Assembly (NCBI RefSeq): GCF_947488135.1
Contig: NZ_CANKYW010000005.1
Location: 186,001-250,000 of the forward strand
Length of the DNA: 64,000 nucleotides
Origin: an uncultured Marivita sp.
GTDB lineage: Bacteria; Pseudomonadota; Alphaproteobacteria; Rhodobacterales; Rhodobacteraceae
Reading direction: 5' to 3'
The notes beneath the pieces are model-generated. The model saw only the letters and a list, made by a program, of their open reading frames with translations. It did no database searches and was not told where the DNA came from. Every line of letters starts with the position of its first letter. Within the stretch, counting starts at the first letter, position 1. Shown here piece after piece: positions 1 to 64,000 of this stretch. A program made the position numbers and the translations under genes.

Positions 1-1
1 C

Positions 2-529
2 TGGTTTCACATTTCAATGAAGATACAGCCGCTGGTCCAGCTCGGAGCAACGGCCCCGAAGCACCTCTTGAGCTTCGAGGGGCGTATGGAACGAATACGG
101 TGGCGATTGTGGAACGGGCAAGCTGGTCGAGCCTTGTCCTTGATCGCAACGGTTCGACGAGATTTGTCCAGAGACCCGGTGCCAAGCATTTGGGCGCACC
201 GCGCCGACAAATTGCTCGAAACCCTGCAAATCTACATAACAAGAAACAAGGGATCGGTGGTCAACTATGCCGAGCGGTATCGCGATGGGAAGCGCGTTTC
301 GACCGCACCGGCTGAGGCGAGCGTCAACAGGCTTGTCGCCAAGCGATTTGTGAAAAAGCAACAAATGCGATGGTCACGCACCGGAGCGCATTACCTGCTG
401 AAAGTCCGGGCATCAGTGCTGAACGGAGATCTGTCTGACCGAACGAAATATGAAGCGCCAAAACAGCCTATCCCGGGCAACATTGCGAGATTTATTAGCC
501 CTACACCACCCTTGCTCAAGGTGGCCTGA
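2..529 (+). pseudogene. ISKra4-type transposase, C-terminal fragment cut by window edge
   Basis: The frame is open from the first bases and starts with WFHISMKIQPL, matching the DWWHISMQVKHV block of the ISKra4-type transposase at 7934-9291. It ends with the typical C-terminal block RFVKKQQMRWSRTGAHYLLKVRASVLNG. The N-terminal half lies outside the window, so it cannot be told here whether the element is whole. The last 30 or so residues run into flanking DNA rather than family sequence. The GACCCC-plus-CAGTTTT motif at about 532-541 resembles the terminal repeat of the other ISKra4 copy and probably marks the end of the element. It abuts a truncated MarR gene, which suggests insertion into that gene. 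Confidence 0.7.
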
Positions 530-537
530 CCCCACAG

Positions 538-833
538 TTTTGAACGGTCCCGGCGAGGTCGCTCCGTTTCTCGCGATGGATCGCACGACACTGACCGCCG
601 CGCTCAAGCCACTGACGCGGAAGGGTCTGGTGGAGATCGTGCCGGACAAGACGGACGCGCGGGCGCGCCGCCTCGCGCTGACCGAGAAGGGGCATGCGCT
701 GTTGACCGCGTCGCTGCCGGTCTGGCGTGCCGAACACGATGCCGTCGATGCGCTGCTTCTCGCGCTCGAAGGCGCGCTTGATCTCGACGATCTGAGGGAG
801 GGAATCGGCAATACAGCTATACCGGTGCTCTAA
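538..833 (+). pseudogene. MarR-family regulator, C-terminal remnant
   Basis: After the IS end the frame reads FLAMDRTTLTAALKPLTRKGLVEIVPD, the recognition helix and start of the wing of a MarR winged helix. It continues with RARRLALTEKGHALLTASLPVWRAEHDAVDALL, the typical MarR wing and C-terminal dimerisation helix. The N-terminal dimerisation helices and first HTH helices (about 50 residues) are missing, replaced by the upstream transposase fragment, so the protein cannot fold as a MarR dimer. The C-terminal end (DLREGIGNTAIPVL) also departs from the family. A broken gene; its former target is unknown. Confidence 0.7.
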
Positions 834-1733
834 TGGCTCTCGTGCAATCGCTGGACGACGAAACGTTCCTTGGCAACCAGTCCGGCTGAGGTCCTGCGGC
901 ACCGCAACCCGCAAAAGGATGAGTTCTCGTGTCCAGAAAAGACGGCGCTCAAAGAAAGGTACGCCGCCACATTTCAGTCCCTGGCTGCGGAAATCGCGGA
1001 CGTTTCGCCGTAATGCGTCCCTTGGCAGCGGAAAATTGGTGGGTAGCGCGATTGAGTTGACCGATTACGACACATGGAAGTCGTTCCGATCTGGGGTGAT
1101 ATTACCGATTGGACGCTTCAAGAGCTCGGCGAATATCCGGGACCGACTTTCCGGCAAATGCCATTGGTAGATCCACCTTGAACCTGAAGCCGCGTTTCGA
1201 CTCTCCGCGGAACCGCGGTCGGGGATTTCGCAGGACAGAAGCGCGGCCTGCATTTTCTGGGTCGCTCCGGCATTCGAAGCCGTTCAGTCGATCTATCTGG
1301 GCAGGACCTTCGAATTCACAGACGCGATCATGAGCGACGGGTGTCACCAAGAGCCGCAGCCTGTTTCCAGGCTGCCCGACGATGTGAGCCGGCTTGAGCG
1401 GCTGCCGGACTGTATCGCAGGCTGTTCAGGCCCCGTGGAGTTATGGAGATCGGCAGCTGCGCGAACTTGCTCGATAACTCGCTCTATGCATTGCGCCATC
1501 TTGTTCAACATTTTGAAATCAATTCGGTCGATCCCCCACCGCGCGTCGGTAACGTGACAGCGTCCGGTACGCTGGAAATGGCTGACCAGTCGGGCCGCGG
1601 ACCAGGTGTGGCGCGCCTAGGTCGCAAATACCGCATCGTCGAAAGTCGACCCGCGCTTCGTCTAGCGATTCTTCGGTCTCAACTCCCCAGTCCATTGTCG
1701 TAGGCACCTAGCCATACAACGCACATCATTCTG
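834..1733. other. 900-bp stretch without a recognisable gene
   Basis: Short open frames occur on both strands but none has a convincing ribosome-binding site, family motif or continuous codon bias. The stretch lies between the MarR relic and the TRAP promoter and is probably decayed coding DNA; no family could be named. Confidence 0.5.
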
Positions 1734-1772
1734 TGTTCCACTCAATGGAACAATGTTCCGAAAGTGTTGACA
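1734..1772 (+). promoter_or_regulatory. Operator palindrome and -35-like box before the first TRAP operon
   Basis: TGTTCCA and TGGAACA form a perfect 7-bp inverted repeat with a 5-bp spacer (1734-1752). A further TGTTCC half-site follows at 1754-1759 and a TTGACA box at 1767-1772. The site lies about 70-110 bp upstream of the dctP start and its ribosome-binding site GGAGGAA. An operator over the promoter is a reasonable reading. The dyad style would suit an IclR- or LacI-like regulator, but no such gene is present in the window. Confidence 0.45.
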
Positions 1773-2082
1773 GGTCTTTCACCGTGTGACGTACTGAGTT
1801 CCAGTCAACGCCAAAAGAAGGCGAACCAATGGGAGGAAGAAAATGACGAAGACAGCACTTTCGGTTGCGTTCGTTGCGGGTGCGGTTCTTGCAACGGCAG
1901 CATCGGCGCAGTCCGCCGAAGAACCGATGGAATTGACGTTTCACACAATCATGGTTGCCGAGGATCCGATCGCGCAATGCGCACGGACCGTGCTCGCCCC
2001 CGAAATCGAGTCCCGTTCCGGGGGCGCCATGACCGTCACCGTGAACCGCCCCGGGTTTACCGGAGAGTTTGTGGTTCAATAG

Positions 2083-2988
2083 TTATGCCGCTTTCTCACC
2101 GGCGCTCAAGTCTGCGAAGAATGCCTCCTCTTTCTCTTGTGGCGTGACATATCCGATGGCGCTGTGCAGGCGTTCGGAATTGTACCAGTCGACCCATTTC
2201 AGCGTCTCCCACTCGAGCTGGTTCACTGACTTCCAGGGTCCGAGGAAGTTGATTACTTCGGTCTTGAACAGGCCGATGATGCTTTCGGCGAGGGCGTTGT
2301 CATAAGAATCTCCGACGCTGCCGACAGACGTGTCTATGCCGGCTTCGGCCAGCCGCTCGGTGTACTTGATCGACAGGTATTGGCTGCCGCGATCGCTGTG
2401 ATGGATCAGCTTGTCTGCCTCGGACGGTGCCCGCTGACAGATCGCCTGGTTCAGGGCATCCAGCACGAAACCGGTGGTCATCGAGGTAGAGACGCGCCAG
2501 CCGACGATCCTGCGAGCGAAGACGTCGATGACGAAGGCGACGTAAACCATACCCTGCCAGCTTGAGACATATGTGAAATCCGACACCCAGAGCTGGTTCG
2601 GAAGCTTGGCTACGAAAGCCCGGTTCACCTTGTCGTCGGGGCACGGCTGGGCCGTATCGGGATTAGTGGTGACCACCTTCTTGCCCCTGACAACGCCTTG
2701 TATTTGCAAGACCTGCATCAATCGTTCCACCGTACAGCGGGCGATGTCGCGCCCTTCCCGGCGCAGGACATGCCAGACCTTGCGGGCGCCATAGCGGCCC
2801 CGGCTGGCCTCAAAGACGCGCTTGATGGCATCTTTGTCCGACAGGTCGCGCTTTGCCCGTGCCGAAGCCCGATCCGGATCACGCTCGACAGCTTTATGCG
2901 CATAGAAGGTCGAAGGTGCGATCCCCAGAACCCGGCAGATCGGCCCGACACCGAAGACCCCTCCATGATCATCGATAAACGCAATCAT
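2083..2988 (-). CDS. IS3-family transposase OrfB (DDE integrase core)
   Basis: This 301-residue protein has an N-terminal HTH_21-like domain (roughly 45-100) followed by an rve integrase core. The catalytic triad is visible: D137 in LWVSDFTYV, D199 in HHSDRGSQY and E235 in SYDNALAES. The C-terminus has the family block DWYNSERLHSAIGYVTP. Its ATG overlaps the orfA stop by ATGA, so it is made either by coupling or, as usual in IS3, as an OrfAB frameshift fusion that performs copy-out paste-in transposition. No damage is seen. Confidence 0.93.
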   Translation of the reverse strand: MIAFIDDHGGVFGVGPICRVLGIAPSTFYAHKAVERDPDRASARAKRDLSDKDAIKRVFEASRGRYGARKVWHVLRREGRDIARCTVERLMQVLQIQGVVRGKKVVTTNPDTAQPCPDDKVNRAFVAKLPNQLWVSDFTYVSSWQGMVYVAFVIDVFARRIVGWRVSTSMTTGFVLDALNQAICQRAPSEADKLIHHSDRGSQYLSIKYTERLAEAGIDTSVGSVGDSYDNALAESIIGLFKTEVINFLGPWKSVNQLEWETLKWVDWYNSERLHSAIGYVTPQEKEEAFFADLSAGEKAA

Positions 2989-3326
2989 CGCTTGAACGGG
3001 CGGTCGAGCTCCGCCGCGGCGAAATATGCGCTGGCTTTCTTCAGGATCTCATTGGCAGTCCGAAGCTCACGGTTCTCCCGCTCCAAATCCTTGATCCTGT
3101 CCTTCTCCGCGCTCGTCAGCCCGGCCCGCTGTCCGGCGTCGCGTTCGGCCTGCTGGCACCAGGCGCGCAGACTGTCCGGCGAACAGCCAAGCTTCGGTGC
3201 AATCGCCCGGTAGGCTGCCGTATCGCTGGTGTCATCTGCACGGTTCTCTCGAAACAGCCGAACACCGCGTTCGCGTAGTTCAGCCGGATAGGCGGGCGTG
3301 AATCGTCTCTTCGTCATAGGGCTCAT
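2985..3326 (-). CDS. IS3-family transposase OrfA (HTH/leucine zipper)
   Basis: The 113-residue protein has a Tnp_1 HTH domain (TKRRFTPAYPAELRERGVRLFRE onward) and a C-terminal heptad helix (KDRIKDLERENRELRTANEILKKASAYFA) that forms the family zipper. It binds the terminal repeats and multimerises with OrfB. It starts just inside the right inverted repeat. The stop overlaps the orfB start. Confidence 0.92.
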   Translation of the reverse strand: MSPMTKRRFTPAYPAELRERGVRLFRENRADDTSDTAAYRAIAPKLGCSPDSLRAWCQQAERDAGQRAGLTSAEKDRIKDLERENRELRTANEILKKASAYFAAAELDRPFKR

Positions 3327-4196
3327 CCTTTGAGTGTTTTACTCTCCGGTAAACCCGGGGCGGTTCACCGTTTACGACAGTGCCCAGCTATTTCCGCAGG
3401 GATCGAACAGCGATGCGCTTGCGCAGGGTCAGATCGACCTCGAAGTCACTGCGGTCTCCACGCATGAGGACATGATCCCTTACGCTAGCATGTTTACCTC
3501 GGCCTATATCTTCGAAAGCGTGGATCACGCCCAGAGATTCTGGTCGAGCCCCGAAGGTCAGAGGGTCATGGACGATGTCGCGGAAGCGACGAACATTCGT
3601 CCGCTGTCGGGAATGATGTTCTACGGAACGCGGCAGCTTTCGCTGACCGATGCCGTCGACCAAGAGGTCCGCACACCGGAGGATCTGGAAGGCGTAAAGT
3701 TGCGCATGGCGAACTTTCCCTCGTGGATCGCGCTGGGCCGTGCGCTTGGGGCGGACCCGACACCTGTCGCGTTCAACGAGACCTATCTGGCGTTGCAGTC
3801 GGGCGTTGTCGACGGTCAGGACAACGGACTGACCGTGAGCCGTGCGATGGGCTTTCACGAGCAGACCTCGCAGCTCGTCCTGACCGATCATCTGATCTGG
3901 AACTTGCACTTCGCGATCAACGAGGACCGGTGGCAGTCGCTCAGCGACGAGCAAAAGGGCTGGGTTCAGGGGGCGGCGGATGCGGCGCATGCCTGCGTGA
4001 CGGACAGGATCCTGCAAGGCGAGGAGGAGCTGATCGAGACCTACCGGTCCGAAGGCGTCACTATCGTGGAGCCCGACAAGGACGCCTTCATCGAGCATGC
4101 CCGCGCTTTCTACGAAACCGAGCCTCTCGCTCAGCGGTGGGATCGTGAACTGTACGACCGCGTCGTGGAAATGGCCGACGAATGAGGATCACTGTG

Positions 4197-4222
4197 CGGG
4201 AGATGCGCTCAGCGCTCTCCCG
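4197..4222 (+). promoter_or_regulatory. Stem-loop between dctP and dctQ
   Basis: Arms CGGGAGA (4197-4203) and TCTCCCG (4216-4222) pair perfectly, with a second inner GCGC/GCGC pairing. No T-run follows, so it is more likely an mRNA-stabilising or attenuating hairpin protecting the binding-protein message than a full terminator. Confidence 0.5.
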
Positions 4223-4246
4223 TCCTCATTGCTCAGGGTGCCTTCA

Positions 4247-4792
4247 ATGACCTTCTTGTCACTCCCTCGCGCAAGGTCGGCGGGCCGACTTCTGCTCGAC
4301 ATCGTCGAGTACCACTTGCCGGCAGCAATGATGATCACACTCGTTGCGGTCTTCCTGCTTCAGATTACGTTTCGCTACTTTTTTACGCCCCTGATCTGGC
4401 CTGATGAGCTCCTGGGATTTCTGTTTCTCTGGATCGTCCTCTTCGCGGTCGGATATGCAGAGCGCAATCACGGTCTGATCCGGTTCAGCGTCCTGCGGGA
4501 CGCGTCGCCGCCACGCGTGCGGAGGCTGATGGACATTGTCGGTCACGCGATCCTGCTCGGCGCCTTCGTCGCACTTATCGTGCCGACACTGAATTACCTG
4601 GTCTTCGTCGACCGCAGGATGAACCCGGTGCTTCCAATGCGTATGAGCTGGGCCTACGCGCCCTTCATGGTGTTTCTTTTGTCTCTTGTCGTCCGTTTCG
4701 GCTGGCGGCTGCGTGACGACATCGTTGGCCTGATCCGGGGGACACCCCCTACGGACGACGCCGCGGACCGATTTGCGGAGGGCGACCTGTGA
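4247..4792 (+). CDS. TRAP transporter small permease (DctQ family)
   Basis: The 181-residue protein has four predicted membrane helices: about 18-40, 50-70, 88-112 and 125-150 (for example MMITLVAVFLLQITFRYFF and LLGFLFLWIVLFAVGYAER). The motif WPDELLGFLFLWIVLFAVGYAERNHGLIRF is characteristic of DctQ. The ATG at 4247 begins MTFLSLPRARSAGR; an upstream in-frame start would run back through dctP and the stem-loop, so it was not used. It pairs with the large subunit encoded next (GTGA overlap) to form the Na+-coupled membrane complex. With dctP disrupted, the complex has no dedicated binding protein. Confidence 0.9.
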   Translation: MTFLSLPRARSAGRLLLDIVEYHLPAAMMITLVAVFLLQITFRYFFTPLIWPDELLGFLFLWIVLFAVGYAERNHGLIRFSVLRDASPPRVRRLMDIVGHAILLGAFVALIVPTLNYLVFVDRRMNPVLPMRMSWAYAPFMVFLLSLVVRFGWRLRDDIVGLIRGTPPTDDAADRFAEGDL

Positions 4793-6087
4793 GCCTTGAA
4801 CTGATAGTGTTCTTCGGCGTCTTCATCCTGTGCTTCATGATTGGGCAGCCCATCGCGCTCGGCATGATTGCGTCTTCGATCCTCTACTTCGCGATCGCAC
4901 CTGGACCAGCCACGCCCATCTCTATGGCGGCCAGCCAGTTCGTCAGCCAGATGCACGTAAAGTTCGTCCTTATCGCCGTACCGTTGTTCATTTTCGCTGC
5001 CAAACTAATGAATGACGGCGGGATTACTGACCTAATCTTCCGCTGGGCGTCGACGATCGTCGGCCGCTTCAAGGGCGGTCTCGGCCATGTAAACGTAATG
5101 GCATCGCTCATCTTCTCTGGCATGTCCGGCGCCGCGACGGCCGATGCCGCTGGGCTTGGGATGATGGAGATCAAGGCGATGCGGAAGGCCGGCTACGACG
5201 ACGGCTTCGCTTGCGCAATCACCGCCGCATCGGCGACGATCGGGCCCATTTTTCCACCGTCGATCCCGATGATCCTCTATGCCACGCTTTCGGGGGCAAG
5301 CGTGGGGGCGCTGTTTCTCGGCGGTATTATACCCGGCGTGCTACTCGCCCTGTTCCTTATGGCTTATGTCGCCCTTGTTGCACAACGACGCGACTATCCG
5401 CGTGAGCACATTCGGATGAACGTTGGTGCATGGGCGCTTCTGACTCTGCGCGCGGCGCCCGCTCTCGTGACACCTGCGATCCTACTAATCGGCATCTATA
5501 CGGGCATCTTTACGCCGACCGAAGGCGGTGCCATCGCCGCTGGCTGGGCGCTTATCGTTGGCATGCTGATCTACCGGACCTTGGGACTGAGGCAGCTCTG
5601 GAGCGTCGCGGCGGACGCTGCGACGACCACAGCGATCATCGGCGTCAAGGTCGGAGCCGCCTTCGCCTTCTCGTTTGTGATTTCGTACGAACAGCTCGCG
5701 GTTGCGCTTTCGGGCTGGATCCTCGACGTATCGACCACGCGCTGGATACTTTTACTCGTAATCAACCTGGTTTTCTTGCTGCTCGGCATGTTCGTCGACA
5801 CCATTGTCATGTTGATCGTGTTCGTCCCGCTCGTCATTCCGCTGGCGCGCGATCTCGGACTTGACCCGACCCATTTCGGTGTAGTGCTGGTGCTCAACAT
5901 GATGATCGGGCTCTCGACGCCGCCGATGGGTGGGCTCTTGTTCATTACGTCGGCCGTCTCCGGAGTTCCGATCCACCGGATCATGCGGGAGATCCTTCCA
6001 ATGGTCGCGGTAATGATCGTGGTGCTTCTGATCATCACGTTCATTCCCGAGATCGTTCTGTTCATTCCTTCGCTCGCGGGGTTCTGA
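4789..6087 (+). CDS. TRAP transporter large permease (DctM family)
   Basis: This 432-residue protein has 11-12 hydrophobic segments and the family signatures GHVNVMASLIFSGMSGAATADAAGLG, ITAASATIGPIFPPSIPMILYATLSGASVGALFLGGIIPG and LLGMFVDTIVMLIVFVPLVIPLA. It is the transport subunit that moves substrate using the sodium gradient. A GTG start overlaps the dctQ stop by four bases, giving translational coupling. The glycosidase gene follows after only 3 bp, so all are one transcription unit. Confidence 0.94.
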   Translation: MSLELIVFFGVFILCFMIGQPIALGMIASSILYFAIAPGPATPISMAASQFVSQMHVKFVLIAVPLFIFAAKLMNDGGITDLIFRWASTIVGRFKGGLGHVNVMASLIFSGMSGAATADAAGLGMMEIKAMRKAGYDDGFACAITAASATIGPIFPPSIPMILYATLSGASVGALFLGGIIPGVLLALFLMAYVALVAQRRDYPREHIRMNVGAWALLTLRAAPALVTPAILLIGIYTGIFTPTEGGAIAAGWALIVGMLIYRTLGLRQLWSVAADAATTTAIIGVKVGAAFAFSFVISYEQLAVALSGWILDVSTTRWILLLVINLVFLLLGMFVDTIVMLIVFVPLVIPLARDLGLDPTHFGVVLVLNMMIGLSTPPMGGLLFITSAVSGVPIHRIMREILPMVAVMIVVLLIITFIPEIVLFIPSLAGF

Positions 6088-6090
6088 CCT

Positions 6091-7491
6091 ATGCCACATC
6101 CGCTTTCACTATCTGTCTCGCCATGCGGACACTGGTTCCGCGACGGCAACGACAAGCCGTTTTTTCTTCTGGGAGACACTGCTTGGGTCCTGTTCGGAAA
6201 ACTTCGCGAAGAGGAAATCGAGCGCTACTTTGAGAATCGCGCCACCAAGGGCTTCAATGCCATTCAGGCCTGTGTCTTCCGTGACCTCCACGATTCCAAT
6301 ACGCCGAACGCCTACGGCGACCGCCCGTTCGCCAGCGACGCCGACATGAAGGCGGTGAGGCTCAATCCGAAATGGATGGACTTCGTTCGCCGGATGGTGA
6401 AACGCGCCGAGGCGCACGGGCTGATCGTCTCGCTCCTGCCCACTTGGGGCGACAAGTGGAACCGGCATTCCAACTCTGCGGGGCCCGTCATCATGGACGC
6501 CCGGTCGGGCCGGGACTACTGCCGGTACCTGTCGGACGCGCTCAGCGACTGCCCGAACCTCGTCTGGGTCTTGGGCGGCGACAGCCCGATCCTCGAGCAG
6601 GCACACGCCGACACGATCCGCGCCATGGCCGAGGGCTTGCGCGCCGGTGCGTCCGGAAATCGGCCGATCACCTTCTACCCGCGCGGCCTCGAAACCTCCG
6701 CGATCTTTCATTCCGAGCCCTGGCTCGACTTCAATGCTTTGCAGAGCAGCCACTACAAACCAAACGTTCCTGGATACCTACACGTCGAACGCTTCTTTCG
6801 GACCTCGCCCGCAAAGCCCATCGTCGACATGGAGCCCAACTACGAAGCCGCTGGAATGTTCGTAATGGGCGAGCGCAACGACCGGCACTGCTTTTCGAGC
6901 AAGCATCTCGAATGGCTTCCGCGTTTCTCCGCGTGGGACGTGCGCAAAGCGTTCTGGCGAACCGCTCTCGCGGGTGCGGCCGGGTTCACCTACGGTCACG
7001 AAGCCATCCGGCAGGTCCATCGCAAGGGCGACCGGGTGCATGCATGGGACGACGAGACCAGCGAGGTGTGGTCCGACTGCCTTGACGCGCCGGGCGCCCG
7101 TCAAGTGGCCTGGGCGGCGGCGTGGCTGACGACGCTCGACCGCGAGGCGTTGCGACCCGCGCAGGAGCTGTTTCTGCCTCTGAATTCCGAGGGCGCCTGG
7201 CCCGACCGGCTCAATGTAGGGATTCCTTTCGCCGGGCAAAGAAACGATGATCCGGCTGTTCGAGTATCCGTGGCCAAGAGCGAGCAAGGCAATTGGATCG
7301 TCGCGCACACGCCGGTGCGCGCAATTGTGACGCTGGATACTTCGGCGATTCCCGGCAACCAGCTGGAAGTCGTGATTGTAGATCCCGAAACCTGTACCGA
7401 AACGAGGCGGTTCCGGCAGGAAAATGCGGGGCAGGTAAGGATTGCGCCTGATCGCGATCTGGATTCGGTGATTCTCGTTCTGGCAGCTTGA
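6091..7491 (+). CDS. GH140/apiosidase-like glycoside hydrolase (DUF4038-type barrel)
   Basis: The 466-residue protein starts like DUF4038 proteins (GHWFRDGNDKPFFLLGDTAWVLF) with a TIM barrel to about residue 350 and a beta-rich tail (LNVGIPFAGQ... VIVDPETCTETRRF). Likely catalytic acids are D164 in VWVLGGDSP and E248 in PIVDMEPNYE, where GH140 enzymes have their acid pair. Known GH140 members remove apiose from rhamnogalacturonan II. There is no signal peptide, so it should act in the cytoplasm on an imported glycoside. Its place 3 bp after dctM suggests the TRAP system imports that acidic glycoside or product. Exact substrate unknown. Confidence 0.78.
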   Translation: MPHPLSLSVSPCGHWFRDGNDKPFFLLGDTAWVLFGKLREEEIERYFENRATKGFNAIQACVFRDLHDSNTPNAYGDRPFASDADMKAVRLNPKWMDFVRRMVKRAEAHGLIVSLLPTWGDKWNRHSNSAGPVIMDARSGRDYCRYLSDALSDCPNLVWVLGGDSPILEQAHADTIRAMAEGLRAGASGNRPITFYPRGLETSAIFHSEPWLDFNALQSSHYKPNVPGYLHVERFFRTSPAKPIVDMEPNYEAAGMFVMGERNDRHCFSSKHLEWLPRFSAWDVRKAFWRTALAGAAGFTYGHEAIRQVHRKGDRVHAWDDETSEVWSDCLDAPGARQVAWAAAWLTTLDREALRPAQELFLPLNSEGAWPDRLNVGIPFAGQRNDDPAVRVSVAKSEQGNWIVAHTPVRAIVTLDTSAIPGNQLEVVIVDPETCTETRRFRQENAGQVRIAPDRDLDSVILVLAA

Positions 7492-7532
7492 GATCGCGGG
7501 AGGGCCTTCCGCAGAACCACAACCGACTTGCG

Positions 7533-7911
7533 CTAACCTTGCAGAAAATGTGCTCGGTAAGCGCCTTGTCGCTCGAGCATCCAACCCGGATACTCGTTCG
7601 GAAGACGTGACACCTTGTCGAGTTCTCCAAGGTCGCAGGTAGACAGCGGCACAGCGGCCGCGCCGATGTTGTCCAGTAACTGCTCGGGCCGCGTTGCACC
7701 GAGGATTGCGCTGGTGACGGTAGGCTGGTGCAGAAGCCAGGAAATCGCCACCCGTGCGACGGTGCACCCCTTGTTGGATGCGATCATGCGCATTCTGTCG
7801 ATCACATCGTAGGCCCGGTCTTTGTCGACCGGTGGGAAATCGAACTCGGCTCGTCTTCCATCTGCGGTTCGTCCCTCGCGATCGAACTTTCCCGAAAGAA
7901 AATCACCCGCG
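7533..7911 (-). pseudogene. Aldo/keto reductase, C-terminal fragment
   Basis: Frame reads GDFLSGKFDREGRTADGRRAEFDFPPVD, then ASNKGCTVARVAISWLLHQPTVTSAILGATRPEQLLDNIGA, the C-terminal cofactor-binding part of aldo/keto reductases (the GATRPEQLxDN block contacts the NADP 2'-phosphate). It ends QGAYRAHFLQG. The N-terminal two thirds including the catalytic Tyr are missing; the gene is cut exactly at the end of the ISKra4 element at 7912. It converges on the glycosidase gene. No separate N-terminal piece was found beyond the IS, so a deletion accompanied or followed insertion. Confidence 0.85.
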
Positions 7912-9353
7912 GGGAGTGGGCAAAAACTGGGGGTCAGGCAGCCTCCCTGCGGTATGCGCTGGTCAACCTTCCATCGAGAACGGCAGCTCGTACGATAGCG
8001 ACGCTGTGCGCGCCCTTGAGTGACCATGTCATGCGTCGTCGTTTTCCCATGCGTGTGTTCCGATGTCGTCCACGCAGCCTCCTGCACGAGACGAAGAGAT
8101 TGGAAGACAATTGCGATATCGCCGCACATAGTCGGTGAGGCTATCCATATTGTCTGCCAGATAGGTGTAGAGTTCCCGGCAACGCGCTTGTACACGCGCA
8201 GCCGCGTCGCGCACTTCGGGGTCATCTTTGCAAAGCCGCTCGCAATCGGTGATCGGCCACTGAAGGCTCGTGGTGCCCACTCGAACCTTTCCATGCCAAA
8301 GATACCATCGTGACCGCTCTGCGGGGCGTTCGAACAACACAGGTATGCTTGAAAAACTCTTGGTCTGCAGTAGTCCCCTTACGGCGTTCTCGACATGTTT
8401 GACCTGCATCGAGATGTGCCACCAATCGAAGATATGACGAACTGGCCCGCCGACGGCGTAGCGCAGGAGATTGGGCAATGCGGGTTCTCCATCCGAAAGC
8501 ACGGTAACTGGGCTCTCACCGTCCCAGCCAGTGTCTTGAAGGTCTTGCCGTACTTGCCTCGATGGAGATTGAGCCGCTTGCTGTACAAGCCCGAAACGAC
8601 GGAACATTTGCGCGCTCTCGATCTTACCCACCACAACATCGAGATGCCGCTTCTGGTATTCCGGTCTGCTCCGAATATGCGCACCGTCCAGAAAGAATGT
8701 CACCGGAGCTGCGGTCTTTTCTGCTGACGAGACAACCGGTTCCGCATACTCGCTATCGCTGATTTCCCTGGCAGTTTTGCCGAGGCGATTACGTACCGAG
8801 GTTTTCGCCTGCTTGGCGCATGGCAGAAAAATCTCTATGATACGCGCTGCTTCCCGAAACGAATGTCGCGCTCTGAGTTCAGCTTGAAGGCGTCGCAATT
8901 CAGGTGTTGATCGGTCCGGGAAGAAACGGGCAAGGGGAGAGAGTGGTCCACCCAGTGTGACCTCAGACTTGGCGTTGCAGGCGCAACGGCGAATGCGTGG
9001 CGTCTTGACGTGAAACCGACCGAACAAAGTGTCCAGAAACTTGGGTCGATAGTCATGGATGGCCCTGACGTTGTTGCAGTCAGGACAGACCCTACTCGCC
9101 TCAGAGATCTCCTCGATCTGGTCAAGGAGGATCGCTTGCTGCAATTGCCAAAGCAAGGATTTCGCATCTTCGAGCAGCAGCCCGAAGCCCTCGGGCTGAG
9201 TACTTCGAAATGGGCGGGAAAGGCGTCCGAGGCGCCGCGTCTTCGTGGTTCCGTTCTCAAATGTCGTCTCGACGATGATCCGCACATCCATGGCAATTCC
9301 TCAACTGTGAAACCGCCATCATAGACAAAGACCCCCAGTTTTTGCCCACTCCC
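7912..9353 (-). mobile_element. ISKra4-family element with perfect terminal repeats
   Basis: Perfect 24-bp inverted repeats lie at 7912-7935 and 9330-9353 (GGGAGTGGGCAAAAACTGGG outward). They enclose a 1.4-kb element with one minus-strand transposase gene. No clear target duplication was found next to the ends. It truncates an aldo/keto reductase gene on one side. The transposase has a frameshift near its C-terminus, so this copy may be inactive or may rely on frameshifting. Confidence 0.85.
7934..9291 (-). pseudogene. ISKra4-family transposase, frameshifted near the C-terminus
   Basis: The reading frame from 9291 gives MDVRIIVETTFENGTTKTRRLGRLSRP, then a zinc-ribbon-like CPDCNNVR...RRCACNAKS region, a DDE-type core (VTFFLDGAHIR; VTVLSDGEPALPNLLR; HIFDWWHISMQVKHVENAV) and RYRNCLPISSSRAGGCVDDIG. 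Near 8050 the frame shifts. The family C-terminus continues in another frame as GKRRRMTWSLKGAHSVAIVRAAVLDG and stops at 7934, just inside the terminal repeat. Compared with the fragment at 2-529, the same blocks are present in order. About 420 residues precede the shift. Confidence 0.85.
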
Positions 9354-9402
9354 GCAGTGCTTGACAGTCGACTAACCGGCGCTTACCAGAGAGCAGCCGC
9401 AT

Positions 9403-9427
9403 AACCCCCAAGTTTTGCCCACTCCCC
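9403..9427. repeat. Second, diverged ISKra4-like terminal repeat
   Basis: AACCCCCAAGTTTTGCCCACTCCCC closely resembles the 24-bp right end at 9330-9353 in the same orientation, 50 bp further on. It is probably the end of an older copy that the present element overlaps or replaced; the intervening 49 bp are unassigned. Confidence 0.55.
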
Positions 9428-9783
9428 ACGCCGACGCAATCGCCTTTCTGATGGATTGTCCGATGGACGTTTTCGCTGCTGCCGCTCTCGACCGGCTCGA
9501 CCATTTGGAGCGCCCGCTAGATGGGGACCCGGGCCTCGCCAACGCGCGTTTCAGAACCGTTCGGACGGGACCGCAAGAAACCCTCCCCAATGATTGGGCG
9601 ACGCCGCTATGGTTTGCAGCGGTTAACGGCAGGGCCGGCGTCATTAGCTACCTTCTGAACAGCGGAGCCGATCGAGCTGTCTCCGACCCCGAAGGGAAGT
9701 CGATTGCTGAGCATGCGCGAGATCAGGGCCGCGCCGAGATTGCCGATCTGCTCGAGGCGAATAAAAGCGGGGAGGGACGATAA
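9428..9783 (+). pseudogene. Ankyrin-repeat protein, C-terminal fragment
   Basis: The frame reads HADAIAFLMDCPMDVFAAAALDRLDHLERPLD, then two ankyrin-like units (WATPLWFAAVNGRAGVISYLLNSGADRAVSDPEGKSIAEHARDQGRAEIADLLEA). The start lies inside the IS-like end, so the N-terminus is lost and no ribosome-binding site is present. Ankyrin repeats mediate protein contacts; no partner can be named. An unrelated ankyrin scrap lies at 48112-48192. Confidence 0.65.
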
Positions 9784-9820
9784 TGGCCCGCCCTATCCGC
9801 TTATCAGAATCTGGGCGGCC

Positions 9821-10275
9821 CTAGGTGTTCAGTCCCGGCATCTGGTGGATCGGATTTAGGATGAATCGATCTGGTTCTGATGTCCAGATTTTGCAGATGT
9901 ATTCATATGGGGTGAGCCCGCTGAGCGTCTTCAATCTGCGGGCAAAGTTGTAGGCATCGAGGAAGTCGGCGAGATGGCTGCTCAACTGCTCGTGGCTGTC
10001 GTAGTGGTAGCGTTTCACCGTCGCATCCTTGATGGTGCGGTTCATGCGCTCGACCTGGCCGTTAGTCCATGGATGGTTCGGTTTGGTCAGACGATGCTCG
10101 ATACTGTTGGCATCGCAGATCATGTCGAACCGCATCTGCCGTGAATATGCAGTATTCCGGTTGCGGGGCTGCTCGGCGAACTGGATGCCGTTGTCAGTGA
10201 GGATCGTGTGAATGCGAATTTGCTGGTCCGGTCAATACCAACGAAGAGGTAGAGCTTGCCCTCTTCGGTCCTATC
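9821..10275 (-). pseudogene. IS481-family transposase, truncated and internally deleted
   Basis: The C-terminal 104 residues (RFDMICDANSIEHRLTKPNHPWTNGQVERMNRTIKDATVKRYHYDSHEQL... EPDRFILNPIHQMPGLNT) are the classic IS481 end. Upstream the frame HTILTDNGIQFAEQPRNRNTAYSRQM joins directly, out of frame, to RIDRTEEGKLYLFVGIDRTSKFA near 10215. Family members have about 30 more residues between these blocks, so a small internal deletion removed part of the core. The N-terminal half is missing, and the IS ends inside an EamA gene relic. Confidence 0.85.
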
Positions 10276-10279
10276 GATC

Positions 10280-10528
10280 CTCTGCACGGGGGTCGCGCTT
10301 CTGGTCTATTTTCGGCTGGTACGCACACTCGGGTCCATGGGAGTCGCAAGCCAGAGCTATCTGCGAGCAGGCATCGGTGTCATTCTCGGCCTCGTGTTCC
10401 TAGGCGAAACATTCACTCTCCCAGTCGCGGCCGGGCTTTGCGCCGCAATTGCAGGGGTCGCTTTGATCAACTGGCCCCAAAAAAAAGAAAGCTGCATCAT
10501 AACACTTCGGCCGTCTTCGAAGCATTAA
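10280..10528 (+). pseudogene. EamA/DMT-family transporter, C-terminal fragment
   Basis: LSILCTGVALLVYFRLVRTLGSMGVASQSYLRAGIGVILGLVFLGETF, followed by LPVAAGLCAAIAGVALINWPQKK, is the last three membrane helices of an EamA permease. The G-V-x-LGxxFLGE block is typical of the second EamA repeat. The N-terminal seven helices are missing, cut by the IS481 remnant. It is non-functional as it stands. Confidence 0.8.
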
Positions 10529-10676
10529 TGCCAGAAAGGGCGGTAGTTTGCGACACGGCGATAACCGGAGGACTGCACCATGTGCCGTATCCTGCTCGCA
10601 CTGTTACGTTGAACCTGCCATCTCGGGCATGTAGACAGCGACTGTCTGCATCGCTCGAACCCAACGCATGATGTCA

Positions 10677-10889
10677 TCACACCTGAAAGCTTTGGGCACT
10701 GACAAAGAGCCTCGGGTCAGCCGCTCGCCGGGCCAGGAAGTAGCTTTCCGAGAGAACACGGTTCTTCATGGTCTGATGCCAGCGCTCGATCTTGCCCTGC
10801 GTCTGAGGATGGTGTGGCGCACCGCGCACATGATCCATGCCTTTGCCTTCGAGATACTCGGCAAGATCGACCGCGGAGCCGTAGCACCT
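10677..10889 (-). pseudogene. IS3-family transposase OrfB fragment
   Basis: The frame reads GSAVDLAEYLEGKGMDHVRGAPHHPQTQGKIERWHQTMKNRVLSESYF, the part of an IS3-family integrase core that follows the catalytic DNG motif and includes the third acidic residue region (QGKIERWHQT). It is interrupted at its N-terminal side, at the DN|G codon boundary, by the left end of an IS110 element. The C-terminal tail (ARRAADPRLFV...) leaves family sequence. Confidence 0.75.
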
Positions 10890-11166
10890 CGGGAAGGTGC
10901 GCTTGTTTGAGGTTATAGCCACGCGCGCAGCCCCCAAATAGCGCAGTGGGTGGCCATAACCGGGTCTCAGGTCGCAACAGTAGTTTTTGCACAAGCTTCA
11001 CCGCTGAGGAGACCGGCTATGACCGCCACCGATACTACCGCCTCGACCTTGTTGGTCGCCATCGACATTTCCAAGCACCGCCTTGAGGTGTTGATCGGCG
11101 TCCCCGGCAAGAAGCGCCGCCGTCGCATGACGATTACCAACACGCTCGACGACTTCCAGCGCTTGA
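10890..11166 (+). mobile_element. IS110-family element, left-end remnant
   Basis: The left-end non-coding region matches that of the IS110 copy at 60715-62103. Shared are a GGTTATaGCC ... GGCCATAACC inverted repeat around 10912-10962, GGGTCTCAGGT, and GAGGAGACCGGCTATGACCGC just before the start codon. Only about 280 bp survive, ending inside the transposase gene where the RidA gene begins. IS110 elements lack true terminal repeats and insert site-specifically. Confidence 0.75.
11019..11166 (+). pseudogene. IS110-family transposase, N-terminal fragment
   Basis: MTATDTTASTLLVAIDISKH and then RLEVLIGVPGKKRRRRMTITNTLDDFQRL is nearly identical to the first 50 residues of the full transposase at 60715-61971 and includes the first catalytic Asp of the DEDD domain (AIDISKH). 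The rest is deleted; the frame runs into the 3' end of the catabolic operon. Inactive. Confidence 0.85.
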
Positions 11167-11183
11167 GTGGCGCTTGGTGTCAT

Positions 11184-11546
11184 CTAGGCGACAGCGCAGC
11201 GCGCGATGCAACTCACGGCGACGGAAAAGGAGGGGTCGACCATCGGCGTCTGGACTGCCACCCGTGCAGGGGGCGCGGCGCCGTTGAGCCAGTAGGTCCA
11301 GACGTCGTTAAACCGGGGCATCAACGCCAGATCGACAATGTGAACGGTGACATGCAGAAGAGCCCCGCGATGGCTTTCGACACGGGCGAGCAGGACATCG
11401 GCGGCGGCGAGCGCCGCGCGCGCCTCATGCTCGAAGCTCGGATGGGGGCCGGGTGCGCCGATCTGGCCCGCAAGCCAGGCGATGCCGTTCGCGATCGTGG
11501 CCTGTGACATCAGGGGGCCGGGGTCGATACGGGCAAGGTCACTCAT
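11184..11546 (-). CDS. RidA/YjgF/YER057c/UK114-family protein
   Basis: This 120-residue protein has the trimeric RidA fold pattern: ATIANGIAWLAGQIG near the N-terminus, ALAAADVLLARVESHRGALLHVTVHIVDL in the middle, and PPARVAVQTPMVDPSFSVAV with the conserved Arg95. RidA proteins hydrolyse reactive enamine/imine intermediates to ketones plus ammonia. The acidic residue often found in the last strand (VEI) is not obvious here, so imine-hydrolase activity is uncertain. Its ATG overlaps the end of the metallo-hydrolase gene by 8 bp, so it is the last gene of the operon. The IS110 remnant follows 17 bp later. Confidence 0.85.
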   Translation of the reverse strand: MSDLARIDPGPLMSQATIANGIAWLAGQIGAPGPHPSFEHEARAALAAADVLLARVESHRGALLHVTVHIVDLALMPRFNDVWTYWLNGAAPPARVAVQTPMVDPSFSVAVSCIARCAVA

Positions 11547-12300
11547 CGGGGATCTCCGTCGCCGGGATCGCGCCGCCATGAGCGCACAGAAGCGTTGCGC
11601 CGGTTTTGCGCGCCCGGCGGATGAATGCCCGGCGAGTGGCGACGGCGGCCTCGCAATCCATGTCCCATATGCTGGCAATTTCCGGGCGCCAGAGCTGGAG
11701 CGGAGCGAGATGCAGGATATCGCCCACGGCGAGCAGATCCGACTCTTCGAAAGCCCAGGCCGTGTGTCCCGGAGTATGGCCGACAGCGTCGATTGCCCGT
11801 GCAGCGCCGACGAGATCTTCGGGGCTGACCGGATCGACGCGATCACCATAGGGATGCAGGGCGCGCCTGGCGTCCTCCGCGATCTGGCCCATTTCGGGCG
11901 GAACATGGGGGCCGAACCAGAAGGCCCGCTCGGCCTCGGGTAAGGCCACCCGCGCGGCAGGAAAGGCAGCGGATTCCTCGGAATCCAGAAGCCCGCCGCA
12001 ATGATCTCCATGAAGATGGGTCAGATAGATGCGCGTAATATCGCCCGCGTTGATCCCGGCGGCGTTCAGCGCGGTGTGCACGCCGCCAAAGCCCGCACCC
12101 ATCATGGCGCCGCCGCCGGTATCGACCAGCGACCAGCCGCGCGCGTCTTGGATGGCGAAGGCCCATACGGGGATATCGAAATGGGACGGAAAGGGCGCGC
12201 CGATCAGGGCTGTGGCCTCTTCTGGCTGGGAGGCGAGTGCGGGAAACAGGCTCTGTTCCATTGCAAAACCGCCATCATGAAGGGGAATGACAATGCTCAT
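11539..12300 (-). CDS. Metallo-beta-lactamase-fold hydrolase
   Basis: The 253-residue protein carries the zinc motif HLHGDH (95-100), an upstream strand ending LVDTGGG, the later TPGHTAW histidine and DLLAVGDIL aspartate, and CAHGG near the C-terminus. These are the ligands of a dinuclear MBL hydrolase of the lactonase/quorum-quenching type. The start at 12300 overlaps the stop of the preceding amidohydrolase by 4 bp. In this operon it may open a lactone, cyclic amide or thioester product; the substrate cannot be read from sequence. No signal peptide. Confidence 0.88.
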   Translation of the reverse strand: MSIVIPLHDGGFAMEQSLFPALASQPEEATALIGAPFPSHFDIPVWAFAIQDARGWSLVDTGGGAMMGAGFGGVHTALNAAGINAGDITRIYLTHLHGDHCGGLLDSEESAAFPAARVALPEAERAFWFGPHVPPEMGQIAEDARRALHPYGDRVDPVSPEDLVGAARAIDAVGHTPGHTAWAFEESDLLAVGDILHLAPLQLWRPEIASIWDMDCEAAVATRRAFIRRARKTGATLLCAHGGAIPATEIPDE

Positions 12301-13724
12301 GATGTGCCGCCGTAATGGCGGATCGTGGCGGCGCGAGCGCGAGCGATCCAGTCTCCCGGCGGGGAAGCTGCCCGCGCGGCGCGGGCCTGTGCTGCAAGCT
12401 CGCGGCGGGCGGCAGACAGGTCGAGGCCGGTCAGCTCTCCATCCCGCACGATCTCGCATCCGCCGGAGACGACGCGGGCAACCGTATGTCGCGTGGAGCG
12501 GCCAAGCGCGAGGGCTGCAAGGGTCGCCGCGCTGTCCTCGACCCGGTCATGGGCCAGCCGATCCAGCGACAGCGCGACCATATCGGCAGGCGCGCCGTGG
12601 ACGAGACCGGGGGCATCCTTGCCATCGAGCGCTCGGGCACCGGTGGCGAAGGCGGCGCGAAGGATTGCCCGCTGTTGCAGGCCGCCTCCGTCCACACCGC
12701 GTGGCCCGAGCAGCGTCTGCGCCAATCGCAGCTCACGCCAGATATCGGCATCGTCGTCGAGTGCCAGTCCGTCGAGACCAATGCCGAGGGTGAGGCCGCT
12801 CTGAGCCATCAGCGCGCCATCGACCTGCCCCGAGCGCAGACGCATGTTTGACGAGGTGTTGAGCGCGAGGACCGCGCCGGCATCTGCCAGCGCCACCATC
12901 TCGCGCGCGGTCAGGTGAACCCCGTGGGCGATTGTCAATCGGTCGCAGAGCACGCCGGCGGCGGTAAGGAAAGCATCGGCACCGCCGGGCTCTTCGGTGT
13001 CGAGCCAGTGGCGCTGGGGCAGAGTTTCGAGTAGATGTGTATGCACCCGCCGTCCGTCTTCCGCAGCTGCCGCGCCCACCATCGCCCAGCCCTCGCGCGA
13101 AAGCCACTGGGGGCCGGGGGGACCATATTGCGTGACGGTGCCGGAGCCGTCGATAGCAATGGCGATCTCGCGAACCAAGGCGATCTGTTCGGCCACCGGC
13201 GGCATCGCATGGGTGGTCTCGACGGCGGCGCGCTCATCTCCAGTCAGCGGGGCCAAAGCGGCGGCGCCTCCATCATAGCCTGCGAGGTTGCGGTCGATGA
13301 TCGGCACTACAAAACCCAGCCGCAGCCCCACATCCCGCGCCGCCTGCGCCACCTCGCGGGCCTCGGCGACAAGGTCTTTCCCCTGCGGCAGATGGTTGTG
13401 GATCACGGTTGAGATCCCCGACAGCGCCATCTCGCCGAAGGCCACCACATGAGACAGGTAGACATCGACGCCGGGCGCGCGGCGCAGATCCCAGAGCCAG
13501 GGTTCGAGCGGGGCGTCGGAGGCGCCATAGGCCAGCGGCGACAAACCGCGCCCATGGTCATGGGCGTTTATCAGACCCGGAAACCAAAGCAGATCACCCG
13601 ACGCCGCGCCGTCTTCCACCGACGATATGTGACCCTGTTTCACTACGATCCGCCCGCCCGAGGCGGGCAGCCCCTCCCAAGGACGGGGCCAGATCGCGGC
13701 GGCATCAAAGGTCGCTTGCGCCAC
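12297..13724 (-). CDS. TRZ/ATZ-type amidohydrolase (deaminase/chlorohydrolase superfamily)
   Basis: This 475-residue amidohydrolase has the metal ligands INAHDHGRG (H55, H57), HTHLLET, a later IAHGVHL histidine and GLDGLALDDD aspartate. These match single-metal members of the ATZ/TRZ and cytosine-deaminase group, which act on C-N or C-Cl bonds of heterocycles. N- and C-terminal beta composite domains flank the barrel (residues 1-50 and 400-475). It overlaps the MBL gene by ATGA and follows the smaller amidohydrolase by 2 bp. It is likely to catalyse deamination or ring opening in the same pathway. Confidence 0.85.
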   Translation of the reverse strand: MAQATFDAAAIWPRPWEGLPASGGRIVVKQGHISSVEDGAASGDLLWFPGLINAHDHGRGLSPLAYGASDAPLEPWLWDLRRAPGVDVYLSHVVAFGEMALSGISTVIHNHLPQGKDLVAEAREVAQAARDVGLRLGFVVPIIDRNLAGYDGGAAALAPLTGDERAAVETTHAMPPVAEQIALVREIAIAIDGSGTVTQYGPPGPQWLSREGWAMVGAAAAEDGRRVHTHLLETLPQRHWLDTEEPGGADAFLTAAGVLCDRLTIAHGVHLTAREMVALADAGAVLALNTSSNMRLRSGQVDGALMAQSGLTLGIGLDGLALDDDADIWRELRLAQTLLGPRGVDGGGLQQRAILRAAFATGARALDGKDAPGLVHGAPADMVALSLDRLAHDRVEDSAATLAALALGRSTRHTVARVVSGGCEIVRDGELTGLDLSAARRELAAQARAARAASPPGDWIARARAATIRHYGGTS

Positions 13725-13726
13725 GG

Positions 13727-14458
13727 TCAGAGGCCCAAGAGCTTTGCGAAGTTGCCACCCTCGACCATCTTGCGGTGCTCCGGATCGCTGATCGCCTTGG
13801 AGATCTTCATCCGCTCCAGCTCGAAATCACTGCCCGGCCAGTCGGTGCCCATGATGATCTTTTCGGGACCAAGACCCTTGTAGGCCATCTGCACCTCTAT
13901 GAGCTGGGTCGACGAGGTCTCCAGATAGATATTCGGCGTGCGCTTGGCCACGAGAATCGCCTCGCTCACGTTCCAGACCGTGCCCATATGCGCGATGAGT
14001 GTCGGCACTTCCGGATAGTGCTTGGCAATCTCCTCGATGCCGAGCGGATGAATGAACGCATCGTCGAGCGCATTGAAAAGCACGATGATCCCCCGCTCGT
14101 GGCAGGCCTCGAAGACCGGGTCGAGCAACCCATGATCAACGACGTGATAGCCGTGCATCACCGGGTGCAACTTCAGCCCCTTGAACCCATGAGCATCATG
14201 GTCACGGCGGATCTGGTCGGCGGCGTCGATGTCGCGGGCGTTGACCTGGGTGAAGGGGATGATCCGGTCGGGGTATTTCTGGCCCACGCTGGCGGTATAA
14301 TCGTTGTCGATCATCTGGCCCAGCGAGCAGCCCACGGCCATGTCGACCCCCGCATGGTCCATGTCGCGCAGCATCATTTCCACCGAATAGGTATTGGCGG
14401 TGAGGTAGTCGGAGTTCTGCTGGGCGGTCCAGATATTGTTGTAGGCGTCGATGATCAT
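13727..14458 (-). CDS. Amidohydrolase-2-type TIM-barrel protein lacking the N-terminal HxH
   Basis: The 243-residue protein has the fold and late motifs of amidohydrolase-2/ACMSD-like enzymes: FKGLKLHPV, LIAHMGTVW, IIMGTDWPGSDFE. It is short for the family (about 280-330). Where relatives have IDAHxHxW it has MIIDAYNNIW, so the first two metal-ligand histidines are absent. It may use a reduced metal site, be metal-free or have lost activity. It sits between the ABC ATPase and the TRZ/ATZ-type gene in a tight operon, suggesting a retained role. Confidence 0.82.
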   Translation of the reverse strand: MIIDAYNNIWTAQQNSDYLTANTYSVEMMLRDMDHAGVDMAVGCSLGQMIDNDYTASVGQKYPDRIIPFTQVNARDIDAADQIRRDHDAHGFKGLKLHPVMHGYHVVDHGLLDPVFEACHERGIIVLFNALDDAFIHPLGIEEIAKHYPEVPTLIAHMGTVWNVSEAILVAKRTPNIYLETSSTQLIEVQMAYKGLGPEKIIMGTDWPGSDFELERMKISKAISDPEHRKMVEGGNFAKLLGL

Positions 14459-14480
14459 TGGGTGCTCCGGTCTGTTTCGG

Positions 14481-15458
14481 TCAATCGGTGTTCAGCGGGT
14501 GGTGACAGGCGACAAGGCCGCCTGCGGGATGGGGATGCAGCGCCGGGGGCGTCTCGCGACATGAGGCGCTGGCATGGCCGCATCGGGGCGCAAAGGGGCA
14601 GCCTCTTGGCGGATCCATGAGGCTCGGAAGCTCCACCGCGCCCGTCTGCGCCGCCGCCTCCAGCGTCGCGCGCGCGGCGGCAACGGAGGGCGGCGGCATG
14701 CTGTCGTTGAGCAGGGCGGTATAGGGGTGGGCGGGGCTGCGGGAGAGCCGCGCCGCAGGGCCGATCTCCACCAGCCGCCCGAAATACATCACACCGATGC
14801 GGTCCGCGATGGCCGAGACAAGGCCGAGATCATGGGAGATGAACACCATGGTCAGCCCGCGTTCGGCCTTGAGGTCGAGCAGTAGATTGACCACCTGCGC
14901 CTGCACCGACACGTCAAGCGCGCTCACCGGCTCGTCGGCGACGACAAGATCGGGGCCTGTCGCAAGCGCGCGGGCGATTGCGATGCGCTGGCGCTGCCCG
15001 CCGGAAAAGGCGCGCGGCAGGCGCGGATAGGCGTCCGCGCCCAGACCCACCTGGGACAAAAGCTCCTCGGCTCGCGCCCGACGCTCGGCGCGCGGGATGC
15101 CGACATGGGCCAGAACCTCGCTCAGCGTGCGACCAACGGTCTTTTGCGGGTTGAGCGAGGAATAGGGATCCTGAAAGATCATCTGCATCCGACTGCGCAT
15201 CTGCGCCAGCTCGCGGCGCCCCAGCCCGATGATTTCGGTCCCGTCAAAGTGGATCGCGCCCTCCGCCGGTATCAGGCGAAGCATGGCGCGGCCCAGTGTC
15301 GTCTTGCCCGAGCCGCTTTCGCCCACGATGGCCAGAAGCTCGCCGCGCTGCACCTCCAGATTGGTGGGCGCAAGACCCAGAACGCCGCGCGCGCCGAGGC
15401 CACCGCCAAGTGGGTAGCGCACGGTGAGGTTTTCGATTTGCACGAGCGGCCCGGTCAT
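14481..15458 (-). CDS. Oligopeptide/dipeptide-type ABC transporter ATP-binding protein (DppF-like)
   Basis: The 325-residue NBD has Walker A GESGSGKTT, a signature FSGGQRQRIAIARALA, Walker B DLVVADEPVSALD and the switch His in FISHDLG. The C-terminal oligo_HPY extension has the cysteine cluster (CPFAPRCGHASASC) typical of OppF/DppF. It energises uptake with its partner NBD, whose stop codon overlaps its start by 4 bp. It is the fifth gene of the importer set. Confidence 0.93.
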   Translation of the reverse strand: MTGPLVQIENLTVRYPLGGGLGARGVLGLAPTNLEVQRGELLAIVGESGSGKTTLGRAMLRLIPAEGAIHFDGTEIIGLGRRELAQMRSRMQMIFQDPYSSLNPQKTVGRTLSEVLAHVGIPRAERRARAEELLSQVGLGADAYPRLPRAFSGGQRQRIAIARALATGPDLVVADEPVSALDVSVQAQVVNLLLDLKAERGLTMVFISHDLGLVSAIADRIGVMYFGRLVEIGPAARLSRSPAHPYTALLNDSMPPPSVAAARATLEAAAQTGAVELPSLMDPPRGCPFAPRCGHASASCRETPPALHPHPAGGLVACHHPLNTD

Positions 15459-16426
15459 GCGTCGTCCAGCGGATGAAAACAGGCCCGGCGCCGCGTCCCG
15501 TGCGGCTCAAGCGAGGGCAGGGCAGCTCGGCATTGATTCGACGCGCGCGCGCAGCGCGGCGCATAGGCGCAGCTCTCGCCCACATCGCCAGAATGCGGCG
15601 GACGACCGGGGATCGTCGCGAGCCGCCCTCCGGCATCGAGCGCCACCGAGGCTGCCGTGATCATGTCGCCGCTATAGGGATGATGCGGCGCATCGAAGAA
15701 TTCGGCCACCGGCGCGGCCTCGACGATCCGGCCCGCATACATCACCAGCACCTGATCGGCGAGCGCGGCAACCACGCCGAGGTCATGGGTGATCAGGATC
15801 AACCCCATGTCACGGCGCGCGACGATGGATTTTAGCAAGGCGAGGATCTGCCCCTGCACGGTCACGTCGAGCGCGGTTGTCGGTTCGTCGGCGATGAGCA
15901 GTGCCGGATCACAGGCAAGGCCAAGCGCGATCATCGCACGCTGCCGCTGACCGCCCGACATCTCATGCGGATAAAGCCCCGCGCGGCGGGCAGGCTCGGG
16001 CATGCCGACCTCGCCCAGAAGCTCGATTGCATGGGCGCGCGCGGCGCGCCAGTCTCGCGCCTTGTGCACGACCATGGCCTCGGCGATCTGGTCGCCGATG
16101 GTCTCGCAGGGGTTGAGCGCGGCGGCGGCATCCTGAAACACCATCGCGATGCCTTGCCCGCGCAAGCTGCGCAGTGCCCGGCTGTTTAGCGACAGCACGT
16201 CCATGCCATCGAACCGGACCTCGCCCGAGAACGCGCCCTGCGGCCCCTCGTTGAGGCGCGCCAGCGCCATGGCGGCGGTGGATTTGCCAGAGCCGCTCTC
16301 GCCCACGATGGCCGTGATCTCGCCGCGCCGCACGTCGAAATCGACTGCGCGCAGCGCCGTGACCCGCTGGGCACCGGAGCCAAGCTCGGCCGTCAGCCCG
16401 CGCACGGAGAGCAGCGGCGCGCTCAT
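15455..16426 (-). CDS. Oligopeptide/dipeptide-type ABC transporter ATP-binding protein (DppD-like)
   Basis: This 323-residue NBD has Walker A GESGSGKST, Q-loop VFQDAAAALNP, signature MSGGQRQRAMIALGLA, Walker B LLIADEPTTALD and an iron-sulphur-type cysteine cluster in the HPY tail (CAYAPRCARASNQC). The frame stays open upstream through the permease gene, but the ATG at 16426 gives the canonical start (MSAPLLSVRGLTAEL) and overlaps the permease stop by four bases. It forms the heterodimeric ATPase with the DppF-like protein. Confidence 0.93.
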   Translation of the reverse strand: MSAPLLSVRGLTAELGSGAQRVTALRAVDFDVRRGEITAIVGESGSGKSTAAMALARLNEGPQGAFSGEVRFDGMDVLSLNSRALRSLRGQGIAMVFQDAAAALNPCETIGDQIAEAMVVHKARDWRAARAHAIELLGEVGMPEPARRAGLYPHEMSGGQRQRAMIALGLACDPALLIADEPTTALDVTVQGQILALLKSIVARRDMGLILITHDLGVVAALADQVLVMYAGRIVEAAPVAEFFDAPHHPYSGDMITAASVALDAGGRLATIPGRPPHSGDVGESCAYAPRCARASNQCRAALPSLEPHGTRRRACFHPLDDA

Positions 16427-17433
16427 CGCCCGCCCCGGCGCAGGCGCGGATCGGCCCAGCGGTAGGACAGGTCCGTTGCGAGGTTGATCAGCACGTAAAA
16501 CGCGGCGATCACGATGGCGCCGCCCTGGGCCACCGCATAGTCGCGATTGAGCACCGCATCGACGGTCATCCGCCCGATGCCGGGATAGCCAAAGACCACC
16601 TCGGCAATCACCGATCCCCCCAGCATCGCGCCGAATTGCACCCCGATTACCGTCAGGATCCCCAGCGCAACATTGCGCAGTATATGCCGGAAGAAGACCC
16701 GCGGGCCCGGCACGCCCTTCATCCGGGCGGTGCGTATGTAGTCGGTCTTGGCCGTCTCGATCACGCCCACGCGGGTCAGACGCATCAGCACGCCCGAAGT
16801 GGTCAGCCCCACGGTGAGCGCGGGCAGCGTGACATGCTTGAGCCATGGCACGACAAGATCGAAGCGCCCCAGGATGATCGCGTCGATCAGAACGAAATTC
16901 GTCACCGCCTCGTAATCGACCGAGGAGGGCAGCCGTCCGAAGGCGGGAAACCACCCGAGCCAGAGTACAAAGACGATGATGAGCACGATCCCGAACCAGA
17001 ACCATGGCAGCGAGAAGAGCAGGACAGAGACCGTGCGCAACAGCCCGTCGGCCAGCGTTCCTGGAAAGGCCCCGGCCAAAAGGCCCATGCCGATCCCCGC
17101 AATCGTCATTACCACCAGGGAGGCCACCGCAAGCTCGATCGTCACCGGCAAGGTTTCGCCCACCATGGAGCTCACATCCTTGCCGGTCAGAAAGGAGCGC
17201 CCGAGATCGAAGCGGACAAGCTCGCCGAGGAAAATCCCGTATTGCTCCCATATCGACTTGTCGAGGCCCAAATCGGCGATCAACTGCTCCTTGAGCCCCG
17301 CCGTGGTGAATTGCGAGCCCAGAAGCTCGATGGAGGAGCCGGGCAGGGCGCGGAGCGCGAGAAACACGAGCGTTGCCACGAAAAACAGTGTGACGGGCAG
17401 GAAAATCAGCCTGCGAAAGACCTCGCCGCCCAT
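16423..17433 (-). CDS. Dipeptide-type ABC transporter permease (DppB-like)
   Basis: The 336-residue protein has an N-terminal helix (RLIFLPVTLFFVATLVFLALRALPG), the large periplasmic loop of the DppB type and the permease EAA motif (DYIRTARMKGVPGPRVFFRHILRN). Six membrane helices are apparent. It pairs with the DppC-like subunit, to which it is joined by a 1-bp stop/start overlap. Confidence 0.93.
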   Translation of the reverse strand: MGGEVFRRLIFLPVTLFFVATLVFLALRALPGSSIELLGSQFTTAGLKEQLIADLGLDKSIWEQYGIFLGELVRFDLGRSFLTGKDVSSMVGETLPVTIELAVASLVVMTIAGIGMGLLAGAFPGTLADGLLRTVSVLLFSLPWFWFGIVLIIVFVLWLGWFPAFGRLPSSVDYEAVTNFVLIDAIILGRFDLVVPWLKHVTLPALTVGLTTSGVLMRLTRVGVIETAKTDYIRTARMKGVPGPRVFFRHILRNVALGILTVIGVQFGAMLGGSVIAEVVFGYPGIGRMTVDAVLNRDYAVAQGGAIVIAAFYVLINLATDLSYRWADPRLRRGGR

Positions 17434-18278
17434 CAGCCGCCCTCCCGCTCATTGAGCTGATCGCCGCAGAAGGAGATGGCCAGAACGAATATCGCGATGA
17501 CGAGGCCGGGCAGGATGGTCTGTTCCGGCGCGATGAAGATCAACTCCTGCCCCTCCTTGACCATGTATCCCAGATCGGGTTCGGGCGGGCGCGCGCCCAT
17601 GCCGAGATAGGACAGCGCCGCGGCGGTCAGCGCGGCCACGGCCACCACGGAGGTGGCCTGCACCAGAAGCGGGCGCAGGATATTGGGTGCGACCTCGCTC
17701 ACCATCACATGCAGCATGCCAAAGCCCGAGGCCCGCGCCGCCATAACGTAATCACGCACCACCTCGCCCGCGGCCAGCGCACGGGTCAGCCGGGCAAAGA
17801 TCGGGATCTGGCTGATGGCGACGGCCAGCATGAGATTGAATGTCGAGGCTCCGAGCGCCACGAGAACGAGGATCGCCGCGAGGATCAGCGGAAAGGACAT
17901 CAGAATATCGACCGCGCGCATGATCATCCAGTCGAGCCAGCCACCCATGACGCCGGAAATCAGCCCCACAGCACCGCCGACAGCGACCGCCAGCGCCACG
18001 GCACCCACAGATACGAACATCATCGGTCCCAGCCCATGCAGGATCCGGCTAAATTGATCGCGACCGAAGCCATCGGTGCCAAACGGATGACCGGGCGAAA
18101 ACGGCGCCAACATTGGCGAGCCGACATTCTTGATCGGGTCATAAGGCGCAATGAGCGGCGCCGCGATAGCGGCAAAAATCAAGAGCCCGACTACGAGCCA
18201 CGGCAACAGCCGCAGCGCACCCGTCAGGGTGGGCAGGCGAAAGCGGTGCTGGTCGGCGCGGGTTGTGGGCATGATCAA
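17433..18278 (-). CDS. Dipeptide-type ABC transporter permease (DppC-like)
   Basis: This 281-residue protein shows the DppC N-terminal helix (RLLPWLVVGLLIFAAIAAPLIAPYDP), the HPFGTDGFGRDQFSRILHG motif typical of DppC and an EAA loop (VMAARASGFGMLHVMVSEVAPN). Two ATGs (18278 and 18272) are possible. It forms the membrane channel with the DppB-like protein. A stem-loop separates it from the preceding binding-protein gene. Confidence 0.92.
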   Translation of the reverse strand: MIMPTTRADQHRFRLPTLTGALRLLPWLVVGLLIFAAIAAPLIAPYDPIKNVGSPMLAPFSPGHPFGTDGFGRDQFSRILHGLGPMMFVSVGAVALAVAVGGAVGLISGVMGGWLDWMIMRAVDILMSFPLILAAILVLVALGASTFNLMLAVAISQIPIFARLTRALAAGEVVRDYVMAARASGFGMLHVMVSEVAPNILRPLLVQATSVVAVAALTAAALSYLGMGARPPEPDLGYMVKEGQELIFIAPEQTILPGLVIAIFVLAISFCGDQLNEREGG

Positions 18279-18293
18279 CCTGTGAAAGAGGAT

Positions 18294-18320
18294 GCCGCGG
18301 GCCGAGTTTCAACCCGCGGC
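18294..18320 (-). promoter_or_regulatory. Stem-loop after the ABC solute-binding-protein gene
   Basis: GCCGCGGG (18294-18301) and CCCGCGGC (18313-18320) form a perfect 8-bp GC-rich stem with an 11-nt loop in the 50-bp gap between the binding-protein and permease genes. There is no T-tract. Probably a 3'-end stabiliser or partial attenuator that raises binding-protein mRNA over the rest of the operon. Confidence 0.55.
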
Positions 18321-18328
18321 TGGGGCCA

Positions 18329-19912
18329 TTAGTTGGCAGGCGCGGCATTCTCAAGGAATGTCCGGTAGGTGCCGAGGGCATTGGCATTCACCCCTTGGAT
18401 GTCGTCCGACACGGCCACAGGCAGGAAGGTATTCACCAGCGCCGCAACCGGCATCATCTGCTCGGCCATGAAGGTGTTCAACTCGACATATAGGCGGCCC
18501 CGCGCCTCCGGATCGCTCTCCGCGTTGGCCGCCGCGATCCGCGCATCAAGCTCTGCCTGCTCAGGCAGGCTCGTCTGGGCCGTGATCTCCTGCGCCGCAC
18601 TGGTCGAGGAGCCATAGAGCGGCGAAAAGCGACCGTCGGGATCAGGGAAGAAGGCCGAGCGCTGCACGAATGCAAGCTCGTGCGCCGTCTTGTCGAAAAG
18701 CTGCGCGTTGAATGTGCCGGTGTCGAGATATTCGACCGTGACAACAAAGCCCGCCTCGTTGAGACTTCGCTCAACCACTTGACCCAGACGCGGCCAGAAG
18801 CCTTGGTTTTCCGAAATCAGCGTTAGCTCCGTGCCGACCGCACCCGCCTCCTCAAGAAGCGCGCGCGCGGCTTCGGTATCCGAGCGGCTCAGTTCCATAT
18901 GCTCTGGCGCGTAGCCCTGCTCGGCGGCGGGGGTGATATAGCCCGGCATCTCGGCCTTGCCGAAGAACACCTCGTCGATGATTGCCTGCCGATCCACCGC
19001 AAGGCTCACTGCGCGGCGCACATTGATATTGGACAGCGCCTCCACCTCGACATTCATCGCAAGCGTGAGCGAAATGAACGCCGCCGATTGCTCGATGCGA
19101 ATGCCGGGCATTGCCTCGAGGCGGTCGACATTGGAATGCGGGATAAGGTTCGTCACATCCAGATCGCCACTGGCCAGCGAGGTCATCTGCGCGACCGGCT
19201 CGGGGATGACCTGCATAACCACCCGCTCGATGGCGGGCTTGCCGCCGTAGAAATTGTCGAATGCCTCTAGAACGGCGCGCTCGTTTGGCGTGACGCTGCT
19301 GATCTTGTAAGGGCCGCAGGAGACGAAATTGAGGCCTATCTCTTTGCCGTGCTGTTCTAGTGCGGTGGGCGATATGATGATCATGTCGGGTCGAGTGAGA
19401 CGACCGAGGATTGCTGCATCCGGAGCGTTGAGCATAATGCGGAAGGTCATGTCGTCGGGCGTGTCGAAGCCTTTGACATTCGCGCCGCCGAGGTTGTCGG
19501 CGGCAAAGGATGCATCGGGGCGCGTCGGATCGGTCTCGTCGAACATTCGGTCGAATGTGCGCTTGACCGCCGCCGCGTCGATGGGTGTGTCGTCGTGGAA
19601 GGTGAGGCCTGGACGGATGGTGAAATCATAGACCGTGCCATCATCGGAAATCGTCCAGCTTTCGGCCACGGCGGGCTGCGGCAATGGATTGTCGAAATCC
19701 ATATGAGTGAGGCCACGGGCGACCGTGTCCATCACATGCACCGTATCGCCGAAGCCGACCCAGGTGTGCGGCTCGAAATTGCCCACGAGGCCGGGAAGGG
19801 CGAAGACGAGCGTTTTCCCGTCCTGCGCAAAGGCAGGTAGCGACAGGGTGCTGGCAACGGTCGTGCCGCCCATGAGGGCCGCAAACTGGCGGCGGGTGAT
19901 CGAAGTATTCAT
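18329..19912 (-). CDS. ABC transporter solute-binding protein (family 5, dipeptide type, Tat signal)
   Basis: The 527-residue SBP_bac_5 protein begins MNTSITRRQFAALMGG, a twin-arginine (Tat) signal followed by a hydrophobic stretch and AFAQD cleavage region. Family blocks include PAVAESWTISDDGTVYDFTIRPGLTFHDDTPIDAAAV and NVRRAVSLAVDRQAIIDEVFFGKAEM. An upstream in-frame ATG at 19999 would bury the Tat motif, so 19912 was chosen. It delivers substrate to the DppBCDF-like importer encoded immediately downstream. Family 5 proteins bind peptides, glutathione, opines and other small polar molecules. Confidence 0.92.
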   Translation of the reverse strand: MNTSITRRQFAALMGGTTVASTLSLPAFAQDGKTLVFALPGLVGNFEPHTWVGFGDTVHVMDTVARGLTHMDFDNPLPQPAVAESWTISDDGTVYDFTIRPGLTFHDDTPIDAAAVKRTFDRMFDETDPTRPDASFAADNLGGANVKGFDTPDDMTFRIMLNAPDAAILGRLTRPDMIIISPTALEQHGKEIGLNFVSCGPYKISSVTPNERAVLEAFDNFYGGKPAIERVVMQVIPEPVAQMTSLASGDLDVTNLIPHSNVDRLEAMPGIRIEQSAAFISLTLAMNVEVEALSNINVRRAVSLAVDRQAIIDEVFFGKAEMPGYITPAAEQGYAPEHMELSRSDTEAARALLEEAGAVGTELTLISENQGFWPRLGQVVERSLNEAGFVVTVEYLDTGTFNAQLFDKTAHELAFVQRSAFFPDPDGRFSPLYGSSTSAAQEITAQTSLPEQAELDARIAAANAESDPEARGRLYVELNTFMAEQMMPVAALVNTFLPVAVSDDIQGVNANALGTYRTFLENAAPAN

Positions 19913-19950
19913 TTCGTTTCCTCTCTGTTTTGTGATTGTTTTTCTTCTTG

Positions 19951-20352
19951 TTATACGGTTTCGCCCAAAAGGCTGACATGGGCCGAGACGATGCGCCAAC
20001 CCTCAGGCGTGCGCAGCAGCGTCTTGGTCTCGCGCCCCGGCTGGGCATGGCCGGGGCGTTGGTATTCGGCATTGGCCGTGGCGAAATCGGTACCATAGGT
20101 CGTGATCACAATGTTCATCAGCGTCCGGGTAAAGGCGCCTGTGGTCCGCGCCCGGCGAAAGGCGCTGATCTCCTCCCAGCCATAGAGATTCTCGCCCACG
20201 CCATAGCGGGTGGTCTGGGGCGCGTTGAGGAAAAGCTCCTCCATCACCGGCACGTCATTGCCGGTCAGCGCCGCCTCGTAGCGCTCGAACACTGCGCGCA
20301 CTTCTGCGACCACTTCCGGGAGATTTATGGGAAGGGGGGTGGCGTCAGACAT
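19951..20352 (-). CDS. hpxZ: HpxZ/AtzH-like SnoaL-fold protein
   Basis: The 133-residue protein reads LPEVVAEVRAVFERYEAALTGNDVPVMEELFLNAPQTTRYGVGENLYGWEEISAFRRAR, then TYGTDFATANAEYQRPGHAQPGRETKTLLRTPEGWRIVSAHVS. That is the NTF2/SnoaL-like fold of the family annotated as oxalurate-catabolism protein HpxZ (related to AtzH). The start at 20352 overlaps the amidase stop by 8 bp; an upstream ATG was rejected because it lies deep in the amidase gene. It commonly travels with AtzE-type amidases. Exact reaction in this operon unknown. Confidence 0.82.
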   Translation of the reverse strand: MSDATPLPINLPEVVAEVRAVFERYEAALTGNDVPVMEELFLNAPQTTRYGVGENLYGWEEISAFRRARTTGAFTRTLMNIVITTYGTDFATANAEYQRPGHAQPGRETKTLLRTPEGWRIVSAHVSLLGETV

Positions 20353-21691
20353 GGCTCGCCTCCTCTGGCGCAGTGTGAAATCCTGCCGCTTCCAATTTAG
20401 CAGCGCTGGCCAGCAACGTCGCCTCCGCGTGCGGTGCGGCAATAAGCTGAACCCCGACAGGCAGACCACTCAACTCGCCCCGCCGCGCCAGCACGATGAT
20501 CGGCACGCCGGTCAGCGTCAGCGCCTGGGTAAACATGCCGATGCCGAGCCGGATGGGCAGGGCGCTGCCCGCGACCTCATGGGTATCGGTGCCGACCGGA
20601 AAGGCGGGGCAGGGAGTTGCCGGGGCGATGAGAATGTCGGCCTGCGCGTGCAGATCCGCCAACTCGACAGAGACCATGCGGCGCAGCTTCTGCGCGCGGG
20701 TGGTCCAGATTGCGGGGCTCATGGCGCCGGCGGTGAGGCGGTGGCGCACGAGGGGGCCGTAGCCCTCGGGCCGTGCGGCGAGGCGTGCAAGGTGGGTCTG
20801 GCCACCCTCGGAGGTGGTGAGAATGAAACTAGCCGCGCGCGCTTCTTCGGCATGGCGCAGCTCGAGCGTCTCCCGCACATCGAGCGCCGTGCAGGCGGCC
20901 TCCATCGCGGTGGCGACATCCTCTTGCAGCGGCGCGGCGAACCAACCACCGAGGCGGGCGACGCGCGGGGCGGCAAGCTCAGCTTGTGGGACGCGAGCGG
21001 CGATGGGGTCTGCCGGGTCCGGCTGGTCCATCGCGGCAAAGGCACGGGCGGCATCGGACACATTTGCGGCAAAGATGCCCACATGGTCAAGACTCGGAAC
21101 GAAAGGAAAGACACCGTTGCGTGAAAGCCTGCCATAGCTGGGCTTGAACCCGATTGCGCCGGACAACGCCGCAGGCACTCGGGCCGAGCCATTGGTATCC
21201 GTGCCGAGCGCAAGGGGCACGGCACCGGATGCCACAAGCGCGGCGGATCCCGACGAAGAGCCGCCGGGCGACAGCCTGCGGTCGCGGGGATTGAGCGTAT
21301 CGCCGTCATGGGCGTTTTCGCCGGAAAAGCCATAGGCGAACTCATCCATATTCGTCGTCGCCACCAGCACCGCGCCCGCCGCTTCGAGAGCGCGGATCAC
21401 GAAGGCATCCTCGCGCGCGGGGGCGTCGCCATCGGTCGCGGCGCTGCCCGCGCGTGTGGTCTGCCCGGCCACATCGAAGATGTTTTTCACCGCAAATGGC
21501 ACGCCCGCGAGCGGGCCATTGGTTTCGCCCTGCGCGTCCATCCGGGCGGCGCGTGTGCGGGCGCGGTCGGCAAGCAAGGCCGTCACCGCGTTGCAGCGAT
21601 CCGCCGCGCAGGCGTCGAGTGCGCGATTGACGCTTTCGGAAATGCTCATGCGCCCTGCGCGCACCGCCTCGGAGATGGCGGCGGCACTCAT
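20345..21691 (-). CDS. hpxY: AtzE/HpxY-type amidase (amidase-signature family)
   Basis: This 448-residue amidase-signature enzyme has the Ser-cisSer-Lys triad region: K69 in GVPFAVKNIFDVAG, the glycine/serine block GGSSSGSAALVASG (143-156) and nucleophile Ser169 in TDTNGSARVP. The family includes AtzE (1-carboxybiuret hydrolase) and HpxY of the purine/oxalurate pathway. It overlaps the small DUF4089/AtzG-like gene by ATGA. In AtzG-AtzE the small protein is a structural partner, so a complex is likely. The substrate is probably a small N-carboxy or ureido amide. Confidence 0.88.
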   Translation of the reverse strand: MSAAAISEAVRAGRMSISESVNRALDACAADRCNAVTALLADRARTRAARMDAQGETNGPLAGVPFAVKNIFDVAGQTTRAGSAATDGDAPAREDAFVIRALEAAGAVLVATTNMDEFAYGFSGENAHDGDTLNPRDRRLSPGGSSSGSAALVASGAVPLALGTDTNGSARVPAALSGAIGFKPSYGRLSRNGVFPFVPSLDHVGIFAANVSDAARAFAAMDQPDPADPIAARVPQAELAAPRVARLGGWFAAPLQEDVATAMEAACTALDVRETLELRHAEEARAASFILTTSEGGQTHLARLAARPEGYGPLVRHRLTAGAMSPAIWTTRAQKLRRMVSVELADLHAQADILIAPATPCPAFPVGTDTHEVAGSALPIRLGIGMFTQALTLTGVPIIVLARRGELSGLPVGVQLIAAPHAEATLLASAAKLEAAGFHTAPEEASHV

Positions 21692-21909
21692 GGCGCGGGC
21701 TCCGCGCGAAAGACCGGCGCAGGCTCCTCCAAGTCGATCTGGGGGATATCGGCCAGCAGTGCGGCAAAGCCCGCCGAACGTTCGAGGTTCATCGCGATCT
21801 CCGCCACATCATCCTCGCCCAAGCGCAAACCGATGGCAGGTGCCGTGGCACGCACCAGCGCCTCCGCCTCAAAGCCCTCGGGGGCGGCGAGAAATGTCCG
21901 CACGCTCAT
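21688..21909 (-). CDS. hpxX: AtzG/HpxX-like small subunit (DUF4089 type)
   Basis: The 73-residue protein starts MSVRTFLAAPEGFEAEALVRATAPAIGLRLGEDDVAEIAMNLERSAGFAALL, the helical pattern of DUF4089/AtzG proteins that clamp onto AtzE-type amidases. It overlaps HpxW-like and HpxY-like genes by 4 bp on each side, the arrangement expected for a co-translated subunit. Upstream in-frame starts lie inside the gamma-glutamyltransferase-like gene and were not used. Confidence 0.82.
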   Translation of the reverse strand: MSVRTFLAAPEGFEAEALVRATAPAIGLRLGEDDVAEIAMNLERSAGFAALLADIPQIDLEEPAPVFRAEPAP

Positions 21910-23657
21910 CGGCCCACCGCATAGGTGATGCGCCGGGGATCGGCGGCGGCGATCAGCCGGGGGCGTCCCCCCTCGGCAAGAATGCGCGTTCCCGCGATGG
22001 AGACCCCACCGGCATCGAACTCGAAGGCGGGCCATTGGTGGAGCACATGGCCGCGCGCCGCGAGATCAGCCAGCACCGCCTCGGGAAACCGCGCCTCGAG
22101 CGCCATGCGCTTGGGAAAGGTCGGATGCGGATAGAACGAGCCGGGATGCGAGAAGCTCGCGACGCGCGGCGCCTCGACCGCCTGTTGCGGGGTCATGCCG
22201 TAGCAGATCATGTCGACCACGCTTTGCACCATCGCCTGCACTATCATATCGCCGCCGGGACAGCCCACGGCCATCGCCTCGCCCGTGGCCGGGTTGGCGA
22301 TGATGGCGGGGGCGGGGGTGAGCCGGGGGCGTTTTCCGGGGGCAATCGCGGCCGGGTGCGCCGGGTCGAGACGGCTCTGCACGCCGCGCGGCGAGACGAA
22401 ATAACCAAGGCCGGGCGCAATAGGCGCGCCGTCAATCGTGTCGCTGGGCATCGACGAAAAGATATTTCCGGCGGCATCTGCGGCGGCGATATAGGTTGTG
22501 TCGCAACGCGTGGTGCCGCCTGCGGGGGCGGTGCCGGCGCCGACGAGCACCCTGGACGCGTCGATCTCGTCGCGCAGCGCGCCCAGACGCGCCGGATCGA
22601 GCAGCGCCTCGATCTGCGTCTCGGCAAAAGTGGGATCGGCATAGTGCCGCTCACGCTCGGCAAAGCCCTGTTTCATCGCCTCGCACATCAGGTGCAGATG
22701 ATCCGCCGAGCCGCGCGCCAGCTCCTCCAGCGGCAGACCGTCGAGGATGCCAAGCGCCTGAAGCATGACCGGGCCCTGACCCACGATGCCGGGCGTGGAC
22801 ACCTGCCAGCCGCGAAACTCGACGCCGGGCGCAATGCCAACGTCTGGCCGGTAATTCGCGAGATCATCCGTGGTCAGCCAGCCGCCGGTCTCGCGGTGAA
22901 AGCTGATCAGCTCTTGCGCCAATTCGCCCTCATAGAACAGAGCCCGCGCAGCGGCGATACCCTCCTCGCGGGAACCCGCGTCGCAGGCCGCCAGCCGCTC
23001 CAGCGTGCGGCTCAGATCGGCCTGCACCAGCATCTCGCCGGGCAGCGGCGCGCGGCCCTCGGGCCAGTAGATCGCCTTTGAGGAGGGATAGGCCGCAAAG
23101 CCGTTGCCCAGCAATTCCAGCGCCTTCGCCGAGCGCTGGTCGAGCACGATCCCGTTTTGCGCCGCATCGATGGCGGGGGCCACCGCCTCGGTAAAGCGCA
23201 TCGTGCCGAAGCGCGACAGCGCCGTGCACCAGACATCGAACGCGGCGGGCACCACACCGGGCGGTGATCCCAGTGGCATGTCTCCGTCGTGGCGCTCGAG
23301 GAAAGCCTCGAGCGTAACCTCCGCGCCCCAGGGGCCGACGCCGTCGAGCACATGCACGCGCGCGTCTCCGGCCATGCGGATCAGCGTGGGCGCCACGCCG
23401 CCGAGGTTGCACATATCGACCTGGACCACGTTGGACAAAAGCCCGCCGACCACACCGGCATCAATCGCTGTCCCGCCCTGTGCCATCACCTCGGCCATCA
23501 CCTGTGCCACCACGGGATGCCCGGCAGAGACGGTAAAATCACGGCCTACAATCGTTGGCCGCATGGATTCCGGCTCGGGAAAGACCGCAGGCGTCGGTGA
23601 GCCCGCGTTGCGCATGCCGCCGGTCTGGTCGGCGCCGGGTTTTGCGGTGTCTGCCAT
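21906..23657 (-). CDS. hpxW: HpxW-like Ntn amidohydrolase (gamma-glutamyltransferase family)
   Basis: This 583-residue Ntn hydrolase has the family start SAGHPVVAQVMAEVMAQGGTAIDAGVV and the autoprocessing site RCDTTYIAAADAAGNIFSSMPS, with the nucleophilic Thr at about 387-388. Late blocks are GKRPRLTPAPAIIANPATGEAMAVGCPGGD. Cleavage there would give large and small subunits. No signal peptide is seen, unlike periplasmic Ggt, fitting the cytoplasmic HpxW type shown in Klebsiella to be an oxamate amidohydrolase. Its position next to HpxX-, HpxY- and HpxZ-like genes supports that class, though not the exact substrate. Confidence 0.85.
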   Translation of the reverse strand: MADTAKPGADQTGGMRNAGSPTPAVFPEPESMRPTIVGRDFTVSAGHPVVAQVMAEVMAQGGTAIDAGVVGGLLSNVVQVDMCNLGGVAPTLIRMAGDARVHVLDGVGPWGAEVTLEAFLERHDGDMPLGSPPGVVPAAFDVWCTALSRFGTMRFTEAVAPAIDAAQNGIVLDQRSAKALELLGNGFAAYPSSKAIYWPEGRAPLPGEMLVQADLSRTLERLAACDAGSREEGIAAARALFYEGELAQELISFHRETGGWLTTDDLANYRPDVGIAPGVEFRGWQVSTPGIVGQGPVMLQALGILDGLPLEELARGSADHLHLMCEAMKQGFAERERHYADPTFAETQIEALLDPARLGALRDEIDASRVLVGAGTAPAGGTTRCDTTYIAAADAAGNIFSSMPSDTIDGAPIAPGLGYFVSPRGVQSRLDPAHPAAIAPGKRPRLTPAPAIIANPATGEAMAVGCPGGDMIVQAMVQSVVDMICYGMTPQQAVEAPRVASFSHPGSFYPHPTFPKRMALEARFPEAVLADLAARGHVLHQWPAFEFDAGGVSIAGTRILAEGGRPRLIAAADPRRITYAVGR

Positions 23658-24376
23658 CAGAGAAGGTATCCTGCATCTACGGGTATCGTTGTGCCGGTCA
23701 CTGCCGAGAACTCGGGCGAGCAGAGCGCCATGCAGACCCGCGCCACCTCACCCGGCTGCACGAGGCGCTGCGCCGCGCCGGTATGGGCGAAGCTCTTCCA
23801 GACCTCGGCCTCGTCATCGCCGCCCGCCTTCGCGATGTCGCGGGCCACGGCGCGCAGCATCGGCGTGTCGACATTGCCCGGCGCCACGGCGTTTACCCTT
23901 ATTTGATGGGGCGTCAGCTCGGCGGCCATGGATTGCACCAGCGCGATCAGCCCGGCCTTTGAGGCAGAATATGCCGACGCCATCGCCTCGCCGCGCACGC
24001 CCGCCGCCGAGGAGATGAGAATAATCGCGCCGCCCTTGCCCTCGGTGATCATCGGCCCGGTGAAAGCCGCACAGACATGGGCCGCACCATCGAGATTGAC
24101 CGCCATGATCCGCCGCCAAACGGCGGGATCGGTCCGGGCGATGGGCATGGTGGCCACGATACCGGCGGCATAGATCACCGCGTCGACCGGGCCGGTCCTT
24201 TCTGCTAGCGCGGTGCAAGCCTCGGGGTTGGTAACATCGAGAATGTGGCTCTCTGCCCCGCCTGGTGCCTCGGTGAGATCGGCGGCGATTACATGCCAGC
24301 CAGCGCCCGCCATGAGGCCCACACAGGCCTGCCCGATACCGCCCGCCGCGCCGATGATGAGAACCCGCTCGCTCAT
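23657..24376 (-). CDS. Short-chain dehydrogenase/reductase
   Basis: The 239-residue classical SDR has the cofactor motif GAAGGIGQACVG, YAAGIV, a catalytic Ser in ILISSAAGVRG and the YSASK dyad (YSASKAGLIALVQS). It ends with the substrate-loop and SEFSAVTGTTIPVDAGYLL C-terminus. It overlaps the E1 beta gene by 4 bp on one side and shares one base with the HpxW-like gene on the other. Likely an alcohol/ketone interconversion in the operon pathway. Confidence 0.9.
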   Translation of the reverse strand: MSERVLIIGAAGGIGQACVGLMAGAGWHVIAADLTEAPGGAESHILDVTNPEACTALAERTGPVDAVIYAAGIVATMPIARTDPAVWRRIMAVNLDGAAHVCAAFTGPMITEGKGGAIILISSAAGVRGEAMASAYSASKAGLIALVQSMAAELTPHQIRVNAVAPGNVDTPMLRAVARDIAKAGGDDEAEVWKSFAHTGAAQRLVQPGEVARVCMALCSPEFSAVTGTTIPVDAGYLL

Positions 24377-25383
24377 GCACCGTTGGCCATCTTGCGCAGG
24401 CGCTCGACGATCATCTCTTTTCCGGGAACGACCGCCTTTTCAAGCGTCAATGCTGCCGGGATCGGCACATCCGGAACCGCCAGCCGCTCCACCTGTTTCA
24501 ACGTGCCGTGGCCTATGGTGTCGAGCACCCGCAGGGTCAGTTCCGCGCTTAGCCCGAAGCTCTGGTAATCCTCGTCCACCACCAACAGTCGCCCGGTCTT
24601 TTCCGCAGAGCGCGCCACAGTATCACTGTCGAGCGGCACCACCGAGCGCAGGTCGACCACCTCTACCGACAGACCTTCGCCCGCAAGCTTCGCCGCCGCC
24701 GCAAGTGCGTGTTCAACCGTGGCGCTGAGCGTGGCCAGCGTCACGTCGGAGCCTTCGCGTACCACCGCCGCCTCGCCAATCGGCACGGTATAGGCCTCTT
24801 CCGGCACCTCGGCCCCATGGGCAAAATCGCGGCATTTGCGCAGTAATAGTGCCTTATGTTCGATAAACACCACCGGATCGTCACTGCGCAGCGCGGCGGC
24901 CATCAGCCCCTTGTGATCATGGGGCGAGCAGGGCGCCACCACCTTCAGCCCCGGCAGATGCGCGAAGAGGCCCCAGAGACATTGCGAATGCTGCGCCGCG
25001 GAGCCGATGCAGCCGCCAGCGGTCTTGAAGACAATCGGCATCTTCTGCCGTCCACCGGACATATAGGGGATCTTGCCCGCGGCGTTATAAACCTGTTCGA
25101 GACAGACCCCGATGAAATCGACGAACATGATCTCGATCAGCGGGCGCATTCCGGCCTGCGCCAGCCCGACGCCCATGCCGGTAAAGGCCATCTCGGCAAT
25201 GGGTGCATCCACCACGCGGCCCTTGCCAAACCGCTCCTGAAGCCCGCGCGTGGCGCCGAAAACGCCGCCCGCGCGGCCAATATCCTCGCCGATGGCCAAA
25301 ATGGTCTCGTCGCGCGCCATCTCCTGACCGATGGCCTCGGAGATGATCATCGGAAGCGGCAGCGCCGTGCGATCCTGGGTCAT
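24373..25383 (-). CDS. TPP-dependent 2-oxoacid/acetoin dehydrogenase E1 component, beta subunit
   Basis: This 336-residue protein has the transketolase-like Pyr domain (ISEAIGQEMARDETILAIGEDIGRAGGVFGATRGLQERFGKGRVVDAPIAEMAFTGMGVG) and a transketolase C-terminal domain (SVEVVDLRSVVPLDSDTVARSAEKTGRLLVVDEDYQSFG). It pairs with the alpha subunit (4-bp overlap) to form an alpha2beta2 E1. No lipoyl E2 or E3 gene is near, so it either borrows them or acts as a stand-alone TPP carboligase/decarboxylase. Confidence 0.9.
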   Translation of the reverse strand: MTQDRTALPLPMIISEAIGQEMARDETILAIGEDIGRAGGVFGATRGLQERFGKGRVVDAPIAEMAFTGMGVGLAQAGMRPLIEIMFVDFIGVCLEQVYNAAGKIPYMSGGRQKMPIVFKTAGGCIGSAAQHSQCLWGLFAHLPGLKVVAPCSPHDHKGLMAAALRSDDPVVFIEHKALLLRKCRDFAHGAEVPEEAYTVPIGEAAVVREGSDVTLATLSATVEHALAAAAKLAGEGLSVEVVDLRSVVPLDSDTVARSAEKTGRLLVVDEDYQSFGLSAELTLRVLDTIGHGTLKQVERLAVPDVPIPAALTLEKAVVPGKEMIVERLRKMANGA

Positions 25384-26348
25384 GCCGCGCCCTCACCTGC
25401 GAAAACATAATCAAGCGCGCCCGAGGCGTCGGGCATCGGCATCTCCAGCACTTCGGCAAGGATCGCTTTCATCTCCGCTGTCGCGGCCTTGCGGATCGCG
25501 TCCATCTCCTCGGCGGCGGCCTCGCCCATCTTGGCCTCGTAGATCAGGAGCGGGTCGCGCTCCTTGCGTTGGCGATTGCGCTCGGCGCGGTCGCGGTAAT
25601 GCTCAGGATCGCCCTCGAAATGGCCGCGAAAGCGGAAACATGTCGCTTCGATGAGGACTGGACCGTGACCGGCGCGCGCGTGGTCCATCGCTTCGGCAAA
25701 GGCCGGGGCGACGATGTCGGGGTCGGTCCCCTCCACACGCAGGCTCTTGGCGCCATAGGCCGAGGCGCGCTCGGCCACGGTTTCGGTGGGCGAGACCTCC
25801 CCGAAATCGACCGAGATCGCCAGAGTGTTGTTCTCGACCAACACGACAAGCGGAAGTTTTGCGGCGCCCGCCATCACCATTGTTTCGTGAAAGCCGCCGG
25901 TATGCGATCCGCCATCGCCCGAGACGCCCACGGCAACCGCGTCATCGCCGCGCAGACGGAAAGCATGGGCATAGCCAAGCGCCACGGGCAGCGAAGCGCC
26001 GACGATGCCGGTGGCCGAAAAGTTCGTCTTCGGGTCAAACGGATGCATATGCCCGCCGTGCCCCCGGCACAGCCCGGCCTCGCGCTCGCAGATTTCGGCC
26101 ATCAGCGCCTTGGGCTCCACCCCCTTGGCCAGCCCGTGAAAATGATTGCGATGGGTGGAGACGACCGCATCGGCGGCGCGCAGACTCTCGGCCATGCCTG
26201 CGCCCACGGCCTCCTGGCCGATGCCGATATGCAGCTCGCCATGGATCGCCTTGCGCTTCAGCGCCTCGAGGCAGGCCTCGTCGAAAGCGCGCATTTCGCA
26301 CATGCGGCGATAGCGCGTGGTCTGGGCATTGCTCAATGTCGGGCTCAC
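25380..26348 (-). CDS. TPP-dependent 2-oxoacid/acetoin dehydrogenase E1 component, alpha subunit
   Basis: The 322-residue protein contains the TPP/Mg motif GDGGSHTGGFHETMVMAGAAKLPLVVLVENN (GDG at 144-146, NN at 173-174), HGGHMHPFDPKTNFSATGIVGASLPVALG and the phosphorylation-loop-like RFRGHFEGD. The GTG at 26348 overlaps the stop of the VOC gene by GTGA and gives the expected N-terminus (MSPTLSNAQTTRYRRMCEMR). It binds the cofactor that cleaves a 2-oxo acid or diketone/acyloin. Confidence 0.9.
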   Translation of the reverse strand: MSPTLSNAQTTRYRRMCEMRAFDEACLEALKRKAIHGELHIGIGQEAVGAGMAESLRAADAVVSTHRNHFHGLAKGVEPKALMAEICEREAGLCRGHGGHMHPFDPKTNFSATGIVGASLPVALGYAHAFRLRGDDAVAVGVSGDGGSHTGGFHETMVMAGAAKLPLVVLVENNTLAISVDFGEVSPTETVAERASAYGAKSLRVEGTDPDIVAPAFAEAMDHARAGHGPVLIEATCFRFRGHFEGDPEHYRDRAERNRQRKERDPLLIYEAKMGEAAAEEMDAIRKAATAEMKAILAEVLEMPMPDASGALDYVFAGEGAA

Positions 26349-26782
26349 TCGAAAAGCTCCTCTAGTTCGACAACGAGATCGCCGGGCGCACGTATATAGG
26401 CGGAGCGGCCCTCGTTGAATGTGGTGATCTCGCCAACGGAGCTTGCGCCCCCCTGCGTCGCGCACTTCATGGCGGTGGCGAGGTCAGGCACGATGAAGGA
26501 AATATGGGCAGAGGGCAGGCGCGCGTCGGCGACTAGTGATGCGGTTCTGTTGGCGCAGGAAATCAGCTCGATCCGCTGGCCGCTCGCCGGATCCGTGAGC
26601 TGCATCAGCCGCGTTGCGACCTGCTCCGATCCGGTCATCCGTGCAAACTCGGCGGCAATCTCCACCGGGCCGAAAGCGGGCAAAAAGCCGAAAACGGTGA
26701 CTAGAAATCCGGCGGCAGCATCGAGATCCCGAACCATGAGCGAGGTGTGATCGAGCCGTGCATTGGCGATACGGTCGCTCAT
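26345..26782 (-). CDS. VOC-superfamily (glyoxalase-like) protein
   Basis: This 145-residue protein shows two beta-alpha-beta-beta-beta units: LDHTSLMVRDLDAAAGFLVTVFGFLPAFG at the start and AHISFIVPDLATAMKCATQGGASSVGEITTF, ending SAYIRAPGDLVVELEELFE with a metal-ligand-like Glu. Members include glyoxalase I, epimerases and lyases. It is the first gene of the long minus-strand operon, so its product may act on the first intermediate. Function not determinable. Confidence 0.85.
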   Translation of the reverse strand: MSDRIANARLDHTSLMVRDLDAAAGFLVTVFGFLPAFGPVEIAAEFARMTGSEQVATRLMQLTDPASGQRIELISCANRTASLVADARLPSAHISFIVPDLATAMKCATQGGASSVGEITTFNEGRSAYIRAPGDLVVELEELFE

Positions 26783-26810
26783 AAAGCCTCATCCCCCGAC
26801 GGATTGTCAA

Positions 26811-26822
26811 ATTGTATCCAAT
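26811..26822. promoter_or_regulatory. Candidate GntR operator in the divergent promoter
   Basis: ATTGTATCCAAT is one base from the perfect palindrome ATTGTATACAAT, a form often bound by FCD-type GntR repressors. It lies in the 130-bp gap between the VOC gene and the divergent GntR gene, where a shared operator is expected. Confidence 0.5.
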
Positions 26823-26912
26823 CAGTATTTGTGGCCAATTCAAGGTTGTCAACCCACTTGTGTTGAGTGCACCATGAAGATATCGGACGTGCCGCACCGA
26901 GGACGGAAGACG

Positions 26913-27569
26913 ATGAACAAATATGCAGCCGTGCAAGATCAACACCGCTCCGCCCAGAGCCGCGTAGCCGAATATCTGCGCCAGGAGATTCGCTCTGGCC
27001 GGATGGCGGGCGGGACGCCCGTGGTCGCGGCGCCCATCGCCGAGCATCTCGGCGTCAGCCGCATGCCCGTGCGTGAGGCGATCCAACAGCTTGCCAATGA
27101 CGGTTTCGTCACTATCCGCTCAAATCGAAGCGCAGTGGTGACCGAGTTTGGCCCCGGGGATATTGCCGATCTTTACGAGATGCGCGCGGCGCTCGAGGGC
27201 TATGCGATGCGCCATGTCGCGCAGAACATCGACGCGCGCGGCATACAGGAGGCTGAGCTTGCCCTAATGCGGCTCGATCAGGCGCGAGAGGACGTCAACT
27301 GGTTCGTCTCGGCCCATGACATCTATCATGATGCGTTGTTGGCATATTGCCCGCGCGCACAGATGGTCGAGGAGATCCGGCGTATCCGGCACGTGACAGA
27401 GCCATATCTGCGGCTCAATCTGCGCGCGGGGCTAACGGCATTCGCCAATACCACGGATGAGCACAGCGAGTTGCTCGATGCGGTGAGGAGTGGCGAGCCG
27501 GATCGGGCAGAGGACGAGATGAGGCGGCACATTCTACGCTTTGACGTGCGCGAAATCTTTCCGGCCTGA
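26913..27569 (+). CDS. GntR-family transcriptional regulator (FCD type)
   Basis: The 218-residue protein has an N-terminal winged helix (AEYLRQEIRSGRMAGGTPVVAAPIAEHLGVSRMPVREAIQQLANDGFV, about 19-66) and an all-helical FCD effector domain. Its metal-binding pattern is visible as D/H residues in DIADLYEMRAALEGYAM, HDIYHDAL and DEHSELLDAV...MRRHI. The ATG at 26913 follows a purine-rich GGACGGAAG; an ATG 39 bp upstream is possible. Divergent from the catabolic operon, it most likely represses it until an acidic intermediate binds. Confidence 0.9.
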   Translation: MNKYAAVQDQHRSAQSRVAEYLRQEIRSGRMAGGTPVVAAPIAEHLGVSRMPVREAIQQLANDGFVTIRSNRSAVVTEFGPGDIADLYEMRAALEGYAMRHVAQNIDARGIQEAELALMRLDQAREDVNWFVSAHDIYHDALLAYCPRAQMVEEIRRIRHVTEPYLRLNLRAGLTAFANTTDEHSELLDAVRSGEPDRAEDEMRRHILRFDVREIFPA

Positions 27570-27806
27570 GGCAGGTTGCCCGGCAGCGGCCATTCGCACC
27601 TGGCTTTTGTGTCTCCGGGCTTGACCTCTCACTCGGAAGACCAGGTAAGAAATCGCCTGATTGTGCGAATGAATAAAGGGATATCGCCCAGTCGCTGTGA
27701 GAGCGGCTTTAGAGTTGTTGCCGACCGCGAGCTGCGCAACTGGGATTGCCAACTTGTTTGCGGTGCGGCGCTTGGTTTGGCGTTGGGTATGAATATACCA
27801 TTCTCC

Positions 27807-28416
27807 ATGCCGCGCTTGAAAGGCCACCGTTTGCCTCGTGAAATCGCTGCATATGCCGTCTGGGTCTACCATCGCTTCGCGATCAGCACGGTGCATGTCG
27901 AGGATCTTCTTGCTGATCGGGGTGTGATCGTCAGCCGGGAAACGACCGGAAAATGGGTGAAGTGCTTTGGCCGCCACTTTGCCAATTGCATCAGGCGCGA
28001 CAGACTGGCCGCCGGCGACATTGGCACCTGGGTGAGGTCGTCATCCCAATCAACCTGAAAGTACTGGCTCTGGCGGGCCGTCGACGCTATCGGCGACGTC
28101 CGTGATATTCTCGTTCAGCCAAAGCGCAACGCCAAGGCTGCAAGACGTTTTCTGGCAGGGCTGATTGAGCGGCTCGGAGATCCCCGTGTCGTCATCACGG
28201 ACAAGTTACGCAGTTTTTTCAGGCCGATCCGGGACTTGGCGCAGGATGCAGAACATCGCGCATTCAAGGGCTTGAACAAACGGATCGAAGGATCACAGAG
28301 GCCAACACGAAAACGCGGGAAGTTGATGGGGCGGTTCAAATCGCCCCGGCAGGCACAAAGATTCCTGGCTGCGTATGACCAGATCAACATCGTTTTTCGC
28401 CCACGACGCCATTAAC
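27807..28416 (+). pseudogene. IS6-family transposase, multiply frameshifted
   Basis: Family blocks appear in order but in different frames. MPRLKGHRLPREIAAYAVWVYHRFAISTVHVEDLLADRGVIVSRETTGKWV and FGRHFANCIRRDRLAAGD come first. The later DKLRSFFRPIRDLAQDAEHRAFKGLNKRIEGS and TRKRGKLMGRFKSPRQAQRFLAAYDQINIVFRPRRH are recoverable after frame changes. The DDE protein is therefore dead. It lies between the GntR gene and the mobilisation region and may have helped join these modules. Confidence 0.85.
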
Positions 28417-28607
28417 TCTCCGCCGTCTGATACCGCCACGCAAGGTCCGATGCTTTCAACCTCTGGCGAGGCTATTCTGCCGAAATGATCGTCTGACAGG
28501 TAGAGTTCTCGCCCCTCCCAAATAGGCTAAAAAAGTTGGCAGTCCCTTCTCGGTTTCCGTTACCCTATAACGGGTAGCTGATAGGCGGTCAGGGCGGCAA
28601 CTATAAT

Positions 28608-28743
28608 GGCCCACCTTATGGCCCTTCCAGAATCTCGGCGCCCCGAAGGGCCCACCTTATGGCCCTTCCAGAATCTCGGCGCCCCGAAGGGCGCACTTAT
28701 GCAAAGCCGATTCCTGCGGCGTCGAGATTTGCCGAAATCGGCT
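28608..28743 (-). other. Candidate oriT: three 41-bp-phased nic-like boxes and an adjacent inverted repeat
   Basis: A 41-bp unit (28608-28648) is repeated exactly at 28649-28689, and a third, diverged unit begins at 28690. Each starts with GGCCCACCTTATGG or, in the third, GGCGCACTTATGC. On the minus strand the third reads TAAGTGCGCCCT (28688-28699), one base from the IncQ-type nic region TAAATGCGCCCT. On its 5' side in that strand is an inverted repeat AGCCGATT/AATCGGCT (28705-28712, 28736-28743), the arrangement of IncQ origins. The relaxase gene starts 115 bp further on. Confidence 0.65.
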
Positions 28744-28771
28744 CCAAAGCAAGCCCCGCTGAAAAGACGGC

Positions 28772-28809
28772 TGACCCGGTGGCCCATGTCGGGGCATGGG
28801 CCGGGGTCA
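28772..28809. repeat. Hairpin upstream of the relaxase gene
   Basis: GGCCCATG (28781-28788) and CATGGGCC (28795-28802) pair perfectly around a 6-nt loop, with outer TGACCC/GGGTCA arms. It lies 50 bp before the relaxase start and could be part of the transfer origin or an autoregulatory operator. Confidence 0.5.
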
Positions 28810-28858
28810 GCAGCGGCGTGCGTCTGCATCGTCTGTGTCATGGGGCGGGGTAGGGCGG

Positions 28859-30160
28859 ATGGCCAGCTACCACCTCTCCGTGAAGACGATCAAACGCAGC
28901 GCCGGGCGCTCTGCCACGGCAGCCGCCGCCTACCGTGTCGGGGAGCGCATCGAGTGCCAGCGCGAAGGTCGCGTCCACGATTACACCCGTAAGCGGGGTA
29001 TCGAGGAGACCTTCATCCTGACCCCGAAGGACGCGCCGGACTGGGCCACGGATCGGTCCCGCCTCTGGAACGAGGTCGAGGCCAGCGAGACCCGCCGCAA
29101 TTCCGTCACCGCCCGAGAGTGGGAGCTGGCCCTGCCGTCCGAGATCAGCGCCGAGGACCGATCCCAGATCACGCGCGACTTCGCCCAGGAGCTGGTCAGC
29201 CGCTATGGCGTCGCCGTCGATGTGGCGATCCACGCGCCGCACCGTGACGGCGATCAACGCAACCACCATGCCCATGTGCTGACCTCGACCCGCAAGCTGG
29301 AACCGGAGGGCTTCACCGACAAGACCCGCGTGCTCGATTCCGCGAAGACCGGCGGCGTCGAGATCGAGCAGATGCGCGGCAGCTGGGCCGAGTTGCAGAA
29401 CCGCGCGCTGGAGCGGGCAGGAGAGGTGGAGCGTGTTGATCACCGGTCGCTCGACGCGCAGCGGGAAGCTGCGGTGGAGCGCGGTGATCAGCTTTCCGCA
29501 GAGGGGCTGGACCGCGACCCGGAGCTGAAGCTGGGACCGGCAGCGAACTCGATGGAGCGGCGCGAGAAGGCGGCAGCGGAGCGCGAGGGCCGGGAATACG
29601 TCCCTGTCACCGAACGCGGGGCCGTGGTCCATGCCGCCCGTCAGGCGCGCGCCGCCTTCCGCGAGCTGCGCGAACGGTTCGACATCGCACGGGAGACCTA
29701 TGGGGCCGAGCGGGACGCGGGGCAGGGGCGTGTCTCCGCCGGTCTGGCAGCGCTCAGGGCGGCGGCCGCGAAAGAGCGCGGCGGGCGGGCCGGGCCGGAG
29801 GACATGAAGGAACGTCTGGCGCGCGTCGTGGGTCGGTCAGAGGACCGGGACGACGCGCCGAAGCCGGAACGCCGCAACTACGCGCGGGAGCGCCTGAAGG
29901 AGATCATGGAGAAGGACGCCGGGCGCGACGGCCAGGCGGCCATTCACAAGCTGGACGGGCACAGCGATCCCGAGCTTGGCGAAGACACCGGGCGCGAGGC
30001 CCGCAAGCCGTCCGTGAACGAACGCCTGAAGGACGTGCTGAACAAGCCGCGCGAGAAGCTGGAGATTGAGGGCGACCGTGACCAGGCGAAGGATCAGGAG
30101 GTCGAGAACGACCGCGAGATTGATCGGGACATAGACCGTGATCCGGGCCTCAGTCACTGA
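28859..30160 (+). CDS. MobA/MobL-family (MobQ) relaxase
   Basis: The 433-residue protein begins MASYHLSVKTIKRSAGRSATAAAAYR, placing a tyrosine at position 25, as in RSF1010 MobA. The histidine metal site follows as IHAPHRDGDQRNHHAHVL (H125, H128, H136, H137, H139). After about residue 240 it turns into a highly charged helical tail (RDREIDRDIDRDPG) with no recognised helicase or primase. The ATG at 28859 was chosen because the relaxase N-terminus is then exact. It would nick the nearby oriT and pilot the strand into a host plasmid's secretion channel. No TraD or type IV secretion genes are in the window, so transfer would be by mobilisation only. Confidence 0.92.
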   Translation: MASYHLSVKTIKRSAGRSATAAAAYRVGERIECQREGRVHDYTRKRGIEETFILTPKDAPDWATDRSRLWNEVEASETRRNSVTAREWELALPSEISAEDRSQITRDFAQELVSRYGVAVDVAIHAPHRDGDQRNHHAHVLTSTRKLEPEGFTDKTRVLDSAKTGGVEIEQMRGSWAELQNRALERAGEVERVDHRSLDAQREAAVERGDQLSAEGLDRDPELKLGPAANSMERREKAAAEREGREYVPVTERGAVVHAARQARAAFRELRERFDIARETYGAERDAGQGRVSAGLAALRAAAAKERGGRAGPEDMKERLARVVGRSEDRDDAPKPERRNYARERLKEIMEKDAGRDGQAAIHKLDGHSDPELGEDTGREARKPSVNERLKDVLNKPREKLEIEGDRDQAKDQEVENDREIDRDIDRDPGLSH

Positions 30161-30359
30161 CGAGACGGTGTGAGGTCTTTTCTCCGTTCTTCATTGGGAT
30201 GCTCGCCTGAGAGAACTCAACGCCGATCAGGAAGGAAATCACCCCGATTGTAGTTTATCATCTTGCTCCACCCTGCTCATGAGGCGAAGCCTCCTGCAAA
30301 TTCAGTGCCTTTGGATAAATACCAGGCACACCTTCTGACCTCATGCGAGAAAAACTTGG

Positions 30360-31091
30360 CTAGGGTGCCATGTAAACCCCACCGTTTACGTCGATTACGG
30401 TGCCCGTAATGTAACCAGCACCGGGGCTGCACAAAAAAGCGATGGGTGCTGCGACTTCCTCTGCCCGTCCCATGCGTTGCATAGGCACGTTGCGGGTATC
30501 GACGGTCTGGCCGGACATCATCGGTGTCTCAATCGAGGCGGGAGCAACCACGTTCACAGTAATGCCATTTGCCGCCTCGCGCTTGGCGAGCCACTTAGAA
30601 AAGGCGTTCAGCCCGCCCTTGGAAGCGACGTAGTGTGCGCCTGCGACCAGCCCGCCATGGCGACCGGCCAGTGAACTGACCAGAACGACGCGCCCGCCCT
30701 TACCTTCCGCCCGCATCCGACCGCAGGCCGCGCGGCAAAGGTATATGACTCCTTTGAGATTGACGTCCAGCACCCGGTCCATCACCGAGTCCCAGTCCGC
30801 ATCTTGCCAATCGTCCCAAGGACAAAGGGCAGCACTGACGACTACCGCGTCAAGTCGGTCCAACTCAGCGATCAACTTTGCCATCGCTTCGCTATCCGCC
30901 ATGTCGCAGGCCACCGCGCGGGCCTTACCGCCACCCGCCTCGATTTCCGACGCCAGAGCGTCCGGTGCCATCAGGTCCGCCAGAACGGCCGTTGCACCCA
31001 TCGAGGCGACCAGGCGTGCGCTGGCGGCACCGATTCCGCTGCCTGCCCCTATCAGAAATATTGTCATACCAGAAAGCGAAAAAGACTCCAT
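30360..31091 (-). CDS. Short-chain dehydrogenase/reductase, probable sugar dehydrogenase
   Basis: This 243-residue SDR has GAGSGIGAASARL, a DMADSEAM acidic turn, VLVSSLAGRHG and YVASKGGLNAFSKWLA, plus a C-terminus GAGYITGTVIDVNGGVYM. It is divergent from the sugar ABC operon and shares its regulatory region (ATACCA-type box). Oxidation of the imported sugar to its lactone would supply the lactonase-like amidohydrolase downstream of the transporter; this role is an inference. Confidence 0.88.
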   Translation of the reverse strand: MESFSLSGMTIFLIGAGSGIGAASARLVASMGATAVLADLMAPDALASEIEAGGGKARAVACDMADSEAMAKLIAELDRLDAVVVSAALCPWDDWQDADWDSVMDRVLDVNLKGVIYLCRAACGRMRAEGKGGRVVLVSSLAGRHGGLVAGAHYVASKGGLNAFSKWLAKREAANGITVNVVAPASIETPMMSGQTVDTRNVPMQRMGRAEEVAAPIAFLCSPGAGYITGTVIDVNGGVYMAP

Positions 31092-31167
31092 ATTGTCCGA
31101 TAACCTCCAAATATGCCGCTATATAAGGCCTTATTTGGCCATCCTTCTAACGCATAGCAGAAAATAC

Positions 31168-31181
31168 TTGTCATACCAAAT
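31168..31181. promoter_or_regulatory. ATACCAAA operator box, SDR/sugar-ABC divergent promoter
   Basis: TTGTCATACCAAAT lies in the 147-bp gap between the SDR and the ABC binding-protein gene. Matching boxes occur before the dehydratase gene (41134-41147) and twice in the TRAP divergent promoter (43726-43737, 43845-43856). It resembles half of the AATTGGTATACCAATT operators of FadR/UxuR-type GntR proteins. Confidence 0.55.
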
Positions 31182-31238
31182 GGAATCTGTAGTCTTCTGC
31201 GTCATCGGCGATTTGCCGACATTGGGAGGAGATCACAA

Positions 31239-32324
31239 ATGACACGCAGACTACTGACATTGGCGACCTGTCTGACGCTGGGTGCCGCGCCGTTGTATGC
31301 GGACATCGTGGAGGACGCGCGCGCTAATATCGAGAAATGGGCAGGGCCGCAGACTACATGGGAAGGCCCTGAAAGTGCGCCAAAGCCCGAACCAGGCAAG
31401 AAAATCGCCTACCTCAGCAACGACGAAAACAACGATGCCTCTCGTGCCTGGGGTGAGGCCATCAAGGCTGCGGGCGAAAAGATTGGATGGGAGGTTACCA
31501 TCATCGACGGACAGGCATCGCCCATTGGCTGGGCTCGTGGCTTCAATCAGGCAGTGGCCCTTGGCGTCGACGGCATCATTATGTCGACAGACGCAGCCAG
31601 CCTCGCCGAGCCCATCGGGAACGCCAAGGCGGCGGGCATCCCGGTCGTCGGCATTCACTCAGGCCCGTTCCCCGGCCCGAGCGAAGAACTGGGACTCTTC
31701 ACCAATATTCAGCAGGACCCCCGCGAGATCGGGCAGGCGCAGGCCGACTGGATCATCGCGGATTCGGACGGAAAGGCGCGGGTCGTTGTGACCAGCCACA
31801 ACGAGTTTGCCATCGCCGAAGCAAAAAGTCGTGCGACCGAGGAGCGCCTAAAGGCATGCGAAGGCTGCGAGGTGCTGGACTATGTTAATTCTCCCATCGC
31901 CGAGGTCGCGCAGCGCCAGCCGCAGCTTGTCACCTCGTGGGTTCAGAAATACGGAACACCGCTCTATGTCACGGCGGTGGCGGATTACACGCTCGACTTC
32001 CAGGTGCCCGCGCTACGCAGTGCTGCTGTGCCCGAGGGCGATGTGAAACTGGTGGGCGCCGATGGACAAGACAGCGCTTATGCTCGCATCCGGCGTGGCG
32101 AATATCAGGTTGTCACCGTATCCGAGCCAGTGGACATGCAGGGTTATCAGGCAATTGATGAAATAAACCGCGCGCTGCATGGTCAGCCGCCCAGCGGTTT
32201 CGTTCAGGCACCTTATGTCGTGACCATCGACAACGTCGATGCTGAAGGAGGCGACACGAATGCCTTTGTGCCATCCAACGACTACGCGGCGAAATACCTC
32301 GAACTCTGGGGAGTGGTCGAATAA
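31239..32324 (+). CDS. Sugar ABC transporter substrate-binding protein (RbsB-like)
   Basis: The 361-residue protein has a Sec signal (MTRRLLTLATCLTLGAAPLYA) and a type-I periplasmic fold. Blocks are KKIAYLSNDENNDASRAWGEAIKAAGEKIGWEVTIIDGQ, VALGVDGIIMSTDAASLAEPI and GIPVVGIHSG. It captures a monosaccharide or sugar derivative in the periplasm. It is immediately followed by its ATPase gene with no gap, so no stem-loop attenuator separates them here. Confidence 0.9.
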   Translation: MTRRLLTLATCLTLGAAPLYADIVEDARANIEKWAGPQTTWEGPESAPKPEPGKKIAYLSNDENNDASRAWGEAIKAAGEKIGWEVTIIDGQASPIGWARGFNQAVALGVDGIIMSTDAASLAEPIGNAKAAGIPVVGIHSGPFPGPSEELGLFTNIQQDPREIGQAQADWIIADSDGKARVVVTSHNEFAIAEAKSRATEERLKACEGCEVLDYVNSPIAEVAQRQPQLVTSWVQKYGTPLYVTAVADYTLDFQVPALRSAAVPEGDVKLVGADGQDSAYARIRRGEYQVVTVSEPVDMQGYQAIDEINRALHGQPPSGFVQAPYVVTIDNVDAEGGDTNAFVPSNDYAAKYLELWGVVE

Positions 32325-33827
32325 ATGGCCCTGCCCGCAGAATCCTCCCCGGCACCCGGTGGCGTTCTCTTGGACGTCGCCGGGCTGACGAAACGGTTTG
32401 GTGGGACACTGGCGCTGGACCGGGTGGATTTCCGGGTGGAAACTGGCACCGTTCATGCCTTTCTGGGGGAAAATGGCGCGGGCAAATCGACGCTTATAAA
32501 GGTGTTGGCGGGCGTGCATCTACCGGACGGCGGGCAAGTCAGCGGCCCTGCGGGTTCTTTGCGCCCAGGCCAGCCGCTGACGGGCGTAGCCTTTGTTCAT
32601 CAGGACCTTGGCCTGGTTGATACGCTGAGCGTGGCCGAGAACATCGCACTCGGTATAGGATTTCCTCGCCGTTTTGGCTTGATTGATTGGCGTGCGGCGC
32701 AGACGCGTGCTGGCGAGGTGCTGCGCGGGATGGAGCTCGATTTTGAGCCCGATGAACCGGTCGGTCGGCTGGGTGCTGCTGAAAAGTCGATGGTGGCCAT
32801 CGCCCGCGCCGTCGCGGCCGATGCACAGGTGCTGATCCTGGACGAACCTACCGCCACACTGCCGACACAGGACGTGGAGGCGCTGCACCACGCCATCCGC
32901 CGCCTGACCGCGCGCGGTATGGGTATCGTCTATGTCACGCACCGGCTGGACGAGGTATTCCAGATCGCCGACCAGGTGACGGTGCTGCGCGACGGGCGGT
33001 GCTGCCACACCGGCGCCGTGGCGGATTGCTCGTCCGAGGAACTTGTCGCTCATATCATCGGTCGCGGGGCCGGATCGATGTTCCCCACTCTGCTGGAACC
33101 GGGCCGGAACGAGGTTCTGGACGTGCACGACCTGCGGTCCAAGACGGTCGGGCCGGTGTCATTCAAGCTGCACGCGGCAGAGGTGCTGGGGCTGGTCGGG
33201 TTGCGCAACTCCGGACAGGACACTGCCGGTCGGCTGATCGCCGGGGCGCTGATGCCGCGCGGCGGATCGGTGCAGATCGCTGGAAAGGCGGTGCCGCCGG
33301 GCGATCTGCGTGCGGCCATCGCCGCCGGGCTTGGCTTCGTATCGTCCAAACGGGTGGAAGAAAGCCTCGCGATGGGCATGAACATCCGCGAGAACTTGTT
33401 CCTCGACCCCGGACTGCTGGAACTGAAACGCATCAATACGCGGCACGAGGCACAACTCGCGCACGGCCTACTGGACCGCTTCGGCGTGCGCCCGCCGCAG
33501 CCCGAACGGCTGATCTCTACCCTTTCGGGCGGCAACCAGCAGAAAGTCGTGCTGGGCCGCTGGCTCGAAACCGGTCGCCGGGTGCTGGTGCTTGAGGAAC
33601 CCACGATCGGGGTGGACGTCGGCGCAAGGTCCGACATCTACGCGCTTCTCAACGAAGCGCAGGAACTAGGCATGGGCGTCATCGTGATTTCCTCGGACTT
33701 CGAGGAGATCGCGGGCCTGTGCCACCGCGCGCTGGTCTTCGACCGGGGCCGCGTCGTGCGCGAACTGGCCCGCGACGAACTGACCGTTGACCGTCTGGCC
33801 AAGGTAACCGGGAGGCAGGAGAAATGA
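32325..33827 (+). CDS. Sugar ABC transporter ATP-binding protein (RbsA-like, two NBDs)
   Basis: This 500-residue protein has a first NBD with Walker A GENGAGKST and Walker B LILDEPTATL. The second, degenerate NBD has GLRNSGQDT in place of Walker A but a normal signature LSGGNQQKVVLGRWL and Walker B LVLEEPTIGVD, as is usual for RbsA/MglA proteins. It drives uptake with the RbsC-like permease, whose start overlaps its stop by 4 bp. Confidence 0.93.
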   Translation: MALPAESSPAPGGVLLDVAGLTKRFGGTLALDRVDFRVETGTVHAFLGENGAGKSTLIKVLAGVHLPDGGQVSGPAGSLRPGQPLTGVAFVHQDLGLVDTLSVAENIALGIGFPRRFGLIDWRAAQTRAGEVLRGMELDFEPDEPVGRLGAAEKSMVAIARAVAADAQVLILDEPTATLPTQDVEALHHAIRRLTARGMGIVYVTHRLDEVFQIADQVTVLRDGRCCHTGAVADCSSEELVAHIIGRGAGSMFPTLLEPGRNEVLDVHDLRSKTVGPVSFKLHAAEVLGLVGLRNSGQDTAGRLIAGALMPRGGSVQIAGKAVPPGDLRAAIAAGLGFVSSKRVEESLAMGMNIRENLFLDPGLLELKRINTRHEAQLAHGLLDRFGVRPPQPERLISTLSGGNQQKVVLGRWLETGRRVLVLEEPTIGVDVGARSDIYALLNEAQELGMGVIVISSDFEEIAGLCHRALVFDRGRVVRELARDELTVDRLAKVTGRQEK

Positions 33828-34795
33828 AATCGACACTGATGCGGCTGGGCGCCGTCTGGGGGCTTGGCCTTCTGCTGATTGTGCTGCTGATCACCTTCTC
33901 GGTGCTGTTGCCCGACACCTTCCCAACGGCCTTCACCTTTTCGTCGCTGGCCTCCAGCCGGTCGATCTATGCCATGGCCGCCCTTGCGGTGATGATCCCG
34001 CTGATCGCCAACCAGTTCGACCTGTCGGTCGCGGGTGTCATAGGGCTCAGCCAGATCCTCGCCATCGGGCTCCAGACGCAATCGGGCATTTCCTGGCCGA
34101 CGACCTGCGCGATCGTGCTGGCCATCGGTATGTGCGTTGGCGCGGTCAACGCCTGGCTGGTGGCCTACGTGCGCATCCATTCCTTCGTGGCAACGCTGGG
34201 TGTCGGGTCGGTGCTGATCGGCCTGCTGCAATGGTACACCCAGGGGCGCCAGGTGGTCGGCGACCTGCCCGAAGCCTACATCGCGCTGGCCTCTCGCCTT
34301 CCTGGCACGCTGATCCCGATGCCGATGATCTATGCGCTAGTGCTGGCGCTGATCTTGTGGATCATATTCGAATACTCGCCCTTCGGCCGACATCTCTACG
34401 TGATCGGGGACAATCCGCGCGCGGCGCAACTGAATGGTATCCCCGAACAGCGCTACACCGCCTATGCCTTTATCGCCGCCGGTTTCGTCGCGGCGCTGAC
34501 AGGCATCATCCTGCAGGCACAACTGCGGATCGGACAGTCGACCGTGGGGCAGGAATTCCTGCTTCCCGCCTTCTCGGCGGCACTGCTGGGTGCCACCACA
34601 ATCAAGCCGGGGCGGGTCAACGTCTGGGGCACGATGATCGCTGTCGCTGTGCTGGCCGTCACGGTCGGCGGGCTGAACCAGCTGGGCGCGCCCTTCTTCG
34701 TTGAACCGCTCTTCAACGGGCTGATGCTAACCATAGCAGTGGGCCTGTCGGTGACCGCCGCGCGCCGCCGCGAAGCCGCCGTGACGGAGAAATAG
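33824..34795 (+). CDS. Sugar ABC transporter permease (RbsC-like)
   Basis: The 323-residue protein shows 8-10 hydrophobic segments and the BPD_transp_2 blocks VAGVIGLSQILAIGLQ, GRHLYVIGDNPRAAQLNGIPEQRYTAYAFIAAGFVAALTGI and FLLPAFSAALLGATTIKPGRVNVWGT. It completes a one-permease sugar importer (dimer in the membrane). Confidence 0.93.
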   Translation: MKSTLMRLGAVWGLGLLLIVLLITFSVLLPDTFPTAFTFSSLASSRSIYAMAALAVMIPLIANQFDLSVAGVIGLSQILAIGLQTQSGISWPTTCAIVLAIGMCVGAVNAWLVAYVRIHSFVATLGVGSVLIGLLQWYTQGRQVVGDLPEAYIALASRLPGTLIPMPMIYALVLALILWIIFEYSPFGRHLYVIGDNPRAAQLNGIPEQRYTAYAFIAAGFVAALTGIILQAQLRIGQSTVGQEFLLPAFSAALLGATTIKPGRVNVWGTMIAVAVLAVTVGGLNQLGAPFFVEPLFNGLMLTIAVGLSVTAARRREAAVTEK

Positions 34796-34797
34796 CC

Positions 34798-35658
34798 ATG
34801 CCCGATTTCCCGATCATCGACGCACACGTCCACATCTTCGATCCCGGCAGGCTGCGCTATGCTTGGATGGAAGTGGTTCCTGCGCTTCAGGAAAAGCACG
34901 ATCTCGACCGGTTCTTCTCCAGTACGGGCGCAGTGCAGGTCGATGCGGCGGTGTTTGTCGAGGTGGATGTGGACCAGGTCCAGCAGGGCGACGAGATCGA
35001 CATGGTGCACCAGGCGGCACGCGCCGACGCGCGGCTCAAGGGCATGGTCGCATCGCTGCCGCTGGAGCAGGGCGACGCCGCCCTGCCAATGCTGGAAGCC
35101 TATGCCGCACGCCCCCTCGCCCGCGGCGTGCGGCGGTTGATCGAGCGGCGGCACGATCAGCCCGGCTGGTGCCTTCAGGCCCCGCTACTCGAAAACCTGC
35201 GCCGTCTACCCGAGCGCGGCATGACCTTTGATCTGTGCCTTTACAACGGGCAATTGCCGGAAGTGACCGAAATGGTCGACGCCTGCCCCGACACGGCCTT
35301 CATCGTCGATCACTTTGCCAAGCCGGATGCCAAAAACGGGGTGTTTCAACCCTGGGCCGACAACCTGCGCAAACTCGCCGAGCGGCCCAACGTGATGTGC
35401 AAGTTCTCGGGCCTCACCACCGAGGCGGACCACGCGACCTGGACCGAGGCGCAACTGAAACCCTATATCGCGCACGCGCTCGACTGTTTCGGGATCGACC
35501 GGGCCTTGTTCGGCGGCGACTGGCCGGTCAGCGAACTGGCCGGACCCTATGACCGCTGGGTGGCGCTTCTGGACGATGTGCTGAGCGGCGAAAGCGACGA
35601 TGCACTGCGCCAATTCTATCGCGGCAATGCCGCGCGTTTCTACCGACTAGAGGTGTAA
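34798..35658 (+). CDS. Amidohydrolase-2 family lactonase (fuconolactonase-like)
   Basis: The 286-residue barrel starts IIDAHVHIFDPGRLRYAWM with an intact HxH. It continues FVEVDVDQVQQGDEIDMV, GVRRLIERRHDQPGWCLQ, FIVDHFAKPDA and FGGDWPVSELAGPYDRWV, the layout of L-fucono/rhamnono-1,5-lactonases and 4-sulfomuconolactonase. It follows the permease by 2 bp. In the proposed route it hydrolyses the sugar lactone to the free aldonate in the cytoplasm. Confidence 0.85.
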   Translation: MPDFPIIDAHVHIFDPGRLRYAWMEVVPALQEKHDLDRFFSSTGAVQVDAAVFVEVDVDQVQQGDEIDMVHQAARADARLKGMVASLPLEQGDAALPMLEAYAARPLARGVRRLIERRHDQPGWCLQAPLLENLRRLPERGMTFDLCLYNGQLPEVTEMVDACPDTAFIVDHFAKPDAKNGVFQPWADNLRKLAERPNVMCKFSGLTTEADHATWTEAQLKPYIAHALDCFGIDRALFGGDWPVSELAGPYDRWVALLDDVLSGESDDALRQFYRGNAARFYRLEV

Positions 35659-35661
35659 TCA

Positions 35662-36750
35662 ATGGCCTTCTATCCCAAGACCGAAACCGATCTGTCGATC
35701 GAGAAAGACCGGCTTCTGAACACGGTCACCGCCGTCTTTGCCGCCTGCGGTATGCCAGACACCGACGCCGCCACACTCGCCGGCACCTTGGTACATTCCG
35801 ACATGCGCGGGGTGCATTCGCATGGCGTTCTGCGGGTGCCCGACTATGTGGGCAAGATGACCCGCGAGGGAGTCAACCCGGCGGCGAACCCCAAGGTGAT
35901 CTCTCAAAAGGGCGGTGCGTTGGTGGTCGATGCCGATAACGGCATGGGCCAGATTGGGGGCACCTTCGCCATGGACCGAGCGATCAGTGCCGCGCGTGAA
36001 CACGGGCTGGCCTATGCGGCGGTTCGCAATTCCAACCATTGCGGCGCGCTCGACTGGTACGCAATGCGCGCCGCCGCAAAGGGCATGGTCGGCATCTGCG
36101 GCACCAACGCCCTGCCGACGATGGCTCCTTGGGGCGGCAAGGACAAGATCGTGGGCATCAACCCTCTTTCCGTCGCATGCCCGGCGGAACAGGAAAACGA
36201 TCTTGTGCTCGATTTCGCCTTTGGCGAAACGGCCCATGGCAAAATCCGGGTCTATCACCAGAAAGGTGAGCCGATTCCCGAAGGCTGGGCCTTTGACGAA
36301 GACGGCTTTCCTACGACCGATGCAGGCCGGGCGCTAACCGGCCTTATTCAACCGATTGGAGCGCATAAGGGCATCGGGCTGGGCATGATGGTCGGCATAC
36401 TGTCGAGCCTCTTGTCGGGCGCGGGCTACGGGTTGGAGACAGGCAACATGGTCCACGGGCCGACTGCGGGCAAAGACGGGCAGTTCTATCTGGCCATCGA
36501 CATCGCCGCCTTTGTCGACCCCGCCGAGTTCCGCCGCCGCATCGACGGGATCGTGGCGCAGGTTCACGGTTCGGCCAGGCGCGACGGTGTCGAACGGCTC
36601 TATGTTCCGGGCGAGATCGAGGCCGGGTTCGAAGCACACTACGCCGCCGAGGGCATCACGCTGGCGCGCACCACGGTTGAGGATATCAACGCCGCCGTCG
36701 ACAGCCTGGGCGTTGCCGCAAGTCACGCGCTGCCCCTCGCCGATGAGTGA
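35662..36750 (+). CDS. Ldh-family (malate/L-lactate/ureidoglycolate-type) NAD(P)-dependent dehydrogenase
   Basis: This 362-residue protein has the Ldh_2 fold: MRGVHSHGVLRVPDYV, GGTFAMDRAISAAREHGLAYAAVRNSNHCGALDWYAMRA with the catalytic His, and NPLSVACP. Relatives reduce or oxidise 2-keto acids (diketogulonate, delta-piperideine carboxylate, malate). There are 3 bp between it and the lactonase gene. It likely interconverts a keto and hydroxy acid of the sugar-acid pathway. Confidence 0.88.
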   Translation: MAFYPKTETDLSIEKDRLLNTVTAVFAACGMPDTDAATLAGTLVHSDMRGVHSHGVLRVPDYVGKMTREGVNPAANPKVISQKGGALVVDADNGMGQIGGTFAMDRAISAAREHGLAYAAVRNSNHCGALDWYAMRAAAKGMVGICGTNALPTMAPWGGKDKIVGINPLSVACPAEQENDLVLDFAFGETAHGKIRVYHQKGEPIPEGWAFDEDGFPTTDAGRALTGLIQPIGAHKGIGLGMMVGILSSLLSGAGYGLETGNMVHGPTAGKDGQFYLAIDIAAFVDPAEFRRRIDGIVAQVHGSARRDGVERLYVPGEIEAGFEAHYAAEGITLARTTVEDINAAVDSLGVAASHALPLADE

Positions 36751-37684
36751 GGCCGGCACACCGCTCCGCTCTTCGCCGCTGCGCGCGGATGTGGCCCGGT
36801 TCCTGCACATCATTGGCCGGTCGCTGCCCGAGGATGTGGCGCCGACGTTGGCCAATATCCGCGCCCATGCCGACGCGATCCGGACCGAGTTGAATCGCGG
36901 CGGACCGGTCATGGACCGGCAGCAGGATGTGATGTCGGTAAGTGGGATGCCGGCCCGGCTCTATGTTCCCGAGGAGACAGCCGGCACCCGGCTGGTAGTC
37001 TATCTGCATGGCGGCGGCTGGACCATCTTGGGGCTTGATACCCACGACCGGCTGATGCGCGAACTGGCCTCAGCCAGCGGGCTGCCGGTTCTGGCGCTCG
37101 ACTATCCGCTGGCGCCCGAACACCCCTTTCCCCGCGCAATCGAGGCCATCTGCACAGCCCTGGCTGGCATCGACCTACCCGGCCTCTCTCCCAGTCTGCC
37201 GCTGGTGCTGGCCGGGGATTCAGCGGGAGCGAACCTCGCCTTGGGCAGCTATCTGCATCTGGGCGCACCCTTGGGCATCGGCGGTCTGCTGCTGAACTAT
37301 CCCGTGCTGGACGCGGATTTCACCCGCCCGTCTTATCGCCGCTACGGCACCGCGCCCTATATGCTGAGCATTGAAAAAATGGCCGGATTCTGGAGCAATT
37401 ATTGCCCTGACCCCGCCACGCGCAGCGATCCGCGCGCCGCGCCGCTCCGCGCCGATCCCGCCGCAATCCGCGTGCCGGTGCTGATGATTGTGGCTGGCAG
37501 CGATGCGCTGCGCAGCGAAAACGAAGCCTTCCGCAAAAGGTTAAGCGATGCGGGCCAGGCGGTGGATTGGCATGTTTATGACGACATGCCCCACGCTTTC
37601 CTTGAAGCCATATCCCTTCTGCCCGAAGCGCGCCACGCGGTGGGTGTGGCAGCGAACTGGTTAAAGGGTTTGAAAGATGGCTGA
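36743..37684 (+). CDS. Alpha/beta hydrolase (hormone-sensitive-lipase-like esterase)
   Basis: The 313-residue protein has HGGGWT (oxyanion-hole HGGG), the nucleophile elbow GDSAGANLALG, and VAGSDALRSENEAF with DMPHAFLEA supplying Asp and His. A short cap domain precedes (residues 1-60). It overlaps the Ldh gene by 8 bp and the following reductase by 8 bp. It could remove an acyl group from an imported sugar or sugar acid; substrate unknown. Confidence 0.87.
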   Translation: MSEAGTPLRSSPLRADVARFLHIIGRSLPEDVAPTLANIRAHADAIRTELNRGGPVMDRQQDVMSVSGMPARLYVPEETAGTRLVVYLHGGGWTILGLDTHDRLMRELASASGLPVLALDYPLAPEHPFPRAIEAICTALAGIDLPGLSPSLPLVLAGDSAGANLALGSYLHLGAPLGIGGLLLNYPVLDADFTRPSYRRYGTAPYMLSIEKMAGFWSNYCPDPATRSDPRAAPLRADPAAIRVPVLMIVAGSDALRSENEAFRKRLSDAGQAVDWHVYDDMPHAFLEAISLLPEARHAVGVAANWLKGLKDG

Positions 37685-38546
37685 CAAGATGACCCGCGTC
37701 GCCCTGCTTGGCACCGGATTGATGGGCCTGCCCATGGGGCAGCGCCTGCTGGCGGCAGGCTTTCCCCTGACCGCCTGGAACCGGACGCTGGGCAAGGCCA
37801 GGCCCTTGGCCGAGGCGGGCGCGCAGCTTTGCGCCGATCCGGCAACGGCGGTGGCGGGCGCAGAAGTCGTAATCACCATGCTTGCCGATGGCCCTACCGT
37901 GCAAAAGGTGCTGCTGGACCCTGCCTTGATCGAGGCGCTGGCCGACGACGCAGTGGTGATCGACATGTCCTCGACCGACCCACAAGAGGCCCGGACTTGT
38001 TCCAGGATGCTGGGTAAGCGTGGCGTAGCTTTTGCCGATGGGCCGGTTTCGGGCGGCGTGGTCGGAGCTGAGTTTGGAACGCTCAGCATCTTTCTGGGCA
38101 CGGACGGGCAGACTGCGGACACCCTTGCCCCCGTCCTCGCACCGCTTGGGCGAGCCCATCATCTGGGCCCTGTCGGTAGCGGGCAAATTGCAAAGCTTGC
38201 CAATCAAGTGATCGTCGCGGCCAATATCACTGGTTTGGCCGAAGCGCTGTCATTTGCTGCGCACAACGGGTTGGACAAATCTGCTCTGCTGTCGGCATTG
38301 AATGGCGGTTTCGCTCACAGTCGTGTGGCCGAGGTGCACGGCCCCCGTATGGCATCCGGCGATTTCTCGCCAAAGGGACGGCTGTCCACCCATATCAAGG
38401 ACCTCGAAAACACACTTCGTTTTGCCGGTGGCGACGTGAAACTGCCGCTCAGCCGCACCATCCGCGACCTGATGAACGAGGTCCGCAGCCAGCATGGCGA
38501 TCTCGACCACGCGGCAGTGTTCAGGGCCTACGAGGACCGACGCTGA
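37677..38546 (+). CDS. NAD(P)-dependent beta-hydroxyacid dehydrogenase (HIBADH/GarR-like)
   Basis: This 289-residue protein has the Rossmann start LLGTGLMGLPMGQRLLAAGFPLTAWNRT, substrate motif FADGPVSGGVVGAEFGTLSIFLG and catalytic Lys in GQIAKLANQVIVAANI. The family includes tartronate-semialdehyde reductase and 3-hydroxyisobutyrate dehydrogenase. With the isomerase-like gene that faces it, it could channel a C3 side product to glycerate. It is the last gene of the plus-strand operon. Confidence 0.88.
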   Translation: MADKMTRVALLGTGLMGLPMGQRLLAAGFPLTAWNRTLGKARPLAEAGAQLCADPATAVAGAEVVITMLADGPTVQKVLLDPALIEALADDAVVIDMSSTDPQEARTCSRMLGKRGVAFADGPVSGGVVGAEFGTLSIFLGTDGQTADTLAPVLAPLGRAHHLGPVGSGQIAKLANQVIVAANITGLAEALSFAAHNGLDKSALLSALNGGFAHSRVAEVHGPRMASGDFSPKGRLSTHIKDLENTLRFAGGDVKLPLSRTIRDLMNEVRSQHGDLDHAAVFRAYEDRR

Positions 38547-38573
38547 ACGCCCTCAAGTTCACGGACGGCATGG

Positions 38574-39302
38574 TCACGACAGCCGCATCCAGCCGCTGTC
38601 CTCCCCGCCATCGGAGCTGATGTATTCCGCGCCGAACGGGCCATCATATCCCGCGGCCTCGATTCTCCTGATTAGGTCGAAGGTCTCGTTATCCGGCGCG
38701 GCCCGCGCCGGCAGTGAGGCGATCTGAACATGGCCCACCGCTGGCGCGACCTGCTCGAAAACCTGCGCCGCGTCGCCGTGGATTTGCGCCGCGTGGAAAA
38801 CATCGAACAGGATGCCGACGCGCGCATCGTTCAGGCGGTCGACTATCTCGGCAGCTTGAAAGACGTCGTGCAGGAAATTGCCCGGCATGGCGGCGGGACA
38901 GATCGGCTCGATCAGAAGTTGTCGTTCGGAACAGTCGAGACCAAATCGCAGTGCGTCATGGAACGCCACTGCCGCGTCGGGCCCCTCGGCCACTCCGGCC
39001 GCCACACTGATCGCCTGCGCGTCCAGCGCGTTGGCGCAGTCAATTGCTCGCCTGATGCCGTCGCGCGCCGCCGCTTCGCTACCGGGGATCGCGGCCCCCA
39101 AGTCTTTCGGCGTGTTGAGACAGACCACCGGCAGGCGGGCGTCGTGCAGTGCATCGGCCACGGCGGGCGCCTCATCCAGCACGTCGTCGTGAAATTCAAC
39201 GGCACAGAACCCGTGCGCCTGCGCCCGCGCAACGCGCATGGCCAAGGGATGGTCGCGGAATAGAAAGCCCAGATTGGCAGAAAAGGAGGGAGCCCGCGTC
39301 AA
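38574..39302 (-). CDS. Hydroxypyruvate isomerase/sugar phosphate isomerase-like TIM barrel (AP_endonuc_2 fold)
   Basis: The 242-residue protein begins FSANLGFLFRDHPLAMRVARAQAHGFCAVEFH, as in Hyi and OtnI proteins. Metal-site residues lie in LIEPICPAAMPG, VGILFDVFHAAQIHGDAAQVFEQVAPAVGHVQIAS and FGAEYISS. It overlaps the dehydratase gene by 4 bp, so both are co-transcribed from the 41.1-kb promoter. It probably isomerises hydroxypyruvate or a 2-oxo-sugar acid. Confidence 0.85.
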   Translation of the reverse strand: MTRAPSFSANLGFLFRDHPLAMRVARAQAHGFCAVEFHDDVLDEAPAVADALHDARLPVVCLNTPKDLGAAIPGSEAAARDGIRRAIDCANALDAQAISVAAGVAEGPDAAVAFHDALRFGLDCSERQLLIEPICPAAMPGNFLHDVFQAAEIVDRLNDARVGILFDVFHAAQIHGDAAQVFEQVAPAVGHVQIASLPARAAPDNETFDLIRRIEAAGYDGPFGAEYISSDGGEDSGWMRLS

Positions 39303-41077
39303 TGGTTGTGACGGGGAAGTTTCTGCCCCACTCCCCTAAACGCGGTCGCCTCCGTAAGGACGGCACCCTCCGACAGATCGTTGACTGCGGCGCGATACAT
39401 CTTTTGCCAGGGCGTCTCGTCCGCCGGAATGTCGATACCGGCCCCTTTCGCGCGCCGCGCTGCCAGCTCGCTGTCTTCCAGCTGTACGTCACAGCGCCCG
39501 CTGTTCAAATCAACGCGGATCAAGTCGCCGTCGCGCAGCAACGCGAGGCCGCCGCCCGCCGCCGCCTCGGGCGAGACATGCAAGATTGACGGTGCGCCAG
39601 AGGTGCCGGACTGCCGCCCGTCGCCTATTGTCGGCAGCGCTTCGATCCCCTTACTCAAAAGATGATCGGGCGGCTGCATGTTGACGACTTCGGCAGACCC
39701 GGGCCAGCCTTTCGGCCCGGCACCGCGGATGACAAGAATACAGTCTTCGTCAATGTTCAGGTCCGGATCATTCAGCCGGTGATGATAGTCGTCGGAGGAC
39801 TCGAAGATCACCGCCCGTGCTTCCAGTACATTCTCCCGCCCCGGATGTGACAGATAGCGTGCGCGAAAATCGGGCGAGATCACCGAGGTCTTCATTACTG
39901 CGAATTCAAAGAAATTGCCGGACAAGACTAGAAAACCGGCCCGATCCATCAAGGGCGAATCAAAGGAGCGTATGACGTCACCGTCACTGATCGCGGCGCC
40001 CTTGAGGTTTTCAGCGACGCTTTGCCCTGCCACGGTTCGCGCCGTGCCGTCCAAATGGCCAGCATCCAGAAGTGTGCGCATCACCGCGGGCACTGCGCCA
40101 GCCCGGTGAAATCGCTCGCATAGGTAAGCACCGGCAGGTTGCACATTGGCCAGCAGCGGGATGTCGTAGCCGACCGCCCAATCCGCACGACCAAAATTCA
40201 CCCCGCAATGTGCCGCTATTGCTTGCAGATGCGGTTGCGCGTTGGTCGAACCGCCAAGAGCCGCAACCACCCGCACCGCGTTCAGGAAGGCCTCGCGCGT
40301 CATGATGTCGAGTGGCTTGAGGTCTTCGCAGACCAGTTCCACTGCGCGTGCGCCGGTGCGATACGCCATCTGGCCACGTTCACGATAAGGTGCGGGGATT
40401 GCCGCGCAGTAGGGCAGTGACATGCCAAGCGCCTCGGCAACGGCGTTCATCGTACTTGCCGTGCCCATCGTGTTGCAATGCCCGGTAGAAGGCGCAGAAC
40501 CGAAGGCGCGGTCGTAGAATTCGTCTTGTGTGATCTCCCCCGCCGCTTGCTTGCGTCGCGACTCCCAAATCACTGTGCCTGAGCCGACCAGGCGATTTTC
40601 GTGCCATCCATCCAGCATTGCGCCGCTGGACAAAACAATCGCCGGCAAATTAACCGTGGCCGCTGCCATAAGGGCGGCAGGCGTGGTCTTGTCGCAGCCG
40701 GTGGTCAGCACGACGCCATCAAAAGGATAGCCATGCAGCAGCTCTACCAGTCCCAGATATGCCAGATTGCGATCCAGCGCGGCAGTGGGGCGGCGGCAAT
40801 TCTCGAAAATTGGATGTATGGGGAATTCCAGAGGAATGCCGCCTGCGTCGCGGATACCGTCCCGCACACGCTTGGCAAGGTCCAAATGCACCCGGTTGCA
40901 AGGGGCTAGATCGCTGCCGCTTTGCGCGATACCAATGATGGGGCGCCCGCTGCGGAGTTCCTCCGGGGTTAGTCCGTAGTTGAAAAACCGCTCAAGGTAG
41001 AGCGCAGTCATGTCCGGACGATCGGGATTGTCGAACCAGTCTTGGGAGCGAAGACGGCGCGATACTTTGTCATTCAT
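39299..41077 (-). CDS. IlvD/Edd-family aldonate dehydratase (arabinonate/xylonate type)
   Basis: This 592-residue enzyme has the cluster cysteines in SDLAPCNRVH (C60), VVLTTGCDKTTPAAL (C128) and STGHCNTMGTAST, and the C-terminal swivelling domain (PKGWPGSAEV, DGRQSGTSGAPSILHVSPEAAAGG). Its length and start (LRSQDWFDNPDRPDMTALYLERFFNYGLTPEEL) match the pentonate dehydratase branch rather than IlvD. ATG 41077 was preferred over 41107, which lies closer to the operator. It makes a 2-keto-3-deoxy aldonate. Confidence 0.9.
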   Translation of the reverse strand: MNDKVSRRLRSQDWFDNPDRPDMTALYLERFFNYGLTPEELRSGRPIIGIAQSGSDLAPCNRVHLDLAKRVRDGIRDAGGIPLEFPIHPIFENCRRPTAALDRNLAYLGLVELLHGYPFDGVVLTTGCDKTTPAALMAAATVNLPAIVLSSGAMLDGWHENRLVGSGTVIWESRRKQAAGEITQDEFYDRAFGSAPSTGHCNTMGTASTMNAVAEALGMSLPYCAAIPAPYRERGQMAYRTGARAVELVCEDLKPLDIMTREAFLNAVRVVAALGGSTNAQPHLQAIAAHCGVNFGRADWAVGYDIPLLANVQPAGAYLCERFHRAGAVPAVMRTLLDAGHLDGTARTVAGQSVAENLKGAAISDGDVIRSFDSPLMDRAGFLVLSGNFFEFAVMKTSVISPDFRARYLSHPGRENVLEARAVIFESSDDYHHRLNDPDLNIDEDCILVIRGAGPKGWPGSAEVVNMQPPDHLLSKGIEALPTIGDGRQSGTSGAPSILHVSPEAAAGGGLALLRDGDLIRVDLNSGRCDVQLEDSELAARRAKGAGIDIPADETPWQKMYRAAVNDLSEGAVLTEATAFRGVGQKLPRHNH

Positions 41078-41133
41078 GCCAGTTTTGCCTATATATGGCG
41101 CACCCATGAGGGTAAAATAGCGCGTGTTCGTTA

Positions 41134-41147
41134 ATTTGGTATGATAA
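41134..41147. promoter_or_regulatory. ATACCAAA operator box, dehydratase promoter
   Basis: ATTTGGTATGATAA is the inverted form of the box at 31168-31181 (TTATCATACCAAAT). It lies 57-70 bp before the dehydratase start, in the 108-bp gap between the GntR and dehydratase genes, and is a likely repressor site. Confidence 0.55.
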
Positions 41148-41185
41148 CTTTTTCGTTGACGGACGTCAATTGCGCCCGGGCATCT

Positions 41186-41872
41186 TCAGTCTTCGGTAAT
41201 CGCGCGCCAGTAGCGTTCCGAAACTGCCGTCAGATGCCGCTCCATCGCCTCAAGCGCGGGATATTCCCGCCCTGCGGCAATCGCCTCATAAATTTCGCGA
41301 TGCTCGGCCACTACATCCTGCGTGCTGACCGCTTGGGAGGACACTGCGCGCTGTTCGATTAGCCAATCATGTAGAGCGCTTACCAGCGCGATGAAGACTT
41401 CGTTGCCGACAATGTCGGCGATGGTGCTGTGAAAGGCGAGGTCCGTTTTCTGAAATTCGCCGGCGTCGGTTGCTGCTGCGTTGGCCTCGAATGCGGCGTA
41501 GAGACGTTCAATGTCATCCGGCCCAGCTTTGCGGGCAGCATCGCGCGCAAGCATTGCCTCTACCGAGATGCGCGCGTCTTGCATTTTCTTCGCGCCGCGC
41601 GGGCGGGACAAAAAATAGCGCGCAGCACCTGACAATGTTTCGACCAGCGGTTGCACAGAAGGCTCGGCGACCCGTCCGCGAGCGCCGTGACGCATCTCAA
41701 CTAGTCCCTTTCGTTCGAGTGAAAACAACGCCTCGCGAACCGAAGCGCGTCCTGCCGCAAACATCTCCATGATCTCGCGCTCCGGCGGTAGGCGATCTTG
41801 CACCTTTAGCGCGCCAGAAATGATCTTGAGCTCTAGTGCGTCAGCGATCTCCTCGAACTTCTTTCTTTTCAT
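41186..41872 (-). CDS. FadR/GntR-family regulator of the sugar-acid regulon
   Basis: The 228-residue protein has a winged helix KFEEIADALELKIISGALKVQDRLPPEREIMEMFAAGRASVREALFSLERKGLVEM and an FCD domain. Metal ligands are visible in FQKTDLAFHSTIADIVGNEVF (D/H), AEHREIYEAI and MERHLTAV. It stands between the dehydratase and TRAP genes. Palindromic ATACCAAA boxes at four promoters fit the UxuR/ExuR-like operator preference of this family, so it is the likely local repressor, relieved by a sugar acid or keto-deoxy acid. Confidence 0.9.
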   Translation of the reverse strand: MKRKKFEEIADALELKIISGALKVQDRLPPEREIMEMFAAGRASVREALFSLERKGLVEMRHGARGRVAEPSVQPLVETLSGAARYFLSRPRGAKKMQDARISVEAMLARDAARKAGPDDIERLYAAFEANAAATDAGEFQKTDLAFHSTIADIVGNEVFIALVSALHDWLIEQRAVSSQAVSTQDVVAEHREIYEAIAAGREYPALEAMERHLTAVSERYWRAITED

Positions 41873-41944
41873 TGCCGTGCTGCCCTCATCTCAGACTTAA
41901 ACTGTTGATACCACGAGCCCGCGGGTGCCGCCAAACGCAATTCG

Positions 41945-43219
41945 TTAGCGCAGCAGCGACGGGAGGAATAGCGAAAGCGCGGGAACAAGCGAAACCAGCA
42001 ACAGCGAGAGAAAAAGCGGGACGAGGAAAGGCAGGGTGGCCTTAGTGACGAATTCCACCGATCTGTTCCCGACGCGCGCAAGCACGAAAAGGATCACGCC
42101 AACGGGTGGAGTCATCAGCCCGATCATCAGGTTCAGCACCATCATGATGCCCAACTGCACAGGGTCCAGCCCGATATCGGCCGCAATGGGCATCATCACG
42201 GGCACAAGGATAGTGATCGCTGCCACGGGTTCGAGGAAGAGGCCCACCAATAGTAGCACAAGGTTTATCAGCAGAATCACTAGGATCGGGTTGTCGGACA
42301 CTGTCAGGATCGCGCCAGCCAGATGGTCTGGGACCCGGTTGATCGTCAGTACCCAAGCGAAGGCAGAGGCGGCTGCAACAACCAGTAGAACCGCCGCTGT
42401 GGTTTCTAGCGTGTCCAGGAAGATTGCGGTAATCCTGCGCAATCCCATCGTCTGGTAAATCAGGGTGCCAAGAATAAGTGCATAGATCACGGCGGCGACA
42501 GATGCTTCGGTCGCGGTGAAGGCGCCGGTCATTATGCCGCCGATAATGATACCGGGCGTGACCAGCGAGAGGAACGCTCGCGCGCCAGTGTAGCGGATGC
42601 GACCGAGCGACAGGCGGGTGTCAGCCGGATAGCCGCGGCGGCGCGCTACAATCGCGATCATCGCCATCAGAGTGAGCGCGATTAGAAGCCCCGGCACGAT
42701 CCCAGCCAGAAAAAGCGCACCGATGGACGTTCCGGTTTGCACGCCATAGATAACCAATGGCAGGCTGGGCGGGATGATCGGCCCGATAGCTGAAGAGGCG
42801 GCGGTGATGCCAATCGCAAAATCGTCGTCATAGCCTCGATCACGCATCGCCTTCAATTCAATGGCGCCAAGCCCCCCAGCGTCTGCTGCTGCAGCGCCTG
42901 ACATGCCAGAAAAAATGACAGATGCCACGACATTTACATGCCCCAACCCGCCACGCAGCCAGCCGATCAATGATAGTGCAAAATCAAAAATACGCGCAGT
43001 GATGCCCGCACTGTTCATAAGGTTCCCGGCGAGTATGAAGAAAGGCACCGCCAGCAGAGGAAAGCTGTCCACCCCACCTACCATGCGCTGCACCACCACG
43101 AATTCCGGCACCCGGCCGGTCATGGCTACATACGATAGAGCTGAAAGCCCAAGTGCCACGGCAATCGGGGCGCCGATGATCAATAGCACCGCAAGGATGA
43201 CAAACATTGCGATGATCAT
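41945..43219 (-). CDS. TRAP transporter large permease (DctM family)
   Basis: This 424-residue protein is nearly all membrane helix, with GHVNVVASVIFSGMSGAAAADAGGLGAIE, ITAASSAIGPIIPPSLPLVIYGVQTGTSIGALFLAGIVPG and LLVGLFLEPVAAITILVPVMMPIAADIGLDPVQLG. It overlaps the small-subunit gene by 4 bp. Together with the divergent dctP gene product it forms a Na+-coupled uptake system for a carboxylic sugar acid. Confidence 0.93.
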   Translation of the reverse strand: MIIAMFVILAVLLIIGAPIAVALGLSALSYVAMTGRVPEFVVVQRMVGGVDSFPLLAVPFFILAGNLMNSAGITARIFDFALSLIGWLRGGLGHVNVVASVIFSGMSGAAAADAGGLGAIELKAMRDRGYDDDFAIGITAASSAIGPIIPPSLPLVIYGVQTGTSIGALFLAGIVPGLLIALTLMAMIAIVARRRGYPADTRLSLGRIRYTGARAFLSLVTPGIIIGGIMTGAFTATEASVAAVIYALILGTLIYQTMGLRRITAIFLDTLETTAAVLLVVAAASAFAWVLTINRVPDHLAGAILTVSDNPILVILLINLVLLLVGLFLEPVAAITILVPVMMPIAADIGLDPVQLGIMMVLNLMIGLMTPPVGVILFVLARVGNRSVEFVTKATLPFLVPLFLSLLLVSLVPALSLFLPSLLR

Positions 43220-43722
43220 TTGCCGCCTTCCTGGGTCCGCAGGTACACAATCCAGCCCACCACGCTTCGCAGCACCAGCGCAGCAAGGAATGCGGTGATG
43301 AGGTAGTAGAGAACGGATACCGGCACATCGACCACGGCCATGCGCTGATTATGCAGCCGTTCGCCCATCTGCCATGCTAGGACGGCGAGCGCTGCAAAAA
43401 AACTTACCGAAACCACCTGAATTGCGCCCTGCAGTACCCGTGCCCAAGCGCGATCTCGCCAGCGTCCCAGCAGATCGAGTGCCATATGCCCACCACGTCG
43501 TTGAGCACGCAGGCAGCCAGCGAAAACAGTACAGACCAGCAAATAGCGGGCAATCTCTTCGGTCCAGCCAAAGGAGGAGTTGAGTACGTAGCGCGTGAAG
43601 AACTGCAGGAAGACAATGACGAGGAGGGCAACAAATAGCCCGAGCGCCACCGTGTCCTCAGCCGTGAGGTCGATCACTGGCGCATCTTCCAACTGCTCGG
43701 CGGTATCTGATTCGGTTTTCAT
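43216..43722 (-). CDS. TRAP transporter small permease (DctQ family)
   Basis: The 168-residue protein has four helices (LGLFVALLVIVFLQFFTRYVL, TEEIARYLLVCTVFAGCLRAQRRGGHMALDLL, VLQGAIQVVSVSFFAALAVLAWQ, VPVSVLYYLITAFLAALVLRSVVGWI) with the DctQ WTEEIARYLLV motif. The ATG at 43722 was chosen because upstream codons run into the divergent promoter. An operator box sits immediately before its start, so it is directly repressible. Confidence 0.88.
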   Translation of the reverse strand: MKTESDTAEQLEDAPVIDLTAEDTVALGLFVALLVIVFLQFFTRYVLNSSFGWTEEIARYLLVCTVFAGCLRAQRRGGHMALDLLGRWRDRAWARVLQGAIQVVSVSFFAALAVLAWQMGERLHNQRMAVVDVPVSVLYYLITAFLAALVLRSVVGWIVYLRTQEGGK

Positions 43723-43725
43723 AGG

Positions 43726-43737
43726 TTTTGGTATTAC
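43726..43737. promoter_or_regulatory. ATACCAAA box close to dctQ start
   Basis: TTTTGGTATTAC (inverse GTAATACCAAAA) lies 4 bp before the dctQ start codon; binding here would block translation-proximal transcription of the dctQM unit. One of four related boxes. Confidence 0.5.
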
Positions 43738-43844
43738 TACATTTTTCTTACGCTGGGCTGAAAATTCTCCCAGTTTAAGGCAATCTTCAACAAGAAAAAG
43801 CGCGCATCTGAAGAAATTTATGGGCAAGTAGGAGAATTTCGGCT

Positions 43845-43856
43845 ATTTGGTATCAC
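43845..43856. promoter_or_regulatory. ATACCAAA box before second dctP
   Basis: ATTTGGTATCAC lies 20-31 bp upstream of the dctP ATG at 43876 and just before the ribosome-binding purines GGAGGA (43867-43872). It probably overlaps the transcription start. Shares the ATTTGGTAT core with 41134-41147. Confidence 0.55.
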
Positions 43857-43875
43857 GTCTTTAACGGAGGACCTC

Positions 43876-44853
43876 ATGCTCAACAGATTTCGCTCACTCT
43901 TCCTCGGCGCAACCGCTGCCGCCCTTGCCGCAACGGCTGCTTTCGCGCAGGAGAAACTGACCTTCGCTCATGTTTACGAAGTAGACTCGGCCTATAACCA
44001 ATGGGCGCAATGGGCCGCCGACGAGATCGGCAAGCGCACTGACGGTCGCGTCACGGTCGAGAATTTCCCCGCCGCGTCTCTCGGCAATGAAAACGACATC
44101 TTCCAGGGCCTGTCGCTAGGGACTGTGGACATCACCCTGTCGGGCAGTTTTTATGCTGGGCAGCTCTATCCGCCGATGTCACTGTCAAGCGCGCCGTACA
44201 TGTACCGCGACTTTGATCACTGGCTGAAATACTCCAAAAGCGATCTTTTCGAAGAAATCTCGAGCGAGTACACCGAGCAAAGTGGGCGCCATGTGCTGGG
44301 CTTGATCTACTACGGTGCGCGACATCTGACCGCCAACCGCGAGATCAACTCGCCAGAGGATATGGCGGGCATGAAGCTGCGTGTACCCAACTCCCCGATG
44401 TTCACTCTGTTCCCGCGCTCTGTAGGCGCCAACGCCACGCCGATCCAGTTCGCCGAAGTGTATCTCGCACTGCAACAGGGCGTCGTGGACGGTCAGGAAA
44501 ATCCTCTGCCGACCATCGTGTTCAAGAAGTTCTATGAAGTGCAGAGCCACGTGATGCTCACCGGTCACCTGATGGATAGTCTTGTGGTCGAGATGGGTGA
44601 TCCTGCTTGGCAACGGTTGAGCGAGGAGGATCGCGCGATTGTAGCGGAGGTGCTGGGCGAAATGGCCGACAATGCCACGCAAGCTGTGCGTGAGTCAGAG
44701 ATGGAGCTGGCGCAGTCAATGCCCGAAAAATACGGCGTCACGCTTGTCGAGATCGACCGCGCCCCATTTGTTGAGGCAATGAAGCCGCTCTTGGAGGCGG
44801 ACGATCTGCCTTGGACGAAGGAACATGTCGCGCGGGTGCAGGCGATTAAGTAA
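43876..44853 (+). CDS. TRAP transporter solute-binding protein (DctP family)
   Basis: The 325-residue protein has a Sec signal (MLNRFRSLFLGATAAALAATAAFAQ) and DctP landmarks HVYEVDSAYNQWAQWAADEIGKRTDGRVTVENFPAASLGNENDI, MAGMKLRVPNSPMFTLFPRSVGANATPIQFAEVYLALQQGVVDGQENP with the ligand-binding Arg. It is divergent from dctQM and is followed by a strong terminator-like hairpin, then by pathway genes. It captures the acidic sugar substrate in the periplasm. Confidence 0.93.
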   Translation: MLNRFRSLFLGATAAALAATAAFAQEKLTFAHVYEVDSAYNQWAQWAADEIGKRTDGRVTVENFPAASLGNENDIFQGLSLGTVDITLSGSFYAGQLYPPMSLSSAPYMYRDFDHWLKYSKSDLFEEISSEYTEQSGRHVLGLIYYGARHLTANREINSPEDMAGMKLRVPNSPMFTLFPRSVGANATPIQFAEVYLALQQGVVDGQENPLPTIVFKKFYEVQSHVMLTGHLMDSLVVEMGDPAWQRLSEEDRAIVAEVLGEMADNATQAVRESEMELAQSMPEKYGVTLVEIDRAPFVEAMKPLLEADDLPWTKEHVARVQAIK

Positions 44854-44870
44854 GCTGACGAGCTATCTTG

Positions 44871-44901
44871 CAAGCGGCCCACCGGGGTCGCTTGTTTTTT
44901 T
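44871..44901 (+). terminator. Intrinsic terminator/attenuator after dctP
   Basis: CAAGCG (44871-44876) and CGCTTG (44889-44894) pair around a GC-rich loop and are followed directly by seven T residues (44895-44901). The next gene starts at 44915 with its ribosome-binding site after the T-run. Partial termination here would give more binding protein than catabolic enzyme. Confidence 0.75.
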
Positions 44902-44914
44902 GGAGTATGCGAAG

Positions 44915-46048
44915 ATGCAGCACATCCTGCCGCAAGATGCGGACAACGCTATTTTGGTTGGGCGGTTCTGGGACGAGGATGCCAATGGCCCGGCACTCTG
45001 CGCCATTCAGGACGATACTATCGCTGATATCACCGATGCAACCGCCCCGACTATGCGCGATCTGCTTGAGCTGGACGACCCCGCCGTTTACGTTAAGGCA
45101 CGGCTTGCAGAGGCGTGTAAACTTGGCTCGATCCGGGAAATCGAGGCGGTCAAGCTGCTTGCACCTTGCGATCTTCAGGCGATCAAGGCATGCGGCGTAA
45201 CCTTCGCGCGCTCCATGGTCGAACGCGTAATTGAAGAACGGGCGGCTGGCGATCCGGCTGCGGCAGATGCAATCCGTGCGCGCTGCAAGGCACTAATCGG
45301 CGACCGTTTGTCGGACCTCAAGGCAGGGTCGGCGCAGGCTATCGAGATCAAGAACGCACTGATTTCCGAGGGCATGTGGTCGCAATACCTTGAGGTTGGC
45401 ATTGGGCCGGATGCCGAGGTGTTCACCAAGTCCCAGCCGATGTCCGCTGTCGGTTGCAGCGCGGATGTTGGGCTGCATCCTGCATCAACCTGGAACAATC
45501 CCGAGCCGGAAATCGTGCTAGCGGTAAACAGCCGCGGTGCGATCCAGGGGGCTACTCTTGGCAATGACGTGAACCTGCGCGACATCGAAGGTCGCTCCGC
45601 TTTGCTGTTGGGCAAGGCCAAGGACAATAACGCCTCCTGTGCCATTGGTCCATTCATCCGGCTTTTCGACGCCAAATTCACGCTGGACGATATTCGCACC
45701 GCGGAACTAAAGATGACCGTGACCGGGCAGGATGGCTACACGTTGACAGGCCACAGCGCCATGTCCGAGATCAGCCGTGACCCGGTTGACCTTGTCGCGC
45801 AGACTTGCGGCGCGCATCATCAATACCCCGACGGCTTTATGCTGTTTCTCGGAACGCTTTTTGCCCCGACCGAGGACCGCGACGTGCCGGGCGAAGGGTT
45901 CACCCACAAGATCGGTGATGTGGTGCGTATCACATCCGCCCGCCTTGGAACTTTGGAAAACACAGTTCGGCTGTCCACCGATTGTGCACCATGGACTTTC
46001 GGAGCTGCGGCATTGATGCGCAACCTAGCGGGCCGCAAACTTATCTGA
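44915..46048 (+). CDS. FAH-fold 2-keto-3-deoxy-aldonate dehydratase-like protein (XylX/AraD1-type)
   Basis: This 377-residue FAH-superfamily protein has the acidic metal-site block NNPEPEIVLAVNSRGAIQGATLGNDVNLRDIEGRSALLLGKAKDNNASCAIGPFI, and YPDGFMLFLGTLFAPTEDRD at the C-terminal core. The N-terminal 100 residues carry the extra domain seen in XylX-type proteins. Caulobacter XylX of this superfamily dehydrates 2-keto-3-deoxyxylonate to 2-oxoglutarate semialdehyde. The neighbouring IlvD-type dehydratase and aldehyde dehydrogenase support that step here; hydrolase activity is an alternative. Confidence 0.82.
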   Translation: MQHILPQDADNAILVGRFWDEDANGPALCAIQDDTIADITDATAPTMRDLLELDDPAVYVKARLAEACKLGSIREIEAVKLLAPCDLQAIKACGVTFARSMVERVIEERAAGDPAAADAIRARCKALIGDRLSDLKAGSAQAIEIKNALISEGMWSQYLEVGIGPDAEVFTKSQPMSAVGCSADVGLHPASTWNNPEPEIVLAVNSRGAIQGATLGNDVNLRDIEGRSALLLGKAKDNNASCAIGPFIRLFDAKFTLDDIRTAELKMTVTGQDGYTLTGHSAMSEISRDPVDLVAQTCGAHHQYPDGFMLFLGTLFAPTEDRDVPGEGFTHKIGDVVRITSARLGTLENTVRLSTDCAPWTFGAAALMRNLAGRKLI

Positions 46049-46062
46049 GTAGAGAGGACGAG

Positions 46063-47586
46063 ATGATACTGACGGGTAAACACCTGATCGCCGGGGAATG
46101 GATCGGCGGAGACGAAATTTTCCAGAACGAGCCCGTCGAAGGCGCTGCCGACAGTTTCGCCAAGGGGCGCGTTGCGGATGTAAATGCCGCTTGCGAAGCT
46201 GCCGAGGATGCTTTTGCCTCCTATGCCGCGACCAATCGCACAGAACGCGCGGCTTTTTTGCGCCGCATCGGCGATGAGATTGAGGAGCGGGGCGCTGAAA
46301 TCACCGCCATCGGCACGCGTGAAACCGGCTTGCCCGAAGCACGGCTGGAAGGTGAGCGCGGGCGCACCTGTGGACAACTGCGACTTTTTGCGGAGCACAT
46401 CGAGGCGGGTGACTACCTTGACCGTCGCTATGATGAGGCTCTGCCCGACCGCGCTCCGCTTCCGCGACCCGATCTGCGGATGATGCAGCATCCCATCGGC
46501 CCAGTGGCTGTCTTCGGCGCGTCAAATTTCCCGCTCGCCTTTTCCACTGCTGGTGGCGACACAGCCAGTGCACTCGCCGCCGGTTGCCCGGTCGTGGTCA
46601 AGGGTCATTCTGCCCACCCAGGCGTTTCGGACATCGTGGCACAAGCCATCGACGCGGCGCGGCAGGCCTGCAATTTGCATCCAGGTGTGTTCTCCCAGAT
46701 TCAGGGCGGCAATCGCGCAGTCGGGACGGTACTTGTGCAGCACCCTCTGATCAAGGCGGTAGGCTTCACCGGGTCGCTGGGCGGGGGCCGGGCGTTGTTT
46801 GATCTCTGCGCACAGCGCCCGGAGCCGATACCTTTCTTTGGCGAGCTTGGTTCGGTCAATCCGATGTTCGTGCTACCCGCAGCGCAGGCCGCGCGAGCGG
46901 CAGAGATCGGCGCTGACTGGGCCGGGTCGCTGACCATGGGGTGCGGGCAGTTCTGCACCAATCCTGGAATCGCCGTCCTGTCCTCCGGTGCCGGAGCGGA
47001 TACGCTGGTGGACGCCGCGGAGGCCGCGCTTCGTGACGTCGCGCCACAGCCAATGCTGACGCCTTCGATGGCCGAAACCTATGCCCGTGATTCCGCGGCC
47101 CTTGCCGGGCGCGCAGGCATCGAAACCCGCCTTCACGCAACCAGCAACGGGCGCAATGGTGCGCCGGTATTGCTTGAAGTCTCGGCCAGGCAATTCCTGG
47201 CCGATCCGGATATGGCGCATGAGGTCTTTGGCCCCCTGGGCCTTGTTGTCCGCGCCGACAGCGAAGATGAGGTGCTGGAGATTGCCAGGGGGCTGGAAGG
47301 CCAGCTGACCTGCACCTTGCACCTCGACGACGCGGATGTCGAACCGGGCCGTGCGCTCTTGCCGATCCTGACGCGCAAGGCAGGACGCGTACTGGCCAAT
47401 GGCTTTCCCACAGGCGTGGAGGTCGCGGATACGATGGTGCACGGCGGTCCATACCCGGCCTCGACAAATTTCGGCGCGACTTCGGTTGGAACCTTGGCGA
47501 TCCGCCGGTTTCTGCGCCCGGTTTGTTATCAAAACATGCCAGCGTTTCTGTTGCCGGAGGACTTGTCAATCGATAGCCCCAGGTGA
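46063..47586 (+). CDS. 2-Oxoglutarate-semialdehyde-type aldehyde dehydrogenase
   Basis: The 507-residue NADP-type ALDH has VAVFGASNFPLAFSTAGGDTASALAAGCPVVVKGHSAHP (cofactor binding), catalytic E261 in FFGELGSVNP and C298 in MGCGQFCTNPG. The FCTNPG form and length are those of bacterial 2-oxoglutarate semialdehyde dehydrogenases (KGSADH). ATG 46063 follows a GAGGACGAG Shine-Dalgarno; longer starts run into the FAH gene. It would complete oxidation to 2-oxoglutarate, feeding the TCA cycle. Confidence 0.9.
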   Translation: MILTGKHLIAGEWIGGDEIFQNEPVEGAADSFAKGRVADVNAACEAAEDAFASYAATNRTERAAFLRRIGDEIEERGAEITAIGTRETGLPEARLEGERGRTCGQLRLFAEHIEAGDYLDRRYDEALPDRAPLPRPDLRMMQHPIGPVAVFGASNFPLAFSTAGGDTASALAAGCPVVVKGHSAHPGVSDIVAQAIDAARQACNLHPGVFSQIQGGNRAVGTVLVQHPLIKAVGFTGSLGGGRALFDLCAQRPEPIPFFGELGSVNPMFVLPAAQAARAAEIGADWAGSLTMGCGQFCTNPGIAVLSSGAGADTLVDAAEAALRDVAPQPMLTPSMAETYARDSAALAGRAGIETRLHATSNGRNGAPVLLEVSARQFLADPDMAHEVFGPLGLVVRADSEDEVLEIARGLEGQLTCTLHLDDADVEPGRALLPILTRKAGRVLANGFPTGVEVADTMVHGGPYPASTNFGATSVGTLAIRRFLRPVCYQNMPAFLLPEDLSIDSPR

Positions 47587-48111
47587 CGTGCAAGCGAACT
47601 TGCGAGTGTGGAACCCGGCAAGGAGCGAAACACTTTCTAATACAACCTAGTGTCCCGTGGAACTCATAAGAGTCAATGGGCTATGCTGCTCCCCTTGATA
47701 CATGTGCCTTCTGGATAGAGCGCACGGCCAAAAACGGTCCGTTGTGTCCGGCGCCTTGGCTGCAATTGAGGTCAATGGCATAAAAGTGACAGAACCCCAC
47801 GGCAGAACAGCGGCGGTTCTGGCACGTTTTCGCCTGAACTGCTTGCGCTGACGCTTCCAAGAAAGCGAAGCGAAGCAGGTGAGTTGGGCCACGCCGGACC
47901 AGGCACTAGCAGTGCGAGGCTCACCGAAGGAGCTTCGGCCAAGATATTTCTCGGATATCGTTACCGCGAGACGCGTAGCAGCGAAGCGAGCGGGGCGGTG
48001 GTCCAAAGTCTGAGCCTAGATATCAGCCCAGCACTTTGGTGCGACAAGTACGCCAGTTTTGTGCTACCTTTCTCGCGTGCGTCAGAACGCGTTTCGACCT
48101 TTCCGGCGGGC
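47587..48111. other. 525 bp without a recognisable gene
   Basis: Contains a small GCAAG/CTTGC hairpin just after the aldehyde dehydrogenase stop (47590-47603). No open frame here has a family motif or ribosome-binding site on either strand. Probably decayed mobile DNA at the edge of the sugar-acid module. Confidence 0.45.
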
Positions 48112-48192
48112 AAGGTGCTGCTCGATGCGGGCGCCGATCCGAACGCGCATTACATCTGGGGCGGAACCTATCGCTTTGCGGTCCTCACCGGG
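48112..48192 (+). pseudogene. Ankyrin-repeat protein scrap
   Basis: Twenty-seven codons read KVLLDAGADPNAHYIWGGTYRFAVLTG, a clear ankyrin loop-helix (LLDAGADPNA) with a WGGTYRF extension seen in some bacterial ankyrin proteins. Both flanks are unrelated; on its 3' side it joins the AraC relic exactly at the start of a 75-bp repeat. Non-functional. Confidence 0.55.
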
Positions 48193-48266
48193 CGGAAATG
48201 CTCGAAGCCGATGCCCATCACACTTCGGAAACAGCCAGCGAGCGCAGTGCAGCCGTCAAGACCGAC
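48192..48266. repeat. 75-bp repeat shared with 54611-54685
   Basis: The segment from GCGGAAATGCTCGAAGCC to AAGACCGAC matches 54611-54685 with two differences seen by eye. In both places it encodes, on the minus strand, the end of an AraC protein (VGLDGC...GIGFEHFR). Homology stops abruptly on each side. Confidence 0.85.
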
Positions 48267-48476
48267 GGTGAGGCCGAGATCATCGTTGAGATTGGCCTCC
48301 ATGCAATCCTCGACGATGGTGACCTGCACGGCGGGAAGTGGCGACTGCTCGCTCTTGCGCATACCGCAAGACCGCCGGAAAAGCTGAACCGCCAGCATCA
48401 GTGTCAGACCTTCCGACATGGCCCGCCACCCCATGTCCGCCTTGGAGACTTCGCGGCGCTTGCAGCGGATGAGATC
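48193..48476 (-). pseudogene. Chimeric AraC-family regulator remnant
   Basis: The minus-strand frame reads LIRCKRREVSKADMGWRAMSEGLTLMLAVQLFRRSCGMRKSEQSPLPAVQVTIVEDCMEANLNDDLGLT, close to residues in the middle of the AraC at 57305-58195. It then switches to VGLDGCTALAGCFRSVMGIGFEHFR, close to the end of the AraC at 54593-55507. The join lies at about 48266, and the first HTH helix and linker are lost. It is a fusion of two paralogues left by recombination in a former copy of the AraC array. Confidence 0.8.
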
Positions 48477-48618
48477 GAGTGCCGAAAAACGGGTTTGCGC
48501 AGATACGTGATATGATCACGCAGGTTCGAAGAAGAACTGAGCCGCACTTGATGAGACGTTCTAGCAGGTCCTTCGCGCAGTCATCGCCAAGGGCAGAACC
48601 AGTCACATGGAGTTTAGA

Positions 48619-49842
48619 ATGATATTCTTCGACACATACCAGATGACCAAAGCCATACCCGCACTTTGTTTCGCGCTCGCTGCAAGTGTGCAAATGGTGT
48701 CCGCCGAAGTGGTCGTGCGCGGCACCGAGGGAGCGCCGCTCCACGAGGCCCGACCGGCGCCTGCATTCATCAAGGGCGATCACGAAATCGTCGTGGCTCA
48801 GCCGTCGCCTTCTGAAATCAATCCGTCCTTTCTGGGGCCTGTCCTTTTGATGAAATCGGCGCATGTCGATCTTGACCGTGGGGTCGCGCGCCTGCCCTTG
48901 CGTGAAGGACAACTCGAAACGGGTGAGAAGGTCTGGTTCGCGATTACCGACGTGTCTGACCGAGACCTCGCCGAGCTTCACGGCGTCCCTTATGCCGCAA
49001 AAATGGCCTATGGGTTGACAGGAAACGCATCGCGGGAAGCTGTGATCGAAAAAGACGGTACATGGACGTTCAATCGCGGTGCCGTCGATTTTTCACCTGA
49101 ATGGAACGTGGTCCCGGGCGATGCCCCTGACTACTTCCCTCCTGCCGAGATCCAGCCCGGTTCTGTTGGCGATGCTGGCTACTCACCGCTCGTGGAAGTG
49201 ACGAATGCGGGCAAGCGTCCTGTCTTCAATGCACCGATGCTGGCCTTCGATGTGTCCGCGGAAGAGCTCAATGCCTACTGTGATGGTGAAGTAGACTACA
49301 GCGTGGTGCACGATAAAGTTGTATCGATCTGCCCCGAAACAGGCTGGGTCGAAATCCAGCTGACGTTGGGTTACACCTTTGGAAAACCGATCCTGTATAT
49401 TTCAACTGAAGCAAACGACGAGCTCGTTGCCACGCTCGAACAGGCCACCTATTCGGAGGCGATGAAGGATTTGCCTTTTGCGAACGAGGATGCGGCTCCT
49501 GGAGAAGGGGCGGAGCGTATCTATGTCTTCGCCAACGGCCCGACCGGTACCGACAATCCGCATCGTCAAGGCTTGAACTCAGTCCTTGGCGGCGATGGCC
49601 GTGGGCCGCTGAATGTCCTGGGCGGCGTTCCGACCTTGAACCTGGACTACTCGCCAATGTGGCGGCTGTTTCCCGCGAAATGGACTACAGACGCTATCTC
49701 ACGCGGATACCGAGCGCGTATGTCGGACGCGATCTGGATCGAAGATATGGCTGCGAAAGGCTTCATCACCTCTCTGGATGACGGACCGCTCCGTGCTGTC
49801 GGTTTCATCGTGAATTGTCCGGTCGTTTACCGGATCAACTGA
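48619..49842 (+). CDS. Secreted protein of unknown function, 407 residues
   Basis: MIFFDTYQMTKAIPALCFALAASVQMVSAE is a Sec signal region. ATG 48619 has GGAG six bases upstream, and an ATG at 48643 is an alternative. The mature part is rich in aromatic and acidic residues, with repeated short motifs such as GYSPLVEV, DYSVVHDKVV and LDYSPMWRLFP and a conserved-looking NPHRQGLNSVLGGDGRGPLNVLGGVPTLN. Only one Cys pair is obvious (YCDGEV, SICPE). Not assigned to a family with confidence. It precedes another secreted protein by 83 bp and faces the AraC-rich region. Confidence 0.8.
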   Translation: MIFFDTYQMTKAIPALCFALAASVQMVSAEVVVRGTEGAPLHEARPAPAFIKGDHEIVVAQPSPSEINPSFLGPVLLMKSAHVDLDRGVARLPLREGQLETGEKVWFAITDVSDRDLAELHGVPYAAKMAYGLTGNASREAVIEKDGTWTFNRGAVDFSPEWNVVPGDAPDYFPPAEIQPGSVGDAGYSPLVEVTNAGKRPVFNAPMLAFDVSAEELNAYCDGEVDYSVVHDKVVSICPETGWVEIQLTLGYTFGKPILYISTEANDELVATLEQATYSEAMKDLPFANEDAAPGEGAERIYVFANGPTGTDNPHRQGLNSVLGGDGRGPLNVLGGVPTLNLDYSPMWRLFPAKWTTDAISRGYRARMSDAIWIEDMAAKGFITSLDDGPLRAVGFIVNCPVVYRIN

Positions 49843-49925
49843 TCCTTCCCAACTGGCCGGGGGCCACCTGTCCCACCCCCAATGCTGTTCCAAGCAGCCT
49901 CCGGCCCTTTTTCATGGAGAACGAT

Positions 49926-50363
49926 ATGAAGTGTTCATCCCTGGCGATTGCACTCGCGCTCAGCTTCCCGGCCGCTCCTATTCTGGCCGCGCCGGTCACA
50001 CTAATGTTCGGGGAGGCAGCGGGCCAACACGTTACTTTCGAGTTTTCGCAAAACCGTACGGCTCCGGACGCTCTGACAATTGAAACCCGTCGTATCGGCA
50101 ACCCCGGCGCGCACATCCGTATTTGGATCGACAACAGCCGCAGTTCGCTATCGGAAATGATTTTGGATGGAGAGGACTGTAGCTTTGACGATGCCGGAGC
50201 GAAATGCACTTTGAAAATCGGCGGCGGAACCGAGACTTACCGCCGATACGTCGAAGCGTTTCGACTTGGCCGGACTGCACATATTGAGGTGCGCAATTCC
50301 AACGTCATGGCTATGCGAGACGATATCTCGCTCAAAGGTTTCACTGCCGCTTATAATAGATAA
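49926..50363 (+). CDS. Secreted protein of unknown function, 145 residues
   Basis: MKCSSLAIALALSFPAAPILAAP is a clear signal peptide; GGAG lies six bases before the ATG. The mature protein looks beta-rich (VTLMFGEAAGQHVTFEFSQNRT... IRIWIDNSRSSLSEMILDGEDCSFDDAGAKCTLKIGGG) with one Cys pair likely forming a disulphide. It probably sits in the periplasm or is exported, in one unit with the 407-residue protein. A stem-loop follows its stop. No family recognised. Confidence 0.75.
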   Translation: MKCSSLAIALALSFPAAPILAAPVTLMFGEAAGQHVTFEFSQNRTAPDALTIETRRIGNPGAHIRIWIDNSRSSLSEMILDGEDCSFDDAGAKCTLKIGGGTETYRRYVEAFRLGRTAHIEVRNSNVMAMRDDISLKGFTAAYNR

Positions 50364-50368
50364 CACGC

Positions 50369-50396
50369 GACCGGAGCGGCTGTCTTCGCTCCGGTC
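50369..50396 (+). terminator. Hairpin after the secreted-protein pair
   Basis: A perfect 10-bp stem (GACCGGAGCG at 50369-50378, CGCTCCGGTC at 50387-50396) starts 6 bp after the stop codon. There is no T-run, so termination would be weak or factor-assisted. Confidence 0.6.
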
Positions 50397-50580
50397 AGAC
50401 CTCCGTCGCGCAAATGCCTTGATCGCGCCAGAAACGATGAAGAGGTCTCAGATCACTGGACAGCCGGCCAAGTTGTATCTGACCTGCTCCCCGAGGCTCT
50501 CTTATTCATAACGAGAGTCTACGGGTCTGTGATCCGACCCCCAACGTTGGACCGCCGTTGGCGAGAGTTTTCCGCCTCGA

Positions 50581-50847
50581 TCAGGGTGACAGGCTAGTGA
50601 TGCCCCCAGATTTCGTCAGCGTGATCGGGGCTTTGTTGCCGATCGCGCTGTGTGGCCGTTCCTCGTTGTAGTATCTACGCCCAGCCTCCAACTTTTCGGC
50701 CGCATCTGCAAGCGTCAAGAACCAGTGCGCGTTCAGACATTCGGCCCTGAACCTACCATTGAAGGCTCCGATGAAGGCGTTGTCCGTCGGCTTTCCCGGT
50801 CGCAAGAAGTCGCGAAACTTTTGACCGATCCCATATCGACCCGTCAC
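50581..50847 (-). pseudogene. IS3-family OrfB, C-terminal fragment
   Basis: The frame reads RDFLRPGKPTDNAFIGAFNGRFRAECLNAHWFLTLADAAEKLEAGRRYYNEERPHSAIGNKAP, the last part of an IS3-family integrase core. The third-acid region is altered: family members have NAFIESFNG or NAFIEAFNG, here NAFIGAFNG, so the catalytic Glu is replaced by Gly. Upstream sequence is missing. Inactive remnant. Confidence 0.85.
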
Positions 50848-50876
50848 AGGTGGAATACCCAGATCAGACCTCCTTC

Positions 50877-50904
50877 AAAACAAAACCCCGCCAAAATGAC
50901 GGGG
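50877..50904 (-). terminator. Intrinsic terminator for the 84-residue secreted protein gene
   Basis: Read on the minus strand: CCCCG, a nine-base loop TCATTTTGG, CGGGG, then TTTTGTTTTG. The stem and T-rich tail begin about 90 bp after the stop of the small secreted protein gene. Confidence 0.7.
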
Positions 50905-50992
50905 ATTTGTCCGCATTCCAGGTCAGGCAATGCCCTCCTTACTTGCTTGAGGAGGCCCAGCACTCCAACGGAACCGTTTAGGGAGCTCCGGC

Positions 50993-51247
50993 TCAGCCTT
51001 TCAGGGCAGAAACGATCAGTGCCCTCATTTCGGCATTGCTTTCTATCGACATAGCCTGCGCAATCTGGGCAAGCTGTGATAGAGTCAAAGACATCACGTC
51101 AGCTTCAAAGCCGTTGCTGCGCAGTACGTTTGCAGCAGTTGTTTCGAGCCCGCTCAGCGCCGCGCGCATTTCATCCACGCCCATGTCCTGGGCGTTCGCT
51201 GCCGTTGCCATGAAAAGCAAAGCCGCCGACATCATCATCTTACGCAT
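50993..51247 (-). CDS. Small secreted protein, 84 residues
   Basis: MRKMMMSAALLFMATAANAQD is a signal peptide with an ANA-QD cleavage site. The mature 64 residues are helical (MGVDEMRAALSGLETTAANVLRSNGFEADVMSLTLSQLAQIAQAMSIESNAEMRALIVSALKG) and lack cysteine. A GAAAGGAAAAACG ribosome-binding region precedes the ATG and an intrinsic terminator follows, so it is a stand-alone gene. No family recognised. Confidence 0.72.
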   Translation of the reverse strand: MRKMMMSAALLFMATAANAQDMGVDEMRAALSGLETTAANVLRSNGFEADVMSLTLSQLAQIAQAMSIESNAEMRALIVSALKG

Positions 51248-51459
51248 CGTTTTTCCTTTCGTTGCATGTACTACAGTCGTACGTCGGAACGGCTCTCCCG
51301 GCTTTCAGGAACGTGCGCTTTGTTGACAGTGATTTGCCCAGGTCTGCTGGCTTTCGTGACATAGGAGAAATGCAAATAAAGCGGTTTGCGTTTGATTTGA
51401 ATCGAAGTGGGATTCACAGGCCCTGCTTGGTCTGATTCACTTCTTATTGGAGGTGTATC

Positions 51460-52380
51460 ATGGGCAAACCGTACCCTTTGGACCTTCGGGAACTGATTTG
51501 CGCCTACGTTGCTGAAGGCAACTCGGCCCGTTCAGCTAAGCGGCTGTTTGGGGTGAGCGCGGCCACGGCGGTGAGATCCGTAGCGGAGCATCGTGAACAT
51601 GGTTCGGCAGTGTCCAAGCCGCAAGGCCGCCCTGCCGGTCAGTTCGGCAAGCTGGCTCCGCACTGGGGTTTTCTGCTGGAGATCGTGCAGGTTGAACCAG
51701 ACATTACGCTCAAGGAATTGGCCGCAGCCCTGTCGGAAACACATGGCGTGGCGGACCGTCATCTAAAAAAAGGACTGATCGCGGCGGAACGTGAGCGACC
51801 GGCACTGCGCCATCTCCGCCATGATTGGATCGAGCGCCGCCAGCCCGCATGCGCCAGGAGCCGCACAGGCTGGTCTTTATCGACGAGACGGCGGTCAAGA
51901 CCAACCTCATGCGGCTGCGCGGAAGGGCCCCTGTCGGCGGGCGGCGCTATGGCGCAGCACCTTTTTGGCAAATGGGGCACGCTGACCTTTATCGCCGGGC
52001 TGACGCAGGTTGCCCTGATCGCGCCCTGGGTGATCAAGGGCACGATGAACGGACCTGCTATCGACACCTATATCAAGGCACGACTGGCCCCAGCGCTTGA
52101 TCCCGGAACCGTTGTCATCCTCGAAACCCTGTCCACACACAAGAGCCCACGCGCGGCACAAGCCCTGAGAGAGAGCGGCTGCTGGTTCTTGTTCCTGCCT
52201 GCCTACAGCCGAGATCTCAATCCCATCGAGATGGCCTTCTCGAAACTCAAGGCCCAACTGCGACGCATCGGTGCCAGAACCTTTGACACCTTGTTCCACG
52301 CACTCGGAGACATCTGCGATCTATTCGACCCGCAGGAGTGATGGAACTTCCTCAAAGCTGCCGGATATGCGTCAGATTAA
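51460..52380 (+). pseudogene. IS630-family transposase, multiply damaged
   Basis: The N-terminal HTH part (MGKPYPLDLRELICAYVAEGNSARSAKRLFGVS) and C-terminal core (SRDLNPIEMAFSKLKAQLRRIGARTFDTLFHALGDICDLF) are in one frame. About 40 codons around 51835-51950, including the first catalytic Asp (FIDETAVKTN), are only readable in another frame. The second acid is changed (ILETLSTHKS where relatives have ILDNLSTHKS), and TGA replaces the Cys codon in QE-C-WNFLKAAGY. The frame stays open overall by chance. Inactive. Confidence 0.88.
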
Positions 52381-52495
52381 ATGCAACGTGCTATAGCCGA
52401 GTGGTTCGGCTGGGGCGCGAAGGCCGAAATGGAGCATGCCCGGGTAGTTCCGGGTCAACTCCTGTCTCGGTCTCAATGTCATACGTCAAACCGTG

Positions 52496-53125
52496 CTACG
52501 GAATCGGAAACGAAAGAACGAAAATCGTTCCTGCAGGTCCGGTTTCCTCCAGTTTGAGTGTCCCGCCGATCCGGGAGGTCAGAGATTGCGCGATCGTCAA
52601 TCCCAGGCCCATAGAGACCGGCAATGCCCCGCTTGAACATGATGCGGTGCTGCTGCCCAAACCAGGGCCCGTATCCGCGACGACGATATTTATCCACCCT
52701 CTTTCCGACACACGCGCCGCTATGCGCACTCCGCCAGGGTTGGAGCCGATTGCGACGATGGCATTGGTGAGTAGGTTGGCGAGGATGCGAAACACGGCCG
52801 AAGCCGTTCCTTCGCAGAAAACGATTTCTGGTGACTGAAAGCGCAGGTCGATTCCGGGATGTGCAATGCCTTCCCCAAGCTCGATCACGTCGGCGACCAC
52901 GCGCGACAGCATTGATGGCTGGCCGTCATCCTCGATCATTCGGTCTTCGGAACAACAGAGCTCAAGTACGCGGGAGCAGCTGCGCTCCAGACGCCGACCG
53001 AGGGTTTTCGGTCGCGACGCGCTGGCCTCGAGCAACTCGTCGGCCACCATCGAGATCGTCGCGACGATGTTCTTGATGTCATGCGCTCTCTGGCGCCATT
53101 CGAGAGAATTAGGTTGGTTCGTCAT
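52496..53125 (-). CDS. Soluble sensor histidine kinase without sensor domain
   Basis: This 209-residue protein has an H-box near its start (QRAHDIKNIVA, H15), an N-box (ILANLLTNAIVAIGSNPGG), G1 (VADTGPGLG) and G2 (SMGLGLTIAQSLTSRIGG) motifs. The whole protein is a dimerisation/phosphotransfer helix plus HATPase domain, with no membrane segment, PAS or GAF domain. No response-regulator gene is next to it. It may be an orphan that takes its signal from a partner protein, or a truncated kinase. Confidence 0.85.
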   Translation of the reverse strand: MTNQPNSLEWRQRAHDIKNIVATISMVADELLEASASRPKTLGRRLERSCSRVLELCCSEDRMIEDDGQPSMLSRVVADVIELGEGIAHPGIDLRFQSPEIVFCEGTASAVFRILANLLTNAIVAIGSNPGGVRIAARVSERGWINIVVADTGPGLGSSTASCSSGALPVSMGLGLTIAQSLTSRIGGTLKLEETGPAGTIFVLSFPIP

Positions 53126-53224
53126 GGAAACTCTCCTTGATGATACCTCAAAACTCTTCCCAATTTTCCGGATCCCGTATTTCTCGAACGAGCGAAATCG
53201 TTGCAGGAAAGCAGATTGCCGGGC

Positions 53225-54097
53225 TCAGGGCGATGCCACGTGCATAAGCCGATAGCTGCCAGGAGTGCGTCCTACGAAACGACGAAACAAGGACGTCATA
53301 TGGCTTTGCGAACTGAAGCCCGTCGAATAGGCAATTTCAGCGAGGCTGAGATCGCTGGCGGTAATCAGTCGCTGCGCTTTCTCGATGCGCTGGAGGATCA
53401 GGTAGCGGCGGATCGACATGCCAGTTCGTTCCCTGAATCGTCTCGAGAAATGATAAGGGCTCAGGCGTGCGTGATGCGCGATTTCAGTGATGGTGATGCT
53501 CTTGTCGAGATTGGCGTCAATGAACTCGAGCGCCGCTTGGATGCATCGCGGGGCGTTCGTTTCAATTTTTTTTTCTTCGGTCACGATTTGCATCAAACGG
53601 ATCGCGATCAGATCCTTGATGAAACTTGTCTCGGTGGGGGTCGAGCAATGCCGCTTGGTGACGATGAAATCGTAAACGATGACACCTGCGCCATTCAGGG
53701 CAAAGTCTATACCGTTCCATATGGGTTCCGTCATACCGTCCAGCGCCAGCCGGGCAGGCGCCACGCGCAGGGCGTCCAAGCGGAAGAGGAAAAGGATGGA
53801 GTGGCCTGCTCTGACAGAGGAATAGGTTCGGACGATCCCGGGCGGCAGAAGGCTAAAGGCGTGTCCGGCCTGACGCTTGGGAACACTGTCGCCGTTGGCT
53901 GTCAGGCTGCTGTCGGTTGCGCCGAGATTTATGTCGAGCAGCCAGTAGCCGTCTGGGATGTCAATTGAGAATGTACCAACGCCAAAGGCGTGCACCAAAA
54001 AGCCGTCGGCCTGAATGGCGATAGGTCTTTCCGAATCTGCGCCAGCGAAATCGTTCATTCCAGTATGAAACGGGATCCGGCGCCGAGCGTATTCCAC
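53225..54097 (-). CDS. AraC-family transcriptional regulator
   Basis: The 290-residue protein has a cupin-like N-terminal sensing domain (VHAFGVGTFSIDIPDGYWLLDINLG) and a C-terminal double HTH (AALEFIDANLDKSITITEIAHHARLSPYHFSRRFRERTGMSIRRYLILQRIEKAQRLI, then SLAEIAYSTGFSSQSHMTSLFRRFVGRTPGSYR). It is separate from the tight array upstream, with the membrane-protein gene between. Target unknown; the nearby kinase and secreted-protein genes are candidates. Confidence 0.9.
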   Translation of the reverse strand: MEYARRRIPFHTGMNDFAGADSERPIAIQADGFLVHAFGVGTFSIDIPDGYWLLDINLGATDSSLTANGDSVPKRQAGHAFSLLPPGIVRTYSSVRAGHSILFLFRLDALRVAPARLALDGMTEPIWNGIDFALNGAGVIVYDFIVTKRHCSTPTETSFIKDLIAIRLMQIVTEEKKIETNAPRCIQAALEFIDANLDKSITITEIAHHARLSPYHFSRRFRERTGMSIRRYLILQRIEKAQRLITASDLSLAEIAYSTGFSSQSHMTSLFRRFVGRTPGSYRLMHVASP

Positions 54098-54141
54098 GGT
54101 GTTCGGTTTTCAGGATCTTGCCTGAGTGTGCCATTACCTCG

Positions 54142-54480
54142 TCAGGGTTTGGGATCCGCGCCGTTGCCATTCTTAGGCACTACGTTGCGGTCGTTGTAGT
54201 TCTTGTTAGCCCAAGCAAAATAACGGTTCACCAGCTCATGTTCGCAGGTTTTGAAGGTCAGCCAGAAAAACAGCCCGGCACCCCCCCATATCAACAGTTC
54301 CCCAACCTGCCACAACGCGCCGTGCAGGATCGCGTCCCAACCGAATTCTCGTACGAAGCGCACGCTGGCCATTGCGTGTTTGAAAAGGTTGAATGTTACG
54401 AAGGCAAAGAAGGCTGTGGCGCTCCCTGCCAGCAGGAACACCAGAATGGCGGGCCAGCGCGTGATGTTGACGAGCACCAT
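54142..54480 (-). CDS. Small membrane protein, 112 residues
   Basis: The ATG at 54480 has AAAGGAGCG before it. Two strong hydrophobic helices are visible (RWPAILVFLLAGSATAFFAFVTFNLF and ALWQVGELLIWGGAGLFFWLTF), then a charged tail ending KNYNDRNVVPKNGNGADPKP. Inserted between two AraC genes on the same strand. No family recognised. Confidence 0.72.
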   Translation of the reverse strand: MVLVNITRWPAILVFLLAGSATAFFAFVTFNLFKHAMASVRFVREFGWDAILHGALWQVGELLIWGGAGLFFWLTFKTCEHELVNRYFAWANKNYNDRNVVPKNGNGADPKP

Positions 54481-54592
54481 GATCGCTCCTTTTGCGTGCA
54501 CGTTAGTGGGCAGACAGAAGGACAGCAATTCGCGCCGTAGCAATCACAGCGGCACATCCTGTTTCAAACCTCGGTGGATAGACCTTTCCGCA

Positions 54593-55507
54593 TTAGTTCA
54601 AAGACCCTTTGCGGAAATGCTCGAAGCCGATGCCCATCACACTTCGGAAACAGCCATCGAGCGCAGCGCAGCCGTCAAGACCGACCCGGGCCGCCAGGGT
54701 TTCGCAAGGCAGCCCAGGATCACGGTCCAGCGCCTCGCGTATCCGGTCTACTCGTCGCTCGTTGCAAAAGCGACTGATGGACATGCCGACATCTTCTTTG
54801 AAGCTGGCCAGCAAAACAGGCGCAGGACAGCCGCAGTAAGCGGCGACCTCTTCGATCGCGAATTCCTCCGCATGGCGCGTTTCGATGTAATCTATGGCGA
54901 GCTTGATCTGTAGCGGCGTGGCCCCCGGTCGGCATTCCAAATCGGACATGCGGGCAAAATCCACCAGTTTGGTTACAAGCGCCCACTCGGTTTCGGTCCT
55001 GCTCAAACCATCCGCCGCGAGCAGCTTCGAGGCGCTGGCCGCGAAGCGCAGCGCGCAGTTCCTGAGCGACACGTTCGTCTCGTTGATGAAACCTGCGGCG
55101 TTCCCCGCCGATGCGTGCCCGTCGCTGGCATGGCCGATCGCCTCGTCGAACATCGCCTCCGGTATCATCACATGTAGTGCCAGGAAACGCCCCTTCGCCG
55201 ACATCCGCGTCTGATTTCGAGACGGCACGTAGCAGAGGCTTCCGGTTTCCACCGCCGCCCTGCGGGGTCCGATCCGCTGATCGAAATCGATTTCCGTCTC
55301 GGCATAACCGCCAAGGCAGAGAGCCAGGAAATGCACGTTCATTCCGGGTGTTTCGAACGTATCGTCCCCTTGGTCCCAGATCGCTGCATCGATGCGACCG
55401 CACCTCAGGTTCTTCTCGGCGAGCCATGACCTGGAGTGGGTCCCAATATGGTTTATGACATCGTCGGCTCCCTGCAAGACGGTGTCGGAGCGGTCCCTTT
55501 TCATCAT
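54593..55507 (-). CDS. AraC-family regulator, array member 1
   Basis: The 304-residue protein has a cupin-type N-terminal half (LALCLGGYAETEIDFDQRIGPRRAAVETGSLCYVPSRNQTRMSAKG) and a C-terminal HTH pair (KLAIDYIETRHAEEFAIEEVAAYCGCPAPVLLASFKEDVGMSISRFCNERRVDRIREAL, then ETLAARVGLDGCAALDGCFRSVMGIGFEHFR). The second HTH is less typical. Its start overlaps the next array member by ATGA. Its 3' end is the source or sister of the 75-bp repeat at 48192. Confidence 0.9.
   Translation of the reverse strand: MMKRDRSDTVLQGADDVINHIGTHSRSWLAEKNLRCGRIDAAIWDQGDDTFETPGMNVHFLALCLGGYAETEIDFDQRIGPRRAAVETGSLCYVPSRNQTRMSAKGRFLALHVMIPEAMFDEAIGHASDGHASAGNAAGFINETNVSLRNCALRFAASASKLLAADGLSRTETEWALVTKLVDFARMSDLECRPGATPLQIKLAIDYIETRHAEEFAIEEVAAYCGCPAPVLLASFKEDVGMSISRFCNERRVDRIREALDRDPGLPCETLAARVGLDGCAALDGCFRSVMGIGFEHFRKGSLN
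54611..54685. repeat. 75-bp repeat shared with 48192-48266
   Basis: Encodes the last 25 residues before the C-terminal tail of the AraC gene (VGLDGCAALDGCFRSVMGIGFEHFR, read on the minus strand). The other copy is part of the chimeric AraC relic. See the entry at 48192. Confidence 0.85.
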
Positions 55508-56430
55508 CCCCGCACCTCCCGGCGGTATTGTCCCGGCGTTACGCCCATGTGCTTACGGAAGACGGTCGTCATATGCGCCTGGCTGGAGAACCCGCAATCG
55601 TATGCGATCTCGGCAAGTGGCAGGTCGCCGAGCGCGAGGAGCTCGCGGGCGCGGGCGAGGCGGCGCTCGATCAGGTACTGGTGCGGGGTCTGGCCGGTGG
55701 TGGCGCGGAAGGCGCGGGCGAAGTGGAACGTGGTGACGCCCGCCGCCCGCGCCACCGTCTCGAGGCCGGGGTTGTTCTCGAGCCCCGCCTCGATCGCCTC
55801 GATTGCACGCGAGAGCTGCGCGGGCGACAGCCGCCCCGGCGCGGGTTCCGGCGCCATGCGGCCGGTGCCGTAGTCGCGCACGATCTCGACGCAGAGCACC
55901 TGCACGAGGCTCTCGACGTAGAGCGCGCCGCCGCCCGAGGGCCGGCGCATCTCCTCGTGCACGAGACCGACCAGCGCCTTCATTCGTGGATGCCACTGCG
56001 CGTTGAAGCCCAGCAGATCGACGCGATCCGGATCGCCGCGCAGCACCGCGCGCTTGGCCTCGTCCATCAGCGAGCGGTCGATGAGCATCTGGAACAGACG
56101 GGCCTCGCCGGTGATGCTGTGCGAGCGCACGGTCCGGCCCGGCGGAACGAAGCTGAAGTTACCCGGACGGTAGGGCGTGGCCGAGGACGTGGCGAGGCCG
56201 TCCATTACGTTCTCGCTGTGGAGCGCCCCGTCGAGGCAGAACTCGAGAAGCCCGAACTCGACGGCGACCTCAAACGGTTCGAGTTCCGCCCCCTGCGTCA
56301 CGACCAGCCCGTCGATCCGCCCGGTGTCCGACCCGATCATCCGATGCACAATTGCGGTATCCAGGTCGAGCAGGAACGGCACCATCTGCTCTGCCGTCAG
56401 CAGCCCGTTGTTCGTTTGCGCCTCGCTCAT
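55504..56430 (-). CDS. AraC-family regulator, array member 2
   Basis: This 308-residue protein has an N-terminal domain with VVTQGAELEPFEVAVEFGLLEFCLDGALHSENVMDGL and a C-terminal HTH pair (IEAIEAGLENNPGLETVARAAGVTTFHFARAFRATTGQTPHQYLIERRLARARELL, then LAEIAYDCGFSSQAHMTTVFRKHMGVTPGQYRREVRG). The frame is open much further upstream into the next gene, but the ATG at 56430 overlaps that gene's stop by four bases and gives a normal AraC length. The last residues equal those of members 3 and 4, so the C-terminal half is recently related. Confidence 0.9.
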   Translation of the reverse strand: MSEAQTNNGLLTAEQMVPFLLDLDTAIVHRMIGSDTGRIDGLVVTQGAELEPFEVAVEFGLLEFCLDGALHSENVMDGLATSSATPYRPGNFSFVPPGRTVRSHSITGEARLFQMLIDRSLMDEAKRAVLRGDPDRVDLLGFNAQWHPRMKALVGLVHEEMRRPSGGGALYVESLVQVLCVEIVRDYGTGRMAPEPAPGRLSPAQLSRAIEAIEAGLENNPGLETVARAAGVTTFHFARAFRATTGQTPHQYLIERRLARARELLALGDLPLAEIAYDCGFSSQAHMTTVFRKHMGVTPGQYRREVRG

Positions 56431-57308
56431 CCCCGCACCTCCCGCCGGTAGCGACCGGGCGTGGTGCCCATGTGCTTTCCGAACACCGTCGTCATGTGCG
56501 CCTGGCTGGAGAACCCGCAGGCATAGGCGATCTCGGCCAGGGGCAGGGACGTCGTCCGCAGAAGCGCCTCCACCCGGGCGACGCGCCGCCCGATCAGGGC
56601 CTGGATCGCGGATTGCCCGGTTGCCGCCTTGAACGCCCTGGCGAACCCGTAGACGTCGAGACCGACGAGCCGCGCGAGGTCGGTGAGGCCGAGATTCTCG
56701 TCGAGATTGGCCTCCATGAAATCCTCGACGATGGTGACCTGCATGGCGGAAAGCGGCGACTGCTCGCTCTTCCTCATACCGCTGAAGCGGCGGAAGAGCT
56801 CGCCAGCAAGCACCAGTGTCAGACCTTCCGAAATGGCCCGCCAACCCATGTCCGCCTTTGAGACTTCGCGGCACTGTCGGCGGATGAGATCGGCCAGTCG
56901 CGGTTCGTGGAAGGCGAGGTCGGGTTCGAGCGCGCCCATGCGCCACGCGACATCGCTGTCCTGCGAGACGGCGCGCAGAAGCGCGTCATCCACGCTGACC
57001 AGGATGTTGGTGGTCTCGCCGCGGAAATCGTAGAACTGCGGGACGCCCGCCGGTGCGAAGGTCAGCAGGCCTGGCCGCGTCTCCTTCTCCCAGATGGTTC
57101 CGTTCGCCTCCGCCCTCAGTTTTCCGGTCGAGCGGTCCGCGAGAAAAAGAAGGTTCGTCGGCGGGCGAAAAACCTCGCTGCTATGCGAGCCGAACGTGAA
57201 CGCGGACATCTCTAACGTCTCGCTGGGCGACGGCAGAACTTCACCCCCTATGGCGACCGCGAGGTCTATCGCGCCCGTAAAGTCGAAGTGAGGCACGCGC
57301 GCGCTCAT
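56427..57308 (-). CDS. AraC-family regulator, array member 3
   Basis: The 293-residue protein has the N-terminal domain FTGAIDLAVAIGGEVLPSPSETLEMSAFTFGSHSSEV and APAGVPQFYDFRGETTNILVSVDDALLRAVSQ. The C-terminal HTH pair includes LDENLGLTDLARLVGLDVYGFARAFKAATGQSAIQALIGRRVARVEALL. It is a close paralogue of member 4 by eye. Start and stop overlap its neighbours by ATGA. Confidence 0.92.
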   Translation of the reverse strand: MSARVPHFDFTGAIDLAVAIGGEVLPSPSETLEMSAFTFGSHSSEVFRPPTNLLFLADRSTGKLRAEANGTIWEKETRPGLLTFAPAGVPQFYDFRGETTNILVSVDDALLRAVSQDSDVAWRMGALEPDLAFHEPRLADLIRRQCREVSKADMGWRAISEGLTLVLAGELFRRFSGMRKSEQSPLSAMQVTIVEDFMEANLDENLGLTDLARLVGLDVYGFARAFKAATGQSAIQALIGRRVARVEALLRTTSLPLAEIAYACGFSSQAHMTTVFGKHMGTTPGRYRREVRG

Positions 57309-58195
57309 CCCCGCACCTCCCGCCGGTAGCGCGCGGGCGTCGTGCCCATGTGCTTTCCGAACACCGTCGTCATGTGCGCCTGGCTGGAGAAGCCGCAGGC
57401 GTAGGCGATCTCGGCCAGTGGCAGGGCCGTCGTCCGCAGAAGCGTCTCAACCCGGGCGACGCGCCGCCCGATCAGGGCCTGGATCGCGGATTGCCCGGTC
57501 GCGGCCTTGAACGCCCTGGCGAACCCGTAGACGTCGAGACCGACGAGCCGCGCGAGGTCGGTGAGGCCGAGATTCTCGTCCAGATTGGCCTCCATGAAAT
57601 CCTCGACGATGGTGACCTGCATGACGGAAAGCGGCGACTGCTCGCTCTTGCGCGCACCGCTGAAGCGGCGGAAGAGTTGCACCGCCAGCATCAGTGTCAG
57701 ACCTTCCGACATGGCCCGCCAGCCCATGTCCGCCTTTGAGACTTCGCGGCGCTGCCGGCGGATGAGATCGGCCACGCGAGGTTCGTGGAAGGCAAGGTCG
57801 GGTTCGAGCGCGCCCATGCGCCACGCGACATCGCTGTCCTGCGAGACGGCGCGCAAAAGCGCGTCATCCACACCGACCAAGATATTGCTGGTCTCGCCGC
57901 GGAAATCATAGAACTGCGGGACGCCCGCCGGTGCGAATGTCAGCATGCCGGGCCGCGACTCCCTCTCCCAGATGGTTCCGTTCGCCTCCGCCCTCAGTTT
58001 TCCGGTCGCGCGGTCCGCGAGAATGAGAAGGTTCGTCGGTGGCTGGCGAACTTCGCTGCTATGCGTGCCGAATGTGAAAGCCGACATCTCGAACGTCTCG
58101 CTTGGCGATGGCAGAACTTCGCCACCTATGTCGACCATGACGACCGCGAGGTCCTTCGTGTCGGTCCATTCGAAGTGAGGGGTGCGCACGGTCAT
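57305..58195 (-). CDS. AraC-family regulator, array member 4 (first gene)
   Basis: This 296-residue protein is close to member 3 throughout, with scattered substitutions and a slightly longer N-terminus (MTVRTPHFEWTDTKDLAVVMVDIGGEV). The double HTH contains SLDVYG-type first recognition helix and ending GTTPARYRREVRG. It is the promoter-proximal member of the coupled array. The chimeric relic at 48193 most resembles this member (MSEGLTLMLAVQLFRR). Confidence 0.92.
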   Translation of the reverse strand: MTVRTPHFEWTDTKDLAVVMVDIGGEVLPSPSETFEMSAFTFGTHSSEVRQPPTNLLILADRATGKLRAEANGTIWERESRPGMLTFAPAGVPQFYDFRGETSNILVGVDDALLRAVSQDSDVAWRMGALEPDLAFHEPRVADLIRRQRREVSKADMGWRAMSEGLTLMLAVQLFRRFSGARKSEQSPLSVMQVTIVEDFMEANLDENLGLTDLARLVGLDVYGFARAFKAATGQSAIQALIGRRVARVETLLRTTALPLAEIAYACGFSSQAHMTTVFGKHMGTTPARYRREVRG

Positions 58196-58452
58196 CTCGG
58201 CATACTCACCGACTTTGCCGGAACGAAGGGATTCGCGGTCGTCACTCCTTCACCTCCATCAATCGAACCGGTACGCCTGTACCCGGATGCGCCAGGTTCT
58301 CGAACTATCACGGTGGTCGAATGAACGCCGAAGACGGTCACTCGGACAAAAGTATTATCAAGCATACACTATTTGTCTTTCACGATCTCGGTTTTTCAAA
58401 TTCTTGCGGGTTTCTCGTCGGGAAACTTCTGAGCCCCACTGGCTGCCATGCA

Positions 58453-58745
58453 TGCATTGATTACGTTCGGCAGAATTTACGTATCTCGGAGCGGTTCGCT
58501 TGCCGTGTGCTTGTCCAGCATCGCTCCACCAAAAGAAAGGTGCCGCACCGACGCCCTGGCGAGGAGGCACTTTTCGCCGACATCATCGCGCTCGCCGCGC
58601 GCAACGGCCGCTCGGGCTACCGGCGCATTTCGGTCCTGCTCCGCCAGGCGGTTGGCCGGTGAACGGGACAAGGGCCGAACGGATCCGGCGGCGGTAGGGG
58701 CTGAAGGTCCCGCAGAAGCACCCGAAGAAGGGAAGTCTACCGGAA
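58453..58745 (+). pseudogene. IS3 (IS407-like) OrfB, N-terminal fragment
   Basis: The frame reads CIDYVRQNLRISERFACRVLVQHRSTKRKVPHRRPGEEALFADIIALAARNGRSGYRRISVLLRQ. After a shift it continues WPVNGTRAERIRRR and LKVPQKHPKKG, the N-terminal third of an IS407-type OrfB. The matching C-terminal part lies in the same orientation at 62104-62425. The middle is gone. The fragment ends just before the truncated AraC gene. Confidence 0.85.
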
Positions 58746-58755
58746 AGACGTTCCT

Positions 58756-59313
58756 TCACGGCACATTTCTCCGCATTTTACCTGGGGTGGTTCCAAGAAT
58801 CTTGGTGAAAACTTCCGTCATGTGGCTTTGTGAGGCGAAGCCGCAATCCAGGGCGATCTTGACGATTGGGTCGTCGGACTGTTTCAGGCGTCGTTTTCCA
58901 TGTGCGAGACGCCTTTCAACGACATACTGATGAAGCCTTCGTCCCGTCGCAGCGAGGAACATGCGTGCAAAATGATATGTGCTGACGCCAGCAATGTCCG
59001 CGAGGCTCTTCAGCGAGTGAGTTGCGCAAAGGTCTCTGTCAATATGATCGAGCACGCGCTTAATACGCGGAGAGACGGCAGTCGTGCGCGGCGGTTCGCG
59101 CTTTTCATCTCTGATACGATCCGTGAGTCGCATGAGGAGCAGCGTGACGATTGCTTCAATCTGAACATCCGACGGCCTATTCTGGTCAGGCAGCCAGCAG
59201 CCCGCGAGCTGATTGGCGATGGCCATCAATGTGTCGTCTCGTTCGTGCAACTGGGTCTTAAGCGCCATTGTTTCATCCGCATTTTTCGAGTCGTCTGGTT
59301 CGACTTGCGACAC
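58756..59313 (-). pseudogene. AraC-family regulator, N-terminally truncated
   Basis: The C-terminal half is intact: RIKRVLDHIDRDLCATHSLKSLADIAGVSTYHFARMFLAATGRRLHQYVVERRLAHGKRRL and VKIALDCGFASQSHMTEVFTKILGTTPGKMRR. Only about 75 residues precede it, and the first 15 codons (MSQVEPDDSKNADETM) lie in DNA that overlaps the end of the IS110 remnant. The sensing domain is therefore lost. A stand-alone DNA-binding half could still be made, so decay is not certain. Confidence 0.75.
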
Positions 59314-60470
59314 AACGATAAGAACCGGCTCGATCCTGATAGGTCATGCCATGGCGAATGGCATTGTAGAACAGGACCGCAATCTTGCGCGCCGTCGCCG
59401 TGACCGCCTTTTGCTTGCCTATGCGCGATGACAACCGTCGATAGAACGCGCCCAGAGCCGTGTCGCTTCGGCCAATCGTGACTGCCGCCAGACGCAGGAG
59501 TGCAGCGGCGCGGCTGGAGGACCGGCGTGTCCGCGAGGATAGCAACTTGCCGCCGGAGATCTTGTTGCCCGGAGCGAGACAAAGCCAAGACGTAAAGTGC
59601 TTGGCGCTCTGCCAGGCGCGCAGGTCCGTGCCGCATTCGGCCACCAGCTTCAGAGCCAGCGATGGGCCAAGACCGTGGATTTGCGTCAAGTCTGTGCCCA
59701 ACACCCCGTAAAGTGCGGCACGCACATCGAAGGACGGCGCGTTGTGCTGCTTGCCTTTGATCCGAGCTTTGGCCAGCGGAGCCAGATCACCTTCAACCCG
59801 AACAGTAAGCGCGGCTACTGCCGCTTCCAGCCGGTGGTCACACGCCGCAATTTGCGCTTTGTAGAAGTCGTATAGCTCCAGCGACTGTGTCAGAGCAAAG
59901 ACATGTTCTTCGCGGTCGTTGCCGATCAGCGCGGCTTTTATCGTGTCGATTAATGATTTGCAGCGCACGTCGCGGTAGGCCGCCAACACATCTGGGTCTC
60001 GCTCGCCGGCGACGATGGAGCGGATAATCCGCAAACTTGTCGCGCCAGTGATGTCGGAGACGACATGATGCAGTTGCAGGTTCATCTCCATCAGGGCCTT
60101 CTGCATGTGCTGGATATGGGCGGCAGCATACTCGGTAAGCCGTTCCCGTTGGCGCATGTAAGCCCGCAAGGTAGCGATCTCCGCTTCAGGGCGGAAACTG
60201 CCGCGGAGCAGCCCGTAGGAATGCAACTGGCGCAGCCATCCCGCGTCGTTCACATCGGTTTTGCGGCCCGGCACATTCTTGGCATAGCGGGCATTCACGA
60301 GGATGACCTCGAAGCCGTGCCCCTCCAGGATCTCGAAGGCCGGTATCCAGTAAACGCCGGTCGACTCCATCGCCACGCTGGTGACGCCGCATGACCGAAA
60401 CCAGGCGGACAGATCGTGCAGGTCCTGGGTGACCTGTTCATCATGCGGAGCGTGCTGGCTTACATCCGGT
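59273..60470 (-). pseudogene. IS110-family transposase, N-terminally truncated
   Basis: Recognisable sequence starts at VSQHAPHDEQVTQDLHDLSAWFRSCGVTSVAMESTGVYW (60470 downward). It continues NARYAKNVPGRKTDVNDAGWLRQLHSYGLL and the C-terminal Tnp_20 domain (IHGLGPSLALKLVAECGTDLRAWQSAKHFTSWLCLAPGNKISGGKLLSSRTRRSSSRAAALLRLAA). The first Asp of the DEDD domain and the start region are absent. It belongs to a different branch from the IS110 copy next to it. Confidence 0.85.
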
Positions 60471-60714
60471 CAGACAACGTCCTATGTCGGGAGATTTTGT
60501 CTGTTTAGGTCAGCAGGTCATGAGGCATCCGGTGTCCCGGATGCCCTCTAACGGTTGCCCAGACGGGCTCTGCCGTCAAGAAATGATCTCTTCCATAGCA
60601 AACACAGGGTACGCGCGCTGGCGGCCCTCACCGTCCTTAATACGAGATCCCAAATCCCAAGCAGAAGGCCCGAACATTATCTACGAGGTCAGCAAGCTGC
60701 CTCCACGGCTCATG
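60471..60714. other. Gap between the two IS110-type elements
   Basis: About 240 bp with no gene. It should contain the right end of the IS110 copy at 60715-62103, but IS110 ends lack conspicuous repeats and the boundary cannot be fixed by reading. Confidence 0.45.
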
Positions 60715-61971
60715 TCAGAGTGAGGTCCTTCCGCCTGGGCTCACCCCCTCGAAGAAGGGGCGATAGGGTTCGCCGTGATTGACTACGGCGTGTACGGTGC
60801 GCGCCATCTTGGCTGCGATCGCGGTGTAGGCCTTGCGGCGCAGATGGGCGTTGTGTCGATCCCTGGAGATGTAGCGCTCGAACTTGTCCCGGAAGCTGTT
60901 GGTCCGCTTGAGAACGGCGGTCTGGCCGGCCATCCACATCGTGCGCCGCAGGCGGGCATTGCCGTACTTCGAGATACGGCTCTGACCGCGGAACATGCCG
61001 GACTGGACAGTGGCGAGGTCCATGCCACAGAACTTCAGGAACTGCCGATGATGCCGGAACCGACGCAGGTCACCGGCCTCGGCCAGGATGGTCATGGCGT
61101 TGATTGGGCCGATGCCTGGAATGGTCGTCAGCAACTGGTAATCTGGCAGAACGGAGAGCAGTTCGACCGCCCTGGCCTCGATCTCGTTGCGCTGCCGGAC
61201 AAGGCTTCTGCCCTCTGCAAGGACAAGGCGGAACATGCGAACGGCGTCGGAATCTGCATGTACAGGCAAACCGACGGACTCGACGGCCGTGGCGTAAATA
61301 TCTGAAAGAAGGCGCTCTTTGGAGACTTTCTTGCCTACCACCTGCCAGGCATCAGCGATGAAGGCTTCTCGGGCCATGGCTGTGATCATCGTCGGCGTCG
61401 GATACTTCTCGAGGAACGCGAGAAACCAGTCGGTGCGCGAGCTTCGGTGAAACCGTTCGGCCTCAGGGAAGTAGAGCGGCAGGTAATGCGTCAGGATACG
61501 GTGCCAGAGCTCTGTCTTCGAACGCGAGACGATCTCGTGCGTCTTCGACAGCTCCTGGATGTCAGCAACGCCAGTCACAAGCGGATCGTGGAAGAACTGC
61601 ACCGCGCCAATCTCCAGCATGTGCAGAATGACCTGGGCGTCCTTCGGATCGTTCTTGTCCCAGCTGTTATGCAAAGCTTCACGGGTTCGGGCTAACCCGA
61701 CCGAGGAAACAAGCTTCAGCTCAAAGCCAGCCTGGCCGAGATGATGCGCCAATGGTCGGTGGTAATTGCCGGTCGCCTCAAATCCGATCCGAACCGGCAG
61801 GTCGTAGCTGGCCAAGGAAATAGCAAGCCGCCGAAAGTCCTCCAATGTGTTCGTGATCGTCAATCGACGGCGGCGCTTCTTGCCAGGGACGCCAATCAGC
61901 ACCTCGTGCCGATGTTTGGAGATGTCGATGGCAACGAGCAAAGTCGGCGCGATAGAATGGGTGGCGGTCAT
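60715..61971 (-). CDS. IS110-family transposase (DEDD/Tnp_20), intact
   Basis: The 418-residue protein has a RuvC-like DEDD domain (TLLVAIDISKHRHEVLIG, GFEATGNYHRPLAHHL, NSWDKNDPKDAQVILHM) and a C-terminal Tnp_20 domain with TIPGIGPINAMTILAEAGDLRRFRHHRQFLKFCGMDL and QSGMFRGQSRISKYGNARLRRTMWMA. The Ser in VQSGMFRGQSRIS is the candidate catalytic nucleophile. IS110 enzymes recombine with a structured RNA from the element end that specifies donor and target. No damage seen. Confidence 0.92.
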   Translation of the reverse strand: MTATHSIAPTLLVAIDISKHRHEVLIGVPGKKRRRRLTITNTLEDFRRLAISLASYDLPVRIGFEATGNYHRPLAHHLGQAGFELKLVSSVGLARTREALHNSWDKNDPKDAQVILHMLEIGAVQFFHDPLVTGVADIQELSKTHEIVSRSKTELWHRILTHYLPLYFPEAERFHRSSRTDWFLAFLEKYPTPTMITAMAREAFIADAWQVVGKKVSKERLLSDIYATAVESVGLPVHADSDAVRMFRLVLAEGRSLVRQRNEIEARAVELLSVLPDYQLLTTIPGIGPINAMTILAEAGDLRRFRHHRQFLKFCGMDLATVQSGMFRGQSRISKYGNARLRRTMWMAGQTAVLKRTNSFRDKFERYISRDRHNAHLRRKAYTAIAAKMARTVHAVVNHGEPYRPFFEGVSPGGRTSL

Positions 61972-62103
61972 AGCCGGTCTCCTCAGCGGTGTGGTTTGTG
62001 CAAAACCACTGTTGAGACCTGAGACCCGGTTATGGCCACACGCTGCGCAATTTGAGGGCTGCGCGTGCGGCCATAACCTAAATTAAGCGCTTCTTCCCGA
62101 CGT
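60715..62103 (-). mobile_element. IS110-family element, left end defined
   Basis: The left non-coding region (61972-62103) holds a GGTTATGGCC/GGCCATAACC inverted repeat near 62030-62080 and matches 10890-11018 of the truncated copy. The shared sequence ends at about 62103, at CGACGTGCTA, where both copies pass into IS3 transposase codons for G(P/S). The right end beyond 60715 was not located. The element is probably complete. Confidence 0.7.
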
Positions 62104-62425
62104 GCTATGGCCCGGAGTTCGTGGCTCAGACTGTCCAGGAGTGGATCAAGGCAGTCTGCGCCAAGAATGCCTACATCGAGCCTTGGTCTCCTTGGAAAAA
62201 ATGATACTTCGAGAGCTTCAATGCCAGATTCCGCGATGAGATCCTCAACGGGTAGGTCTACTACAGCCTGCGTGAGGCGCAGATCCTGATCGAGCAATGG
62301 AGAAAACACTACAACACCAAGAGACAACACAGTGCTCTGGGCTACCGCCCACCAGCGCCCGAAACCATCGTCGCGATGGACCCGAGGCCGGTCATGCACC
62401 AACACTCAAACCGGACCACTCAGGT
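62104..62425 (+). pseudogene. IS3 (IS407-like) OrfB, C-terminal fragment
   Basis: The frame reads GPEFVAQTVQEWIKAVCAKNAYIEPWSPWKK-stop-YFESFNARFRDEILNG-stop-VYYSLREAQILIEQWRKHYNTKRQHSALGYRPPAPETIVAMD. Two in-frame stops and the missing N-terminus make it inactive. The sequence begins immediately at the glycine after the catalytic DN of the second acidic motif, where the IS110 element is inserted. It matches the N-terminal fragment at 58453-58745. Confidence 0.87.
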
Positions 62426-62666
62426 GGGGCTGATCACAGGATCAATGTGCCTTTTGCCGGCCGGTTCGGCGGCCAGTCGTCAATTTATACAGAATGGCCA
62501 AAAATGTCCTGCCAACGCTCATTCGGTCTTCGATGGATCGTGACATCGGAGCGGGTCTCGATCCGACGGCCAAAGGCGATCCATGTGTCGAGCGTTGCGT
62601 AGGTTGCGGTCATAGCGAAGGGTCTGATGTCAAAGTGAATTTGATCGTAGAAGAGGTCGGACCGCC

Positions 62667-63437
62667 TCAGCTTAGTCCAAAATTCCTGCGCAAAGCACGG
62701 TCGAAGACCCGGCCCGGTAGCAGGCTGTGCAATCGGTTCAGCAGGCTTGCCTCGCGGCCGGCATCGGACACGGCGGGCGGGTTCGGATGGATGGCAAGAC
62801 GGTGGACAACGCGCGCGACCACTTGTGGATTGTCCGCGCGCGTGAGGCTCGTCTCGACCGCACGTCGCACGCGTTCGGCACCCTCAACGGTGCGAGCGGC
62901 GGACAGCGTATTGGTGCCGATGTCCGTCCGCATGAAGCCGGGCCGTACCGCGAGCGAGCGCAGACCCGTTCCGCGCAACTCGTGATCGAGCGAGGTCGAA
63001 AAACCCTGCAGCGCGTGCTTGCTGGCCGCATAGGCGCCCATGAACGGGGCAGGCAGGTAGCTGACAACCGAGCAGATGTTGACGATCCGACCGGTGCCCG
63101 CAGCACGCATCGCGGGTAGCACCGCCCGCGTCATGCGCATCGCGCCGAACAGGTTGGTTTCAAAGGCGGCGCGGATCTCGGCCTCCGTGAAGACGTCGAA
63201 CCCGCCGATCTGGGCAAAGCCGGCGTTGTTGACGAGGAGGTCGATGCGGCCATGCTCGGCCAGCATATCCCGGACCAGCGCGTCGCAGGACGCAGCATCC
63301 ATCACGTCGAGCGACGCGAAATCCGCCCGCGTTCGGCTGGTGCCGATGACGGTTGCGCCGGCCTCGGTGAGCGTCCGGGCAATGGCGGCGCCGATGCCGC
63401 TTGAGGCGCCGGTGACGATCGCGATGGTGTTTTCCAT
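62667..63437 (-). CDS. Short-chain dehydrogenase/reductase
   Basis: The 256-residue SDR starts MENTIAIVTGASSGIGAAIARTL; AGGAAC lies before the ATG at 63437. An ATG at 63449 overlaps the preceding sigma-factor stop but lacks a ribosome-binding site. It has NNAGFAQIG, the catalytic Ser region ICSVVSYLPAPFMGAYAASKHALQGFS and a longer C-terminus (LHSLLPGRVFDRALRRNFGLS) as in retinol-dehydrogenase-like SDRs. It is probably co-transcribed with the broken sigma-factor gene. Substrate unknown. Confidence 0.88.
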   Translation of the reverse strand: MENTIAIVTGASSGIGAAIARTLTEAGATVIGTSRTRADFASLDVMDAASCDALVRDMLAEHGRIDLLVNNAGFAQIGGFDVFTEAEIRAAFETNLFGAMRMTRAVLPAMRAAGTGRIVNICSVVSYLPAPFMGAYAASKHALQGFSTSLDHELRGTGLRSLAVRPGFMRTDIGTNTLSAARTVEGAERVRRAVETSLTRADNPQVVARVVHRLAIHPNPPAVSDAGREASLLNRLHSLLPGRVFDRALRRNFGLS

Positions 63438-63445
63438 GTTGTTCC

Positions 63446-64000
63446 TCATGCTTGTAGGAGTCGCGCCTTGCGCGTGGCGAGATAGGTGCGGGCGGCGGGA
63501 TCGTCGGACAGACCGATGGCGCGGTCGAAGGCGTCAAGCGCGGCTTCGGTGTCCCCGATCCGTGCCAGGACATGGGCCCGAGTCGCCCACCACGGTTGAT
63601 AGGTGCTGACCCGGGTGGCCTCGATGGTGTCGAGGGCGGCAAGCGCCGCCTGCGGCCTGTCCCGTTTGGGCGCCGATCGTGGGCGCGATGGCGACAAGCC
63701 CGGTATAGAGCAGCTTCAGCTCGTTCCAGTCGGTCAATCCCGTCCGTCGCCGCGCGGCGTGGACCGCTTGGATCGACGCCTCGATCTGATATCGCCCCAG
63801 AGAAGCGTTGCGTGCGGCGTTTGCGAGCGCCTTCTCGGCATCGGCCAAGTAGGCGGCGTCCCACAGCGACGTGTCCTGCTCCTCCAGCGGGATGAGTGCG
63901 CCTGTGTCGTGGTCGGTGCGAGCAGGGCGCCGCGCCTCGGAAAACAGCATCAGTGCGAAGAGCCCTTGTGTTTCCGCCACTTGCGGGTTCTCGGCGGCCA
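63446..64000 (-). pseudogene. ECF sigma factor with TPR-like C-terminus, frameshifted, cut by window edge
   Basis: AETQGLFALMLFSEARRPARTDHDTGALIPLEEQDTSLWDAAYLADAEKALANAARNASLGRYQIEASIQAVHAARRRTGLTDWNELKLLYTGLVAIAPTIGAQ is the C-terminal extension of ECF sigma factors of the ECF42/DUF6596 type. Near 63655-63672 the frame shifts, with about ten codons lost. The rest (QAALAALDTIEATRVSTYQPWWATRAHVLARIGDTEAALDAFDRAIGLSDDPAARTYLATRKARLLQ) continues in another frame. The sigma2/sigma4 domains lie beyond the window. Confidence 0.8.

Follow-up and report, generated by a model that had tools for sequence, protein, structure and literature searches.

GadX and GadW of E. coli are neighbouring AraC-family regulators for which an interaction has been reported. 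The rhaSR genes of rhamnose catabolism are two adjacent AraC-type genes said to act as a two-step cascade, and for fciAB, two contiguous AraC-type genes in the chromatic acclimation island of marine Synechococcus, an origin by duplication and divergence has been proposed (both in the available part of PMC3877281). Adjacent, co-directional AraC-type genes, a feature of two-gene operons of the rhaSR and fciAB type, also make up the array described here. It lies in a window of 64,000 nucleotides (the whole stretch of DNA that was analysed) and consists of four genes, A to D (member numbers are those of an earlier note on this DNA):

57305..58195, minus strand: A, AraC-type regulator, 296 aa, array gene 1 (member 4)
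56427..57308, minus strand: B, 293 aa, closely paralogous to A, with predicted strands, linker helices and HTH domain (member 3)
55504..56430, minus strand: C, AraC-type regulator, 308 aa (member 2)
54593..55507, minus strand: D, divergent protein of predicted AraC fold, 304 aa (member 1)

A chain of four AraC-type genes

All four ORFs are intact and run in one direction, and all three junctions are ATGA overlaps (57305-57308, 56427-56430 and 55504-55507), as the earlier note had described. The Pfam domain HTH_18, which stands for the C-terminal double helix-turn-helix of the AraC/XylS family, is found above cut-off in A, B and C, as well as in two nearby genes, E and F; D scores 31.2 bits, the cut-off being 33.6. 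The model of B, with its strands, helices and HTH domain, resembles full-length AraC-type structures, and the best Foldseek matches of the D model are likewise full-length AraC-type regulators; in both, confidence in the sensor is moderate and the whole-chain TM is about 0.3. Both models are predicted to have the AraC-type architecture of an N-terminal cupin-like sensor followed by linker helices.

Coding tails at the junctions

The last codons of A, B and C each carry the same short motif, and a possible leader ORF stands ahead of A:

57305..57320, minus strand: A-to-B junction, GGAGG, 7 nt, ATGA, within the last codons of A
56427..56442, minus strand: B-to-C junction, identical GGAGG-7 nt-ATGA tail
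55504..55519, minus strand: C-to-D junction, identical GGAGG-7 nt-ATGA tail
58192..58257, minus strand: possible 17-codon leader ORF read from the sequence, GTG at 58245, stop ending at 58192, GGAGG at 58253-58257, overlapping the start of A by ATGA

Each junction tail thus holds a likely ribosome-binding site for the next gene; that a 17-codon leader precedes A is speculative. A 4-nt overlap with a Shine-Dalgarno (SD) motif inside the upstream gene, as found at the array junctions, is how translationally coupled (termination-reinitiation) pairs are characterised in the available parts of PMC6728339 and PMC10666635. The GGAGG found 7 nt ahead of every overlapping ATG lends support to the earlier suggestion of co-translation, as far as sequence can indicate it.

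Only one other coupled array was found, at a locus denoted L009 in a Rhodospirillaceae MAG (JAPOST010000145.1), where two AraC genes, La and Lb, share an ATGA overlap and both tails have an SD-like GAGG 7 nt ahead of the ATG. A stop with an SD-like motif and ATGA occurs in 5/5 genes of the coupled arrays (A, B and C; La and Lb) vs 1/94 other AraC ORFs, a pattern that was picked after inspecting these five; the 94 have near-identical orthologues among them and are non-independent. In the window, GGAGG followed by ATG or GTG 5-9 nt on is not rare (13 on the plus and 9 on the minus strand). In overlapping pairs SD motifs are usual (PMC10666635 and PMC6728339, in part): the accessible text of the latter reports one before the downstream start in about 50% or above in 20/24 prokaryote groups, and a reduction of reinitiation on SD removal in 4/5 E. 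coli pairs. The array tail therefore mostly restates the overlap, and only Lb, which retains its SD-ATGA tail despite having no gene downstream, exceeds that expectation.

Divergence of sensor and DNA-binding domains

A and B, already described as close paralogues, are 89% identical overall, with 85% identity in the N-terminal and 97% in the C-terminal half. By domain the figures are 81% for the sensor, 91% for the linker and 96% for the DNA-binding domain (sensor vs rest, p 0.0012); part of the sensor difference falls within the first 35 residues, and at synonymous sites the partition is marginal (p 0.051). Their pN/pS of 0.32 (p 1.4e-7) indicates that A and B are under purifying selection.

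C was said to share the C-terminal end of A and B but to have a different sensing half, and this holds: it is 27-29% identical to them in the N-half and 59-60% in the C-half, or 27-30% in the sensor and 58-59% in the DNA-binding domain when cut by domain. Its linker is 32-33% identical to theirs, and no partition at synonymous codons was found between its sensor and its linker plus DNA-binding domain (p 0.51 and 0.83). Conversion of the 3' end between C and A/B was considered (p 0.004 and 0.024, uncorrected); the between-array pair B-Lb gives p 0.027 at that end too, and the sensor/linker plus DNA-binding cut gives nothing for C, so it is not claimed.

The coupled pair at L009 shows alike linker and DNA-binding halves against a diverged sensor, more strongly than A-B. 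La and Lb are 48% identical in the sensor, 77% in the linker and 86% in the DNA-binding domain (p 1e-7; synonymous codons p 1.6e-5), computed without the part of La that matches a DUF932 gene: La is damaged, its first 131 codons being fused in frame from such a gene. In an HTH tree the L009 pair joins A/B at 84/79. L009 and the array share ATGA coupling, SD-like tails and the same divergence partition, with two genes in one and four in the other. In none of 24 uncoupled AraC pairs is the sensor significantly less identical than the other half; these pairs are non-independent (23 of one AraC family, 1 of another) and their domain cuts, counted from the C-terminus, differ slightly from those of A-B and La-Lb.

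At the HTH contact positions A and B both have YAR/QATT and C has FAR/QATT. QATT was seen in 0/61 surveyed AraC proteins, a survey dominated by another AraC type. The HTH1 positions of La (WSD) and Lb (WAD) are unlike those of A-C.

D, noted earlier as divergent, is 16-18% identical to A, B and C in the N-half and 23-27% in the C-half. Its contact positions read PLA/CADG, and it keeps 0/7 of the MarA base-contact residues. An AraC fold is nevertheless predicted for D, with pLDDT of 80-95 by blocks of ten in the DNA-binding domain.

Proposed mechanism

We propose that translation links A to D in a chain, that A, B and C deliver different signals to a single operator, that A and B can heterodimerise and that D takes part without binding DNA; we consider this a serious possibility, somewhat short of an even chance. 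The four-gene operon would have arisen through tandem duplication, with recombination among the copies homogenising them in part. The genes would be read in turn from one mRNA, which would fix the proportions of their products; all of A, B and C would bind one half-site, each bringing its own ligand sensor, and A and B could additionally form mixed dimers. D would bind no DNA and would modulate its partners, most likely negatively. Of the heterodimers suggested earlier, those of A with B are plausible given their alike linkers, but those involving C are not favoured by its diverged linker.

A more far-reaching form of this proposal is that the array extends itself. Because each gene holds the ribosome-binding site and start of the next in its last codons, any tandem copy would be born chained, and with linkers and DNA-binding domains kept alike by recombination while the sensors diverge, new signals would reach one operator via mixed dimers, D acting as a brake. 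We think this form unlikely.

Genomic neighbourhood and competing explanations

The following features surround the array:

58756..59313, minus strand: F, 185 aa, just the DNA-binding half of an AraC protein, with its end at an IS110 element
54142..54480, minus strand: small protein between D and E, membrane-like by eye, no Pfam or NCBIfam match
53225..54097, minus strand: E, 290 aa, AraC-type, a gene of its own downstream of the array and without overlap to it
48192..48477, minus strand: remnant of another array copy, 286 bp, with a 75 bp D-like 3' end (97%) and a 212 bp A/B-like middle (87-89%), array order and orientation kept

Of the two further AraC genes pointed out earlier, E is indeed a separate AraC gene, but F lacks a sensor half and is probably truncated; what had been called a chimera is not a gene but the deletion remnant at 48192-48477, 6 kb from the array. 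Around the array are a DDE_3 transposase gene, two IS110-type elements and an IS3 remnant. With these elements and a decayed copy so near, the chain may be recent and short-lived.

Such surroundings suit a simple tandem duplication within an unstable island, whose products would act as homodimers on their own unrelated promoters, the overlaps being compact packing and the alike DNA-binding domains the result of recent recombination. Tandem AraC duplicates without coupling do occur in other genomes (loci L035 and L023, the latter at the end of a contig), C has no synonymous partition, and 4-nt overlaps rank among the commonest gene spacings according to the portion of PMC10666635 available, usually with an SD. 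The sensor-only divergence of both coupled pairs, seen in 0/24 uncoupled pairs, and the tail of Lb with no gene following it are less readily accounted for in this way; we give this explanation the same weight as the chained set, somewhat short of an even chance.

No recognisable target gene was found directly beside the array, the neighbours being E, the small protein, a kinase-like gene, F and IS elements. Catabolic genes lie about 7 kb or further away, none directly adjoining as an operon, and an operator search found no direct repeats upstream of A. These results bear on a rhaSR-like cascade, in which one member would induce the operon and another activate end genes, as in the closest described two-gene AraC cluster (PMC3877281, available part). 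Without an adjoining catabolic operon or a repeated operator, and with identical A and B contact positions arguing against separate targets, we regard such a cascade as rather improbable. That the array is decaying and non-functional is very improbable: the truncated F, the remnant and the lost contact residues of D would fit, but four intact ORFs, the A-B pN/pS and the confidently predicted DNA-binding fold of D argue against it.

Promoter-like sites at 52400-59400 (2 vs 1.5 expected; one upstream of A, 58383-58354, minus strand) and terminator-like sites (10 vs 6.2 expected; one after D, 54538-54522, minus strand) are near chance in number and were set aside as evidence.

Distribution

The clustering in the array exceeds chance. 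Among 60 AraC loci drawn from 369 HTH_18 matches in 41 genomes (with flanks of about 2.5 kb, in some cases cut short by a contig end), a second AraC ORF was near in 1/60, divergently oriented, and on the same strand in 0/60. In 17 genomes of the genus (B at 1e-20), 295 of the family, one per genus (B at 1e-30, C at 1e-40, D at 1e-20), 385 of the class (sensor half of B at 1e-5) and 398 of the phylum (alignment A2 at 1e-38), only the array's own genome, included in the genus and family sets, was matched; the family and phylum searches scored no more than 5-8 candidates in each genome and can thus overlook distant relatives. Alignment A2 matched 7/11 genomes at 1e-25 in the order to which the L009 genome belongs. 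Short matches to the island (39-314 bp) occur in 5/16 other genomes of the genus; two of them fall within the small-protein region, another two within the IS3 remnant, and the one of 39 bp within C.

No plasmid closely matched the array at the DNA level, and none matched B at 1e-25 or D at 1e-8; B matched 857 plasmid records at 1e-8 and C 359 at 1e-15, all below 60% identity. Viral contigs gave no matches. Since a TonB-dependent siderophore receptor adjoins the AraC gene in 3/8 annotated plasmid loci of distant relatives, a nutrient or an iron carrier may, very tentatively, be suggested as the ancestral signal. The array's own genome has only one TonB-dependent receptor, on another contig.

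Comparison with known systems

If the proposed chained set is real, the inputs of one promoter would widen as the regulator operon lengthens, and the coding tail would account for copies staying coupled. The array would then be a natural model for one-component regulators gaining signals without target rewiring, and possibly a multi-input part for synthetic biology. GadX and GadW, unlike the array, are separate transcription units and are not known to form an overlap chain. The earlier view that no system of this form had been described may be right for a four-gene chain, but clusters of two AraC genes (rhaSR, fciAB) have been published (PMC3877281). The part of that paper available describes no head-to-tail chain of four, and its fciAB genes are two, beside their proposed target, a phycobilin lyase gene. 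The array and rhaSR both consist of adjacent AraC genes, two in rhaSR and four in the array.

An array of four AraC-type genes

Four AraC-family regulators, head to tail with 4-bp overlaps and with different sensing halves, had been described in an earlier note. The array is real: the four genes are intact and co-directional, and ATGA is the overlap at every junction.

AraC-type genes and neighbouring features
57305-58195, minus strand: A, AraC-type gene, intact
56427-57308, minus strand: B, AraC-type gene, intact
55504-56430, minus strand: C, AraC-type gene, intact
54593-55507, minus strand: D, AraC-type gene, intact
53225-54097: E, separate AraC-type gene downstream of the array
58756-59313: F, AraC DNA-binding half only
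52496-53125, same strand as E and downstream of it: HATPase_c kinase-like protein without a sensor (Pfam search)
54142-54480: small membrane-like protein, without family match
58192-58257: possible 17-codon leader frame ahead of A, with GGAGG at 7 nt, ending in ATGA on the A start
48192-48477: remnant of another array copy, 75 bp and 212 bp joined in array order, the remainder deleted

Comparison by domain showed that A and B are close paralogues (89% identity; N-terminal half 85%, C-terminal half 97%), that C is like them in its C-terminal half (59-60%, N-terminal 27-29%), and that D is divergent from A, B and C (16-18% and 23-27%). A, B, C, E and F all score above the cut-off of the Pfam HTH_18 profile, and D just under it. 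Two genomes of the same genus (G304, G297) contain DNA stretches 70-76% similar to the 54142-54480 gene.

The chimera proposed near the array exists as sequence at 48192-48477, but it is a deletion remnant of an array copy, with a D-like 3' end (75 bp at 97% to that of D) and an A/B-like middle (212 bp at 87-89%). F ends where an IS110 match starts (about 59326), and upstream of A an IS3-like remnant begins at about 58418. Part of an older, longer or duplicated array has therefore decayed.

Related arrays and rarity

The search for similar coupled AraC arrays yielded one, at L009 of a Rhodospirillaceae MAG, which is also the best match outside the window's genome and has two AraC genes (La and Lb) joined by an ATGA overlap. 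A tree of 51 HTH domains, 45 of them different, groups A with B and La with Lb at 100/99 each and unites these pairs at 84/79. This makes a relationship between the two arrays probable, with either separate duplications or homogenisation inside each genome; by path length C lies closest to A/B, but the tree does not resolve its branching. At 7503-8687 of L009 the start of a DUF932 gene is fused in frame to an AraC regulator. These first 131 codons of La match a plasmid DUF932 gene at 90% identity, and the original 5' end of La seems to have been lost through in-frame replacement, which makes the L009 array a damaged one. In other tandem AraC pairs, L035 (G692) and L023 (G697, contig end), the genes do not overlap and lie ~245 bp apart. 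On rhizobial plasmids, L105 and L106 carry AraC, MFS transporter and AraC genes in that order on one strand.

The array is rare within what was searched. HTH_18 matches at 1e-10 number 9 in the host genome (4.47 Mb, 41 contigs) and 369 over 41 genomes, and the first 61 listed of these, minus array member C, gave 60 loci of at most 5.3 kb, one from the window's own genome. A second AraC ORF was present in 1/60, divergently oriented, and a same-strand one in 0/60, in a sample biased to high-scoring AraC, with some loci clipped by contig ends, where a D-like degenerate neighbour could escape detection. At the cut-offs used, array matches were absent from the other genomes scanned at genus, family, class and phylum level. 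Megablast of 40000-64000 matched 218 plasmid records (commonest first words Rhizobium, 60; Sinorhizobium, 51; Pseudosulfitobacter, 40), with IS elements from plasmids of roseobacters and of Paracoccus type as the best matches.

Among distant relatives, 12 plasmid loci were fetched from the 32 matches listed, and 3 of the 8 with gene tables (L110, L113, L114) have a TonB-dependent siderophore receptor directly downstream of the AraC gene, a weak hint at the array's signal. The single such receptor of the window genome is encoded on a different contig.

DNA-contact residues

Seven MarA base-contact positions (W42, Q45, R46, Q91, Q92, T95 and R96) were placed on proteins A to F by alignment. The residues there are YAR/QATT in A and B, FAR/QATT in C, YAR/QSTE in F and YSR/QSTS in E. 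D reads PLA/CADG, with 0/7 MarA residues, and is unlike A-C at 6/7 positions; R46, present in 57/61 surveyed AraC, is alanine in D. QATT occurs in 0/61 of that survey, which is weighted towards one other AraC type (24/61 read RER/PSSK), and is found in La and Lb, whose HTH1 (WSD and WAD) is unlike that of A-C.

AlphaFold models of B (mean pLDDT 68, pTM 0.46) and D (75, 0.51; DNA-binding domain 80-95) both contain strands, linker helices and an HTH domain. The best Foldseek matches of both are full-length AraC-type structures, but at 8-14% identity and whole-chain TM ~0.3 these do not fix the domain arrangement. As the contact residues are gone and an AraC fold is predicted, D looks like an AraC-fold protein that has lost the usual way of DNA reading.

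Junction tails and co-translation

The last 16 nt are identical in A, B and C (GGAGGTGCGGGGATGA: GGAGG, 7 nt, overlapping start), and GGAGGTG-N5-ATGA, a looser form of this tail, is present at 3 sites in the window, all within the array. La and Lb alike end in GAGG, 7 nt, ATGA, the downstream frame of Lb being only 5 codons long. Among 102 distinct AraC ORFs, a Shine-Dalgarno (SD)-like motif with ATGA at the stop is found in 5/5 of A, B, C, La and Lb, is absent from D, E and F, and recurs in 1/94 others (L080 being the sole such non-array ORF); ATGA with or without SD ends 5/94. This evidence is weaker than it looks, because overlapping pairs usually have an SD ahead of the second start (PMC6728339), and the window has 22 cases, on both strands, of GGAGG 5-9 nt ahead of ATG or GTG.

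Co-translation of the array genes is likely; any mechanism past it we infer. Reinitiation fell on SD removal in 4/5 E. coli pairs (PMC6728339). The 17-codon frame as a leader of A is a speculative reading of the sequence.

Divergence of the sensor halves

Sensor-only divergence exceeds plain duplication in both coupled pairs found. Identity of A and B is 81% in the sensor, 91% in the linker and 96% in the DNA-binding domain (dS 0.31, 0.21 and 0.12); testing the sensor against the remainder gives p 0.0012 by residues and p 0.051 by synonymous codons. For La-Lb, with the DUF932 part left out, identity is 48%, 77% and 86% (dS saturated, 0.57 and 0.38), and the same two tests give p 1e-7 and 1.6e-5. 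The tandem, uncoupled pair 692a-692b has 77%, 87% and 75%, a difference that is not significant. In 5 of 24 uncoupled AraC pairs identity was lower in the sensor than in the other half (significantly in 0), and in 2 it was significantly higher there; one pair had a synonymous p of 0.017 in the same direction as the arrays. C shares 27-30%, 32-33% and 58-59% of residues with A/B, and the synonymous partition is absent there (p 0.51 and 0.83).

A and B at least are alive and, judged by codon comparison, both constrained: pN/pS is 0.32 over 293 codons (p 1.4e-7), 0.40 in the sensor (0.28 minus the first 35 residues) and 0.23 in linker and DNA-binding domain. In A-B and La-Lb, recombination and selection may preserve partner and operator while the sensors change.

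Among the papers listed for AraC arrays, tandem AraC, heterodimers and related topics, many of them off-topic and few from subscription journals, none mentions in its title or abstract start three or more AraC genes in a chain. Short gene overlaps have been tied to tight coupling and heteromeric complexes (PMC10666635), and mixed dimers are possible for an AraC-type protein even with a LysR-type partner, as in the two-hybrid interaction of OnfD and NodD2 (PMC7499043).
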